Made by a program: the position numbers and the translations under genes. Positions 1 through 48,782 of a stretch of 48,782 nt of DNA are shown in pieces (position 1 is the stretch's first letter; each line of letters starts with the position of its first letter). Source of the DNA: Bacteroidales bacterium (lineage in GTDB: Bacteria; Bacteroidota; Bacteroidia; Bacteroidales; F082); the NCBI GenBank assembly GCA_017530365.1, contig JAFXMK010000030.1, positions 1 through 48,782 on the forward strand. Direction: 5' to 3'. Below the pieces are notes generated by a model. It was given only the letters and a program-made list of their open reading frames with translations, ran no database searches and was not told the origin of the DNA.

Positions 1-1067
1 GATCCATTGAGTGGAGAAAAGGACAAGGAGCGCTTAATGGTTTGGATTGTGTCCAGTTGCAAAGGGTTTGTAATAACCACATCCTCATCGCAGGCTGTGT
101 TTAGGTGATATACCCTAATGTAGTCGATCATCATGGTGTCTCCTTCAAAGGCGATTGGGGCGGCTGAGGAATCCCATTGATGCACGAGTGACCAGTTGTC
201 TAAAGAGTAGTTTGCTTTTAGTGTCATGGGCCCATACGGAATGTTCTCGGATTCGTAAAATTCATTAACCACCTCGTCATCGAAATACCAAACCACCCTT
301 CCAGGCAGCCACTCCATGCCGAAAGTATGCCACTGATTCATATCAGGTTGTGTTTCGGGGAAACGTACTATTTTATGGGCAAATAGCTTTCGGTTCCCCT
401 GTGCATCCACGTCAAAATACATTCCTGTATTGAACACATGCCGATAGCCCAATTCAGGAGAGGGATGGTCGTTTTGGGGTATGGTGATGTTCCACATGTA
501 TTCAAAAATGTCAATTTCCTCGTATCTTCTCCCATTTCCCCAGAGCCAGAAAGCGGGGAAAGCTCCTCGATGTACTGGAGTTTTGCATCGAATTTCGAAA
601 TAACCGTAAAGAAATGGTTCGATGGTTTCGATAGCTCCTGAATAAAAATACAAGAAATGATGATCATGATCACAAAAATGGTTTGTCGCTAACCAATCTG
701 GGATTTCATATTCCCTGCATTCAGCGGAGGTGTTTGAATATGAGTCAATGCGTTCAGCAGTAATGCGAAATATACCATCTGAATAATTGGTTCCGTCGTT
801 GAAAAGACAATGATCTCGCTGAAAGATATGATGTTGATTTAAATCTAATGTCACGCCCGATGGCCAGTTTTCGTGGTAATAACAGCGCCATATTGAATTG
901 TAATTTGGATTTCCATATTGTATTTCAGAGAAATCAATCCCCCAACCCCTGTCGAAGCCGTTGAAATCCTCATTAAAATAGATATCCCACATGTTTTCAC
1001 TATGAATCTGGGCCATTAGGCTTATGTTGAACAACAATAATGCCCAAAGATAAATAAGTTTTCTCAT
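1..1067 (-). CDS. GH16-type secreted glycoside hydrolase, 3' end beyond window
   Basis: This reading frame is open from an ATG at 1067-1065 to the window edge (355 codons, no stop), so the protein is incomplete at its C-terminus. It starts with a Sec-type signal peptide (residues 1-20, ending LMAQ). The body carries the GH16 catalytic motif EIDIFE at residues 184-189, where E184 would be the nucleophile, D186 the helper and E189 the acid/base. The surrounding sequence also fits GH16: GYFEIRCKTP before the motif, then WHTFGMEWLPGRVVWYFDDE and YIRVYHL near the end of the domain. GH16 enzymes cleave beta-1,3/1,4-glucans or related galactans; the exact substrate cannot be read from sequence. The tail after the domain (from about residue 330) may lead to a T9SS sorting domain outside the window. 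It heads a low-GC accessory block with two other small secreted proteins. Confidence 0.85.
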   Translation of the reverse strand, partial: MRKLIYLWALLLFNISLMAQIHSENMWDIYFNEDFNGFDRGWGIDFSEIQYGNPNYNSIWRCYYHENWPSGVTLDLNQHHIFQRDHCLFNDGTNYSDGIFRITAERIDSYSNTSAECREYEIPDWLATNHFCDHDHHFLYFYSGAIETIEPFLYGYFEIRCKTPVHRGAFPAFWLWGNGRRYEEIDIFEYMWNITIPQNDHPSPELGYRHVFNTGMYFDVDAQGNRKLFAHKIVRFPETQPDMNQWHTFGMEWLPGRVVWYFDDEVVNEFYESENIPYGPMTLKANYSLDNWSLVHQWDSSAAPIAFEGDTMMIDYIRVYHLNTACDEDVVITNPLQLDTIQTIKRSLSFSPLNG

Positions 1068-1085
1068 AATGACAAGTATTTGGGT

Positions 1086-1727
1086 TTATGGCTCTAATAA
1101 TCCATGGCTTTGTAGTGTCTTTTGCAATGTTTCAATCTCTTTGTGTTGTTCTTTTACAGCCTCGATCAAAAAGACAGTAAGAGCCTCGTAATCCACATAC
1201 AGCACACCATCTTCATCGGCGGCCACTGCTTCCGGAAGAACCTTTTCCACCTCTTGGGCAGAAACACCTGCTCTTCGAACTATATTGCTTTTGGTTTCGC
1301 CATCTTCTTCTGTGGGAACGTACCAAATCCCTGTTATTTGGTCAAGCACATTCCTTGCGTCCTCAATTTGTTGCTCCTCATGCTGAAACCTGGCATCGGA
1401 TCTTTGCAAGGTTCCGTTTTTGTAAACATATCCATGTCCCGTCACAAAGAAAGTGTGCCTTCCGCGATTTGGATCATCAAGGTTGGCAACAATCCAGTGT
1501 TTTTGAAGTGAATCGTTAGAATAGGACAAAGTTGCCCAGCTCCACTCAGTATTAAGTCGTGAGTGAAAGTAGGAATATCCGTTTGGCTGAATCTGGATGC
1601 CATAATCCTTTGTGAGACTACCTAAACTTACATGACTATCATCATGCAATTTGATTTGTGCTTTTGCGTCGATAAAAATAAAGAATGTCAAAACCCAAAT
1701 GAATAAATAGAACAATGGTTTTTTCAT
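1086..1727 (-). CDS. Secreted protein with C-terminal peptidase S74 (intramolecular chaperone-like) domain
   Basis: The start is the ATG at 1727, which directly begins a good signal peptide (MKKPLFYLF...DAKAQ); an ATG 24 bases upstream would add eight residues in front of it. The mature protein is short, about 190 residues. The C-terminal half matches the S74/endosialidase-chaperone pattern: RSDARF at residues 109-114, a helix leading to ITGIWYVP, then SAQEVEKVLPEAV, DGVLYVDYEALTVFLIEAVKEQ and a terminal coiled-coil helix. In phage tail proteins this domain trimerises the stalk and then cuts itself off using a Ser-Lys dyad (S then K five residues on). Here S110 is present but position 115 is Gln, so self-cleavage is probably lost. 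Bacteroidota often carry S74 domains on secreted proteins outside phages, and nothing nearby is phage-like. The role is unknown. Confidence 0.65.
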   Translation of the reverse strand: MKKPLFYLFIWVLTFFIFIDAKAQIKLHDDSHVSLGSLTKDYGIQIQPNGYSYFHSRLNTEWSWATLSYSNDSLQKHWIVANLDDPNRGRHTFFVTGHGYVYKNGTLQRSDARFQHEEQQIEDARNVLDQITGIWYVPTEEDGETKSNIVRRAGVSAQEVEKVLPEAVAADEDGVLYVDYEALTVFLIEAVKEQHKEIETLQKTLQSHGLLEP

Positions 1728-1763
1728 GGATATAGTTTTTAAATGAAACAATGATTTGTTTTT

Positions 1764-2150
1764 TTAATCCTTTACTTCGAATTCACCATAATACACGTCA
1801 CCGTTGGAGAGCGTAAAGGTGACAACGTAATTTCCTGCATTGGGAATGTAAACTTGTAAGCCATTCGGTGTAAGCAGTGAGATACATTCTACAGAAGCAC
1901 CTGCTGTGGTAGCAACTTCAACCGAGACTTGTCCGAGATTCTCAGTGAAGACTACAGTGAGTACGTGTCCGTTGAGTGTTGTAATAATGTTACTTGCTCT
2001 ACTTGGTTCAGCAGTGCTTGATGATGCAATTAGCACAATAGGTATTCCATTTTCTTCTTTGTTTTCTTTTTTGGTTTCACCATAGGCATGGCACATTGCT
2101 CCGAAAAGAATGAACCAGAGTATCAAACTCAATGTTATGTCTTTTTTCAT
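1764..2150 (-). CDS. Small secreted DUF3244-like protein
   Basis: The protein has 128 residues with a signal peptide at about 1-24 (MKKDITLSLILWFILFGAMCHAYG). The mature part has the shape of DUF3244 proteins of Bacteroidota: an IPIVL strand, then RASN, then a small beta-sandwich (GHVLTVVFTENLGQVSVEVATT), GLQVYIPNAGNYVVTF and a final YYGEFEVKD strand. This resembles the fold of T9SS/Por C-terminal domains but stands alone. Its function is not known. It lies 36 bases upstream of the S74-domain gene in the same direction, and the two plus the GH16 gene could be one transcription unit. No clear promoter of the TAnnTTTG type was found between 2150 and 2250. Confidence 0.55.
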   Translation of the reverse strand: MKKDITLSLILWFILFGAMCHAYGETKKENKEENGIPIVLIASSSTAEPSRASNIITTLNGHVLTVVFTENLGQVSVEVATTAGASVECISLLTPNGLQVYIPNAGNYVVTFTLSNGDVYYGEFEVKD

Positions 2151-2249
2151 CGCGTATTTAGTTGATTAGACGCATAAGTTGAGGCGATCTTGATAATTTT
2201 GCAAGAAAATGATGGTTCGGATTGGTTCGGGTTTTTGATTAACGTCTTG

Positions 2250-4049
2250 TTAATCAACAGACAAAACATTTTTTGCGAGATCCGTTAAGGTGATTGTAAG
2301 TGGATTCTCGCTGCCCAAGATCTTTCGTATCTTGCCATTGCGCTCGATTACGGTGTTATAGGCTCGTTGCATTAAAGCGGCAACATCAGCATCGGTCAAT
2401 CCGAGAAGATAAAGGCAACAATAGTCAAGGTCGCTATTGGTGAGTTTCGGGAAAGCCTTTTTCAGACGAACCGTGAACTGGTTGAAATGATGGTCTGCTG
2501 CCAAACGTAATTCCAATAGCTGTTGTTTATTCAAAGCAGCGTCTTTATAATTTATGTAATCCACCTTGGATTTGAACTCTCCCTCGGTTACTCGTTTCAT
2601 AATTAGGTGACACACGGGTTCTTCAACAAATGACGATGCAGTGCTGTTTCCCGATGTCAGGCCTTCCTGCCTGATTTGGCCTTTAAGGTCACGGACCTCT
2701 TGATTTTTGCGCTTCAGCCGCCCAGCCATGGCAGCTTGGACCATTCGATGGGCCTGCTTTTCAGTTTCCATCGCTTCCTTTTGATGATTCAGCAATTTTC
2801 TGCTTCTCCGTTCCACTAAAAGAATGATGGTCAAAATCATTAATAATACAGCGGGAATGACAATTATAGCTGTTGTTATAATTGTCTTTTTCCGAGATTC
2901 CTCAGATTGTTTTTCATGCTTCTGATCTAAATATATCGCATATTTTTCTCCGAGTTTGGAAACCATAACATTGTCTTCTCCTTCAGGTTTTTTGTGTTCA
3001 ACTAAAAACCTTATGCAATCATCCGATTTTTCTTGATTTCCGGTGCTATCGTACACTACCCGTAAGTTTTCCGCAATACCGATTTTAACCCTTGTGGTTG
3101 TTTCGTATTTATAAACAGGCTCAAAATAATGCAATGCTGAATCATAAGTCCCTTCCTCCATAAAGATAGCCCCGATAGCTACAAAACGCGATATTTTCTC
3201 TTCCTCCCCCTCTGCGCTGGATAGGGTTTGTTTTATTGTGTTCAAGGATTGTTCAGCCCCTAATCCCATTTGATAGTCACATAGCGCTTTCATGGAAACA
3301 GCATCCCGATAAATAAGAGTGCTTGTATCAAGAAACTTAATGGCTTGTCCATAGTAGCTACTAGCAACATCCTTTTCTCCTTTCATGTCATATTGTTTCC
3401 CGATATGGAAATAAGTGTTGGGGATTTCCTTGCGCAATGATGGTTCTTTTTGACAATAGACCAAAGCTTGCGAACCACATGAAATGGCTGGATCCAACAT
3501 AAATTGCGACGAGAAAAGTGACAACAACCTATTGTAAGTTAGAAACATGAAGATAGCTTTTGCCCCCTTCAATTCAGTTTCCTTGAAATGGCTATCCATG
3601 GTTTCCAAGGCTTTAAGGTATTCGGCGCATGCCTCCACCACGCTGTCCGTTTCGTAATATCCAACGCCATTGATATAATGTGCCCGGGCATCCAGAAACA
3701 CAATAGCGGACGCATTCAATTCGCCCCTACAGCAAATGGAATCAAAATAATCCACCGCCTTTAACAGCTCCTCACGGTTACTCTGCTCATAATAGTTCTT
3801 ATATAGCAACTCCGAAATCAGCAGCTGGCAGTAATGTCCATCAAACTCATCAAGACTATCCGCCTTTGAACTCGCCGTATATTTCATCAGCATCGCAAAG
3901 GCACTATCAGGCTGTTTCCACATCAAACTGTCAATCATTTCCAATTCGTGACACGGCCTGTCAAATGGCTTCCCCAACTCACTCTTAGGTCTGCATGCAG
4001 TTATTAGCGCAATCCCTAAGACAACTGCTAAGTGCATAAAAGGTCTCAT
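2250..4049 (-). CDS. Membrane-bound TPR regulator with C-terminal LuxR-like helix-turn-helix
   Basis: I chose the ATG at 4049 because it begins a lipoprotein-type signal (residues 1-19, lipobox ITAC, C19); the longer open frame up to 4139 overlaps the divergent promoters. Order of parts in the 599-residue product: export signal; helical TPR-like repeats to about residue 385; one transmembrane helix at about 390-413 (TAIIVIPAVLLMILTIILLV); a charged coiled coil to about 470; and a C-terminal HTH around 530-590 (FPKLTNSDLDYCCLYLLGL, then DVAALMQRAYNTVIERNGKIRKIL). This layout is known in Bacteroidota as one-component sensors with a periplasmic TPR sensor and a cytoplasmic DNA-binding end. Targets are not identifiable; the adjoining secreted-protein genes are candidates. 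A lipobox plus a separate membrane helix is unusual, and the first segment may simply be a cleaved signal peptide. Confidence 0.72.
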   Translation of the reverse strand: MRPFMHLAVVLGIALITACRPKSELGKPFDRPCHELEMIDSLMWKQPDSAFAMLMKYTASSKADSLDEFDGHYCQLLISELLYKNYYEQSNREELLKAVDYFDSICCRGELNASAIVFLDARAHYINGVGYYETDSVVEACAEYLKALETMDSHFKETELKGAKAIFMFLTYNRLLSLFSSQFMLDPAISCGSQALVYCQKEPSLRKEIPNTYFHIGKQYDMKGEKDVASSYYGQAIKFLDTSTLIYRDAVSMKALCDYQMGLGAEQSLNTIKQTLSSAEGEEEKISRFVAIGAIFMEEGTYDSALHYFEPVYKYETTTRVKIGIAENLRVVYDSTGNQEKSDDCIRFLVEHKKPEGEDNVMVSKLGEKYAIYLDQKHEKQSEESRKKTIITTAIIVIPAVLLMILTIILLVERRSRKLLNHQKEAMETEKQAHRMVQAAMAGRLKRKNQEVRDLKGQIRQEGLTSGNSTASSFVEEPVCHLIMKRVTEGEFKSKVDYINYKDAALNKQQLLELRLAADHHFNQFTVRLKKAFPKLTNSDLDYCCLYLLGLTDADVAALMQRAYNTVIERNGKIRKILGSENPLTITLTDLAKNVLSVD

Positions 4050-4054
4050 GAAGG

Positions 4055-4105
4055 CAAAATTACAAAAATAATTCAGACTTTGCATTATATTTATATGTAT
4101 TTTTG
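4055..4105. promoter_or_regulatory. Divergent promoter region, TPR regulator / 2-hydroxyacid dehydrogenase
   Basis: Two -7 boxes of the Bacteroidetes type (TAnnTTTG) read leftward, TATTTTTG at 4070-4063 and TAATTTTG at 4062-4055; the outer one leaves a short leader to the ATG at 4049. A rightward TATTTTTG lies at 4098-4105, 39 bases before the dehydrogenase ATG at 4145. No convincing -33 box was found for either direction. These are pattern matches only. Confidence 0.45.
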
Positions 4106-4144
4106 CATCAGAAGCTCTGTTTAAAGCAAAAAACACCAAATCAA

Positions 4145-5062
4145 ATGAAAATCGTATTCCTTGAACCCCTTGGTCTCAAGACCAATGTCATAGAAGAGGC
4201 TTGTGCCGGATTGAAAGCACAAGGCCACGAAGTGGTCATCTATTCCGACCGTAATGAAAACCTTGATGAGCTCATCCGTCGTGCCCATGACGCCGAAGTC
4301 GTCATTGAAAGCAATATTCCGTTGCGTAAAAATTTCTTGGATGCTTGTCCCAACTTGAAGATGCTGTCCATCGCCTTCACGGGCTTGGATCATATCGACA
4401 TGGAGGAATGCCAACGTCGTGGTATCGTGGTGAAGAACGCCGCTGGCTATTCCACCGAGGCCGTTGCTGAATTGGCCATTGCCATGATGATCGACGTTTA
4501 TCGTAAGGTGTTGGAGAACGACCGCATCACTCGTGAATGCCAGCGCAAAGGCATCATGCCGGGACGTGAGATAGGCGGAAAGACCGTAGGCATCATCGGG
4601 ATGGGCAACATCGGTCAACGTGTGGCAAAGCTGCTGAATGCCTTCGGCTGCAAAGTGCTGGCATGGAACCGCACGCCAAAAACTGTGGAAGGTGTCACCT
4701 TTGTGGACAAGGAGACCTTGTTGAAGGAATCGGACATCGTCACGTTACATATCGCCTTGAACAATGAGACCCGTGATTTCATCACTGAGAAAGAGCTGAA
4801 ATTGATGAAGCCCTCAGCCATCCTTATTAATACAGCACGAGGACCTGTCGTGAATGAACAAGCCCTCGCGGATGCCTTGAAGTCGGGGATTATTGCCGGT
4901 GCCGCCACCGATGTGTATGGTACCGAGCCGCCTTTGAAGCAGGACAACCCCTTGTTTGATGCGCCTAATCTTGTGATGTTGCCTCACATCGGCTTTGCCA
5001 CTGAGGAAGCCTTTGTGCTTAGATTGGGGATAGTGATTAAGAAATTAGAATTAATAATTTAG
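4145..5062 (+). CDS. D-isomer specific 2-hydroxyacid dehydrogenase, altered C-terminus
   Basis: NAD(P)-dependent dehydrogenase of the D-lactate/D-3-phosphoglycerate/hydroxypyruvate family. The start MKIVFLEPLG at 4145 is preferred over an in-frame ATG at 4103 because the family begins this way. Visible motifs: the Rossmann dinucleotide loop GIIGMGNIGQ, the signature INTARGPVVNEQAL with the catalytic Arg of TARG, and the catalytic His in LPHIGFATEEAF near the C-terminus. Substrate specificity cannot be assigned. The last residues (about 293-305, LGIVIKKLELII) do not match the family's usual final helix and are encoded by, or run into, an AT-rich heptamer repeat that continues past the stop; the protein ends roughly ten residues short of what I would expect. 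The catalytic core is complete, so activity may be retained. Confidence 0.85.
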   Translation: MKIVFLEPLGLKTNVIEEACAGLKAQGHEVVIYSDRNENLDELIRRAHDAEVVIESNIPLRKNFLDACPNLKMLSIAFTGLDHIDMEECQRRGIVVKNAAGYSTEAVAELAIAMMIDVYRKVLENDRITRECQRKGIMPGREIGGKTVGIIGMGNIGQRVAKLLNAFGCKVLAWNRTPKTVEGVTFVDKETLLKESDIVTLHIALNNETRDFITEKELKLMKPSAILINTARGPVVNEQALADALKSGIIAGAATDVYGTEPPLKQDNPLFDAPNLVMLPHIGFATEEAFVLRLGIVIKKLELII

Positions 5063-5118
5063 AATTTAGAGAGCTGTCACCATCACCCTCTAAATTCTAA
5101 ATTTTAAATTATTAATTC
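5048..5118. repeat. AT-rich heptamer-unit inverted repeat between convergent genes
   Basis: Left arm 5048-5071 and right arm 5088-5118 are reverse complements, except that the right arm holds one extra 7-base unit. The loop is 5072-5087. The left arm is also nearly identical (one mismatch in 24) to the minus-strand sequence at 12912-12889 upstream of gldE. The left arm contains the dehydrogenase stop codon and the right arm contains the stop codon of the VWA lipoprotein. The element may act as a bidirectional hairpin terminator. Confidence 0.75.
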
Positions 5119-6197
5119 CCCTGGTGGGTATTGCCATTCAGCGTCTCGATGAACTGACGTGCGGCGTTCTTTACGCTTTGGAAGTCGTTGCTGAGCGAGC
5201 TTGAGCAGTCGAGGACCAGCATGACCAGTGCGCTCTTGAACTCTTCTTTAACCACGGTGTTGCCCGAGGGGGTGAACTCGCTGTTGTTTTGCCATGCATT
5301 GCTGCTCGGAATGTAATTCCATTGTTTGGTGAGAGTGGCAGGCACTTGTTCTCCATCGGGAGTCAGCAGGTTGACGAAAGTGAACTCGTCGAAAATGCCT
5401 GAAGAAGTGGCATAGATGACGGGGCCGCAGTCTTGAAGACCCACATAAGTGACCTCGTTGAGCAAACCTTTGTTGTTTTGACGAGAGTAGGTGCCTTCGA
5501 TGTACATGGTTGATTGGGTGGCGTCTTCAACGTTGTCGAAAGTGAAGCGGATGAGGGTGCCGGGATTTTGAGCCGGGAGTTTCAAGGTGACATCGTAAGA
5601 TGAGCTTTGGTTGTAAAGGTCTTGGGCGATGTCGGCGAAGATGGTTCCAACTTGTGACATGCTTTCCACCTCATAAACGTTCTCTTCGTTGCTGGAGAGC
5701 TTCTCCAAGTTACGACGGAAGGAGTTGATGTCAACGACATCGGAGCCTTTCACGCCGATAGTGTAAGCAGAGACCGGAATGTCGCTGATGTAGGTGGACT
5801 TGATACGGTTGCTGACGGCATTCAGATAGTCATCGTTGCTGTTATAGTTGTCGTTCAGCACGTATGAACCTTGGTCCAAACCATCGGTAAAGGTGATGAC
5901 GGAAACGTTGATAAGGTCGGCAGGAGGGGTGATGCTCTCAATCTTGTCGAGGGCAGTGTTGACGGCGTGATAAAGGATGGTACCGTTCGACATGCTAAGG
6001 TTGTCGATGTACTCTTTCATCTCGTCTTTGGTTTGGTCGTTGAGGATTTTCAGAGTCTTGGTATGCAACTCGTCATTAAATCCGATGATACCCACATACA
6101 AGCCTTCTTGGCTGGTGTCGGGTTTGTCTTTGAAGCAGGAGGTCATTGCGACCGAAGTAAGCAGCAGGGCTGCCATAAGAATCACATTTCTTTTCAT
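5112..6197 (-). CDS. Lipoprotein with apparently circularly permuted VWA domain
   Basis: The 361-residue product has a lipoprotein signal with lipobox MTSC (C21), so it should be membrane-anchored, probably surface or periplasmic. The von Willebrand factor A elements are all present but in rotated order. Starting at residue 34, YVGIIGFND is the second core strand of a VWA fold; G72-T73 (NGTILYHAV) supplies the MIDAS Thr; ITFTDG at 101-106 supplies the MIDAS Asp D105. A helix-rich stretch and a beta-rich insert (about 205-320) follow. Only at the C-terminus does the first VWA strand with the MIDAS DxSxS motif appear (D330, S332, S334 in LDCSSSLSND), followed by its amphipathic helix and then the stop. 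Joining the C-terminal end to residue 34 would give a normal VWA order. VWA/MIDAS domains bind divalent metal and mediate protein-protein adhesion. The stop codon lies in an AT-rich repeat. No partner genes are evident. Confidence 0.8.
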   Translation of the reverse strand: MKRNVILMAALLLTSVAMTSCFKDKPDTSQEGLYVGIIGFNDELHTKTLKILNDQTKDEMKEYIDNLSMSNGTILYHAVNTALDKIESITPPADLINVSVITFTDGLDQGSYVLNDNYNSNDDYLNAVSNRIKSTYISDIPVSAYTIGVKGSDVVDINSFRRNLEKLSSNEENVYEVESMSQVGTIFADIAQDLYNQSSSYDVTLKLPAQNPGTLIRFTFDNVEDATQSTMYIEGTYSRQNNKGLLNEVTYVGLQDCGPVIYATSSGIFDEFTFVNLLTPDGEQVPATLTKQWNYIPSSNAWQNNSEFTPSGNTVVKEEFKSALVMLVLDCSSSLSNDFQSVKNAARQFIETLNGNTHQGN

Positions 6198-6235
6198 GAT
6201 ATTATGTGTTGGTTTTGTTTCATTGTTTCAGAACG

Positions 6236-6243
6236 CAAAATTA
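6236..6243 (-). promoter_or_regulatory. -7 box for the VWA lipoprotein gene
   Basis: TAATTTTG on the minus strand matches TAnnTTTG, 39 bases upstream of the ATG at 6197. No clear -33 element was seen. It lies next to the palindrome at 6263-6290. Confidence 0.45.
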
Positions 6244-6262
6244 GTAAAAATATTATAAAAAC

Positions 6263-6290
6263 GTAGAGACGGTGCACGCACCGTATCTAC
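6263..6290. repeat. 28-bp palindrome, copy 1
   Basis: Two 13-base arms (beginning GTAGAGACGGTGC) flank the dinucleotide AC; one arm position is mismatched. A second, perfect copy is at 16717-16744. The near-identity at two unrelated loci marks it as a dispersed palindromic repeat of REP type. Here it is upstream of the VWA gene and is not followed by a T-run, so it is not an obvious terminator. Confidence 0.75.
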
Positions 6291-6404
6291 ACGATTGATT
6301 TTCAAGAAAATAAATTATTTCCCTTCGTTCAAATTTTACGGCCCTACAACCCAACGAGACAATTCCGCCCATGTGCTGTGGGGCTGTCACATCGTGGCAG
6401 CCGC

Positions 6405-6437
6405 AAAAAAAACGGCGCATCCTAAGACGCGCCGTTT
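6405..6437 (-). terminator. Rho-independent terminator of nifJ
   Basis: On the minus strand a 9-bp stem, AAACGGCGC paired with GCGCCGTTT (6437-6429 with 6418-6410), has a 10-base loop and is followed by a run of T. It begins 58 bases beyond the nifJ stop codon. Confidence 0.85.
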
Positions 6438-6460
6438 CTGTTCTCAAAAAGGAAATTCTA

Positions 6461-6487
6461 TCTTCTTCCTTCTGTCTTCTGACTTCT
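6461..6487. repeat. TTCTGTC-unit junction repeat
   Basis: Degenerate heptamer repeat. The 19-mer CTTCTGTCTTCTGACTTCT at 6469-6487 recurs exactly at 17797-17815 between trpS and hflX. Here it lies just past the nifJ stop codon. Confidence 0.7.
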
Positions 6488-6495
6488 AAAAGAAT

Positions 6496-9400
6496 TTATT
6501 TCCCTTCACTCAGCTTCTTATACCCCTCAAAGCGGAGTTTGGCGAATTGTTCGGTTTTGGCGAACAGTTCCTTGGCTTCCTCGGGGAAGGTCTTCAGCAG
6601 TGAGTTGTAACGGACTTCACCCATGATGAACTTCTGGAAGTCGGCCCAGTTGGGTTCCTTGGAATCCAGGTGGAAGCCGTTCTTGCCTTCTTCTTCCTCA
6701 GCGGGGTTGAAGCGCCAGAGGTGCCAGTAACCGCAATCGACGGCGAGCTTCTCTTCCATCTGGGAGTGGCCCATGCCGATCTTGATACCGTGGTTGATAC
6801 AAGGAGCGTAGCAGATCACCAGCGACGGGCCCGGATAAGCCTCAGCTTCCTTGATGGCCTTGAAGTACTGGGCTTGCGAAGCACCCATGGCGACCTGAGC
6901 CACATAGACGTAGCCGTAGCTCTTGGCAATCATGCCGAGGTCTTTCTTGCGGACCTTCTTACCAGAGGCAGCGAACTTGGCGACAGCACCAGCAGGCGTA
7001 GCCTTGGAAGACTGACCACCCGTGTTGGAGTAAACCTCGGTGTCGAGGACGAGGACGTTGACGTCTTCGCCGCTGGCCAGCACGTGGTCGAGACCACCGA
7101 AGCCGATGTCGTAAGCCCAACCGTCACCACCGAAGATCCACTGGCTCTTCTTGGCGAGGAAGTCCTTGTTGTCCAACAGTTCTTTCTCGAGCTCGCAGCC
7201 GTGGCAGATGCAGATCTCGCGACCGGCCTTCTTGGCCTTCTTGGCCTCTTCGAGTTTCTGAGCAGCCACTTCCTTACCGTAGATCTCCTGGGCTTTCTTG
7301 GAGCCGAAGAAGTCGATGCATCCGTCGATGGAAAGGATGGCCTTCTCGAGGGCGGCAACGAATTCGTCGGTAGCCTTGCGGTTGGCAACGGTGTCGTTGT
7401 AGGTATCCAACCACTTCTGGGTGGCTTCCTTCATCCAGTCGAACACGGTGGTGTTGATCAGCTCTTCAGCCTTCTTGCGGAGACCTTCGCGGATCTTGCG
7501 GGCACCCGTGGCCATACCAAGACCGTACTCGGCGTTGTCCTCGAACAGGGAGTTGGCCCATGCCACACCACGACCGCTGCGATAGTTCTTACAGTAAGGT
7601 GTTGCAGGAGCGGAGCCGCCGTAGATGGAGGAGCAACCGGTAGCGTTAGCCACCATCATGCTTTGACCAAACAGCTGGGTGATGGTCTTGATGTAAGGAG
7701 TCTCACCGCAGCCGGCGCAGGCACCCGAGAACTCGAACAGCGGTTGTGCGAACTGGCTGTTCTTCACGTTGGCGTATTTGTCGATGAGTTCGTCCTTGTA
7801 GGTGACCTTCTTCTGGCCGTATTCCCAATTCTTGGCTTCGTCGAGTTGCGTTTCCAACGGTTTCATCACCAAAGCTTTTTCCTTGGCGGGGCACACGTCG
7901 GCGCAGTTGCCGCAACCGGTGCAGTCCAACACGGAGACTTGCATTCTGAAATGCATGCCAGTCATTTCCTTCGGCATCTTCATGTCGATGGCGACCATGC
8001 CCTTCGGGGCCTTCTTTAGCTCGGCGTCGGTCATGACGACAGGACGAATGGCAGCGTGGGGGCACACCAGCGAGCATTGGTTGCACTGGATGCAGTTCTT
8101 GGAGTTCCACTCGGGAACGTGGGTGGCGACACCACGCTTCTCATAGGCGGTGGTGCCAGCCGGGAAGGTGCCGTCAACGATGTCCTTGAAAGCGCTCACC
8201 GGGAGGTCGTTACCGCACTGGGCGACCATCGGGCGCATCACCTTGTTGATGAACTCGGGATCGTTGTCGTTGTGTTCGAACACGAAGTCGGTGCTGCATT
8301 CGAGCTTGGCCCACGAAGCCGGGATGTCAACTTTTTGGATCTCACCACCGCGGTCAACGGCAGCGTAGTTCATGTTGACGATGTCCTCACCCTTCTTGCC
8401 GTAACTCTTCACGATGAACTTCTTCATTTGCTCGACGGCGAGGTCGTAAGGAATGACGCCAGAGATCTTAAAGAAGGCGCTCTGTAAGATGGTGTTGGTG
8501 CGGTTGCCCAAACCGATTTCATCAGCGATCTTGGTGGCATCGATGATGTACATGTTGATGTTGTTCAAGGCGAGATACTTCTTCACGAAATCGGGAAGAT
8601 GCTTCTTGGTCTCAGCCACACTCCAAGGTGAGTTGTAGAGGAACGTGCCGTTCTTCTTCAGGCCGCGGAGGCAGTCGTACTTGCGCAGGTAGCTCGGGAC
8701 GTGGACAGCCACGAAGTCGGGCGTGCCGACGAGGTAAGGAGCCAGGATGGGCTGGTCACCGAAACGCAGGTGCGAGCAGGTGTAGCCGCCGGATTTCTTG
8801 GAGTCGTAGTCGAAGTAGGCTTGGCTATACTTGTTGGTGTTGTCGCCGATGATCTTGATGGAGTTCTTGTTGGCACCCACGGTACCGTCAGCACCGAGGC
8901 CGTAGAACTTGGCTTCGAAGGTGCCCTTCGGCAGGATGGAGATCTCTTTGCCGACTTTGAGGGAACGGTGGGTGACGTCGTCCTTGATACCCACGGTGAA
9001 CTGGTTCATCGGTTTGTCGGAAGCGAGGTTCTTGTAAACGGCCACGATTTGGGCGGGAGTGGTGTCTTTGGAGGACAGACCGTAGCGGCCGCCGATGATC
9101 ATAGGCTTGTAGGGGCAGTTCTTGAAGGCTTCCACCACATCGAGGTAGAGCGGGTCGCCGTTGGCGCCGGGCTCCTTGGTGCGGTCGAGCACGCAGATGC
9201 GCTTCACGTGCTTCATCAGGCTCTCCGGCATGGCTTCCCTGAGGTACTTCACGCTGAAGGGACGATAGAGGTGCACGGTGACGAGACCGAGTTTCTTGCC
9301 AGCCTTGTTCTCCTTGTCGATAACGGTCTTGATGACGTCGTTGACGGAGCCCATGGCGATGATGACGTCAGTGGCATCAGGAGCACCGTAATACACGAAC

Positions 9401-10182
9401 GGAGCATATTGACGACCCGTGATGCGGCTCATCTGCTTCATGTACTTGGCCACGATGTCGGGAAGGGCATCATAGTATTTGTTCTGCAACTCTCTGGTCT
9501 GGAAGTAGATGTCAGGGTTCTGGGCGGTACCGCGGGTTACGGGGTGCTCAGGATTCAGAGCGCGTTCACGGTATTCCTTCAGAGCCTTGTAGTTGACGAG
9601 TTTGCGGAGCTTTTCCATATCGGCAGCCTCGACCTTTTGGATCTCGTGGGAGGTGCGGAAGCCGTCGAAGAAGTGCACGAACGGCACGCGGCCTTCGATG
9701 GCGGCGAGGTGGGCGACAGGAGCCAGGTCCATGATTTCTTGGACGGAGCTGGTAGCCAGCATGGCGAAGCCGGTCTGACGGCAAGCCATCACGTCGGCAT
9801 GGTCACCGAAGATGGACAGGGCCTGGGCAGCCAGGGAACGGGCGGAGACATGGAAGACACCCGGGAGCAACTCACCGGCGATCTTGTACATGTTGGGGAT
9901 CATCAGCAACAAGCCTTGTGATGCGGTGTAGGTGGTGGTCAAGGCACCAGCCTGCAACGAACCGTGCACGGCACCAGAGGCGCCAGCTTCGGATTGCATT
10001 TCAACGACTTTGACGGTCTCGCCAAAGATGTTTTTCTGACCTTTAGCGGCCCATTCATCGATATACTCAGCCATCGGGGATGACGGGGTGATCGGATAGA
10101 TGGCGGCCACTTCACTGAACATGTAAGCAACATGGGCAGCTGCCTGGTTGCCATCGCATGTCAAAAATTTCTTTTCTGCCAT
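6496..10182 (-). CDS. nifJ: Pyruvate:ferredoxin (flavodoxin) oxidoreductase
   Basis: Single-chain PFOR of 1228 residues, close to the family's usual 1170-1200. It oxidatively decarboxylates pyruvate to acetyl-CoA and CO2 and reduces ferredoxin or flavodoxin in the cytoplasm, a central step of anaerobic fermentation. Domains in order: the pyruvate-site domain (YPITPSSPMAEYIDEW near residue 30); the CoA-binding middle; a 2x[4Fe-4S] ferredoxin domain with Cys 697/700/703/707 and 754/757/760/764; CAGCGETPY for the proximal cluster; and the thiamine-diphosphate domain with GGDGWAYDIGFGGLDHVL from residue 1018 and the later YSNTGGQ. The codon use is strongly biased and uniform, as in a highly expressed gene. 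It is monocistronic, with its own promoter (10243-10273) and a strong terminator. It is divergent from the Cys/His-rich lipoprotein gene. Confidence 0.98.
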   Translation of the reverse strand: MAEKKFLTCDGNQAAAHVAYMFSEVAAIYPITPSSPMAEYIDEWAAKGQKNIFGETVKVVEMQSEAGASGAVHGSLQAGALTTTYTASQGLLLMIPNMYKIAGELLPGVFHVSARSLAAQALSIFGDHADVMACRQTGFAMLATSSVQEIMDLAPVAHLAAIEGRVPFVHFFDGFRTSHEIQKVEAADMEKLRKLVNYKALKEYRERALNPEHPVTRGTAQNPDIYFQTRELQNKYYDALPDIVAKYMKQMSRITGRQYAPFVYYGAPDATDVIIAMGSVNDVIKTVIDKENKAGKKLGLVTVHLYRPFSVKYLREAMPESLMKHVKRICVLDRTKEPGANGDPLYLDVVEAFKNCPYKPMIIGGRYGLSSKDTTPAQIVAVYKNLASDKPMNQFTVGIKDDVTHRSLKVGKEISILPKGTFEAKFYGLGADGTVGANKNSIKIIGDNTNKYSQAYFDYDSKKSGGYTCSHLRFGDQPILAPYLVGTPDFVAVHVPSYLRKYDCLRGLKKNGTFLYNSPWSVAETKKHLPDFVKKYLALNNINMYIIDATKIADEIGLGNRTNTILQSAFFKISGVIPYDLAVEQMKKFIVKSYGKKGEDIVNMNYAAVDRGGEIQKVDIPASWAKLECSTDFVFEHNDNDPEFINKVMRPMVAQCGNDLPVSAFKDIVDGTFPAGTTAYEKRGVATHVPEWNSKNCIQCNQCSLVCPHAAIRPVVMTDAELKKAPKGMVAIDMKMPKEMTGMHFRMQVSVLDCTGCGNCADVCPAKEKALVMKPLETQLDEAKNWEYGQKKVTYKDELIDKYANVKNSQFAQPLFEFSGACAGCGETPYIKTITQLFGQSMMVANATGCSSIYGGSAPATPYCKNYRSGRGVAWANSLFEDNAEYGLGMATGARKIREGLRKKAEELINTTVFDWMKEATQKWLDTYNDTVANRKATDEFVAALEKAILSIDGCIDFFGSKKAQEIYGKEVAAQKLEEAKKAKKAGREICICHGCELEKELLDNKDFLAKKSQWIFGGDGWAYDIGFGGLDHVLASGEDVNVLVLDTEVYSNTGGQSSKATPAGAVAKFAASGKKVRKKDLGMIAKSYGYVYVAQVAMGASQAQYFKAIKEAEAYPGPSLVICYAPCINHGIKIGMGHSQMEEKLAVDCGYWHLWRFNPAEEEEGKNGFHLDSKEPNWADFQKFIMGEVRYNSLLKTFPEEAKELFAKTEQFAKLRFEGYKKLSEGK

Positions 10183-10242
10183 TTTTTAGTGTTTTGTTTG
10201 ATTGTGAATTATGTGATTTTGTTCGTTTTCTAAAAGTGGGTG

Positions 10243-10273
10243 CAAAATTACACATTTAAAACCACTATTACAA
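10243..10273 (-). promoter_or_regulatory. Promoter of nifJ
   Basis: Minus-strand TTG at 10273-10271, a 20-base spacer and TAATTTTG at 10250-10243 form a good Bacteroidetes -33/-7 pair. The predicted leader before the nifJ ATG is about 55 bases. Confidence 0.65.
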
Positions 10274-10321
10274 GAAAAATAAATAAAGTGATTATTTTCG
10301 TCACGTTATTTAATTATTTTG

Positions 10322-10329
10322 TATTTTTG
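10322..10329 (+). promoter_or_regulatory. -7 box for the Cys/His-rich lipoprotein gene
   Basis: TATTTTTG matches TAnnTTTG and lies 51 bases before the ATG at 10381. The -33 region (TTTTCG near 10296-10300) is a weak match. Confidence 0.5.
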
Positions 10330-10380
10330 CCGGCTCAAAAATGCAAATAATCTTACAAATCAACATTTAAATTACTAAAA

Positions 10381-10920
10381 ATGAAGAAATTATTCTTAAT
10401 GATGGGTCTTGCTTGCCTCTTCATGGTGGCCTGCAACAATGCTCCTAAACAACAGGAACAGCCCAAAGAAGAACCTCAGCAGGAAGTTGCTGTCGCTGAA
10501 GAACATCACTGCCCCTTCTGCAGCCTGAAGGCTGAATATGCCAAGTGGGAAACCATGGAAGAAGCCGCTAGAGTTGAGCTGAACAACAAAGCCATCGCTC
10601 TCTTTGCCGAAATGGACGCCAAGATGGAAGAAATGAAGGCTGAAGGTAAGGAATGCTGCGAGAAAGCCGGTGAAGTGAAAGAAGCTTGCGAACAGAAGGT
10701 TGCCGAAGTGACCGAGGAAGTCAAGGCTGAATGCGAAGCCAAATGCGCCGAGATGAAAGCCAAGATGGACGCCGTCATGGAAAAGTGGGCCAACATTGCC
10801 AGCATGACCAACGATGAGCAGAAGGACCTCGTCCTCGAGCGTATCTCTGCCATGGGTATGGGCCAAGGCAAGTGTGACAGCCACGAAGGCGAAGAGCATC
10901 ACTGCGGTGAAGCTAAATAA
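10381..10920 (+). CDS. Cys/His-rich, charged helical lipoprotein of unknown function
   Basis: I do not recognise this 179-residue protein. It has a lipoprotein signal with lipobox MVAC (C18), followed by a Gln/Pro/Glu linker. Residues 42-47 read HHCPFC, a possible metal or redox site. The rest is a long run of Glu/Lys/Ala-rich, probably coiled-coil helix carrying regularly placed cysteines (ECCEKAG, EACEQK, AECEAKCAEM). The tail returns to a metal-site pattern (GKCDSHEGEEHHC). Codons are strongly biased (GAA, AAG, GCC, AAC), like those of nifJ, which suggests high expression. It has its own promoter and a strong terminator, so it is a monocistronic unit. Metal storage or sensing, or a thiol-linked envelope scaffold, are guesses; no catalytic domain is visible. 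Confidence 0.8.
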   Translation: MKKLFLMMGLACLFMVACNNAPKQQEQPKEEPQQEVAVAEEHHCPFCSLKAEYAKWETMEEAARVELNNKAIALFAEMDAKMEEMKAEGKECCEKAGEVKEACEQKVAEVTEEVKAECEAKCAEMKAKMDAVMEKWANIASMTNDEQKDLVLERISAMGMGQGKCDSHEGEEHHCGEAK

Positions 10921-10945
10921 TCGATTCTAGATTATTGAATGATTT

Positions 10946-10974
10946 AAAAGGCTGCCAATTGGCAGCCTTTTTTT
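10946..10974. terminator. Bidirectional terminator between the lipoprotein gene and gldD
   Basis: Stem AAAAGGCTGCC with GGCAGCCTTTT around an AATT loop, with a T-run on the plus strand and A-run on the other side. It serves the plus-strand lipoprotein gene. The gldD stop codon (10975-10973) overlaps its edge, so the two convergent genes share it. Confidence 0.9.
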
Positions 10975-11560
10975 ATTTCCACTCAAACGTCTCGATCATC
11001 CGATCGATATCCTGCCGGATGTAATCAATCACCGGCTGCATGGAATCGTTGTTGGGGACGAAGTTGAAATACAAAGCCCCCCGGATGAAGTTGGCGGTGC
11101 TGTCGGTAAGGTAGAACTGCATCGGAGTGGCCACGCCCTTGCCATCCATCTCGATCAACATGCCATAAACTTTGTGCTCGGGATTGGAGATTAAGCTGTC
11201 GTTCATGCCATTGGCCTTTTGCAGGTGCTTGGTGATCATGGTGTGAACGTCCTCCAGATATTCTCCCAAGTTGCCTTTCACATCCTTATGTGTCAAGTGG
11301 ATAGAGGCCTTGAAGCAGGGCATCTCCACGTTGACCCAATTCTTCTCTTGTGGTGAGAAGGGATCGTAGGTGAGCTCGGCATAGCTGGGCATCTCAAAGG
11401 CATAGCGACCTATAGTATCGACCTTTACATAGTCTTTCTCGGGCAAGTCGATGCGGAGATAGCCTTTCGGCTTCGGTAGGGGACGCTCCTCTTCTCCGCA
11501 AGAGGCCATGAACAGCAGCGTCATTGCGAGGAGGAATGACGAAACAATCCAATTTCTCAT
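10973..11560 (-). CDS. gldD: Gliding motility/T9SS lipoprotein GldD
   Basis: 195 residues with a lipoprotein signal and lipobox MASC (C21). The mature start RPLPKPKGYLRIDLPEKDY is the hallmark of GldD, and the rest (MPSYAELTYDP, FNFVPNNDSMQPVIDYIRQDI) follows the family. GldD is needed for gliding and T9SS function in Flavobacterium; its exact role is not settled. It overlaps the end of gldE by 4 bases (ATGA junction) and closes the mutY-ssb-gldE-gldD operon. In a non-gliding Bacteroidales it would serve secretion rather than movement. Confidence 0.93.
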   Translation of the reverse strand: MRNWIVSSFLLAMTLLFMASCGEEERPLPKPKGYLRIDLPEKDYVKVDTIGRYAFEMPSYAELTYDPFSPQEKNWVNVEMPCFKASIHLTHKDVKGNLGEYLEDVHTMITKHLQKANGMNDSLISNPEHKVYGMLIEMDGKGVATPMQFYLTDSTANFIRGALYFNFVPNNDSMQPVIDYIRQDIDRMIETFEWK

Positions 11561-12888
11561 AGCACTTTTACTTTTATCTGAATGATCTTCCTCGAATCGG
11601 CATCGGTGATCTCGAAGTTGAACTTCTCGACGTTGAAGCTGAACCCTACTTCAGGGATGCGGCCTTCAATCTCCAAAACGAGTCCTGCCAAGGTGTCGGC
11701 CTCGCCTTGTTTCTCCTCGAAGTAGTCCTCGTCGAGGTTGAACACCTTGCAGAAATCGACGATGCTGGTTTGGGCTTTGAATAAATACGTGTTTTCGTCG
11801 AGTTTCGTATAATGCTGCTCCTGTTTTACGTTGTCGAACTCGTCGTTGATGTCGCCGACGATCTCCTCGATGACGTCTTCCATGGTGATGAGGCCGGAAG
11901 TGCCGCCGTATTCATCCACCACGATGGCGATGTGGATCTTCTTTTCCCGGAAGTCTTGGAACAGATCGTTGATCTTACGATTTTCGGGCACGAAGAAGGC
12001 GGGCCGGATGAGCTTTTGCCATTCGTATGACTGGGCATCGAGATAGGGCAGGAGGTCCTTCACATAAAGGATGCCGCTTACCTTGTCGAGGGTCTCCTCA
12101 TAGACCGGAATACGCGAAAAGCCGCTTTTGATCACGGTGGAAAGCATGTCTTGGAAAGGCATGCCCAGCTCGATGGCGATGATGTCGATGCGCGGCTTCA
12201 TCACGCTGCTCACTTCCTTCTCGGTAAAGGTGGCAATGCCTTTCAGCATGTTCTTTTCCTCGATAGGGGTGGAGGCTTCCGTGGCGATGTCAACGGCAGT
12301 GGAGAGGTCGTCCATGGAGATCTCGCCTTTTTTCTTCTCCAGATGCTTGTCCATGAAGGATGTGGAGTTGACCAACAAATTGCTCAAAGGCTTGAACACC
12401 ACGATCAAAACCTGTAGTGTCCTGGCCATGAAACGGGAGAATTTCACGGGTCTTTTGGCTGCCAGGATCTTCGGGGTAATCTCACCGATGATGAGCACCA
12501 ACGAAGTAATGACCACAAGCTCCATGATGAAGGCAGCCACAGGGTGGTTGACCAAGTCGAACATCTCGCTGACGATATAGGTCGCCAGCAAGGTGATGGT
12601 GACGTTGACAAAGTTGTTCCCAATCAGGATGGTGGCTAGGAGTGTCTTAGGCTTTTCGCGAAGCTTGAGTACGAGTTTGCTTTTGGCATCGGTTCTCGAT
12701 TCCAAATCGTCGATATCAGCTGGCTGTAGAGAGAAAAATGCCGTCTCGCTGCTGGAGATCAATGCAGATGCGAAGAGCAACAGGCATAGGATCACCAAGC
12801 CAATGATGGCATTGAGAGTGAATCCAGTAAAGAATGGGGTGAGGATAATGTTGGTGAGTTGTATGAAAGGCTCAGGGTCGGGGTCCAT
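11557..12888 (-). CDS. gldE: GldE: CNNM/DUF21-CBS-CorC domain membrane protein
   Basis: 443 residues. The N-terminal DUF21/CNNM transmembrane domain (about 20-200; SSSETAFFSL is typical) is followed by a CBS pair (about 215-345, with VMKPRIDI, GFSRIPVYEE and VVDEYGGTSGLITMEDVIEEIVGDI) and a C-terminal CorC/HlyC domain (about 360-443). In CNNM/CorC relatives this architecture belongs to magnesium or cobalt efflux. In Bacteroidota the copy next to gldD is GldE, thought to stabilise GldD, and the operon context supports that name. The start codon follows directly on an AT-rich heptamer repeat (12889-12912). Confidence 0.92.
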   Translation of the reverse strand: MDPDPEPFIQLTNIILTPFFTGFTLNAIIGLVILCLLLFASALISSSETAFFSLQPADIDDLESRTDAKSKLVLKLREKPKTLLATILIGNNFVNVTITLLATYIVSEMFDLVNHPVAAFIMELVVITSLVLIIGEITPKILAAKRPVKFSRFMARTLQVLIVVFKPLSNLLVNSTSFMDKHLEKKKGEISMDDLSTAVDIATEASTPIEEKNMLKGIATFTEKEVSSVMKPRIDIIAIELGMPFQDMLSTVIKSGFSRIPVYEETLDKVSGILYVKDLLPYLDAQSYEWQKLIRPAFFVPENRKINDLFQDFREKKIHIAIVVDEYGGTSGLITMEDVIEEIVGDINDEFDNVKQEQHYTKLDENTYLFKAQTSIVDFCKVFNLDEDYFEEKQGEADTLAGLVLEIEGRIPEVGFSFNVEKFNFEITDADSRKIIQIKVKVL

Positions 12889-12912
12889 CTCTAAATTCTA
12901 AATTCTTAATTC
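12889..12912. repeat. AT-rich heptamer repeat at the ssb-gldE junction
   Basis: Read on the minus strand this 24-base segment differs at one position from the plus-strand left arm at 5048-5071, and it ends right at the gldE ATG. It lies inside an operon, so it is not acting as a strong terminator. Confidence 0.75.
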
Positions 12913-12916
12913 AATA

Positions 12917-13396
12917 TTAAAACGGTAAATCGTCATTGGGCATCTGTTGGCCGGCGAATGGATCGGTGGCGGCGGCAGGTGCTTGATAAACCGGTTCCTG
13001 TGGGGTGGTATATGAGTTTTGCTGTTGGGGATTGTAGGATGACTGTTGAGGCGGTCTGGCGGAGACCAGCTGCATTAGTTTATCGACTTGGATCTCGGTG
13101 ACAAAACGATTGATTCCTTGGTTGTCAGTGTATTGGCGGGTGCGCAGGCGACCTTCCACATACATCATGTCGCCCTTAGCATAGTTGCGGCGCTTGTCAG
13201 CGATGTCGTTGGCCAAATTGCCCCATGCCACCAGGTTGTGCCATTCGGTCTGATCGACCCAGTTGTTGTCGCGATCGCGATAGCGTTCCGTTGTGGCCAG
13301 TGTCACTGACATTTTTCTGTTTCCGCTTTCAAATGTGGTAATCTCGGGATCTTTTCCGAGACGACCAATGAGGATAACTTTGTTTAAGCTTGCCAT
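12917..13396 (-). CDS. ssb: Single-stranded DNA-binding protein
   Basis: 159 residues: an N-terminal OB fold (LNKVILIGRLGKDPEITTFESG at the start, WHNLVAWGNLAND in the middle), a Gln/Pro-rich flexible linker from about residue 115, and the acidic tip PNDDLPF that binds partner repair and replication proteins. It coats single-stranded DNA during replication, recombination and repair. It is 12 bases downstream of mutY and just ahead of gldE in the conserved Bacteroidota operon. Confidence 0.97.
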   Translation of the reverse strand: MASLNKVILIGRLGKDPEITTFESGNRKMSVTLATTERYRDRDNNWVDQTEWHNLVAWGNLANDIADKRRNYAKGDMMYVEGRLRTRQYTDNQGINRFVTEIQVDKLMQLVSARPPQQSSYNPQQQNSYTTPQEPVYQAPAAATDPFAGQQMPNDDLPF

Positions 13397-13408
13397 TTTC
13401 TGTTGTAG

Positions 13409-14470
13409 TTAGTGCTTGTTGTTAGTTAAATAGTTGTCTATGAGCTTTGGAACGGGAAATGTTCCTACTTCATTTTCGAACGCCAAAAGTATGTTTTTTG
13501 TTTTAATTGTCGGCAAAAAACAAGAAATTTTTATTTCAACAAAAGTGGCAATAATGGTCTGATGTGTCAGTTTATGCACGTATGGAGTGGAGATTCGGCC
13601 GATGACAAATTTTTGGTTGTGGATCAGGTCCTTAAAGTATCCGCTGCTGATGATTTCCTCGGGGGAGAGCGGTTTCATGCTTTCAACGCAAGGGAAGTCG
13701 TAAAGGTTTTTCCAGATGTCGTTGCTTTCACGCTTACGGAGATAGAGCCCGTTGTCGGGGGTTCTGATCACAAGGTAGTTGAAATATCTGGTCTTGACTT
13801 GTAGCTTTTTGGTTTTCTGTGGTCGGTTTTCGACGGTATGATGGGCGAAAGCCAGACAATGGCTTTGCAACGGGCATTGGATGCAGTCGGGATTTTGAGG
13901 GATGCATTGTAGTGCTCCGAACTCCATGACGGCTTGGTTGTGAAGGCCCGGATGGTTTTTGTCGAGGAGGTCCTGCGCAAGCTGGGCAAATAGTTTGTTG
14001 CCTTCCTTACTATTAATAGGTGTGTCGATGTCATAGAGCCTCGACAGCACACGGTAAACGTTGCCATCGACGACCGCGTATGGCAGGTTGAAGGCAATGG
14101 AGGCAATGGCAGCAGCGGTATAGTCACCAATACCTTTGAGTTTGCGAAGAAGTTCATAGTCTTTAGGGAATGCTCCTCCATGGTTCTCAACAACTTGTCG
14201 GGCACATTGGTGCAGGTTCCTTGCCCTGGAGTAATAGCCAAGTCCTTGCCACATCTTCAGCACTTCTTCTTCAGATGCCTTGGAGAGGTCTTCCAGTGTA
14301 GGCCATTTTTCCACCATTCGAATAAAGTATTCAAGTCCTTGGTTTACACGTGTTTGCTGAAGTATGATTTCCGACAGCCAAACGTGATAGGGGGTAGGCT
14401 CGCTTCGCCAGGGAAGCTCCCTTTTTCGGGCTTCATACCATCGCGCTAAGGTCTCTTGTATCTCGTTCAT
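13409..14470 (-). CDS. mutY: A/G-specific adenine DNA glycosylase
   Basis: 353 residues. MutY removes adenine mispaired with 8-oxoguanine. The HhH-GPD domain has the catalytic Glu (E34 in LSEIILQQTRV), the helix-hairpin-helix LKGIGDYTAAAIASIAF, and the catalytic Asp D135 in VVDGNVYR. The [4Fe-4S] ligands have the expected C-x6-C-x2-C-x5-C spacing: C189, C196, C199, C205. A C-terminal NUDIX-like 8-oxoG recognition domain follows (from about 225). It is the first gene of the mutY-ssb-gldE-gldD operon and diverges from the HU gene. Confidence 0.96.
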   Translation of the reverse strand: MNEIQETLARWYEARKRELPWRSEPTPYHVWLSEIILQQTRVNQGLEYFIRMVEKWPTLEDLSKASEEEVLKMWQGLGYYSRARNLHQCARQVVENHGGAFPKDYELLRKLKGIGDYTAAAIASIAFNLPYAVVDGNVYRVLSRLYDIDTPINSKEGNKLFAQLAQDLLDKNHPGLHNQAVMEFGALQCIPQNPDCIQCPLQSHCLAFAHHTVENRPQKTKKLQVKTRYFNYLVIRTPDNGLYLRKRESNDIWKNLYDFPCVESMKPLSPEEIISSGYFKDLIHNQKFVIGRISTPYVHKLTHQTIIATFVEIKISCFLPTIKTKNILLAFENEVGTFPVPKLIDNYLTNNKH

Positions 14471-14524
14471 CCTCTCTGCGAAAATGTTTATTTATAGTCC
14501 TTTAGAATAAAAAAATCAAATTCT

Positions 14525-14557
14525 TTTGGGTAGGAATAAAAAATGTTCGTACCTTTG
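14525..14557 (+). promoter_or_regulatory. Promoter of the HU gene
   Basis: TTTG at 14525-14528, a 21-base spacer and TACCTTTG at 14550-14557: a near-ideal Bacteroidetes housekeeping promoter, 52 bases upstream of the HU start codon. Confidence 0.7.
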
Positions 14558-14609
14558 CCGGCAAAATTAAACAATCGTAATAATAAACCCTTTAAAAAAA
14601 AGTAAAGAA

Positions 14610-14882
14610 ATGACCAAAGCAGAAATCGTAGCTGTTATCGCAAGCAAGACTGGTATTGAAAAAGGCGCTGTCCAGAATGTAGTCGAGAACTTCATGGAAG
14701 TTGTTAAGGCTTCAATGGCAAAAGGTGAGAATGTTTACCTGAGAGGTTTCGGCAGCTTTATTATCAAGACCCGTGCAGAAAAGACTGGTAGAAATATTTC
14801 CAAGAATGTTGCCATCACTATTCCAGCCCACAACATCCCTGCTTTCAAGCCCGCTAAGACTTTCATGAACGCTGTTAAATAA
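14610..14882 (+). CDS. HU-family DNA-binding protein
   Basis: 90 residues, the full length of HU/IHF proteins. It begins MTKAEIVAVIASKTGIEKG and carries the beta-arm segment GRNISKNVAITIPAHNIPAFKPAKTF, in which the IPA..IPAFKP pattern places the DNA-intercalating proline. It bends and compacts DNA in the nucleoid. It has its own strong promoter and is followed after 21 bases by the 29-residue basic protein gene. HU versus IHF subunit cannot be decided from sequence alone. Confidence 0.95.
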   Translation: MTKAEIVAVIASKTGIEKGAVQNVVENFMEVVKASMAKGENVYLRGFGSFIIKTRAEKTGRNISKNVAITIPAHNIPAFKPAKTFMNAVK

Positions 14883-14903
14883 TAAACGTAAAATTTTTAT
14901 ACT

Positions 14904-14993
14904 ATGCCAAACGGTAAAAAACACAAGAGACATAAAATGTCAACGCACAAGCGCAAAAAACGCTTGAGAAAGGACAGACATAAGAAGAAATAA
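14904..14993 (+). CDS. 29-residue highly basic protein, AURKAIP1/COX24-like
   Basis: The product (MPNGKKHKRHKMSTHKRKK and ten more residues) is almost entirely Lys, Arg and His. Short proteins of this exact pattern are conserved across Bacteroidota and are annotated as AURKAIP1/COX24-domain proteins, related to the C-terminus of mitochondrial ribosomal protein mS38. A ribosome-associated role is likely but inferred. It lies between HU and RNase G/E and would be co-transcribed with HU. The reading frame is short but starts and stops cleanly and matches the family over its whole length. Confidence 0.85.
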   Translation: MPNGKKHKRHKMSTHKRKKRLRKDRHKKK

Positions 14994-15017
14994 TCTTCTT
15001 TTGAAGTCAAAACGGAT

Positions 15018-15058
15018 AACACAGCATTGCATCGGAATATCAAGTACAATGTTGTGTT
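15018..15058 (+). terminator. Hairpin in the rng leader, possible terminator or attenuator
   Basis: A 12-bp stem (AACACAGCATTG with CAATGTTGTGTT, one G-U pair) has a 17-base loop and is followed by ATTGTTTTATTG, only a weak T-run. It lies between the small basic gene and the rng start codon (15077). It could end the HU transcript partially or act in the rng 5' leader. Confidence 0.55.
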
Positions 15059-15076
15059 ATTGTTTTATTGAAGCAA

Positions 15077-16693
15077 ATGAACGTTAACCCCTTAGAAGCA
15101 CTGCAAATGGCTGAAGAACAACAAGAAATCAAAGTCAAGACGGTGGAGCGGGAGTTGGTCATCAACGCCCGTGCTTCGGAGGTTGACATCGCTCTGTTGG
15201 AGGACAAGATACTTGTCGAACTTCACAAAGAGAAAACCAACAACCAGTTTGCGGTTGGAGACGTGTATCTGGGACGGGTCAAGAAGATCCTGCCTGGCCT
15301 GAACGCCGCTTTTGTTGACGTGGGCTACGAGAAGGAAGCCTTCCTTCACTATCTCGACCTCGGTCCTCAGTTCCGTTCCCTGCTCAAGTTCAAGAACATG
15401 CTCACATCCAGTAAGGAAGGTGAGGTGACGATGGAGAAGTTCAAGCTTGAACCCGACATCGAGAAAAGCGGCAAGATCGCCAATATGCTGAATGCAGGCG
15501 ACCTCATTCCCGTGCAGATCGCCAAAGAGCCGATCTCTACCAAGGGTCCGCGTATCTCTGCCGAGATCTCCTTCGCCGGAAGGTATCTTGTCCTTGTGCC
15601 GTTCTCAAACCGCATTTCGGTATCCCAAAAAATCCGCAGCGGCGAAGAAAGAAGCCGTCTGAAACGACTGATCCAAAGCATCAGACCCGCCAACTATGGC
15701 GTCATCATCCGTACCGTGGCCGAAAACAAGAAAGTGGCCGACCTCGACGCAGACCTCAAGACCCTCATCGAAAAATGGGAACGCTGTGTCAGCGAGATGA
15801 CCAAGATGACTGCCGCGGGCCGCATGGTCAGCGAACAGGACCAGACCATGGTCATGCTGCGCGATTTATTGAACGAGTCGTTCAACAACATCCATGTGAA
15901 CGACGAAATGCTCTATGAAGAAATTCGGAGTTACATCCAAACCATCGCTCCCCAGAAGACCGAGATCGTCAAGCTGTACAAGGGAAGAGATTCCATCTTC
16001 GACAACTTCGGCGTCTCACGCCAGATCAAGGGACTCTTCGGGAAGGTGGTTACCATCAGAAACGGTGTTTACCTCATCATCGAACACACCGAGGCCATGC
16101 ACGTCATCGACGTCAACAGCGGCCATCGCGTCAATAAGGAGAACTCGCAGGAAGAAAACGCGCTCCTGGTCAACATAGAAGCGGCCAAGGAGATTGCCCG
16201 TCAGTTGCGCCTGCGTGATATGGGAGGCATCATCATCGTCGATTTCATCGACATGCGCGAAGCGGAGCACCGCAAGCAACTCTATGATGTGCTATGCCAG
16301 GAGATGGCACTCGACCGTGCCAAACACACCATCCTGCCCGCCACCAAGTTCGGCCTCATCCAGATCACACGCCAACGCGTCCGTCCCGCTACGGAAGTAC
16401 AAGTGCAGGAAAAATGCCCCGTGTGCGACGGCGAAGGCAAGATCCGCCCTGCCATCCTTTACATTGACGAGATTGAGAACAACCTCAGGTACCTCTTACA
16501 GGACCAAAACGAAAACAACATCACGCTGCAGGTCCATCCGTTCATCGGTGCCTATCTCACGAAGGGTTGGTTCTCGATCAGGCGCAAGTGGATGAAGAAA
16601 TACGGCAAGTCGTTCAAAGTCGAATCCGTAGAAGACTTCCACATGCTCCAGTACAACTTCCGGAACGCCAAAGGCGACGATATCAAGATCTGA
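15077..16693 (+). CDS. rng: Ribonuclease G/E family endoribonuclease
   Basis: 538 residues from the ATG at 15077 (a TTG three codons upstream is possible). It cleaves single-stranded RNA in rRNA maturation and mRNA decay. Order: a divergent N-terminus; RNase H-like/S1 region (SEVDIALLEDKILVELHKEK, then GDVYLGRVKKILPGLNAAFVDVGYEKEAFLHY); and the DNase I-like catalytic domain with metal-binding Asp D345 (HVIDVNSG) and D389 (IIIVDFIDM). The zinc-link Cys pair CPVC (C447, C450) follows, then a small C-terminal domain. There is no long RNase E scaffold tail, so RNase G type is the better name. It ends 23 bases before a palindrome plus T-run that should terminate transcription. Confidence 0.94.
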   Translation: MNVNPLEALQMAEEQQEIKVKTVERELVINARASEVDIALLEDKILVELHKEKTNNQFAVGDVYLGRVKKILPGLNAAFVDVGYEKEAFLHYLDLGPQFRSLLKFKNMLTSSKEGEVTMEKFKLEPDIEKSGKIANMLNAGDLIPVQIAKEPISTKGPRISAEISFAGRYLVLVPFSNRISVSQKIRSGEERSRLKRLIQSIRPANYGVIIRTVAENKKVADLDADLKTLIEKWERCVSEMTKMTAAGRMVSEQDQTMVMLRDLLNESFNNIHVNDEMLYEEIRSYIQTIAPQKTEIVKLYKGRDSIFDNFGVSRQIKGLFGKVVTIRNGVYLIIEHTEAMHVIDVNSGHRVNKENSQEENALLVNIEAAKEIARQLRLRDMGGIIIVDFIDMREAEHRKQLYDVLCQEMALDRAKHTILPATKFGLIQITRQRVRPATEVQVQEKCPVCDGEGKIRPAILYIDEIENNLRYLLQDQNENNITLQVHPFIGAYLTKGWFSIRRKWMKKYGKSFKVESVEDFHMLQYNFRNAKGDDIKI

Positions 16694-16716
16694 TATTTCC
16701 GGAAAAACGATTCATC

Positions 16717-16751
16717 GTGGAGACGGTGCACGCACCGTCTCCACTTTTTTT
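16717..16751 (+). terminator. rng terminator built on the 28-bp palindrome (copy 2)
   Basis: Perfect 13-bp arms (beginning GTGGAGACGGTGC) around AC at 16717-16744, followed by seven T: a strong rho-independent terminator on the plus strand. The palindrome itself is the same dispersed element as at 6263-6290, here apparently recruited as a terminator. Confidence 0.85.
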
Positions 16752-16752
16752 A

Positions 16753-16760
16753 TATCTTTG
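16753..16760 (+). promoter_or_regulatory. -7 box for trpS
   Basis: TATCTTTG matches TAnnTTTG and begins two bases after the rng terminator T-run, 36 bases before the trpS ATG. The -33 region would fall inside the palindrome. Confidence 0.45.
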
Positions 16761-16770
16761 CCCCAAATTA

Positions 16771-16796
16771 ACTGACCAACTGATCAACTGAAAACT
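16771..16796 (+). repeat. AACTGA-type junction repeat upstream of trpS
   Basis: Three degenerate units (ACTGACCA, ACTGATCA, ACTGAAAA) run directly into the trpS start codon. The 15-mer CAACTGAAAACTATG, including the start codon, is identical before adk (43434-43448). Confidence 0.7.
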
Positions 16797-17789
16797 ATGA
16801 AAGACATCGTCCTAAGCGGCATCCGTCCCACCGGCAACCTTCATCTTGGCAACTATTACGGCGCCGTCCGCAGCTTCGTCAAGATGCAGGAGGAATACAA
16901 TTGTTACTTCTTTATTGCCGACTGGCACTCGCTGACCACCCATCCCAAACCGGAAAACATACAACGTTCGGCAAGAACCATCCTGGCTGAATACCTCGCT
17001 TGCGGCATCGACCCCGAGAAGGCCACCATCTATATCCAAAGCGATGTCCCGGAAACCATAGAGCTCTATCTCTATTTCAATATGAACGCCTACATCGGCG
17101 AACTCGGTCGTGTGACCACCTTCAAGGAGAAGGCGCGTCAGCAACCCGACAACGTGAATGCCGGCCTGTTCACCTATCCGACGCTGATGGCTGCCGACAT
17201 CCTGCAGCATCGCGCCAAGTGGGTTCCCGTGGGCAAGGACCAGGAACAGAACATGGAGATGGCCCGCAAATGCGCCCGCCGCTTCAACAACATCTATGGC
17301 GTGGAGTTTTTCCCTGAACCGCAGAACTACTACTTCGGCGGTGATGCCATCAAGGTGCCGGGTCTCGACGGATCAGGCAAGATGGGCAAGAGCGATGGCA
17401 ACTGCATCTACCTCTTTGAAGATGAAAAGACCGTGCGCAAGAAAGTGATGCGTGCCGTCACCGACAACGGTCCTCAGGAGCCCAACAGTCCCAAACCGGA
17501 AGTCATCCAGAACCTCTTCACCATGATGAGCATCGTGAGTGCCCCAGAGACCGTGAAGTTCTTCGACGAGAAATGGAACGACTGCACCTTGCGCTATGGC
17601 GACATGAAGAAACAGCTGGCTGAGGATATGGTGCAGACCCTGAATCCTATCCGCGAACGCATCCAGGAGTTCTCGTCCGACACGGAGCGCCTCGACCGCA
17701 TCGCGCGTCTCGGCGCCGAGAAAGCCCGTGAGAGCGCTGCCAAGACCCTTAACGAAGTTCGTAAAATCATCGGTTTCCGTACATTCTGA
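16797..17789 (+). CDS. trpS: Tryptophanyl-tRNA synthetase
   Basis: 330 residues, normal for bacterial TrpRS. It charges tRNA-Trp with tryptophan in the cytoplasm. Class I signatures: HLGN at residues 16-19 in IRPTGNLHLGNYYGAV (HIGH motif), and KMGKS at 195-199 (KMSKS motif). PVGKDQEQNMEMAR lies between them as in the family. It is preceded by an AACTGA-type repeat and ends in a TTCTGTC-type repeat before hflX. It probably heads the trpS-hflX-tatD-ansA run. Confidence 0.97.
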   Translation: MKDIVLSGIRPTGNLHLGNYYGAVRSFVKMQEEYNCYFFIADWHSLTTHPKPENIQRSARTILAEYLACGIDPEKATIYIQSDVPETIELYLYFNMNAYIGELGRVTTFKEKARQQPDNVNAGLFTYPTLMAADILQHRAKWVPVGKDQEQNMEMARKCARRFNNIYGVEFFPEPQNYYFGGDAIKVPGLDGSGKMGKSDGNCIYLFEDEKTVRKKVMRAVTDNGPQEPNSPKPEVIQNLFTMMSIVSAPETVKFFDEKWNDCTLRYGDMKKQLAEDMVQTLNPIRERIQEFSSDTERLDRIARLGAEKARESAAKTLNEVRKIIGFRTF

Positions 17790-17818
17790 CTTCTGTCTTC
17801 TGTCTTCTGACTTCTGAA
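17785..17818. repeat. TTCTGTC-unit junction repeat between trpS and hflX
   Basis: Four to five copies of a CTTCTGT/CTTCTGA heptamer. It includes the trpS stop codon (17787-17789) and stops ten bases before the hflX ATG. It shares a 19-mer with 6469-6487. Confidence 0.75.
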
Positions 17819-17827
17819 TTCAATCTC

Positions 17828-19021
17828 ATGGGTGACTTTGTAACATACGAAAAAATACCTGAACGCGCTGTCCTAATAGCCGTTGCCAGCAAGAAACAGA
17901 GCCGTGAACGTACGGAGGAATATCTCGACGAGCTTGCCTTTCTGCTGGAGACTGCCGGTGGCGTACCTGTGGCGCGTTTCGTGCAGGCCATGGACCATCC
18001 ATCCAGCGTGAGCTATCTTGGTTCGGGCAAGCTGGAGGAGATCCATCAATACATCAAGGCGGAGAACATAGAGATCGCCGTCATCGACGATGAACTGAGC
18101 GCCACTCAGGCCCGTAACATGGAGCAGGCTTTGGAATGTCGCGTCCTCGACCGTACCAGCCTCATCCTCGACATCTTTGCTTCCAATGCCCATACGGCAC
18201 ACGCAAAAGCTCAGGTGGAGCTGGCGCAGTATCAGTACTTGCTGCCTCGCTTGACCCGTATGTGGACCCACTTGGAGCGCCAACGGGGCGGTATCGGTAT
18301 GCGCGGTCCCGGTGAGACCCAGATTGAGACCGACCGCCGTTTAATCCTTGACCGCATCTCCGTGTTGAAGGAGAAGCTCAAGGAAATCGACATGCAGAAG
18401 ACCGTGCAGCGCAAGAACCGTGGTAAACTGGTGCGTGTGGCCTTGGTTGGTTACACCAACGTGGGAAAATCCACCATTATGAACCTGCTGAGCAAATCGG
18501 AAGTCTATACCGAGAACAAGCTCTTCGCCACTTTGGATACCACTGTGCGCAAAGTGGTGGTGGAGAACCTGCCTTTCTTGTTGTCCGACACGGTAGGTTT
18601 CATCCGTAAGTTGCCGCATCATCTTGTGGAGTCGTTCAAGTCCACCTTGGACGAGGTGCGCGAATCCGACATCCTGTTGCATGTGGTCGATATTTCCCAT
18701 CCCGACTTCGAGTCGCAGATTGAGGTGGTCAACCAGACATTGGCCGAGTTGGGTTGCGCCGACAAGAAGACCATCATGGTGTTCAACAAGATCGACGCTT
18801 ACACTTGGGAGGAGAAGGATCCCACCGACCTCACGCCAGCCACCAAACGCAACGTCTCTTACGACGATTTGAAGCAGACCTGGATGGCCAAGATGAACGA
18901 CAACTGCATCTTCATCTCCGCCAAGAACCGCGACAATTATCAGGAATTCAGGGATTTGCTCTACAAAGAAATCCGAGATATGCACGCCATCAGGTATCCG
19001 TACGATAATTTCTTGTATTAA
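17828..19021 (+). CDS. hflX: GTPase HflX
   Basis: 397 residues. HflX is a ribosome-binding GTPase that rescues stalled ribosomes under stress. The N-terminal HflX domain (about 10-130), the linking helical segment with RGGIGMRGPGETQIETDRR, and the G domain are all present. G1 is GYTNVGKST (208-216), the G3 Asp-x-x-Gly is in DTVGFIRKLPHHLVESF, and G4 NKID is in VFNKIDAY. It sits between trpS and tatD, with only three bases to tatD, so hflX and tatD are surely co-transcribed. Confidence 0.96.
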   Translation: MGDFVTYEKIPERAVLIAVASKKQSRERTEEYLDELAFLLETAGGVPVARFVQAMDHPSSVSYLGSGKLEEIHQYIKAENIEIAVIDDELSATQARNMEQALECRVLDRTSLILDIFASNAHTAHAKAQVELAQYQYLLPRLTRMWTHLERQRGGIGMRGPGETQIETDRRLILDRISVLKEKLKEIDMQKTVQRKNRGKLVRVALVGYTNVGKSTIMNLLSKSEVYTENKLFATLDTTVRKVVVENLPFLLSDTVGFIRKLPHHLVESFKSTLDEVRESDILLHVVDISHPDFESQIEVVNQTLAELGCADKKTIMVFNKIDAYTWEEKDPTDLTPATKRNVSYDDLKQTWMAKMNDNCIFISAKNRDNYQEFRDLLYKEIRDMHAIRYPYDNFLY

Positions 19022-19024
19022 GCC

Positions 19025-19813
19025 ATGCTGCTCATCGACACCCATACCCATATCTACGATTCAGCTTTCGACATTGACCGTTCCGAAGTTGTACAACGAG
19101 CTTTGGATGCAGGCGTTGGCATGATGCTCCTGCCCAACGTGGATGCCTCGACTATCAAACCCATGCTGGAGATGCATGAGCAATTCCCTGATTGTACCCG
19201 TATGATGATGGGTTTGCAACCCGAAGAGGTAAAAGGCGACTATAAGCAGGTGCTTGCTCTGATGGAGAAGGAGTTGGAACGCGGTATATATATAGGTGTG
19301 GGGGAGATCGGCCTTGATTTTTATTGGGATACGACCTTTGAGCATGAACAACTTGATGCCTTCGAAACCCAGCTGAATTGGGCCAAACAGCTGCAGCTGC
19401 CACTTTCCATCCACTGCCGTAATGCCTTCAACTTCATGGTGCGGCTCCTCGAAAAACACCAAGACGGCCGCCTCCACGGTGTGATGCATTGCTTTACGGG
19501 GACGGAAGAGGAAGCCAAGGCTTATCTCGACCTCGGATTCCATCTCGGCTTGGGCGGCGTGACCACTTATAAGAATTGCGCTCTGAAGGACTATTTGTGC
19601 AATATTCCGCTGGATCGTATCGTTTTGGAAACCGACGCGCCTTATCTTTCGCCTGTTCCGCATCGCGGCAAGCGCAACGAGCCAGCCTTCATGGTGGATA
19701 CGGCGAAAAGGATTGCTGAACTTTATGATACTCCTCTGGAGGATTTAACCAAGACAATCACAAGAAACACTATAAATGTATTTAATAGGATAACTGAACA
19801 ACTGATTAACTGA
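19025..19813 (+). CDS. tatD: TatD-family metal-dependent hydrolase (DNase)
   Basis: 262 residues. Metal ligands are visible: H7 and H9 (IDTHTHIYD), E93-type Glu in IGVGEIGLDFYWD, His in PLSIHCRNA, His in HGVMHCFTGT and Asp in VLETDAPYLSP. Members are 3'-5' exonucleases or D-aminoacyl-tRNA-type hydrolases; the exact substrate is not fixed by sequence. The last seven residues (ITEQLIN) and the stop codon are encoded by an AACTGA-type junction repeat, so the natural C-terminus has been extended or replaced by repeat sequence. The catalytic part is unaffected. Confidence 0.93.
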   Translation: MLLIDTHTHIYDSAFDIDRSEVVQRALDAGVGMMLLPNVDASTIKPMLEMHEQFPDCTRMMMGLQPEEVKGDYKQVLALMEKELERGIYIGVGEIGLDFYWDTTFEHEQLDAFETQLNWAKQLQLPLSIHCRNAFNFMVRLLEKHQDGRLHGVMHCFTGTEEEAKAYLDLGFHLGLGGVTTYKNCALKDYLCNIPLDRIVLETDAPYLSPVPHRGKRNEPAFMVDTAKRIAELYDTPLEDLTKTITRNTINVFNRITEQLIN

Positions 19814-19829
19814 ATAACTACCAACTGAA
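19791..19829 (+). repeat. AACTGA-type junction repeat between tatD and ansA
   Basis: Degenerate units TAACTGAA, CAACTGAT, TAACTGAA, TAACTACC, AACTGAAT. It contains the tatD stop codon and ends five bases before the ansA ATG. Confidence 0.7.
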
Positions 19830-19833
19830 TAAT

Positions 19834-20868
19834 ATGACCCAAAAAGAAGAAACATCCATCCTTGTTCTTTATACCGGAGGAACCATCGGCATGATGCAAG
19901 ACCCCAAGACGGGTGCCTTGGTGCCTTTCGACTTCGACAATATCTACAAGCACTTGCCTGTGCTGCAGAACTTCGGCTATCAGATTGATTTCTATAGCTT
20001 CGATCCTTTGATCGACTCGTCCAACATGTCGCCCGACTTCTGGGCCAAGCTGGCGCAGAAGATCACGGAGAATTATGAACAGTACGATGGCTTCGTGGTG
20101 CTTCATGGCTCCGACACCATGGCCTACACAGCCTCGGCGTTGAGTTTCATGCTGGAGAACCTCAACAAGCCTGTGGTCCTCACAGGATCGCAGCTGCCGA
20201 TGGGTGTGGTGCGCACCGACGGTCGCGAGAACTTCCTTGCCGCCATCGAGATTGCTGCCGCCAAGGAGGACGACACCGCCATCGTCCCTGAGGTCTGCAT
20301 CTTCTTCCAAGACCAGCTGCTGCGCGGCAACCGTACCACCAAGTTCAATGCCGAGAACTTCAACGCCTTTGCCTCGACCAACTATCCTGGTCTGGCCGAA
20401 GTGGGTGTGCATATCAAATACAACAAGGACCGCATCCTGAAGCCCAACTTCAAGAAGTTGAAGCTGCACACCAACATGGATCGCAACGTGGGCATCCTGA
20501 AGCTTTTCCCGGGCATCTCCGAGGAGTTTGTGCGCCATGCCTTGCGCACGCCGGGTTTGAAGGCGTTGGTGTTGGAGACCTTTGGTTCTGGCAATGCCAC
20601 CACGGCATCATGGTTCCTCGATGCCTTGAAAGAGGCCATCGACAGGGGACTGATCATCCTCAATATCACCCAGTGCAAAGGCGGTTCAGTGGAGATGGGC
20701 CGTTATGAAACCAGTCTTGACATGGCCCGTATCGGTGTGGTGAGCGGCTATGATCTTACCACCGAGGCTGCCGTGGCAAAATTGATGTATCTGATCGGCG
20801 AAGGTCTCTCGAGGGAGAAAGTCATTGAAATCCTTGGAGTTTCCATCCGAGGGGAGATGACAAAATAG
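19834..20868 (+). CDS. ansA: L-asparaginase, type I (cytoplasmic)
   Basis: 344 residues without a signal peptide. It hydrolyses asparagine to aspartate and ammonia. Both catalytic threonines are visible: T17 in LYTGGTIGMM and T95 with D94 in VLHGSDTMAYTASAL. PVVLTGSQLPMG and the C-terminal ALVLETFGSGNA also fit AnsA. It is the last gene of the trpS-hflX-tatD-ansA run; no hairpin terminator was seen before the tRNA-Ser promoter. Confidence 0.95.
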   Translation: MTQKEETSILVLYTGGTIGMMQDPKTGALVPFDFDNIYKHLPVLQNFGYQIDFYSFDPLIDSSNMSPDFWAKLAQKITENYEQYDGFVVLHGSDTMAYTASALSFMLENLNKPVVLTGSQLPMGVVRTDGRENFLAAIEIAAAKEDDTAIVPEVCIFFQDQLLRGNRTTKFNAENFNAFASTNYPGLAEVGVHIKYNKDRILKPNFKKLKLHTNMDRNVGILKLFPGISEEFVRHALRTPGLKALVLETFGSGNATTASWFLDALKEAIDRGLIILNITQCKGGSVEMGRYETSLDMARIGVVSGYDLTTEAAVAKLMYLIGEGLSREKVIEILGVSIRGEMTK

Positions 20869-20895
20869 GTCGTTTGCAAAAAAAATGCGTTTGTC

Positions 20896-20928
20896 TTGGT
20901 AATGCAAACAAAATAATTTGTAATTTTG
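20896..20928 (+). promoter_or_regulatory. Promoter of tRNA-Ser
   Basis: TTG at 20896-20898, a 22-base spacer and TAATTTTG at 20921-20928, ending 14 bases before the tRNA 5' end. Confidence 0.6.
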
Positions 20929-20942
20929 GCAACGATTTTTCT

Positions 20943-21030
20943 GGAGAGATGTCCGAGTGGTTTAAGGAGCACGCCTGGAAAGTGTGTGTACTCCAAAAGG
21001 GTACCGCGGGTTCGAATCCCGCTCTCTCCG
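20943..21030 (+). tRNA. tRNA-Ser (GGA)
   Basis: 88 bases. The acceptor arm GGAGAGA pairs with TCTCTCC, with discriminator G73. The D arm starts TGTCCGAGTGG. The anticodon loop reads CTGGAAA with anticodon GGA, followed by the long class II variable arm typical of tRNA-Ser (about GTACTCCAAAAGGGTAC). The T arm is CGGGTTCGAATCCCG. The 3' CCA is not encoded. It lies 45 bases upstream of exbB and may be processed from a shared transcript. Confidence 0.97.
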
Positions 21031-21075
21031 CAGACTGAACAGAAATTATTTGTAATCACAACATTAAACTAAATC

Positions 21076-21894
21076 ATGAAAAAATTAATTGCTTTCCTCA
21101 CGATTGTTGGTTTTATGACATTTGGAATCAGCAATCTCTTTGCTCAAGAAGAGCAAGCTCAACCAGAAGAAGCAGCTACCGAACAGGTTGCTGAAACCGT
21201 AGCTCCTGCTGTTGAAGAGGCTGCTACCACAGATCTCACCCCAGCCGAAGGTCCCACCACTTTCCGCGAGTCAATCAAGAAACAATTCATCGACGGTGGT
21301 CCTGGCTTCATGGGCATCGTGTTGGTCATCTTGTTGCTTGGTATGGCCATCTCCATTGAGAGAATCATCTATTTGACCATGGCTGACGCCAACTCCAAGA
21401 AGCTTCTCGCCGGTATTGAAGAGAAGATGAAAGCTGGTGATGTTGAAGGTGCCAAACAACTCTGCAAGGACACCCGCGGTCCTGTCGCTAGCATCTTCAC
21501 CCAAGGCCTCATCCGTTATCAAGACGGCCAGTCATTGGACGAAGTTGAAAAGTCACTCGTTTCCTACGGTGGCGTTGCTGCTGGCAAGCTCGAAAGCGGT
21601 TTGAGTTGGATCGGCCTCTGCATCAGCTTGGCTCCTATGTTCGGATTCATGGGTACCGTTATCGGTATGATCCAGGCCTTCGATGATATCGCCGCTGCCG
21701 GTGATATGAGCCCAACCGTCGTTGCATCAGGTATGAAGGTCGCTCTGTTGACCACCGTGTTCGGTCTGATCGCAGCTATCATCCTTCAGATTTTCTTCAA
21801 CTTCATTGCTTCAAAAATCGAAAAGATCACGAGCGACATGGAAGACGCTTCCATCAGCTTCATGGACATCCTTGTTAAATACAACAACAAATAA
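21076..21894 (+). CDS. exbB: ExbB/TolQ/MotA-family proton channel protein
   Basis: 272 residues. A signal peptide-like N-terminus (to about residue 23, ending LFA) is followed by a Glu/Ala-rich periplasmic stretch to about 60, common in Bacteroidota ExbB. Then come three membrane helices: about 74-98 (FMGIVLVILLLGMAISIERI), about 170-200 (SWIGLCISLAPMFGFMGTVIGM) and about 215-245. The GFMGTVIGMIQAFDDIA segment is the core signature. With two ExbD proteins it forms the proton-driven motor that energises TonB in the inner membrane. It is first in a four-gene operon with 12- to 16-base gaps. Confidence 0.93.
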   Translation: MKKLIAFLTIVGFMTFGISNLFAQEEQAQPEEAATEQVAETVAPAVEEAATTDLTPAEGPTTFRESIKKQFIDGGPGFMGIVLVILLLGMAISIERIIYLTMADANSKKLLAGIEEKMKAGDVEGAKQLCKDTRGPVASIFTQGLIRYQDGQSLDEVEKSLVSYGGVAAGKLESGLSWIGLCISLAPMFGFMGTVIGMIQAFDDIAAAGDMSPTVVASGMKVALLTTVFGLIAAIILQIFFNFIASKIEKITSDMEDASISFMDILVKYNNK

Positions 21895-21906
21895 TCAGTA
21901 TTAATC

Positions 21907-22332
21907 ATGAACGGTAAGCTTTCAAATATCGGAAAATGGGTCTTTGGCGCACTGGCTCTCGTTACCATTGTCCTGGCAGTGATTTTCTACCTGGATCTTA
22001 AGAACGACGGTCGCACCAACATGATCCTGAATTGGGGCTACATCTTGATTATACTTGGCATCGTTATCGCAATTTTATCAGTTATCATCTCTGGTGTCGT
22101 CAAAGGCATCAATCTCAAAAAGATCTTAATTGCATTGGCTGCGATTGTCGTTATTGGAGTTGTAGCATACATCATGTCAAAAGGCAGCTTCGGCGTTGAA
22201 TATCCTACGGGCGAGCATGTCTATTCAGGCAGAACCCACGGATTGGTCGAATGGGGCCTTAACTTCTTCTATATCACACTTGGAGTTAGCATTATCACTA
22301 TTCTCTATTCAGTTATCAGATCAGGTAAATAA
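21907..22332 (+). CDS. Four-helix membrane protein of the Exb operon, unknown function
   Basis: 141 residues, almost entirely membrane-spanning. Helices are at about 11-30 (VFGALALVTIVLAVIFYL), 42-63 (YILIILGIVIAILSVIISGV), 70-90 (ILIALAAIVVIGVVAYIM) and 115-136. A small protein of this kind regularly lies between exbB and exbD in Bacteroidota, so it is probably an accessory subunit of the Exb motor, but I know of no experimental role. There are 12 bases to exbB and 11 to exbD. Confidence 0.8.
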   Translation: MNGKLSNIGKWVFGALALVTIVLAVIFYLDLKNDGRTNMILNWGYILIILGIVIAILSVIISGVVKGINLKKILIALAAIVVIGVVAYIMSKGSFGVEYPTGEHVYSGRTHGLVEWGLNFFYITLGVSIITILYSVIRSGK

Positions 22333-22343
22333 AACATTTCATC

Positions 22344-22907
22344 ATGGCCAGGAAAACCCCAGAAATTAATTCTAGTTCGCAGGCTGACATAGCATTCTTG
22401 CTATTGTGTTTCTTCCTGATGACCACCTCCATGGACGTGGATTACGGTATCACCCGTCGTCTGCCCCCTCCGGTGGAACAAAACGACGATGACGTCAAGG
22501 TCAAGGAAAGAAACGTGATGAATGTTTTGATTAACAAGAATAACAAGCTGATGGTCAACGGCCGTCCTTCGGATATCTCCCTGCTGAAGGAAGACGCCAA
22601 GCACTTCATGACTCCTCGCCCGGGCGACGAAACAGCTCCGGAAGTGGAACCCAAGACAATTGAGCTCCTCGGCGAAATCATGATGTCGAAAGGCGTGATC
22701 TCTCTGCAGAACGACCGCGGTACATCGTATGCTATGTATATCAGTGTGCAGAATGAGCTGGCACGCGCCTTCAATGAGTTGAAGGAGGAGATGGCTTGGA
22801 AACACTTCCATAAACATCTCGACCAGCTCAATGAAGACCAAACCAAAGCTGTCGGTGAAGCTGTGCCTGTCCGTGTCAGTGAAGCTGAACCTGTTGAAGT
22901 ACATTAA
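22344..22907 (+). CDS. exbD: ExbD-family biopolymer transport protein (first copy)
   Basis: 187 residues with a single N-terminal membrane helix (about 16-34, IAFLLLCFFLMTTSM). The essential intramembrane Asp sits at its start (D15 in SSSQADIAF). A periplasmic domain follows, longer than the classical ExbD (usually about 140), with an unstructured acidic tail from about 165. Bacteroidota normally carry two unlike ExbD copies in tandem. It couples proton flow to TonB. Confidence 0.92.
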   Translation: MARKTPEINSSSQADIAFLLLCFFLMTTSMDVDYGITRRLPPPVEQNDDDVKVKERNVMNVLINKNNKLMVNGRPSDISLLKEDAKHFMTPRPGDETAPEVEPKTIELLGEIMMSKGVISLQNDRGTSYAMYISVQNELARAFNELKEEMAWKHFHKHLDQLNEDQTKAVGEAVPVRVSEAEPVEVH

Positions 22908-22922
22908 AAGGAGGATTGAACT

Positions 22923-23390
22923 ATGGGTAAATTTAGAAAAGAAGGTAAAAAGGAAGTGCCACAAGTGAGCACCTCGTCACTGCCTGACATTGTTTACATG
23001 TTGATCTTCTTCTTTATGATCACCACTTCAATGCGTGACGTTGAACTGAGAGTCAAGACAGCATTGCCTAAGGCAACCGAAATTGCCAAGCTTGAAAAAA
23101 AGGCTTTGGTTAGCTCAATCTACATCGGCCCGCCCCGTGACCAGAAACTCGGTACCGAGTCGCGTATCCAGTTGAACGACCAGTTCGCCCGTCCCGATGA
23201 TATCGCCGACTGGGTGCTTCAGGAACGTGAAGCTCGTAACGAGGCCGACCGTCCGCTGCTGACTACCGCACTGAAGGTGCACAAAGACACCCGTATGGGT
23301 ATCGTCACCGACGTGAAACAGGAACTCCGTAAAGTTGGTGCCTTCCGTATCAACTACACGACCCTGAAAGGTAGCGCATTGGATAACTAA
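22923..23390 (+). CDS. exbD: ExbD-family biopolymer transport protein (second copy)
   Basis: 155 residues. A basic N-terminus (MGKFRKEGKKEV) precedes one membrane helix at about 20-38 (LPDIVYMLIFFFMITTSM) with the proton-site Asp at D22. The periplasmic part ends in the ExbD fold (DTRMGIVTDVKQELRKVGAFRINY). It differs strongly from the first ExbD apart from the helix, so the two are paralogues with likely distinct places in the motor. A bidirectional terminator follows at 23414. Confidence 0.92.
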   Translation: MGKFRKEGKKEVPQVSTSSLPDIVYMLIFFFMITTSMRDVELRVKTALPKATEIAKLEKKALVSSIYIGPPRDQKLGTESRIQLNDQFARPDDIADWVLQEREARNEADRPLLTTALKVHKDTRMGIVTDVKQELRKVGAFRINYTTLKGSALDN

Positions 23391-23413
23391 GAAGAGCACG
23401 CTCTTCGAAACAG

Positions 23414-23442
23414 AAAAAGGATGCCGAAAGGCATCCTTTTTT
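23414..23442. terminator. Bidirectional terminator after the Exb operon
   Basis: A 12-bp stem AAAAAGGATGCC with GGCATCCTTTTT around a GAAA tetraloop. It ends the Exb operon on the plus strand; read on the minus strand it also ends the tRNA at 23452-23525. Confidence 0.92.
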
Positions 23443-23451
23443 CGTTTTCCG

Positions 23452-23525
23452 TGGTCCCACTAGGGCTTGAACCTAGGACCTACTGATTATGAGTCAGTTG
23501 CTCTAACCAACTGCGCTATGGGACC
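23452..23525 (-). tRNA. tRNA with CAU anticodon, probably tRNA-Ile2 (otherwise elongator Met)
   Basis: 74 bases. The acceptor is GGTCCCA/TGGGACC with A73; the anticodon stem is ACTGA/TCAGT with loop CTCATAA, anticodon CAT; the T arm is CTAGG-TTCAAGC-CCTAG. Three GC pairs of the initiator anticodon stem are absent, so this is not tRNA-fMet. C4-G69 and C5-G68 are both present; from memory these are recognised by TilS, which converts CAU to lysidine in tRNA-Ile2, so Ile2 is favoured over Met. The D stem has one G-A mismatch (12-23). CCA is not encoded. Confidence 0.9.
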
Positions 23526-23564
23526 GCAACGCCCTTGTGGGATTGCGGGGCAAAGATACAAATA

Positions 23565-24542
23565 TTATTGAAATTGCAGCTCGATTTCTTGAAGAATATC
23601 TTCCACCTCGTTTGCCGTCTTGGCTTCCATGAGCTTGATCTTATAAGGCTTGAAATTGGGTAAGCCCTTGAAATAGCTGCCCCAGTGCTTGCGGATCTCC
23701 ATCACGGCGATGTGTTCTCCCTTCCAAGCTACCGAACGCTCCAGCTGTATCTTGGCAATGCGCACACGTTCATGCAAATCGGGCTTAGCAAGTTCTTCCC
23801 CAGTCTCCAGATAATGCCTGATCTCCCTAAAGATCCATGGATTGCCGTAGGTGGCGCGCCCGATCATCAAAGCATTAACACCATAGGTGTCTTTGTAATG
23901 TTTCGCCGATGGCCCGTTCACGATATCGCCGTTGCCGATAATGGGGATGTGCATCCGGGGATTGTCTTTCACTGCTCCGATCAACGTCCAGTCGGCAGGC
24001 TCGCTGTATTTGGTGGTGCGCAACCTTCCGTGGATGGTCAATGCAGCGATGCCAGCATCCTGCAAGCGCTCCGCAATGTCAACGATCTCCTTGTGCGCCT
24101 CATCGTACCCCAGCCGTGTCTTTACGGTGACCGGTATATTGACAGCTTTCACCACCGCCTCGGTGATGGCCACCATCTTCGGAATGTCGTTCATGATGCC
24201 TGATCCCGCACCCTTGGAAGCCACTTTCTTCACTGGGCAACCGAAATTGATATCGATTAAGTCAGGATGGGCGGTCTCGGCATATTTTGCAGCCTCCACC
24301 ATGGGCTCTACCGCATTGCCGAAGATCTGTACGCCAAAAGGCCTTTCGAACTCGTCGAAATCAAGCTTCTTGATGCTTTTCACGCTGTCGCGGATCAAGC
24401 CGTCGGAAGAGATGAACTCGGAATAAACCAGATCAGCCCCAAACAGCTTGCACACATGACGAAAAGGAGGGTCGGAGACATCCTCCATAGGAGCCAGCAA
24501 TAGTGGATAATGCTCAAATTCCAAGTTGGCAATCTTGTACAT
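23565..24542 (-). CDS. dusB: tRNA-dihydrouridine synthase (DusB family)
   Basis: 325 residues. This FMN enzyme reduces uridine to dihydrouridine in tRNA D-loops. The TIM barrel opens with LLLAPMEDVSDPPFR; the catalytic Cys is C102 in DINFGCPVKKVASKGAGSG; PVTVKTRLGYD and ALTIHGR-T bind substrate and FMN; IPIIGNGDI and GVNALMIGRATYGNPWIF are typical of DusB. It lies 39 bases downstream in sense from its own promoter region and next to a tRNA gene. Paralogue assignment (DusB rather than A or C) rests on the GCPVKKV motif and length. Confidence 0.93.
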   Translation of the reverse strand: MYKIANLEFEHYPLLLAPMEDVSDPPFRHVCKLFGADLVYSEFISSDGLIRDSVKSIKKLDFDEFERPFGVQIFGNAVEPMVEAAKYAETAHPDLIDINFGCPVKKVASKGAGSGIMNDIPKMVAITEAVVKAVNIPVTVKTRLGYDEAHKEIVDIAERLQDAGIAALTIHGRLRTTKYSEPADWTLIGAVKDNPRMHIPIIGNGDIVNGPSAKHYKDTYGVNALMIGRATYGNPWIFREIRHYLETGEELAKPDLHERVRIAKIQLERSVAWKGEHIAVMEIRKHWGSYFKGLPNFKPYKIKLMEAKTANEVEDILQEIELQFQ

Positions 24543-24558
24543 CTGATGTTTTTTGTTG

Positions 24559-24576
24559 CAAAAATACGTACTTTTG
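24559..24576. promoter_or_regulatory. Overlapping divergent promoters, dusB / CPBP protease gene
   Basis: Leftward TATTTTTG (24566-24559) for dusB and rightward TACTTTTG (24569-24576) for the CPBP gene are separated by two bases, so the two polymerases would compete. The -33 boxes are unclear. Confidence 0.5.
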
Positions 24577-24596
24577 CATTTTAAAAGTCACTTGTT

Positions 24597-25457
24597 ATGG
24601 ATGAATTCAAGAAAAACCTCAAGGAATCGACGGGTTTGCGCATCTTCATCTATCTGATTGCTTTGCTGGTCTGCTCCTTGGTTGGTGCAGCGGTGACCAT
24701 GTTCTTGATGGGCGACATCACGCAGATGAAGATCGGTCAGGGTATCAGCTCGGCAATGATATTCATTGTACCGCCTATGATTCTCTATGCCTTCACACGG
24801 CATCAGCCCATGCGTGAACTGGGCTTCAGGAAGCCTAACTCGGCATGGCTGCTGCTCATCGGCGTTGTCTTGATGTTCGTCTCTCTTCCCTTGACCAATC
24901 TCCTCACTTCATGGAACGAAAAGATGAATTTCGGTGCCGCTTTTGAATCGCTTGAAGCCCTGCTGCAACAATTGGAGGAAACTGCAGGTGACCTCACGGA
25001 ACGTATGCTTCAGGTGGATTCGTTTAGCGGCCTGCTGTTCAACTTGTTGGTCATCGCTTTGATTCCAGCCATCGGCGAGGAACTGACCTTCAGGGGCGTT
25101 TTGCAACAGGCACTGACTAGGAGATGCAACGTCCACGTGGCAGTGTTCCTTTCCGCTTTCATCTTCTCCTTCATCCATTTCCAATTCTACGGTTTTCTGC
25201 CTAGGATGTTCCTCGGCCTCCTTTTGGGATATCTGTTCTATTATTCGGGTTCCCTTTGGACGAGTATCCTGATGCATTTTGTCAATAATGGTGCGGCAGT
25301 CGTAGTGGCGTATTTGGACTATAAAGGCCAAATTGATGTGGATATAGACCATTTCGGAGCCACCTCCAATGTCTGGCTGCTAGGTGCCAGTTTGGTCGTT
25401 ACCGTCGGATTAATCATTCTTAGCGCAAAATTCAAAAATAAATATGGAAGACAATAA
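24597..25457 (+). CDS. CPBP-family intramembrane metalloprotease (CAAX protease-like)
   Basis: 286 residues with about seven or eight membrane helices. Motif 1 is E161-E162-L-T-F-R166 (GEELTFRGVLQQAL); motif 2 contains the His in FIFSFIHFQFYGFLPRM; motif 3 lies in SILMHFVNNGA. These are the Glu/His zinc or glutamate protease residues of the CAAX/Rce1-like family (ABI domain). Substrates are unknown in Bacteroidota. It overlaps the start of thiL by 14 bases, so the two are translated from one message. Confidence 0.88.
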   Translation: MDEFKKNLKESTGLRIFIYLIALLVCSLVGAAVTMFLMGDITQMKIGQGISSAMIFIVPPMILYAFTRHQPMRELGFRKPNSAWLLLIGVVLMFVSLPLTNLLTSWNEKMNFGAAFESLEALLQQLEETAGDLTERMLQVDSFSGLLFNLLVIALIPAIGEELTFRGVLQQALTRRCNVHVAVFLSAFIFSFIHFQFYGFLPRMFLGLLLGYLFYYSGSLWTSILMHFVNNGAAVVVAYLDYKGQIDVDIDHFGATSNVWLLGASLVVTVGLIILSAKFKNKYGRQ

Positions 25458-26499
25458 AAACACTGAACGTACTGAACTTGACGAACTGGGCGAATTTGGC
25501 TTGATTGACCGCGTGACCGAGGACTTCCCGTTGCGGAATGCCTCCAGCCTGAAAGGTGTCGGCGATGATGCCGCTGTCATCAACCACGAAGGCTATCGCA
25601 CTTTGGTTTCCGTTGACTTGTTGGTAGAGGGAATCCATTTCGACATGACCTATACCCCATTGAAGCATTTGGGTTACAAGGCTGCCGTGGTCAACTTCTC
25701 CGACATCTATGCCATGAACGGCACGCCAACTCAAATTGTAGTAGGCTTGGGCATCTCCAACCGTTATTCGGTGGAAGCCCTGGACGAGCTCTATGCGGGC
25801 ATCCGTCTGGCTTGTGAGGCCTACAACGTCGATCTGGTCGGAGGTGACACCACTTCGAGCCGTTCGGGACTGGTGATTTCCATCACGGTGATTGGTATGG
25901 CGAAAGAGGAAGATGTGGTCTATCGCAGCGGTGCGCAACCCAACGACCTGCTTTGTGTGAGCGGCGACCTCGGTGGTTCCTATATGGGCTTACTGATATT
26001 GGAAAGGGAAAAAGCCGAATACCTGGCTAACCCCAACATGCAGCCACAGCTCAGCGGGTTCGACTATGTGCTGGAACGCCAATTGAAGCCTGAAGCCCGC
26101 AAGGACGTGGTGGCAAGGCTGAAAACACTGGGCATCAAGCCGACTTCCATGATTGACATTTCCGATGGGTTGGCCTCTGAGATCCTGCATCTTTGCAAGG
26201 AATCGGGTGTGGGTTGTCAACTCTATGAGAATAAAATCCCTTTGGATCCTTCCACTTCGAAGATCGCTAAGGATTTCCAGATTGTGCCTAGTGTGGCTGC
26301 CTTGAACGGTGGTGAGGATTACGAGTTGCTTTTTACCATCAACCAGAAAGACTATGAGAAGATTCAGCAGATGTCGGATGACGTGACTGTGATTGGCTAT
26401 ATGACGCCCGACAAGGGCATCGCTGAGCTGATTACCCCCGACAACCATGTTATCCCGTTGAAAGCACAGGGGTGGGACCATTTTAAAGTTGGGAGTTAG
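25444..26499 (+). CDS. thiL: Thiamine-monophosphate kinase
   Basis: 351 residues. It phosphorylates thiamine monophosphate to thiamine diphosphate, the cofactor used by the PFOR of this window and others. The AIRS/PurM-like N-terminal domain shows KGVGDDAAVI, VSVDLLVEGIHFD and KAAVVNFSDIYAMNG; GGDTTSSRSGLVISITVIG and the C-terminal MIDISDGLASEILHL and NGGEDYELLFTI complete the family motifs. It starts within the CPBP gene (14-base overlap). The last three residues (VGS) and the stop codon are supplied by a TTAGGAG-type repeat that continues into uvrC. Confidence 0.95.
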   Translation: MEDNKNTERTELDELGEFGLIDRVTEDFPLRNASSLKGVGDDAAVINHEGYRTLVSVDLLVEGIHFDMTYTPLKHLGYKAAVVNFSDIYAMNGTPTQIVVGLGISNRYSVEALDELYAGIRLACEAYNVDLVGGDTTSSRSGLVISITVIGMAKEEDVVYRSGAQPNDLLCVSGDLGGSYMGLLILEREKAEYLANPNMQPQLSGFDYVLERQLKPEARKDVVARLKTLGIKPTSMIDISDGLASEILHLCKESGVGCQLYENKIPLDPSTSKIAKDFQIVPSVAALNGGEDYELLFTINQKDYEKIQQMSDDVTVIGYMTPDKGIAELITPDNHVIPLKAQGWDHFKVGS

Positions 26500-26526
26500 G
26501 AGTTAGGAGTGAAGAGTGAGGAGTTA
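26487..26526 (+). repeat. TTAGGAG-type repeat spanning the thiL end and uvrC start
   Basis: Degenerate heptamers GTTGGGA, GTTAGGA, GTTAGGA, GTGAAGA, GTGAGGA, GTT. It contains the thiL stop (26497-26499) and the GTG taken as the uvrC start (26509). A closely similar segment is at 44014-44050 on the other strand. Confidence 0.75.
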
Positions 26527-28320
26527 AAAACGATTCTAAAAATAATCCCGAACAAACCAGGGGTTTACCGTTACTATGACAGTGACGGCAACCTTATCTA
26601 TGTGGGTAAGGCGAAGAACCTCAAACGCCGTGTATCCAGCTATTTCAACAAGGAACAAACGGGTAAGACCCGAGTATTGGTGTCGCGAATCGCCGATATC
26701 AAGTTCATCGTGGTCGAGTCGGAATCGGAAGCCTTGCTGCTGGAAAACAACCTCATTAAGCAATATAAGCCGCGTTACAACATCATGCTCAAGGATGACA
26801 AGACCTATCCGTGGATCTGTGTAAAAAACGAGCCTTTTCCGAGGGTTTTCCTGACGCGCAAGAAGCTGAATGACGGTTCGGACTATTACGGTCCATATCC
26901 ATCGGTGAGAACGGCTCACGTACTTTTGGATTTGCTGGGGCAGGTGTATCAGATCCGCTCTTGCAAGACGACCCTGACCGAGCCCAATATTGAAAAAGGG
27001 AAGTACCGTGTGTGCCTTGACTACCATATCCACAAATGTGCGGGCCCTTGCGTGGGAAATGTCTCCCTTGACGCCTATCGCCAAATGATTGCCGAGGTGA
27101 AGGAAGTGATTCGGGGCAACTTGCAGGGTGTGTTGAGGGACTTGAAAGCCCAGATGATGGATTATGCCTCGCGGATGGAGTTTGAGGAGGCTCAGCTGAT
27201 CAAGGAGAAGTATGAGCTGCTGGAGAACTACCGCAGCCGATCCACCGTTGTCAGCTCCACCATCCATAATGTGGATGTATTCTCATACGTGGATGCCGAG
27301 AGTCTGTTCTATGTGAACTACATGAAGGTGGCTGAAGGTGCCGTGGTGCAGGCGCACACCGTGGAAATCAAACGTAAGCTCGACGAGTCGGCGGAAGAGC
27401 TGCTTTCGTTAGCTGTTATTGAGCTTCGTGGTCAGTTTGAGAGCACTTCCAAAGAGGTGGTCTTGCCAATGAAACTCGATTTTGATTTGGGCGGCGTTGA
27501 GGTCACTGTGCCGCAGCGGGGCGACAAGATGAAGCTCTTGGAGCTGTCCCGTCGCAATGCGTTACAGTATAAGATGGATTTGGAGAAACAGCGCACCTTG
27601 GTTGATCCAGAACGGCATCAGAAACGAGTGCTCAACCAACTGAAGGAGATGTTGCATCTTCCTGTGGTCCCTGAGGTCATCGAGTGTTTTGACAATTCCA
27701 ATTTCCAAGGGGATTATCCTGTGGCGGCCATGGTGCAGTTTGTCAACGGTAAGCCTAACAAGAACGCCTATAGGCATTATAACATCAAGACGGTGGTGGG
27801 CGCTGACGATTACGCTTCGATGAAAGAGGTGGTGTGGCGCCGTTATTCAAGGTTGCTGGAAGAGGAGAAGCTTTTGCCTGACCTCATTGTAACCGATGGC
27901 GGCAAAGGGCAGATGGAGGTGGTACGGCAGGTGGTCGAGGATGAATTGCATGTGGATATCGCCATTGCGGGATTGGTGAAGGATGACAAGCACCGCACTC
28001 GGGAGTTGCTTTATGGTTTTCCGCCTAAGGTGGTGGGCATCAAGCCAGACTCCGAGGTTTTCAAGCTGATGACCTTCCTTCAGGACGAGGTGCATCGCTT
28101 TGCCATCACACATCATCGCAAGAAATTTGAGAAGGGCTTCATGCATTCTGAGTTGGCCGATATCAAAGGTATCGGAAAGGCTACGGCTGAGAAGCTGTTG
28201 CTGGAACTGAAGTCCGTAAAAGCAATCAAGGAAGCCTCGCTCGAGAGCTTGACTTCCTTGATTGGTATGGCAAAGGCGAAGCTAGTCTTCGCACATTTCC
28301 ATCACATTACTGCAACTTGA
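26509..28320 (+). CDS. uvrC: Excinuclease ABC subunit C
   Basis: 603 residues; the incision subunit of nucleotide excision repair. The GIY-YIG nuclease is N-terminal (PGVYRYYDSDGNLIYVGKAKNLKRRVSSYF). The UVR motif follows (about 200-235), then the UvrC RNase H-like nuclease domain (ECFDNSNFQGDYPVAAMV, LPDLIVTDGGKGQMEVV) and a C-terminal HhH region (DIKGIGKATAEKLL). The start is a GTG inside a heptamer repeat: no ATG or TTG exists in frame between the preceding in-frame stop (26497) and the GIY-YIG core. The first six codons are therefore repeat sequence. The 3' end overlaps the convergent tonB gene by 14 bases. Confidence 0.95.
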   Translation: MKSEELKTILKIIPNKPGVYRYYDSDGNLIYVGKAKNLKRRVSSYFNKEQTGKTRVLVSRIADIKFIVVESESEALLLENNLIKQYKPRYNIMLKDDKTYPWICVKNEPFPRVFLTRKKLNDGSDYYGPYPSVRTAHVLLDLLGQVYQIRSCKTTLTEPNIEKGKYRVCLDYHIHKCAGPCVGNVSLDAYRQMIAEVKEVIRGNLQGVLRDLKAQMMDYASRMEFEEAQLIKEKYELLENYRSRSTVVSSTIHNVDVFSYVDAESLFYVNYMKVAEGAVVQAHTVEIKRKLDESAEELLSLAVIELRGQFESTSKEVVLPMKLDFDLGGVEVTVPQRGDKMKLLELSRRNALQYKMDLEKQRTLVDPERHQKRVLNQLKEMLHLPVVPEVIECFDNSNFQGDYPVAAMVQFVNGKPNKNAYRHYNIKTVVGADDYASMKEVVWRRYSRLLEEEKLLPDLIVTDGGKGQMEVVRQVVEDELHVDIAIAGLVKDDKHRTRELLYGFPPKVVGIKPDSEVFKLMTFLQDEVHRFAITHHRKKFEKGFMHSELADIKGIGKATAEKLLLELKSVKAIKEASLESLTSLIGMAKAKLVFAHFHHITAT

Positions 28321-28984
28321 AGTTGACAGGCAGGTTGTAGCTTACACGTACAGCCTTACCACGCTGTTTGCCAGCTTTCCATTTAGGCATGGCTTTCACG
28401 ACACGCACAGCTTCTTCGTCGCATCCACCGCCGAGTGAACGAAGCACTTGGACATTGGAGACGGAGCCGTCAGGTTCAACAACGAAGGTGATGAACACAC
28501 GGCCTTGGATGCCGCTTTCACGAGCCATCTGAGGATACTTGATGTTCTTGGCAAGATAGTCGGCGAGTTTGGTCATGCCGCCAGGGAACTCGGGCATTTC
28601 TTCCACGATGGTGAACACCTCGGCTTCCACGACTTCTTCCTCTACGACTTCAGGGGCCACATACTCTTCAATGACTTCGTTTTGGTCAACTTCAGCGTTG
28701 ATGTTGACGTCTTCAACTTCAACGTCGTCTTCCACGATGGTCAATTGAGTGGTTTGTTTGGGAACTTCCACAGGTTGAGGTTTGGGCTGATCCTGCTTGG
28801 TGATCTCCACCATTTCTTCGTCAAGGACTTCCACGGTTCTGCCGATGTCGGCGAGTTCACGTTTGTCGTAGCTCTTGATCTCAAATACGACCCAAGCTAC
28901 GGCAAGAGCGATGATCAAGCCGATCTGGGTGAACATCAACTTTCTGTTCTCAAGATTCGCTTTAGGTGATTTTTTCTCTTCCAT
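28307..28984 (-). CDS. tonB: Energy transducer TonB
   Basis: 225 residues. A short basic cytoplasmic start leads to one membrane helix (about 18-36, IGLIIALAVAWVVFEI). The periplasmic linker is mostly acidic (EVEDVNINAEV, EEYVAPEVVEEEVVEAEV) with a short Pro/Lys part; this acidic style is common in Bacteroidota. The C-terminal TonB domain (about 130-225) has MPEFPGGMTKLADYLAKNI, YPQMARESGIQGRVFITFVV and the end VSYNLPVNFKLQ. It transmits the ExbB/ExbD proton-motive energy to outer-membrane SusC/TonB-dependent receptors. A small hairpin (TTCGCAT/ATGCGAA, 29004-29027) lies in its leader. It follows vanZ by 55 bases on the same strand. Confidence 0.95.
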   Translation of the reverse strand: MEEKKSPKANLENRKLMFTQIGLIIALAVAWVVFEIKSYDKRELADIGRTVEVLDEEMVEITKQDQPKPQPVEVPKQTTQLTIVEDDVEVEDVNINAEVDQNEVIEEYVAPEVVEEEVVEAEVFTIVEEMPEFPGGMTKLADYLAKNIKYPQMARESGIQGRVFITFVVEPDGSVSNVQVLRSLGGGCDEEAVRVVKAMPKWKAGKQRGKAVRVSYNLPVNFKLQ

Positions 28985-29039
28985 GGTTATAGTATTTTTG
29001 ATATTCGCATATTTTTTGCGATGCGAAATTACTAATTAT

Positions 29040-29453
29040 TTATTTATGAAACGAAGCATTTTTCAAAATATTTCCGTTTCGATAGAAAAAATAAAAAAGA
29101 ACCACCCCGATGATGCTGCCAACGACATCGGCGATCCAATCGTAAACGCTGCCAATCCTTGATGGGATAAGGGTTTCCTGCATGACTTCAGTGAGGGCGC
29201 CGAACACGATGCTGATGGCGAGGGTTAGCCATAATGCCTTGCGTTGGTAGGCTTTCCCCTTTTCCTGATATTGTTTGCGGTAGCCCCAAAGTGTAATGAA
29301 AGCAAAGCCCAGATACATCAGCAGATGTCCTACCTTGTCAAGGCCGATTTTGGGATTTACCTTGGGAAAACAAGAACCCGGCAGTCCTGTAAGCAGTAGG
29401 ATCACCACTGCACAAAGGACTCCCGGGTAACTATTTCTTGTGAATCTGTCCAA
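29040..29453 (-). CDS. VanZ-like family membrane protein
   Basis: 137 residues with four membrane helices: about 10-24, 43-59 (HLLMYLGFAFITLWGY), 73-90 and 107-125. The VanZ-family landmarks DKVGHLLMYLGF and FGALTEVMQETLIPSRIGSVYDWIADVVGSIIG are clear. VanZ in enterococci confers low teicoplanin resistance; in Bacteroidota the role is unknown. It lies eight bases after gcvH and belongs to the ruvA-sprA-gcvH-vanZ run, an order I recognise from other Bacteroidota. Confidence 0.88.
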   Translation of the reverse strand: MDRFTRNSYPGVLCAVVILLLTGLPGSCFPKVNPKIGLDKVGHLLMYLGFAFITLWGYRKQYQEKGKAYQRKALWLTLAISIVFGALTEVMQETLIPSRIGSVYDWIADVVGSIIGVVLFYFFYRNGNILKNASFHK

Positions 29454-29461
29454 AGGGGAGA

Positions 29462-29851
29462 TTACTTGATCTTTTCTTCGTAAGCGGCAGCATCGAGGAG
29501 GTTGTCCATGTCAGCGATGTTGCTCACTTTGATCTTCAGCATCCAGCCTTCACCGTAAGGATCGGTGTTGACAAGCTTTGCGTTCTCTTCGTCAGCCAGG
29601 GTTTCGTTGACTTCAACGATTTCGCCAGCGACGGGCATCATCAGTTCGGCTGAGGTCTTCACGGCTTCAACGGCGCCGAAGACTTCCTCTGCGTCGAGGG
29701 TCTCTCCGACGAGGTCGGGATCGATGTCGATAAAGGTGATGTCACCCAGTTCATGTTGTGCGTAATCAGTGATGCCGATGTAGCCGAATTCGCCTTCCAG
29801 ACGGATCCATTCATCGTCTTTCGTGTACTTCAGGTTTGATGGAATGTTCAT
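29462..29851 (-). CDS. gcvH: Glycine cleavage system H protein
   Basis: 129 residues, the family length. It shuttles the methylamine intermediate on a lipoyl arm between the P, T and L proteins. The lipoylated lysine is K65 in GAVEAVKTSAELMMPVAGEI; GYIGITDYAQHELGDITFID precedes it. None of gcvP, gcvT or lpd is near. It lies 38 bases after sprA on the same strand, a conserved neighbourhood in Bacteroidota rather than a metabolic operon. Confidence 0.96.
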   Translation of the reverse strand: MNIPSNLKYTKDDEWIRLEGEFGYIGITDYAQHELGDITFIDIDPDLVGETLDAEEVFGAVEAVKTSAELMMPVAGEIVEVNETLADEENAKLVNTDPYGEGWMLKIKVSNIADMDNLLDAAAYEEKIK

Positions 29852-29889
29852 TTTTTTATTGTTGTTAATTGTTAAGGTTTGCTATTTCT

Positions 29890-32800
29890 TTATTGTGCCA
29901 AATTGAATCGGAACATCATGCCGGCAAAGGTCGTTGACGTCGGGAAGGAAGTCGAAACGAATGGCGTGTTCATGTCGCGTTTGAAGAAGACTTGTGCACT
30001 CAAACGGGTGCTGAACTGGTAGTCGCCGGTGATATAGATGTTGATCTTGTTTTGTCCAGCCGACACTTGGTTGTTGTTCTCATCGATACGCCGGAGGATG
30101 GTCTTGTCCTTCTTGAATCCCAAGTCGACTTTCAGCACCAAATCGTTCTTGACGGTCTTCCTGCTGTTGTTGCCTGTCAATGATCTGATGTTGAAGCTGA
30201 GGCCTTTGATGCGATAACCGGCACCAACCACGATCTCTCTGCTGTTGACTTCGGTCAGTTGGTTGTTGGAGAAACTCATTGTCAGTGATCTTGACAACTT
30301 GTATTGAGCGTTGCAGGTCAGGGAATTTTGGAAGCCCACATCCACACCGATCAAAGGCATGAACTGTTCGTTGAGCACCATCTGGTTGATGTCGATCTTC
30401 GGTATGATGTTGGATGAATTCTCGTATGTCTGAATGGTGTTGTTGGCATCATAATAGACATTGCTAGCCCAGTTGCTGATGGTATAGGTCGAGCGGTAGG
30501 AGTGTGTGATGTTGATCGTCTTGAAGACGGAAGCAATTGACGGGATGTTGGACAATCCGTTATAGCTCAACGTCCAGTTCGGGAGCGGTATCTTTTGGAA
30601 GGGGGTCAGCTTGATCTTGGAAGCGTCCTGTCCGGAGTAGGCCGAGAGGAAGGAGTACAACAGGACTTCCATGGATGAGGCGTTATAACCACGTGGGAAA
30701 TAATCCCCAGCAATGGTATCGAAGTAATATTGGTTGACGTTGGAGACCCACATCGGATTATCTTTGGCGATACGGTCGGCGATCACGGCCCTGTTAGCAA
30801 GCATCTGGTCGAAGATGGGTGATCCGTCGTTTTCGTTACCGTAGTCTTTGGTGAAGGCAGTCTTGATCAGCATGGTCGAGGAGGTGAAGTTGCCGCCATT
30901 GGTGGGGGTAAAGATCTCGAAATCGCCGAATGAGTTGGCCCTGAAATATTGTTGGAAATTCTCCGCATAGGTCATGTTACCTTGTAGATCAAGTTTCAAT
31001 CCCGGCAACGGTTCGCAGTTGACGCGGTAGTTGAAGGTCTCAGTGCTTCTCCTGATATAAGGATCGCTCAAGATGGAGTCAAGTGTCAACCATCCGCTCT
31101 CCACCGCTTTGTCATAAATATGTCCAGGCATTCCAAATGCGAATTCCCAGCCTGGTGCCCACTCTCCTTTGCTCATGCCAAAGTATTTTGGTTTGGGCAA
31201 GAACCCTGGCAAGGTCTGACCTCCGTTGATGGAATAAGTGGCAGTGGCTTTCTTTACCATTGTCAATATTCTTAAAGTGCCGTCCAACAAGATATTGCCT
31301 TTTATTTCATTATCCTTGTTTTTCATCGAAGTGCTGTCAGACGCCTGCTTTTTGGATGATTTCTTGTCGCCTTGTGAGTTGTTGCTCCTTTTGGCAGGGG
31401 TGTTGAGCTTTTTCAGATAAGGAATGGAATTGTAGATCTTGGTGAAGTCGAGGGTCCCGTTGCCTTGGATGGTATGTGAGTTTTCGATGGTATTGCCCAA
31501 TCGGTTTTGGATGGATTGTGCAGAAGCAGTCCAGAAATACTGTCCCTGATAGCTCGCAGTAGCACTGACCCAATTCAACAACGGAAGTTTGTTGATGGGG
31601 ATGGTATAGTTGACATGGACGTTTTGCTGGAATCTCGACATGGTGCCAAGGTTAAGCAGTTCGTTCTTGATGGTGTCGCGGTTGAGTTTCCATTCTTCGG
31701 TGCCTTTGTCAGGATTTCCTGCTGGCTCATAGACGTAGGCTTGTGCTTGTGCTGAATACTCCAAACTCAATCCTTTAGTTAGGTCATACCTGAACTGGAA
31801 GTCGCGATTCCAGTCCCATTGCTTGGAATAGGTGGGGTTGATGATGATTTCTCCGCCGCTCTTGTTACGCATCAGCTTTTCTGAATAGAAGCGGTTCATC
31901 TCAGTGTTGAAAGAGATGCTCTTTGGCAGGTAGTAGAAGTTGATGTCTTTGATTAAGGCGAGATAGGATTTTGATGCCCATTTTGCCTTGGCGAACGGGG
32001 TGACGTTCTTGGGGTTGTTTACAAAGTTGTAACCCAAGCTGCCTCGATAAGTCTTCTGATTGAAGTATTGGATATCTGTGTTCTCTTGGTTGGTCTCGCT
32101 ATAGGAGAAGGAGAGGTTGAAGTTCTCGATGTCATAGATGTGGACGGTGGGAAGGTTGCCGCGACCAACACCTCTGTTGTTTGGATCTCGTGGATTGCTC
32201 GGCTTCTCATCGGGTTTGTTGTCGCTCCGTTTGTTGCGGTTCCTTTGGGTGCGCTCTTTTCTGACATTCATCAAGTTGATGTTCTTGTATTGTGTCATGT
32301 TGTGCACGATGGAGGTTAGCGAGTCTCTTTCTCTCTGAGTGTTCAGGAGTGAGAGTGCGTCGTTGAGCTTGACATCGGGGTCGTATGGGTTATACAGCGG
32401 AGTTGTCACGTTTTTACCATAGTCAATGTGTAATGGGACCTTGAGGCCTGTGTTTTCAACAAACTTGCCAAGCTCGAGGTCAGTTGAGACACTGAATTGG
32501 GAATTGGCCTCAAAGGTGTTGTCGATGATGTCGCTGTCGAGCGCACCGAAACCAGCCGACCGGTAGGATCCACTGACTACTACACGTCCGAGGTCGGCCA
32601 ATGTGGCTTCCATGCGTCCTGTTCCGGCATAGCCGCCATTGCTGCTCAGGTCGGTGAGACGCAGCTCGTTGATCCAGATGACCGCACTCTTGCTCTCGCC
32701 ATCGTCGTTCATGTTCTCGAGGCTTTGACGTTTGGGATTCCTGACACCGATCATGATGGCTTCCACGTCGCTGATGCTCGGGTTACCAATAACCTTGACA

Positions 32801-35800
32801 GTGTGATAGTAATCCTTGCCGTTCACAGTACCTTTCTTGAAGCGTTCGGAATAGATGTAATTCAGCCTGACATTGCTTCCTGGCTGATTCATCGCAGCAT
32901 TACGGTTGGTCTTAACGTTCACGAGGTCTTCCAGCAGGATCTCGAGGTTGTTGATTTCAGGCCAAATGCCTCCGTTCTCATCGCCCTTGTAGGTGTAAGG
33001 AGTGTGCCAAGGGGTGACCTGCAATGGAATCTCGTATTCGTAGTAGTTCTCGGTAAAGTCGGTACCGAGGCGCATGAACACTGTGAGATCCTGGTCGTTG
33101 AGTGCTTGGTCTTCGTTGGCTTGTTCGGCATGGACGAACATCTTCAGGTATTTGTACTGTCTCAGGTCGAAGTCTGCGGTTTTGTAAATGGCCCTTCCAT
33201 CGCCGTCAACAAGGTTCTGCACCGTCATCTGTAGTGCCTGCTCGTTAAGCTTGGTCACTGCAGTGGCGCCGACGAGTTGCTCCTGAACGATTCCCGGAGG
33301 GATGACATACGGGACTGGGGAACGGCGTCCGTTCTCCTCGATGTTTACTGCCGAGATGTCCATGGTGGTAGCATTGGCAACATCGTTGGGTTGATATTCA
33401 CCAGGGGCTTGGATGCTTTGGGTGTAGGTTCTCCATTCTCCCTTTACAAGGTTGAGGGTGGCAAAACGCAACACAACGGGTCTCTGGAATTCTCTGACGA
33501 ACATTCTCATGAAACGGATGGAGGAGAAATCTTCAATGCTGCCGATAACCCTGTCGGGCTGTCTGACAGGAATCCTGAACTGATACCATTTCACGCTGGT
33601 GGTTTGGCCGTTGGCCAACATGATGCCGTTGGCTTCATAGATATCGGCAATGTGGTTTTGACCAACTACCATCTTGTTGGGATCCAGGTCAATTTCGTAT
33701 TGGTAATAGCGTTCGGATTCGCTCAAGGTGTTGTCGGAGTTGATGTCTTCGCCATCGGGCAGGGTGGTGTTGCTGGTGCTGTAGTTCTCGACACGGTTTA
33801 ATTCTGATGGAGAGTTGCCTTCCGTTCCATTATAGTATTTGTATCGCTCGATGATGCTGCTATGAAGCTCATCGTTGTTCCATTCGGATGTCCTGAAATG
33901 ATGGTAGTTGTCGCTTGATGGGTCTTCCAAGGCTTTTTGGTAGGCTGTAGATGCTTCTCCAAATTGGTTTCTGAGAACACTCAGGTAGTCGTTTTCAAAG
34001 AAAGTGCGCTCGTCAATGTCGCGAAGACCGTCGTAACCGACGTCTTGGTTCGTGCGGGCATCAGGATCGGTGCTGAATGTCCCCACGAGGTCTTGCATGG
34101 TAGGTACGCGACCCCAGATGGTAGTGTCAACGTTGATGACCTGTGAAGCGTCTTCAGGCATGCCGTTTTCATAGTACTTACGACCGTCACGGAGCACATC
34201 CTCAGAGATGTCACCAAGGTTGAAGTAGAGTTTTCCGGGGTTATTTTGGTATTCCGGATCAGCGAAAGGATCCATCATCCAGAACTCGATGTATTCGATG
34301 TTAGTGGCTTCGAAGTCGGTTGTCTCCATCTTTCTCATGACACCTGCCCAACGTGACTGCGGGTCGTAAAGATCACCGTTTTCATTTACGCCGGAAGAAT
34401 ACTGGTTGGGTGTCACATCGTAGTTGTAAGGTCCTCTATCGGTTGGGAAGAAGGCCAAGTTGAGCACTGAGATGTTGGTGGGCGTTCCAGCGACGATGTC
34501 CTTGGTGGGGAAAATCTCGGTTTCCAGCACCTGTCTTACGCTATGTTTTGACAACTCGTCGCTGGTGATGTTCTTCGGGCGTATAGTGGTGCTGCGGTCA
34601 TAGAACACGTTTTGGTCGATAGTGTACCATGAGAGTTTTGCTCTGTTCTTGCCATACGCCAGACCAGTATTGGGGGCCGCCTCAGGGAATAGGTCGGTTT
34701 GGTGTTGCGGCGTACTTGCCAGATGCCATTGGTTGAAAAGCCTCAGGTCAATGGTGGATTTGGCTCCTTCAAAGTCGTCGATATAGGAGGTGCCTCGCTC
34801 GCTGACCGACTTTGACAAGCCTGGGATAAACCGGGCGAACTCACCATCAAAACGGATTCTGGATGGGGCTTTGGTGCTGATGCCAGGGAGTTTGTCGATG
34901 AAATTGGTTAGCCATCTGACCTCGGAGGCGTAGCTCATATCGAAGCCATAGATGGTGTTGGCAATGGCTTCTTCTCCGTAGCTGATCTTCTGGGTGTAGG
35001 ATTTCTCCCCTAAGTAAAGTACGGTACCGCCTAAGCGGAAATCAGGATTGAACTCATGCTCGATGCGTGTTCCCAGGAAGGTCTTTTTCAAGGCACTGAA
35101 GCCTGAGTTGCTTTCCAGGGAGATGTTGATAGGCGTGCCTGAGTTAAGGATGCCCTCGTTGATGATCGACACGCGGCCCAACGTATAATCGACGGTGTAA
35201 TCCACATTTTCCACCAAGGTCCTGCCTCCTGCGCTTACCGTGACTGAGCCTTGGGCAACGTTCATGGCATTCAAGCTGATCTCGCTTCCCGACTGTGATG
35301 AGTAATAGCCTTGCAGCGTGAACTTGTTCTTTTCGGAGAATTGTTCGGCAGAAGTCTTGGTCGTGGTGTACAATGAGTCAAATGCGTATTTGTTGGCCAA
35401 GTCGGCATTTTCTGCAAAGACCCGTCTGAGATGGCTTCCGAAGGGTTCCAAAACGGGGAAATAAATGCGGCCTGTGGCGGCATTGATGGTTCCACCTGTA
35501 ACTTGTGCACCGTTGAGGAAGTCGAACACGCCATCGCCACCAGGGATTGGGTTGTTTTGCTGCGTCAAGTTGTCGAGTCCCAGAAGATGGAGGAGTGAAA
35601 CACCTTTCACATTATCGGGACCCTCAGTGAAATAACCCATTGGCGTGCTGTTGGAGTTGCCGTTGTAAAAGATGTTGAGCATGAAGTCGTTGGAGCTGAT
35701 CTGATAAGCCCTGATGTTATAGACGTTCTTCATCATCAGGTTCCAGATAGGCATGGAGGTGTTTACCGTGGTGCCTCTCAGCAACTTGGCAACCAGCACC

Positions 35801-37251
35801 TGTGGGGTGTTGATGCCTTGGTCGGAGAATTCACCCACTTGATAGACTTGATCGCTGCCGACGATGGTGTATTGGTAGGCTACAGCCAGTGTCTGGTTGG
35901 AGTTGAGGTTGACGTTCAAGGAGATGAATCCCAACTTGGAGTTCAACGAGTATTCGGAACTGCTCAAGCGGCGAGCGTTTTCAATTTTCTCGAAGTCACG
36001 TCCTGCCACCATGTAGCCGTGTTTCCCGATTCTCATCGGGTCGCCGGTCATGTAGTTTGTCACCGAACTGATGCCACGAATTTGGGTGGTGTCAATGCGT
36101 TCAAGTATGTTGTTGGCGCCATTGCGGGGATAGATGGTGTTGGTATTGGCAGGATGTACCTCCTTGTTGTAGATCCAAGCATTTCTTCCTTCGCCGAGAT
36201 CGGTGAGCGCCAAAATATTACGGGTGTCTTGAGTGGAGGTGTTCGTGTTGGTTACCCAGACTTCGATTTTGGTGATGTTGATGCTCGACGTGACAGTCGG
36301 AAGGGTGGAGAGGGCTGCTTCGTATTGATCCCTGAAGTACTGGCTCAAGAAGAAGTGCCGGTTTTCTTCATAATCGAGGCAGCTGATGCTAAAGTCGCTG
36401 GTTTGTGCACCACCTTGGACGGCGATATTTCTGGACTCACTTTCCTGATAGGAAACCACCGAAGTAATCGAGGTCCTGCCGAATTTCAGTTTTGACTTCA
36501 AACCGAAAAGGCGCTGTGTACCGGTGATCAGTGTGCTGTTTAGCGGGAAGCTGACGTCACCAGCTTCCAGCAGCTGGATGATTTCGTCTTCCTTGCCTTC
36601 GTATTTCAGCTTCATCAGATCTTCATAGTTGAAGGTGGCCTTGGTGTTCTTATTGATGTTGAAGTTGATCTTGTCGCCAATCTTGGCAATGACGTTTAGC
36701 TGGATGTCTTGGTCGAAGTCGAAGTTGGTGGTCGTTTGACGGGTGATGGAGGGATCGCCGCGATAGTTGCTCTTGATGCCGAATGTCAAATCGACGGATC
36801 CTTGAGGACGGATATCGATCGTATTGCTGCCGAAGATAAGGTCGAAAGCCTCGCCTCCGATATACAGGGGAGGGATGATGGAGTTGCCGTCGGTGGTGGA
36901 ACGTGAGTTTTGCTTGCGGCGGTCTTTCCAATATTCCATTACGCCTTGGCGGTTCTTATAGCTGAAATAGTCTTTTTGCGACATGGTGGTCGGCGTAGTG
37001 TATTCGAAATCGCCGATCTTGTGTTTGAAGGTATATTGGCCAGTGGCGGGGTCGTAATAGACCTCGTGGGTGAAGTTGGTGGGGTCCTGCAGGTACAGCG
37101 GTGACTGGTTATACAGTTGCTGCACGGGATCTCCCTGGTTTTGAGGGATGGGATAGACCAATTGTTGGTTCTGATTCGGTTGTTGAGCGAAACCAGGGAT
37201 CAGGATCGTCAACAGGAAAAGCAGGATGATATGTCGTTTCATACGGTTCAT
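29890..37251 (-). CDS. sprA: T9SS outer-membrane translocon SprA (Sov)
   Basis: 2453 residues from the ATG at 37251, which overlaps the ruvA stop by 4 bases and starts a signal peptide (MNRMKRHIILLFLLTILIPG, then FAQ). The open frame extends further upstream but only as a shadow of ruvA. SprA is a giant 36-strand beta-barrel that forms the protein-conducting channel of type IX secretion. Typical features: the early segment DFEYTTPTTMSQKDYF, GSVDLTFGIKSNYRGDP, the ERGTSYIDDFEGA region, and a C-terminus of alternating barrel strands ending RFNLAQ. The length equals other SprA/Sov proteins and the frame is intact. It lies between ruvA and gcvH as in other Bacteroidota. The cargo protein at 47181-48752 is a likely substrate. 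Confidence 0.96.
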   Translation of the reverse strand: MNRMKRHIILLFLLTILIPGFAQQPNQNQQLVYPIPQNQGDPVQQLYNQSPLYLQDPTNFTHEVYYDPATGQYTFKHKIGDFEYTTPTTMSQKDYFSYKNRQGVMEYWKDRRKQNSRSTTDGNSIIPPLYIGGEAFDLIFGSNTIDIRPQGSVDLTFGIKSNYRGDPSITRQTTTNFDFDQDIQLNVIAKIGDKINFNINKNTKATFNYEDLMKLKYEGKEDEIIQLLEAGDVSFPLNSTLITGTQRLFGLKSKLKFGRTSITSVVSYQESESRNIAVQGGAQTSDFSISCLDYEENRHFFLSQYFRDQYEAALSTLPTVTSSINITKIEVWVTNTNTSTQDTRNILALTDLGEGRNAWIYNKEVHPANTNTIYPRNGANNILERIDTTQIRGISSVTNYMTGDPMRIGKHGYMVAGRDFEKIENARRLSSSEYSLNSKLGFISLNVNLNSNQTLAVAYQYTIVGSDQVYQVGEFSDQGINTPQVLVAKLLRGTTVNTSMPIWNLMMKNVYNIRAYQISSNDFMLNIFYNGNSNSTPMGYFTEGPDNVKGVSLLHLLGLDNLTQQNNPIPGGDGVFDFLNGAQVTGGTINAATGRIYFPVLEPFGSHLRRVFAENADLANKYAFDSLYTTTKTSAEQFSEKNKFTLQGYYSSQSGSEISLNAMNVAQGSVTVSAGGRTLVENVDYTVDYTLGRVSIINEGILNSGTPINISLESNSGFSALKKTFLGTRIEHEFNPDFRLGGTVLYLGEKSYTQKISYGEEAIANTIYGFDMSYASEVRWLTNFIDKLPGISTKAPSRIRFDGEFARFIPGLSKSVSERGTSYIDDFEGAKSTIDLRLFNQWHLASTPQHQTDLFPEAAPNTGLAYGKNRAKLSWYTIDQNVFYDRSTTIRPKNITSDELSKHSVRQVLETEIFPTKDIVAGTPTNISVLNLAFFPTDRGPYNYDVTPNQYSSGVNENGDLYDPQSRWAGVMRKMETTDFEATNIEYIEFWMMDPFADPEYQNNPGKLYFNLGDISEDVLRDGRKYYENGMPEDASQVINVDTTIWGRVPTMQDLVGTFSTDPDARTNQDVGYDGLRDIDERTFFENDYLSVLRNQFGEASTAYQKALEDPSSDNYHHFRTSEWNNDELHSSIIERYKYYNGTEGNSPSELNRVENYSTSNTTLPDGEDINSDNTLSESERYYQYEIDLDPNKMVVGQNHIADIYEANGIMLANGQTTSVKWYQFRIPVRQPDRVIGSIEDFSSIRFMRMFVREFQRPVVLRFATLNLVKGEWRTYTQSIQAPGEYQPNDVANATTMDISAVNIEENGRRSPVPYVIPPGIVQEQLVGATAVTKLNEQALQMTVQNLVDGDGRAIYKTADFDLRQYKYLKMFVHAEQANEDQALNDQDLTVFMRLGTDFTENYYEYEIPLQVTPWHTPYTYKGDENGGIWPEINNLEILLEDLVNVKTNRNAAMNQPGSNVRLNYIYSERFKKGTVNGKDYYHTVKVIGNPSISDVEAIMIGVRNPKRQSLENMNDDGESKSAVIWINELRLTDLSSNGGYAGTGRMEATLADLGRVVVSGSYRSAGFGALDSDIIDNTFEANSQFSVSTDLELGKFVENTGLKVPLHIDYGKNVTTPLYNPYDPDVKLNDALSLLNTQRERDSLTSIVHNMTQYKNINLMNVRKERTQRNRNKRSDNKPDEKPSNPRDPNNRGVGRGNLPTVHIYDIENFNLSFSYSETNQENTDIQYFNQKTYRGSLGYNFVNNPKNVTPFAKAKWASKSYLALIKDINFYYLPKSISFNTEMNRFYSEKLMRNKSGGEIIINPTYSKQWDWNRDFQFRYDLTKGLSLEYSAQAQAYVYEPAGNPDKGTEEWKLNRDTIKNELLNLGTMSRFQQNVHVNYTIPINKLPLLNWVSATASYQGQYFWTASAQSIQNRLGNTIENSHTIQGNGTLDFTKIYNSIPYLKKLNTPAKRSNNSQGDKKSSKKQASDSTSMKNKDNEIKGNILLDGTLRILTMVKKATATYSINGGQTLPGFLPKPKYFGMSKGEWAPGWEFAFGMPGHIYDKAVESGWLTLDSILSDPYIRRSTETFNYRVNCEPLPGLKLDLQGNMTYAENFQQYFRANSFGDFEIFTPTNGGNFTSSTMLIKTAFTKDYGNENDGSPIFDQMLANRAVIADRIAKDNPMWVSNVNQYYFDTIAGDYFPRGYNASSMEVLLYSFLSAYSGQDASKIKLTPFQKIPLPNWTLSYNGLSNIPSIASVFKTINITHSYRSTYTISNWASNVYYDANNTIQTYENSSNIIPKIDINQMVLNEQFMPLIGVDVGFQNSLTCNAQYKLSRSLTMSFSNNQLTEVNSREIVVGAGYRIKGLSFNIRSLTGNNSRKTVKNDLVLKVDLGFKKDKTILRRIDENNNQVSAGQNKINIYITGDYQFSTRLSAQVFFKRDMNTPFVSTSFPTSTTFAGMMFRFNLAQ

Positions 37252-37829
37252 AATAACTTCAAGGCTTCGCGGATCAAGATCTCCACGGAAGCGTCGGGCG
37301 ATTGTTTTAATAATTTGTCGAGAGCCTTGCTGGCGGCGTTCTTGCTGAAGCCCAGGATGACCAATGCAGACAGCGCCTCGTTCTTGACGGAGCTGTTGAC
37401 GGTTTCCACCGTTTCTTCGGTGTAATCGGTTTTTCTCACCTTGTCCTTGAGGTCCACGACAAGTCGCTGTGCTGTCTTGCTGCCAATACCTTTCACCGCC
37501 TGAATGGTCCTGACATCTTCGTTGGCTATGGCGGTGCTGAGTTCGTTGACCGTTAATGAGGATAGTATCAGACGGGCAGTGTTGCAACCAACGCCACTAA
37601 CGCTGATCAACATCTCGAACATGTCGCGCTCCTTGGCGGTGTAGAAACCAAACAGATTATGGGCATCTTCCAGTACTTGAAGATGGGTGAATAGCTTCAC
37701 TTCCTGCTGCTCACCGATAGCGGTGAATGTGTTTAGCGTGATGTTGATGAAATAACCCACGCCATGATTGTCGATAATGGCGTATGCCGGCGTTATTTCA
37801 GCGATTTTTCCAGAAATGAAAGCGTACAT
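37248..37829 (-). CDS. ruvA: Holliday junction DNA helicase subunit RuvA
   Basis: 193 residues from the ATG at 37829 (MYAFISGKIAEITPAYAII), the usual RuvA start; an upstream ATG would add nine residues. Domain I is an OB fold (about 1-63), domain II has the two helix-hairpin-helix motifs (VSGVGCNTARLIL and VKGIGSKTAQRLVVDL), and domain III (about 145-193) binds RuvB. The tetramer holds the Holliday junction while RuvB drives branch migration. RuvB is encoded separately at 46143. It overlaps sprA by four bases, so the two are translationally coupled. Confidence 0.96.
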   Translation of the reverse strand: MYAFISGKIAEITPAYAIIDNHGVGYFINITLNTFTAIGEQQEVKLFTHLQVLEDAHNLFGFYTAKERDMFEMLISVSGVGCNTARLILSSLTVNELSTAIANEDVRTIQAVKGIGSKTAQRLVVDLKDKVRKTDYTEETVETVNSSVKNEALSALVILGFSKNAASKALDKLLKQSPDASVEILIREALKLL

Positions 37830-37853
37830 TTGGCTCACGATAGATTTAAACTG

Positions 37854-37861
37854 CAAAGATA
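37854..37861 (-). promoter_or_regulatory. -7 box for the ruvA-sprA operon
   Basis: Minus-strand TATCTTTG matches TAnnTTTG, 24 bases upstream of the ruvA ATG at 37829. No -33 box was recognised. Confidence 0.45.
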
Positions 37862-37928
37862 GTAAACTGGCCTTAATTACAGCATGTTTTTTTTGAGGAA
37901 TAAAGCTTTTTTTTCAATTTTTTTTGTT

Positions 37929-37936
37929 TAGTTTTG
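37929..37936 (+). promoter_or_regulatory. -7 box for corA
   Basis: TAGTTTTG matches TAnnTTTG, 29 bases before the corA ATG. The upstream region is a T-rich run with no clear -33 box. Confidence 0.45.
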
Positions 37937-37965
37937 CAACGCAAATCAATACGGGGGGATAGGTT

Positions 37966-38883
37966 ATGATCAACAGTCTCAAAATAGGCAACATCACATG
38001 GCGCCATCTGAACAACCCGAGCGAGGAGGATTTTGAGTTTCTCAAAGATCGTTTCCATTTCCACCCCCTGGATATAGAAGACTGTAAATCAGTTAATCAG
38101 CGTCCCAAGATCGATATATACGACGACTATTATTTCCTTATCCTGCATTTCCCCAATTTCGATGGACAGAACAAATTTGTGAAGATCAAGGAAGTGAAAC
38201 TTTTCTGGGGCAAGGATTACATTATTTCCATCGAGAAGAACCCTTGGGGCGTGTCGCAGCTCTTCAATGAATACGAGGAAAGGCTTCAGAACGAAGAAGA
38301 CGTGAGCATCGAAAGCTCCGATAAATTGCTGTACCGCATTCTCGAGAAGCTGATTACCGAGTCCGTCTATCTCCTTCGCAAAGTAGGCCTCGACGTGGAG
38401 TTGATCAACCGTGAGCTGTTGCAGGAGAAACAAGTCAAGATCATCGAACGCATATCGGTCACCAGAAAGAACTTGATCCTGATCAACACCATCTTCAAGC
38501 CGCAGCTGCGACTCTTCCAGATGTTCGAGAATGGTAAGATTAGCGGTTTTACCGAAGATGTGGAGTACATGGAAGACTACTGGGGCAATATCTTGGACTA
38601 CTACCAGAAAGTATGGGATATGACCGAGGATTATGAGGAATTGATCGAGGGACTGTCGCAGACCTTTGACTCGATGCAGACCAACAAGACCAACGAGACG
38701 ATGAAGATCCTCACCATCATTTCGTCCATCATCCTGCCTTTAACCTTTATTACTGGCCTTTATGGAATGAACGTCTATCTGCCATTCCAAGAAAAGAAAT
38801 GGGCTTTTTATGGGCTGATCGGCTTGATGGTCGTCGTGGCAGCCGTGTTCATCTATATCTTCAAACGGAGAAAATGGATGTGA
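37966..38883 (+). CDS. corA: Magnesium/cobalt transporter CorA
   Basis: 305 residues. The N-terminal cytoplasmic domain (about 1-235) carries alternating helices. Two C-terminal membrane helices follow; the first ends in the selectivity signature GMNV within LTFITGLYGMNVYLPF, and the second (about 278-298) is followed by a basic tail (IFKRRKWM). It forms a pentameric Mg2+ channel in the inner membrane. The 3' end overlaps the convergent waaA by 23 bases. Confidence 0.94.
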   Translation: MINSLKIGNITWRHLNNPSEEDFEFLKDRFHFHPLDIEDCKSVNQRPKIDIYDDYYFLILHFPNFDGQNKFVKIKEVKLFWGKDYIISIEKNPWGVSQLFNEYEERLQNEEDVSIESSDKLLYRILEKLITESVYLLRKVGLDVELINRELLQEKQVKIIERISVTRKNLILINTIFKPQLRLFQMFENGKISGFTEDVEYMEDYWGNILDYYQKVWDMTEDYEELIEGLSQTFDSMQTNKTNETMKILTIISSIILPLTFITGLYGMNVYLPFQEKKWAFYGLIGLMVVVAAVFIYIFKRRKWM

Positions 38884-40099
38884 TCTGATGCATGATGGCA
38901 TCGGTGGCGCCAGATTGTGCAGCCACATATTCCTTGCAGATTTTTGATGCTTTTTCTCGGAACGCCTCATCCTCGACGAGCCGATCGAAGATGCTGTTCA
39001 AGTCGTCTTGGCTATCTACGTGAAAAGCACCACCCAATTCCACCAAATCGACGGCTTCCTTGAAACCATTGTACTTCGGTCCGAATACCACGGGGCAGCC
39101 GAAGGTGACGGGCTCTTGGATGTTGTGGATGTTGACCCCGAATCCACCGCCAATATAGACGAAACGGGCATATTGATATAGCTGTGACAAGATGCCGATG
39201 GTGTTCAATACCAGTACCTTGCTGCGTTTTTCGGGATGAAGATCGGTGTAGAGTTGGGAGTTGCTCAGTTGAGGGTTGCTCAGTTGTTCAGTTATCTGTT
39301 CGATGTGTTTTGGGGAGATATCGTGGGGGGCGATGATCATGCAGTAATCATCAGGGAGCTTTTGCAGGTAGGGGATCAGCAGATGTTCATCGGGTGGCCA
39401 AGAACTGCCTGCGATAATGCAATGCCTTCCCTGGATGAAGGCTTCGATTTCAGGGAAGGGTTTGGCTTGTTTTGCGATGGCAATGACCCTGTCGAAACGT
39501 GTGTCACCGCAAAGCGTCACGTTGTTGAAACCGATGCCTTTCAAGAGGTTCAAAGTGGTGCCGTCTTGCACGAAGAAATGACTTACATGACGAAGCTGGT
39601 TGCGGAACCAGCTGCCGTACCAGCGGAAGAAATACTGATTTGGCTTGAGGATCAACGAAATGTAATAGAGAGGTACCGCTTGCTCCTGAAGGGCTTTCAT
39701 GTAGTTGAACCAGAACTCGTATTTGATGAAAAACGCAGCGATGAAACGATGGCGCTTAATCCAATAACGTGTATTTTTCAAGGTGTCGATGGGGAGATAG
39801 AGCACCTCATCGGCGAACGGATAGTCTTTCCTGATTTCGTATCCGGAAGGGGAGAAGAAGGTCAATGAAACTTTGACTTCGGGATAAGTCTTTTTGATGG
39901 CTTCGATCAGCGGGCGGCCTTGTTCGAATTCACCTAACGAGGCGGCATGGAACCATATCCATGGACGATCATCGTTGCCAGTTTCGGGCAGGTGTCTCCT
40001 GCCTTCGACCCACAGCCTTGCCTTCGCGTTGCCGAACAAGGCGGCAATCCTTACGGCAAAGGCATAGGCGCGTATCGCCAAGGTGTAGCATGCTCGCAT
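38861..40099 (-). CDS. waaA: 3-deoxy-D-manno-octulosonic acid (Kdo) transferase
   Basis: 412 residues. WaaA adds Kdo to lipid A precursor at the inner membrane. The N-terminal glycosyltransferase-N domain has WIWFHAASLGEFEQGRPLIE (active-site Glu in GEFEQ) and IKYEFWFNYM. The C-terminal part has CGDTRFDRV, IIAGSSWPPDEHLL, APHDISPKHIEQI and FVYIGGGFGVNIHNIQEP. Residues 271-283 (EQLSNPQLSNSQL) are encoded by the same AACTGA/AACTCCC-type repeats seen at gene junctions, inserted in frame into the loop after the APHD helix. The motifs on both sides are intact. It lies four bases downstream of the outer-membrane protein gene and overlaps corA. Confidence 0.94.
   Translation of the reverse strand: MRACYTLAIRAYAFAVRIAALFGNAKARLWVEGRRHLPETGNDDRPWIWFHAASLGEFEQGRPLIEAIKKTYPEVKVSLTFFSPSGYEIRKDYPFADEVLYLPIDTLKNTRYWIKRHRFIAAFFIKYEFWFNYMKALQEQAVPLYYISLILKPNQYFFRWYGSWFRNQLRHVSHFFVQDGTTLNLLKGIGFNNVTLCGDTRFDRVIAIAKQAKPFPEIEAFIQGRHCIIAGSSWPPDEHLLIPYLQKLPDDYCMIIAPHDISPKHIEQITEQLSNPQLSNSQLYTDLHPEKRSKVLVLNTIGILSQLYQYARFVYIGGGFGVNIHNIQEPVTFGCPVVFGPKYNGFKEAVDLVELGGAFHVDSQDDLNSIFDRLVEDEAFREKASKICKEYVAAQSGATDAIMHQITSIFSV
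39251..39294. repeat. Junction-type repeat inside waaA
   Basis: On the minus strand the units are AACTGAAC, AACTGAGC, AACCCTC, AACTGAGC, AACTCCC, AACTC. The same units form the intergenic repeats at 16771, 19791, 42769, 43411 and 44014. Here they are in frame in a coding sequence. Confidence 0.75.
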
Positions 40100-40103
40100 G
40101 GCA

Positions 40104-40916
40104 TCAGTAATAATAGTATTCCTCGGGCTGGCGCTGGTAGGTGGGGATCATCCAGCTGAGTCGGATTCCGTAATAGAAGTCGTTGAAACGCTTGCTCTTG
40201 TCGGTATAGCCCATGATATGAGGCTCTCCGTTGTCGTCGTAGAACACCCTAAAGTCATAGTCCCTTAGGTTCCTCGTCCTGGCGTAAGTGACTTCCAACG
40301 ATACTGAGAAGTTGAAGATCTTGGAGTTGCTCATGAGCAGATAACCTGTCTCGCCATGTAGTGCCAATCCTCCGCGCATGCGGTCATAACCATATTGATA
40401 ATCGTCCATCACCTGATAGGGTGGATTCTGGGCTTCAATCTGGTAATCGATGCGGAGGCGGTTTCTCAGATAGCCGATGCCAGTTTGGACAAAGAAGCCG
40501 CTGTTGGGGTTGGGCTTGAAAGGAAAGAGCTTCCCGACCTCAGCTTGGAAATGGAATCCGCGCTGGAACAATGCCAGCGCTGAAGGCATGCCGCCTCCAC
40601 CAATGATCTCACCGTTGACCGTGGTGATGCTCTCTCCCAAGACATCGATTCTGGAGCCTTTGATCTGATCACCGAAAATGAAGTTGCCATTGGCGGTAAA
40701 GAGCCAGTTGCTCTCGGTTTTGTAAATGACACTACCACCAATGGTGTTCGTGAAACCATAGTCGGTCTTTGTGTCAAGAGCCGGGAACTGTGCCGCGTAT
40801 GTCACCTGGAACATGGCGGCGGGAATGGGCTCCTTCTTGATGTTACGCGTCTTCTGTCCAAAGGACAAAGACACACAGGTTAATGCGAGAAGTATGGTGA
40901 AGATGGTCTTTTTCAT
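40104..40916 (-). CDS. Putative outer-membrane beta-barrel protein, conserved in Bacteroidota
   Basis: 270 residues from the ATG at 40916; the signal peptide (MKKTIFTILLALTCVSLSFG, then Q) fixes this start over longer options. The mature protein alternates hydrophobic and polar residues in short strands with aromatic girdles (NWLFTANGNFIFGD, FHFQAEVGKLFPF, IFNFSVSLEVTYART), as in 8- to 12-strand outer-membrane barrels. The last residue is Tyr in a YYYY run, consistent with BAM recognition. A homologue next to waaA occurs in other Bacteroidota as far as I recall. No function is known. It is four bases upstream of waaA in the same direction. Confidence 0.75.
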   Translation of the reverse strand: MKKTIFTILLALTCVSLSFGQKTRNIKKEPIPAAMFQVTYAAQFPALDTKTDYGFTNTIGGSVIYKTESNWLFTANGNFIFGDQIKGSRIDVLGESITTVNGEIIGGGGMPSALALFQRGFHFQAEVGKLFPFKPNPNSGFFVQTGIGYLRNRLRIDYQIEAQNPPYQVMDDYQYGYDRMRGGLALHGETGYLLMSNSKIFNFSVSLEVTYARTRNLRDYDFRVFYDDNGEPHIMGYTDKSKRFNDFYYGIRLSWMIPTYQRQPEEYYYY

Positions 40917-40940
40917 GCCGTGATTCATTGTTTGAAGATG

Positions 40941-40977
40941 CAAACTTAACGTTTTTCGAGATAACTTATTACCTTTG
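40941..40977. promoter_or_regulatory. Divergent promoters, outer-membrane protein gene / M16 peptidase gene
   Basis: Leftward TAAGTTTG at 40948-40941, 25 bases before the ATG at 40916. Rightward TACCTTTG at 40970-40977, 22 bases before the ATG at 41000. The -33 boxes are not clear. Confidence 0.5.
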
Positions 40978-40999
40978 CAGCGTTTTTTTCTGAATCGAC

Positions 41000-42241
41000 A
41001 TGGACACTGAACAATACAATATAGCCACTTTGCCCAATGGCATCCGCTTGCTGCACAGGCAAAAAAAAGGAGAGATTGCACATTTGGTTTTGGTGGTCGG
41101 CACAGGCTCGCGCGACGAACAGGAATCGGAGAATGGCATGGCCCATTTTATCGAGCATACCATCTTCAAAGGCACACAAAACCGCAAGCCTTACCATATC
41201 CTGAGTTGCCTCGACAACGTTGGAGGCGACTTGAATGCCTTCACCACTAAGGAAGAGACCTGCCTGCAGGCTTCTTTCCTAAACGTGTATTACAAACGTG
41301 CCATGGACCTGCTGTCCGACATTGCTTTTCAAGCCACCTTCCCCGAGAATGAGTTGGAAAAGGAAAAGGATGTGGTGCTGGATGAGATCAACTCTTATCT
41401 CGACATGCCTTCGGAGGAAATCTATGATGTGTTTGAGGAGACGATGTTCAAGAACCATCCATTGGGTAGGAATATCTTAGGCACCAGCGCTTTGGTCAAG
41501 GGCTTTCATCGAGAGGATATTCTGCGTTTCATGGAAGCAAACTATAGTACCGATTCCATGGTCTTGGCCACTATCGGTGACATCAGCTTCAAGGATTTCC
41601 AGAAGATGGCGATGGATTTCTTCGGCTCACGTCCGGCGCATCTTGTCCCTGACAGCCGTCAGCCTTTCCTTTCATATCGATCCAGTAAAGTGGAGATGGA
41701 ACGCAACAACCACCTCAGCCATTGCATGATCGGTGGGCTGGCTCCGGAATTCATTCATCCCAAGAAACGCACCATGGTGCTGTTGAACAACATCCTCGGT
41801 GGTCCTGCCATGAATTCTCGACTCAGCCTGAACATCCGCGAGAAATACGGCTTTGCCTATACCATCGAGTCACAGTACAACGCTTATTCCGACATAGGAC
41901 TTTTCAATGTGTATATGGGTGTCGATCCAGAATCGTTGGAGAAAGCTGTCGTTTTGGTGTTTAAGGAGTTGGACAAGCTTTGTAACCAAAAGATGGGTAC
42001 GATGCAACTGCATCATGCGAAGCAGCAGCTGGTGGGACAGTTGGCCCTGGGACGCGAGTCGGGAATGAGCGAATTGCTAGCCATCACAAGGTCGTTGCTG
42101 ATGAACGAGCCGGTAGAGACTGTGCCCGACATCATTCATACCATCGAGGTCATTACGGCAGAGGATCTAATGGCTGAAGCCAATGAGGTATTCGACCGTG
42201 ATCGCCTTACCCTGCTGACTTTCCGCGGTGCAAAGGGTTGA
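41000..42241 (+). CDS. M16-family zinc peptidase (insulinase-like)
   Basis: 413 residues. The inverted zinc motif HxxEH is H49-F-I-E52-H53, with the third ligand E129 in VVLDEINSYLD. The second, non-catalytic half (about 180-410) has the family's LSHCMIGGLAPEF and NNILGGPAMNSRLSLNIREKYGFAYTI. At about 410 residues it is a single-copy processing-peptidase type that works as a dimer. No signal peptide is visible, so it is cytoplasmic. It is monocistronic and convergent with purE. Confidence 0.93.
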   Translation: MDTEQYNIATLPNGIRLLHRQKKGEIAHLVLVVGTGSRDEQESENGMAHFIEHTIFKGTQNRKPYHILSCLDNVGGDLNAFTTKEETCLQASFLNVYYKRAMDLLSDIAFQATFPENELEKEKDVVLDEINSYLDMPSEEIYDVFEETMFKNHPLGRNILGTSALVKGFHREDILRFMEANYSTDSMVLATIGDISFKDFQKMAMDFFGSRPAHLVPDSRQPFLSYRSSKVEMERNNHLSHCMIGGLAPEFIHPKKRTMVLLNNILGGPAMNSRLSLNIREKYGFAYTIESQYNAYSDIGLFNVYMGVDPESLEKAVVLVFKELDKLCNQKMGTMQLHHAKQQLVGQLALGRESGMSELLAITRSLLMNEPVETVPDIIHTIEVITAEDLMAEANEVFDRDRLTLLTFRGAKG

Positions 42242-42261
42242 AAGGTAAGACTGTCTAGAGT

Positions 42262-42768
42262 TTAATTAGTCTTAAACTTATATTGGACCTCTTTGAGCTC
42301 GGCATTCGCCTTGGTGATCTTGTTTTTCAGGTTTTCTTTGTAATCTGCAACCTTCTTGGCAACGCCTTCATCGGATAGCGCCAGCATCTCTGAAGCCAAG
42401 ATGGCGGCATTCAACCCCCCATTGACGCCCACGGTGGCGACGGGGATTCCAGGGGGCATCTGAATGATGGAAAGCATGGCGTCGAGCCCGTCGAGCATGC
42501 CTTTCACCGGTACGCCAATGACGGGCAGGATGGTGTTGGCGGCGATGACGCCGGGCAGGGCAGCGGCCATGCCGGCAGCTGCGATGATGACTTTGATGCC
42601 GCGGCCTTCCGCTTCACGGGCGAATTGTTCCACTTCCTGCGGGGTGCGATGGGCGCTTAAGGCGTTCATCTCGAACGGAATCTCCATCTCGTCGAAGAAC
42701 TGGGCGGCTTTTTCCAATACGGGAAGGTCGGAGGTGCTTCCCATGATGATGCTTACGATTGGACTCAT
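42262..42768 (-). CDS. purE: N5-carboxyaminoimidazole ribonucleotide mutase
   Basis: 168 residues, class I PurE. It converts N5-CAIR to CAIR in purine synthesis. Active-site residues are S11 and D14 (IIMGSTSDLPVLE), H40 (ALSAHRTPQEV), and the ATIGVNGGLNAAILAS-type segment near the C-terminus (here ATVGVNGGLNAAILAS). It is not linked to other pur genes here. Its start codon follows directly on an AACTGA-type repeat (42769-42807). Confidence 0.96.
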   Translation of the reverse strand: MSPIVSIIMGSTSDLPVLEKAAQFFDEMEIPFEMNALSAHRTPQEVEQFAREAEGRGIKVIIAAAGMAAALPGVIAANTILPVIGVPVKGMLDGLDAMLSIIQMPPGIPVATVGVNGGLNAAILASEMLALSDEGVAKKVADYKENLKNKITKANAELKEVQYKFKTN

Positions 42769-42807
42769 GTCAGTTGGCAGTTTTTAGTTGTTCAGTTGTT
42801 CAGTTGG
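42769..42807. repeat. AACTGA-type junction repeat upstream of purE
   Basis: On the minus strand the units CAACTGAA, CAACTGAA, CAACTAAA, AACTGC, CAACTGAC run into the purE ATG at 42768. Confidence 0.7.
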
Positions 42808-42848
42808 CAAAAATAATTAATATCCATTTCATCAACCAATGATTTTTG

Positions 42849-42856
42849 TATTTTTG
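42849..42856 (+). promoter_or_regulatory. -7 box for hpt-adk
   Basis: TATTTTTG matches TAnnTTTG, 19 bases before the hpt ATG at 42876. Confidence 0.45.
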
Positions 42857-42875
42857 TGTTTCCAATCTTAATGAC

Positions 42876-43409
42876 ATGAAAACGGTAAAAGTCTTAGACA
42901 AGGAGTTCTCCCTCTACATTCCCCAAGAGAAAATCGAGAATGCCATCCAAACGGTGGCGGATCAAGTCAATCATGATCTTGCCGACAAGAACCCATTGTT
43001 TCTCGTGGTGCTCAACGGCGCCTTTATGTTCGCCTCGGAGCTCTTCAAACGGCTGACCATTCCTTGCGAGATCAGCTTTGTGAAGCTCTCTTCCTACGCT
43101 GGGACAGAGACCACCAATGTGGTGCGAGAATTGATCGGCTTGGACCATTCTCTCGACGGCCGCCACGTGGTGGTAGTGGAGGACATCGTTGACACGGGAC
43201 ATACCATGCGATACACCCTCCAGAAACTCCGTGACCTGAAGGCTGTGGATGTCCGCATCGCCACCTTGTTCTTCAAACCTGCCAATTTCCAGTACGACTA
43301 TCCCATCAACTACAAAGGCATGGATATCGGCAATGAGTTCATCGTGGGCTATGGCCTTGACTACGACCAGCAAGGCCGTAATCTTCCCGATATCTATAAA
43401 GTGATTTAA
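42876..43409 (+). CDS. hpt: Hypoxanthine phosphoribosyltransferase
   Basis: 177 residues from the ATG at 42876 (MKTVKVLDKEF); the longer frame from 42846 overlaps the promoter. It salvages hypoxanthine (and perhaps guanine) with PRPP to form IMP. The PRPP loop is VVVVEDIVDTGHTMRYTL; VLNGAFMFASEL and VKLSSYAGTET are the other substrate segments, and FIVGYGLDYDQQGRNLP is the C-terminal hood. It is followed by adk as in many Bacteroidota, 36 bases apart across a repeat. Confidence 0.95.
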   Translation: MKTVKVLDKEFSLYIPQEKIENAIQTVADQVNHDLADKNPLFLVVLNGAFMFASELFKRLTIPCEISFVKLSSYAGTETTNVVRELIGLDHSLDGRHVVVVEDIVDTGHTMRYTLQKLRDLKAVDVRIATLFFKPANFQYDYPINYKGMDIGNEFIVGYGLDYDQQGRNLPDIYKVI

Positions 43410-43410
43410 C

Positions 43411-43445
43411 AACTGAATAATTGAACAACTAAACAACTGAAAACT
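43411..43445 (+). repeat. AACTGA-type junction repeat between hpt and adk
   Basis: Units CAACTGAA, TAATTGAA, CAACTAAA, CAACTGAA, AACT lead to the adk ATG. The last 15 bases including the start codon equal those before trpS. Confidence 0.7.
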
Positions 43446-44015
43446 ATGCTCAATATCATCCTCTTCGGCCCTCCAGGGGCAGGCAAAGGGACCCAGTCTC
43501 AGTTCCTTCGCGAAAAATATCAGTTAACCTATATCTCAACCGGTGAGATCCTTCGTGAGGAGATCGCTGCCGAGACCGAACTCGGCCTTCAGGTAAAGGG
43601 CATCATCAGCCAAGGTGGTCTTGTCTCCGACGAGATTGTCGCTGCCATCATTGAGAAGAAGCTATCCGAGAACATCAACTCTCCAGGCTTCCTCTTCGAC
43701 GGCTATCCGCGTACCGTGAAGCAGGCGGAGATCCTTGACGAGATGATGAAGAAATACGGCATTGCACTCACTGGTGTGCTGAGCCTCGAAGTGCCGGAGA
43801 ACCTCCTTATTGAGCGCATGCTGGAACGTGGCAAGATTAGCGGGCGTGCCGATGACAACATCGATTCCATCAAGCATCGTTTTGTGGAATATGAAGCCAA
43901 GACCAAGCCGGTGTTAGCTTACTATGAAGGCACAGGAAAGCTCCATCCCGTCAATGGCGTGGGCGAGATCCCCGAGATCTTCAAAAAGCTCTGTGTGGTG
44001 ATAGATGGTTTCTAG
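43446..44015 (+). CDS. adk: Adenylate kinase, short type
   Basis: 189 residues. It interconverts ATP + AMP and 2 ADP. The P-loop is G8-P-P-G-A-G-K-G-T16; the AMP-binding TYISTGEILREEI and FLFDGYPRTVKQAEIL, and the GRADDN segment with catalytic arginines, are present. The LID is of the short type without the zinc-finger cysteines, as is usual for Bacteroidota. In many relatives obgE follows adk; here a convergent acyltransferase gene follows, overlapping by four bases. Confidence 0.96.
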   Translation: MLNIILFGPPGAGKGTQSQFLREKYQLTYISTGEILREEIAAETELGLQVKGIISQGGLVSDEIVAAIIEKKLSENINSPGFLFDGYPRTVKQAEILDEMMKKYGIALTGVLSLEVPENLLIERMLERGKISGRADDNIDSIKHRFVEYEAKTKPVLAYYEGTGKLHPVNGVGEIPEIFKKLCVVIDGF

Positions 44016-44695
44016 TTGGCAGTACTCCTCACTTCTAACTCCCAACTGACATCTCTTTTAAGGATCGAAGGCGGATTGCCTCCAATGATTTGTTCCTCGC
44101 CGTGGAATGCCGACCGTAAGGCGGTGCCTGCGGCGAGGATCGTGTTGTCGGGCAGTTCGGCGCCTTTCAGCAGCATGCACTTGCAGCCGATCCACACGTG
44201 GTTGCCCACCACGATGGGACGATCTTCGTTGATGCGTTCCCCTTCCTTATTATAAATAGGATGCTCGTCAGTGTCCATTACCAGCACATCCCAGCTGAGG
44301 AGACAGTCGTTCCCGAACCGGATGCCTTTGGCGCAAACGATGGTGCTCTCTGCGGTGATGTTGAATCGGTCGCCTACTTCCAGCTTGCCTCTCACGGAGA
44401 TCTTCGAGCCATGGCCGATGGAGGCCTTGCCCTTGAAATCGACTTCACCGCTTACTTGCCAGATGCTCCTCGAACGTTTGCGGTCGTAATGTCCTACGTC
44501 ACCGAAGCCGATCTTGATGCCGGCAGTGTCGGTGTTCTCGGGAAGAGTCACCTTTCCGTGCAGCTCACGCAGATACACCTTTCTCGAAACCATGACGGGG
44601 CACTTGATGGCTGTCTTGAAAGGAAAATAGTGGAGGTTGAACCGCAAGGTCTTGGGAATGGAGCAAAGGATGTGCAGTTTGTCGCGAAAGGTCAT
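44012..44695 (-). CDS. Left-handed beta-helix (hexapeptide repeat) acyltransferase
   Basis: 227 residues from the ATG at 44695; the frame also opens at a TTG six codons upstream. Hexapeptide-repeat sequence runs from about residue 85 to 215 (VDFKGKASIGHGSKISVRGKL..., IVVGNHVWIGCKCMLLKGAELPDNTILAAG), ending with GNPPSILKRDV. Related enzymes acetylate sugars or serine for surface polysaccharides; the acceptor is unknown. The last 11 residues (SWELEVRSTAN) are encoded by a junction-type repeat, so the natural C-terminus has probably been replaced. It diverges from deoC. Confidence 0.85.
   Translation of the reverse strand: MTFRDKLHILCSIPKTLRFNLHYFPFKTAIKCPVMVSRKVYLRELHGKVTLPENTDTAGIKIGFGDVGHYDRKRSRSIWQVSGEVDFKGKASIGHGSKISVRGKLEVGDRFNITAESTIVCAKGIRFGNDCLLSWDVLVMDTDEHPIYNKEGERINEDRPIVVGNHVWIGCKCMLLKGAELPDNTILAAGTALRSAFHGEEQIIGGNPPSILKRDVSWELEVRSTAN
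44014..44050. repeat. TTAGGAG-type repeat at the adk / acyltransferase ends
   Basis: On the minus strand the segment reads GTTGGGAGTTAGAAGTGAG and continues AGT; it matches the repeat at 26487-26526 with fewer units. It encodes the acyltransferase C-terminus and holds the stop codons of both convergent genes. Confidence 0.7.
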
Positions 44696-44705
44696 GGCAT
44701 AAAAT

Positions 44706-44738
44706 TTTGACAAAGGTAGTTTTTTTTTGTTAATTTTG
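44706..44738 (+). promoter_or_regulatory. Promoter of deoC, overlapping the acyltransferase -7 box
   Basis: TTTG at 44706-44709, a 21-base spacer and TAATTTTG at 44731-44738, 19 bases before the deoC ATG. On the minus strand TACCTTTG at 44718-44711 fits the acyltransferase gene; the two promoters overlap. Confidence 0.65.
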
Positions 44739-44757
44739 CATCAAAGAAGATAACATC

Positions 44758-45597
44758 ATGAAATTCAATCCTTACAACCATAGCGAAGCTGCGCTCAACG
44801 AGCGCATCGCTCAAATCGTCAACATCGAGAAAAAGCAGGGCAGCGAAAAAGAAGCCCTGAAAACTATCTTCCAAAGCATCGACTTCACGACCCTCGAGGC
44901 TTTCGATAATAAAGAGAAGATCAATGACTTCTGTGCCAAGGCGTTGGACTTTCCGAAACAGGCTCCGCACCTCTCTGTTCCAGCCATCTGTATCTATAGT
45001 CCCTTTGTGCGTCAAGCCAAAGAATTGCTCAAAGGCAGCGGCATCCGCGTGGCCACGGTGGCTTGCTGCTTCCCTTCGGGACAGATGCCTTTCGACCTCA
45101 AGGTGAAAGAGGTGGAGTATTGTGTCAACGAGGGCGCCGATGAGGTGGATATGGTGATCTCACGAGGCACCTTCCTCGCTGGCCGTTACGACGAGGTCTT
45201 CAACGAGATCAAGACCATCAAAGAGACATGTGGCAACAAGGCGCATCTGAAGGTCATCCTCGAAACGGGTGAGCTCAAGACCGTGGAAAATATCCGCAAG
45301 GCTTCCGAGCTGGCCATCCTGGCTGGTGCCGACTTCATCAAGACTTCAACTGGCAAGGTGCCGGTAGCCGCCACCCCTTTGGCTGCCATCATCATGATCG
45401 ACACGATCAAGGAATACTATGAGGCCACGGGCAAAAAGGTTGGCTTCAAGCCTGCCGGCGGCATGAAAACTCCAGAAGATGCTTTGACTTATTATTATTT
45501 GGTAAAGCACATCCTCGGTGAGCAATGGCTCAACAAGGACTTGTTCCGTGTCGGCACCAGCAGATTGGCTGGCTTGATCTTGGAACAGATCAAATAA
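44758..45597 (+). CDS. deoC: Deoxyribose-phosphate aldolase
   Basis: 279 residues. It splits 2-deoxyribose-5-phosphate to acetaldehyde and glyceraldehyde-3-phosphate in nucleoside breakdown. The Schiff-base lysine is K195 (ADFIKTSTGKVPVAA); the proton-relay Lys is K231 (VGFKPAGGMKTPEDA), and VATVACCFPSGQMPF and GADEVDMVISRG are typical. It is slightly longer than the E. coli enzyme at the N-terminus. It is monocistronic with a good promoter and converges with the SPOR gene. Confidence 0.96.
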   Translation: MKFNPYNHSEAALNERIAQIVNIEKKQGSEKEALKTIFQSIDFTTLEAFDNKEKINDFCAKALDFPKQAPHLSVPAICIYSPFVRQAKELLKGSGIRVATVACCFPSGQMPFDLKVKEVEYCVNEGADEVDMVISRGTFLAGRYDEVFNEIKTIKETCGNKAHLKVILETGELKTVENIRKASELAILAGADFIKTSTGKVPVAATPLAAIIMIDTIKEYYEATGKKVGFKPAGGMKTPEDALTYYYLVKHILGEQWLNKDLFRVGTSRLAGLILEQIK

Positions 45598-45603
45598 GTT
45601 CAA

Positions 45604-46068
45604 TTATTCTTGTTCGTCAAAGATCTCCTCATTGTCATTTAGCAGATCCTCAACGTCCACCGGTGAGAGCTTCTTGGGTGGGTTGATTTCCTCTGCTGTG
45701 ACAAAGGCGAGGCCAAATTTGGGCTTGATGAGACGCAGGTACTTCTCAGCTTCGACGCGGTTGCGGAAGTCACCTACACGCAGCCTGTAATAGGGTTGCT
45801 CGTATGACAGATAAACAGGAATTTCAGGGAATGCTTTGGTAAAGCTGTATTTCATGGATTCGGCATGGGCGACGGCATCGTTGCCGATTTCCATGAAGAT
45901 CTGGATGCGGAAGCCACTCAAGGTATTGCTGACCGCATAGACGTCTTTTTGTCGCCTGATGAGCCGATCCACGCGACTATCTTGGTTGACGCGCAAGGAT
46001 CCTCTATTCTGGGCAAATCCGCCGATGGCCAAAGCGGAAAGTATGATGAGCAACAAATATTTTCTCAT
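45604..46068 (-). CDS. Secreted SPOR-domain protein
   Basis: 154 residues from the ATG at 46068; the signal peptide is MRKYLLLIILSALAIGGFA. The SPOR fold is at about 48-125 (GFRIQIFMEIGNDAVAHAES..., YLSYEQPYYRLRVGDFRNRVEAEKYLRLIKPKFGLAFVTAEEI). SPOR domains bind denuded glycan strands of peptidoglycan, usually at the division site. The C-terminus is acidic and probably disordered. It is divergent from ruvB. Confidence 0.88.
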   Translation of the reverse strand: MRKYLLLIILSALAIGGFAQNRGSLRVNQDSRVDRLIRRQKDVYAVSNTLSGFRIQIFMEIGNDAVAHAESMKYSFTKAFPEIPVYLSYEQPYYRLRVGDFRNRVEAEKYLRLIKPKFGLAFVTAEEINPPKKLSPVDVEDLLNDNEEIFDEQE

Positions 46069-46115
46069 TTTTTGCAAGTCTGTTTTGACGCTGCTAAATT
46101 ACAACTTTTTTTTAT

Positions 46116-46123
46116 TAATTTTG
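46116..46123 (+). promoter_or_regulatory. -7 box for ruvB
   Basis: TAATTTTG matches TAnnTTTG, 19 bases before the ruvB ATG at 46143. It is preceded by a T-rich stretch; no clear -33 box. Confidence 0.5.
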
Positions 46124-46142
46124 TAGCCTTATCCGAAATACA

Positions 46143-47174
46143 ATGAATAGTAACCTTGATGCTAGCGGCTCACACCTCTCCAAGGCAGAGAAAGACTTGG
46201 AAAACGTCTTGCGTCCCGATGCGTTCAGCAGCTTTGCCGGACAGGAGAAGGTCGTTGACAACCTCCGTGTCTTTGTGAAGGCTGCCGCTCAGCGTGGCGA
46301 AGCCTTGGACCATACCCTGCTGCATGGCCCGCCGGGACTGGGCAAGACAACCCTTTCGCATATCATTGCACATGAGTTGGGTGTCAACATGAAGATGACT
46401 TCGGGACCGGTGTTGGATAAGCCGGGTAACTTGGCGGGACTGCTCACCAGTTTGGAGCCCAACGATGTGCTGTTCATCGACGAGATACACCGACTGAGCC
46501 CTGTGGTGGAGGAATATCTCTATTCCGCTATGGAGGATTATCGGATCGACATCATGATCGAGTCGGGTCCTAATGCCCGGAGCATCCAGATCGCCTTGAA
46601 TCCTTTCACCTTGATAGGTGCCACCACGCGTTCAGGTCTGCTGACGGCCCCGTTGCGCTCGCGTTTCGGCATCAACCTGCGTTTGGAGTATTATGACGCC
46701 AAGACACTTTCGGGCATTGTGAAGCGCTCGGCCGGCATCTTGCAGGTGCCCATCGACGAAGCGGCGGCCTACGAGATAGCCCGTCGCAGCCGTGGCACAC
46801 CGCGTATCGCCAACCTGCTGCTTCGCCGTGTGCGCGACTTCGCCCAAATACAAGGCGACGGCCGCATCAACGTGGCCATCGCCCGTGTCGGATTGTCTGC
46901 CTTGAATGTGGATGAGCATGGCTTGGATGATATGGACAACAAGATTCTCAATACCATCATCGAGAAGTTCAAAGGTGGTCCTGTTGGCGTCAACACCATC
47001 GCCACGGCAGTAGGCGAGGATGCTGGCACCATCGAGGAAGTCTATGAGCCTTTCCTCATCCAGGAAGGCTATCTGATGCGCACCCCCCGTGGACGCGAAT
47101 GCACTGACCTCGCCTACCGGCACTTGGGGAAAACACGTATCTCCAAAACGGGAGAGATAGATCTGTTCAGCTAA
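46143..47174 (+). CDS. ruvB: Holliday junction DNA helicase subunit RuvB
   Basis: 343 residues. The AAA+ ATPase that drives branch migration on RuvA-bound junctions. Walker A is GPPGLGKTT (62-70, K68), Walker B is [10 protein letters not shown], sensor 1 lies in [20 protein letters not shown] (arginine finger in SRFG), and the C-terminal winged helix has [28 protein letters not shown]. It is not linked to ruvA or ruvC, which is usual in Bacteroidota. Confidence 0.97.
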
Positions 47175-47180
47175 CGTTTG

Positions 47181-48752
47181 TCACTGCTTCACCACCTTCT
47201 CTGTATAAGTTTTTCCGTCTTCCAATAAGACCCTCAGCGTATAGGTGCCTGCGGGCAGGTTTTCCATGTTGACGGTTTCAAAGCTGCTGTTCTGCGTGCG
47301 GAGCAGTCGTCCCTGTAGGTCGTAGAGCTCTAGCTGGCCGGGGGTCACATCGGGCGAGTATTCCAAGCGAAGCATATCCTCGACGGGGTTGGGATAGCAG
47401 CAGTAGGGTCTCAGTGGGGGTTCGCTGTTTTCCTTCACGGAGCAATAGCCGTCGGCGGTGATTTTGAGAATGTAGGGTAACATCTTGCCATCGATTTGTT
47501 GACAACTTGTATTCCCGATTCCAGAAAGGACAGCGCCTCCGTCGTTGGTCAGCGACATGTCGGTTATGACATACCACCCCTGCTCTGTGCCATACCAACG
47601 CTGCCAAATCAGGTTCAGGTCTGTGTCGAGCTTACAGACGATTGTTCGGCGTGGGGAATACCATGCTTCCTTATGTTCTGTGTAACAATAGTACAGGTAT
47701 GTACCATTGAACAAAACCGGGTTGTTGCAGTAAAGAAAATCTGTCTTTTTGTTGAATGACATGGCGACATGTTGAAGCACATTAAAACCGTTGTCTATTT
47801 TCCATAGTCCTGCGCCAAATAACATATTTGATGCGGTTATCACTGTCAAATTGGCTGGGAATACAAACACACTGTCAGAGAGTTTGGCTGTGGTATTATG
47901 GTTTTCTTCCAACCCGTTATCTGGGACAAACAGAACTCCGTTGCTTGCTGTAAACGCCAGTGGGCTTTGGTCCAAATACTTGGGTATGAAGCAGAAAACG
48001 CTGTCGATATAGTCAAATTCTCTGTTGACATCATAGCAATTCAGGTAGGAATCGTATGTATTTGGTAATGGGTAATCACTTGGTATGCCATGATTGACCA
48101 CCATTTTGTAGCTGTCGCCTGCAGGAACAAAATCAGTGAGGTAGTTGTAGTCGTTGTGGCACAGGGTGTCGAAAAAGCCCAGGGTCTTTTCTCCCGAAGG
48201 GGTCACTCTTGCAAGCAGCAAGCCGTTCACGCTATCATAATTCTGCGCTTTTGTGGCAAAGCTGATGCTGCCATCTGCCTCCAAGTTGAACCGTTGGTGC
48301 TTGGGGTACCCTCTTTGGATCAGCTTCACGTTATCTGAGAGATCCACGACCCAAGTTTCAGCGGGATTGTAGCAGAGGTCGTTGTCAATTTTCAGAACAT
48401 GGAACACATTGCCGGTTTCAGTCGCCCAGTCGATCAGGAGGACGACAGCCAGATGGTGTTCTGGGTCGTCGGGGATGTCGAGAAGTGCGCAAAAATACGT
48501 TTGGCAATCCACAATGCTGCCAATCGAGTATTCCAACTCCTCCAGCACCTCTCCTTCTTCCGAGATTTTCCATAATGTGTTCCCTATCGACGGGTTTACA
48601 ATAAAACCTCCGTCCGATATCCCGGTGCAAAAGGTTTTGAATGATTCACCTATTACGTTTACTTTTGGCACCAACACCTCGAAAGCGGCTTCCTGAGCAC
48701 TGAGAAACAGGGTATTGAGAGCCAATAGAAACAGGAAAAGGGGTCTTTTCAT
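47181..48752 (-). CDS. Secreted protein with T9SS type A C-terminal sorting domain
   Basis: 523 residues from the ATG at 48752, with a signal peptide MKRPLFLFLLALNTLFLSAQ. The main body (about 25-440) has repeated beta strands and may be a propeller-like fold; I do not recognise a catalytic motif. The last 75 or so residues form a type A T9SS sorting domain: YPNPVEDMLRLEYSP, GQLELYDLQGRLLRTQ, MENLPAGTYTLRVLLEDGKTYTEKVVKQ. Such proteins cross the outer membrane through SprA and are then attached or released. It is the clearest T9SS substrate in the window. There is no adjoining partner on this strand; the start is 31 bases from the window edge. Confidence 0.85.
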   Translation of the reverse strand: MKRPLFLFLLALNTLFLSAQEAAFEVLVPKVNVIGESFKTFCTGISDGGFIVNPSIGNTLWKISEEGEVLEELEYSIGSIVDCQTYFCALLDIPDDPEHHLAVVLLIDWATETGNVFHVLKIDNDLCYNPAETWVVDLSDNVKLIQRGYPKHQRFNLEADGSISFATKAQNYDSVNGLLLARVTPSGEKTLGFFDTLCHNDYNYLTDFVPAGDSYKMVVNHGIPSDYPLPNTYDSYLNCYDVNREFDYIDSVFCFIPKYLDQSPLAFTASNGVLFVPDNGLEENHNTTAKLSDSVFVFPANLTVITASNMLFGAGLWKIDNGFNVLQHVAMSFNKKTDFLYCNNPVLFNGTYLYYCYTEHKEAWYSPRRTIVCKLDTDLNLIWQRWYGTEQGWYVITDMSLTNDGGAVLSGIGNTSCQQIDGKMLPYILKITADGYCSVKENSEPPLRPYCCYPNPVEDMLRLEYSPDVTPGQLELYDLQGRLLRTQNSSFETVNMENLPAGTYTLRVLLEDGKTYTEKVVKQ

Positions 48753-48782
48753 GACGTGCAATATTATATTCCATTTCCGATA

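Follow-up and report, generated by a model that had tools for sequence, protein, structure and literature searches.

A putative surface lipoprotein with a circularly permuted VWA domain in a protein family of the Bacteroidales

The window, meaning the whole stretch of 48,782 nucleotides analysed here (contig JAFXMK010000030.1 of the Bacteroidales assembly GCA_017530365.1), carries at 5112..6197 a lipoprotein gene predicted to encode a circularly permuted VWA domain (cpVWA). The gene lies on the minus strand and specifies 361 amino acids plus a stop; the same positions read on the plus strand contain six stops. An earlier sequence-only reading had the coordinates right, to which the minus strand is now added. 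Sequence reading places a lipoprotein signal peptide at residues 1–21 (6135..6197, minus strand), with the lipobox TSC ending at Cys21, and a simple lipobox rule flags 47 of the 51 permuted proteins described below. A passage in PMC5080379 gives C-X-K-(D/E)2-X as the optimum lipoprotein export signal of Capnocytophaga. The window protein has C-F-K-D-K and matches this signal only partly.

A D-2-hydroxyacid dehydrogenase-like gene (4103–5062, named by eye) converges on the cpVWA gene. Between this pair, an AT-rich inverted repeat was seen by eye at 5045–5115; it was not flagged by the terminator scan and is possibly a two-way terminator. The convergent dehydrogenase-like/cpVWA pair occurs at 11 of 11 loci in the clade of the window protein. 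The same genome holds a second cpVWA copy (L002), 66% identical and with the same plan, which also adjoins a dehydrogenase-like gene, so the gene pair is duplicated in the genome. At part of the loci of the sister clade the neighbours are OsmC-like and hexosaminidase-like (by eye), and no common functional theme was found among the neighbouring genes.

The linear order DxSxS, T, D is customary in the VWA superfamily, but it is a habit of the family and not of the fold. The window protein departs from this order, with T73 and D105 preceding D330–S334, and is therefore classed here as a circularly permuted variant rather than an ordinary VWA member. The sequence-only reading had described the order as GFN, T73, D105 and then a C-terminal D330-x-S332-x-S334. 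Its motif positions (IIGFND 37–42, NGT 71–73, ITFTDG 101–106 and D330/S332/S334) proved exact, and its order is borne out both by direct reading and by Pfam placement. Pfam VWA (PF00092) matches residues 28–187 with 44.4 bits (cut-off 23.8) over profile positions 33–172, and VWA_2 matches residues 325–357 with 29 bits (cut-off 27) over profile positions 1–39. Because VWA_2 positions 1–39 are placed after VWA positions 33–172, the missing start of the domain lies at the C-terminus of the protein. Judged by these profile placements, the motif order is not chance.

Four segments follow the signal peptide along the chain, all encoded on the minus strand. Segment B runs from beta2 to the last VWA helix (residues 30–198, 5604..6110) and includes the codons of T73 (5979–5981) and D105 (5883–5885); it was delimited by Pfam VWA (33–172), by a segment HMM and by hhalign against ordinary-order relatives. 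Segment b1 comprises the first strands of a beta domain (residues 199–226, 5520..5603), which follow the VWA domain in ordinary-order relatives. Its assignment derives from hhalign, where the query to residue 221 aligns on the canonical form to 359, and from full-model matches reaching position 225–235 in, for example, the ordinary-order loci L067, L068 and L069; the short b1 HMM alone gave no match in those loci. Segment b2 is the remainder of the beta domain (residues 227–315, 5253..5519; segment HMM and hhalign) and precedes the VWA domain in ordinary-order relatives. Segment A, the relocated beta1-alpha1 unit of the VWA domain (residues 318–358, 5124..5246; VWA_2 1–39, segment HMM and hhalign), lies C-terminally and contains DCSSS (residues 330–334, 5196–5210).

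Relatives were found in 43 of 100 near genomes (own included), in 63 of 99 genomes of the genus and in at least 15 of 393 genomes of the taxonomic order, tallies that pool permuted, ordinary-order and fragment matches. Outside the order none was found in the class sample (at least 2 of 395 genomes, both of the same order) or the phylum sample (at least 1 of 395, the window's own); the order, class and phylum searches scored the best five or six candidates per genome, so these counts are lower bounds. No further family rows were found among the viral contigs searched. The retained set, after removal of duplicates and broken loci, holds 51 permuted proteins with the beta domain, five permuted without it and 11 of ordinary order. 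Among the 51 are the window protein and its paralogue L002, together with two pairs identical over the aligned segments. Duplicates (L055–L058, L071, L078–L080, L083 and L084) were dropped before the tree, MIDAS, copy-number and layout counts, as were the broken or partial ordinary-order loci L052, L066, L077, L081 and L082. Contig-end fragments (G014, G016 and G022:C110) stand outside the rows, and L085–L090 (repeats of the own and G080 loci) and L091–L120 stand outside the tree set. In L052/L066/L081 (G075:C135) and L077/L082 (G232:C120), which are of ordinary order, A and B lie out of one open frame; these are broken genes or sequencing errors.

Segment HMMs built from 34 permuted rows (query included) traced B-b1-b2-A in the permuted ORFs (b1 undetected in L063 and L064) and b2-A-B in the others (b2 undetected in L046 and L047). 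A search of homologues for conserved order, which the sequence-only reading had proposed as a check, thus returned the B-beta-A plan in 51 rows, the window protein among them. The permuted rows have a median of 120 residues between B and A, and chain length after A is at most 60 residues in 36/51 and more than 100 in 15/51. Three of the proteins with more than 100 residues after A match Pfam FGE-sulfatase, divergent InlB B-repeat and fn3, one each. Pfam recognition of the VWA domain itself varies across the five other permuted relatives scanned: L002 and L034 reach a VWA cut-off, L033 (20.7 bits) and L061 (VWA_2 17.5; Ku_N just above cut-off) do not reach one, and L036 has no VWA match.

The eleven relatives of ordinary order (L043–L048, L067–L070 and L076) belong to the same taxonomic order, and unpermuted relatives occur in the window's genus. 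Like the window protein they contain segments A and B (11/11), with b2 detected in 9/11; unlike it they have the order b2-A-B-b1, so that the VWA domain lies within the beta domain. They differ at both ends of the chain as well, 9/11 being without a lipobox by the simple rule (the two flagged resemble ordinary signal peptides by eye) and 11/11 having a C-terminal tail of more than 100 amino acids. By eye these tails are beta-barrel-like, and the six tested against Pfam gave no match.

Profile alignment relates the two forms by rotation. In hhalign between 34 permuted and 10 ordinary-order rows, query residues 28–221 fall on L043 161–359 (probability 99.9, E 4e-31) and residues 225–361 on L043 26–169 (probability 99.6, E 1e-23), and these crossed matches cover the mature protein except residues 22–27 and 222–224. 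As expected of a circular permutant, each half finds its counterpart in an unpermuted homologue, the order is swapped and no segment is left over. The overlap at L043 161–169 is the alpha1/beta2 loop, where the permuted chain starts and ends. Reciprocally, the ordinary-order profile matched at least 2 of 295 genomes of the class (the window's own and G080), both with permuted order and with the halves crossed. When this profile was rotated, the single-match score of the query, 99.4 bits without rotation, climbed to 178.2 bits (residues 35–361) with the cut placed immediately ahead of beta2; cuts from 159 to 169 all gave 175–179 bits, and the score dropped on either side. A gain was also seen in L015, L033 and L061, and two ordinary-order controls fell. 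The Rossmann-like VWA fold predicted for the window protein, in which the motifs would meet at one metal site, draws its support from homology to these relatives, whose profile matches complement C2 (E 4.9e-6). On this evidence the permutation is real and inherited and the gene is not a broken copy. The sequence-only reading had held that complete VWA homologues showing this copy to be truncated would count against it; every segment of the ordinary form is instead present here, rotated.

The MIDAS residues are retained on both sides of the permutation. In a 34-row alignment that includes the query, T73, D105, D330 and S334 do not vary, with S332 conserved to at least 90%; all five positions are kept in 51/51 permuted rows (Thr at 332 in 7), in 11/11 ordinary-order rows and in L075, an insert-free relative described below. 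These observations bear on another reading, already entertained in the sequence-only reading, in which the product is a slice cut from a tandem VWA array and truncated to the end of one VWA domain and the start of the next. The linear reading of a single sequence would permit such a slice, and one of the standard routes to a permuted gene is to cut a slice out of a tandem duplication, so it may be the evolutionary origin of the arrangement. As an account of the present protein we regard it as extremely improbable. Exactly one A and one B were found in 51/51 permuted ORFs (i-E below 1e-3), none of the ORFs listed has A both before and after B, and MIDAS residues of both halves are conserved family-wide. 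The many short ends after A also speak against it, as does the window protein's own end at what is the alpha1-beta2 loop of the ordinary form.

Distances among the A segments correlate with those among the B segments: Mantel r was 0.88 over 49 distinct rows and 0.65 over a diverse set of 20, and in neither case did any of 2000 shuffles reach the observed value. This speaks against recent acquisition of A; the correlation and the MIDAS conservation would also be expected if the halves met between chains. AlphaFold2, run on a two-row alignment of the window protein and L003, returned a mean pLDDT of 33.8 and a pTM of 0.25, values too low for a usable model.

Five permuted relatives lack the beta domain. 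In L075 a signal-peptide-like start (by eye) is followed by B, about 9 residues, A and the stop, which makes about 234 residues when counted from the ATG closest to the hydrophobic stretch. Segment A of L075 scores 36.1 bits (E 2e-10) with its HMM, and a Pfam scan without the first Met gave 29 bits for VWA_2 (cut-off 27) and 19.9 for VWA (cut-off 23.8). It gained nothing from rotation (78.5 bits unrotated, 76.6 at the query's best cut), because the beta domain is absent and the single match stops before its A. By these matches L075 is a permuted VWA without the insert, and it is the sole insert-free locus with an intact MIDAS. On contig G252:C104, L075 and a full-length cpVWA gene (L065) lie a few kb apart.

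The four other loci without the beta domain (L049, L050, L051 and L074) keep segment B and carry long stretches C-terminal to their permuted VWA. The changes found in them are S334N or S334F, D105K or D105N and, in three of the loci, T73A; D330 is kept. Their A remnant is weak when the whole ORF is scored (5.1 to 8.3 bits, E 0.09 to 0.8) and scores 9.5 to 12.7 bits within a 65-residue stretch, where 0/500 shuffles were as high in each of the four loci. MIDAS residues were lost on both halves, as one shared site predicts, and the joint loss in the four loci may be one evolutionary event. Given the ordinary-order homologues, the insert-free form, the 51/51 conservation and this loss on both halves, the two halves very probably form one MIDAS. 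The main proposal of the sequence-only reading, a VWA domain rotated by one strand-helix unit whose parts make up one site, is accordingly favoured, at the level of sequence, by the circular relation as well as by these features. The same four loci also suggest that the fold may persist metal-free, since they have lost the MIDAS residues on both halves together with the beta domain and kept B. The VWA domain could then be a metal-free structural scaffold, with function residing in the beta domain or in C-terminal modules. We think this unlikely, as the MIDAS set is kept in 51/51 beta-containing permuted rows and in L075.

We consider it highly probable that the gene encodes a lipid-anchored secreted protein with a naturally circularly permuted VWA domain, in which A completes one MIDAS in its own chain. 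The original chain would have been b2, then A (beta1-alpha1 with DxSxS), then B (the remaining VWA with T and D), then b1. Joining of the old ends, after b1 and before b2, would have produced one contiguous beta domain, and new ends would have opened in the alpha1-beta2 loop, which in known VWA folds lies on the face opposite the metal site. The beta domain would thereby have become an insert within the VWA domain, where formerly the VWA domain lay within the beta domain. Segment A is predicted to fold back onto its own chain, packing into the sheet there and completing a MIDAS of D330, S332, S334, T73 and D105, which may bind a divalent metal and, via the metal, an acidic ligand, as VWA adhesins do. 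Both joints between the VWA and beta domains would be kept and only the tether moved, with lipid and linker entering at beta2 and the optional extra modules (FGE-like, InlB-repeat-like and fn3-like) leaving from alpha1. We infer a lipid-tethered surface receptor or adhesin with its MIDAS facing away from the membrane.

A different way to complete the site would be domain swapping, in which the C-terminal A of one molecule completes the VWA domain of the next in a donor-strand-like manner, giving dimers or chains. Completion within a chain and between chains look the same in sequence, the short forms end in a free C-terminal A, A is separated from B by the median spacing given above, and strand exchange has a precedent in the fimbriae of this bacterial order. 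However, the link between the old ends in L075 is about 9 residues long, which should suffice for closure within a chain because the N- and C-termini of VWA domains are neighbours, and 15 of the 51 permuted proteins carry more than 100 residues after A. On balance we find swapping unlikely. We give slightly less credence still to the bolder idea that permutation turned the VWA domain into a polymerising or swapping module, building lipid-anchored surface chains with a MIDAS at each joint.

A tree was rooted with two VWA proteins from the same genome that look BatA/BatB-like by eye. One of its branches (85/51; 88% of 200 bootstraps) separates the ordinary-order rows from the permuted rows, so that one switch suffices; to account for the forms that lack the beta domain, two changes are needed within the permuted set. 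The single switch is modestly supported, the outgroup sits on a long branch, and long-branch joins were flagged. We take the ordinary order to be ancestral, since it is shared by the outgroup and by VWA domains in general.

Compared with the VWA domain as modelled in Pfam (PF00092 and PF13519), both halves of the window protein match the profiles and the full MIDAS set is present; the difference lies in positions 1–39 following 33–172 and in the beta domain, about 120 residues long, that occupies the old N/C junction. A related architecture is found in integrin beta chains, where the I-like domain is inserted in the hybrid domain. There a VWA domain and a beta-sandwich-like domain are connected via two linkers, as in the ordinary-order relatives; in the window protein guest and host domains are exchanged. 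No integrin beta chain appeared among the sequence matches listed for the permuted and ordinary-order profiles; the best match listed was integrin alpha-M (E 0.03) for the permuted profile and complement C2 (E 4.9e-6) for the ordinary-order one. A search of solved structures with the query protein alone gave two matches, the best with E 0.018, which we took as chance. The minor fimbrium subunit Mfa5 also bears a VWA domain and, unlike the window protein, is a fimbrial component with the ordinary VWA order. Its structure (6tnj) matched the ordinary-order profile weakly (E 0.089), and a passage in PMC11316588 calls it a 'protein containing a VWA domain'.

Natural circular permutation as an event is already known. 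Excerpts of PMC2430557 describe cpRAS and YlqF/YawG as naturally permuted GTPases with their motifs kept, and there the VWA domain of cpRAS proteins figures as a partner domain and is not described as permuted. These GTPases resemble the present case as circular permutations of a common alpha/beta domain and differ in superfamily. In open-licence PMC literature with permuted VWA, MIDAS or integrin wording, none of the titles and abstract openings listed named a permuted VWA, and cpRAS was the nearest entry. Its unpermuted relatives, its insert-free form and its sharply defined cut point make the present permutant unusual. It indicates that guest and host domains can trade places by circular permutation. 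Few adhesion and metal-binding modules are as widespread as VWA domains, and in integrin-type models force enters via the chain ends. Here the chain ends appear to have moved to the alpha1-beta2 loop with both beta-domain joints kept, and the permuted and unpermuted relatives in one genus constitute a matched pair for relating tether position to MIDAS affinity and stability.

Two other products encoded in the window were noted by eye. A protein encoded at 1086–1751 (minus strand) has a C-terminal part like the S74-type intramolecular chaperone domain, which is better known from phage tail fibres. The product of 10381–10920 (plus strand) is lipoprotein-like and has a high content of Glu, Lys, Met and Cys; it also contains His-His-Cys motifs and possibly binds metal.
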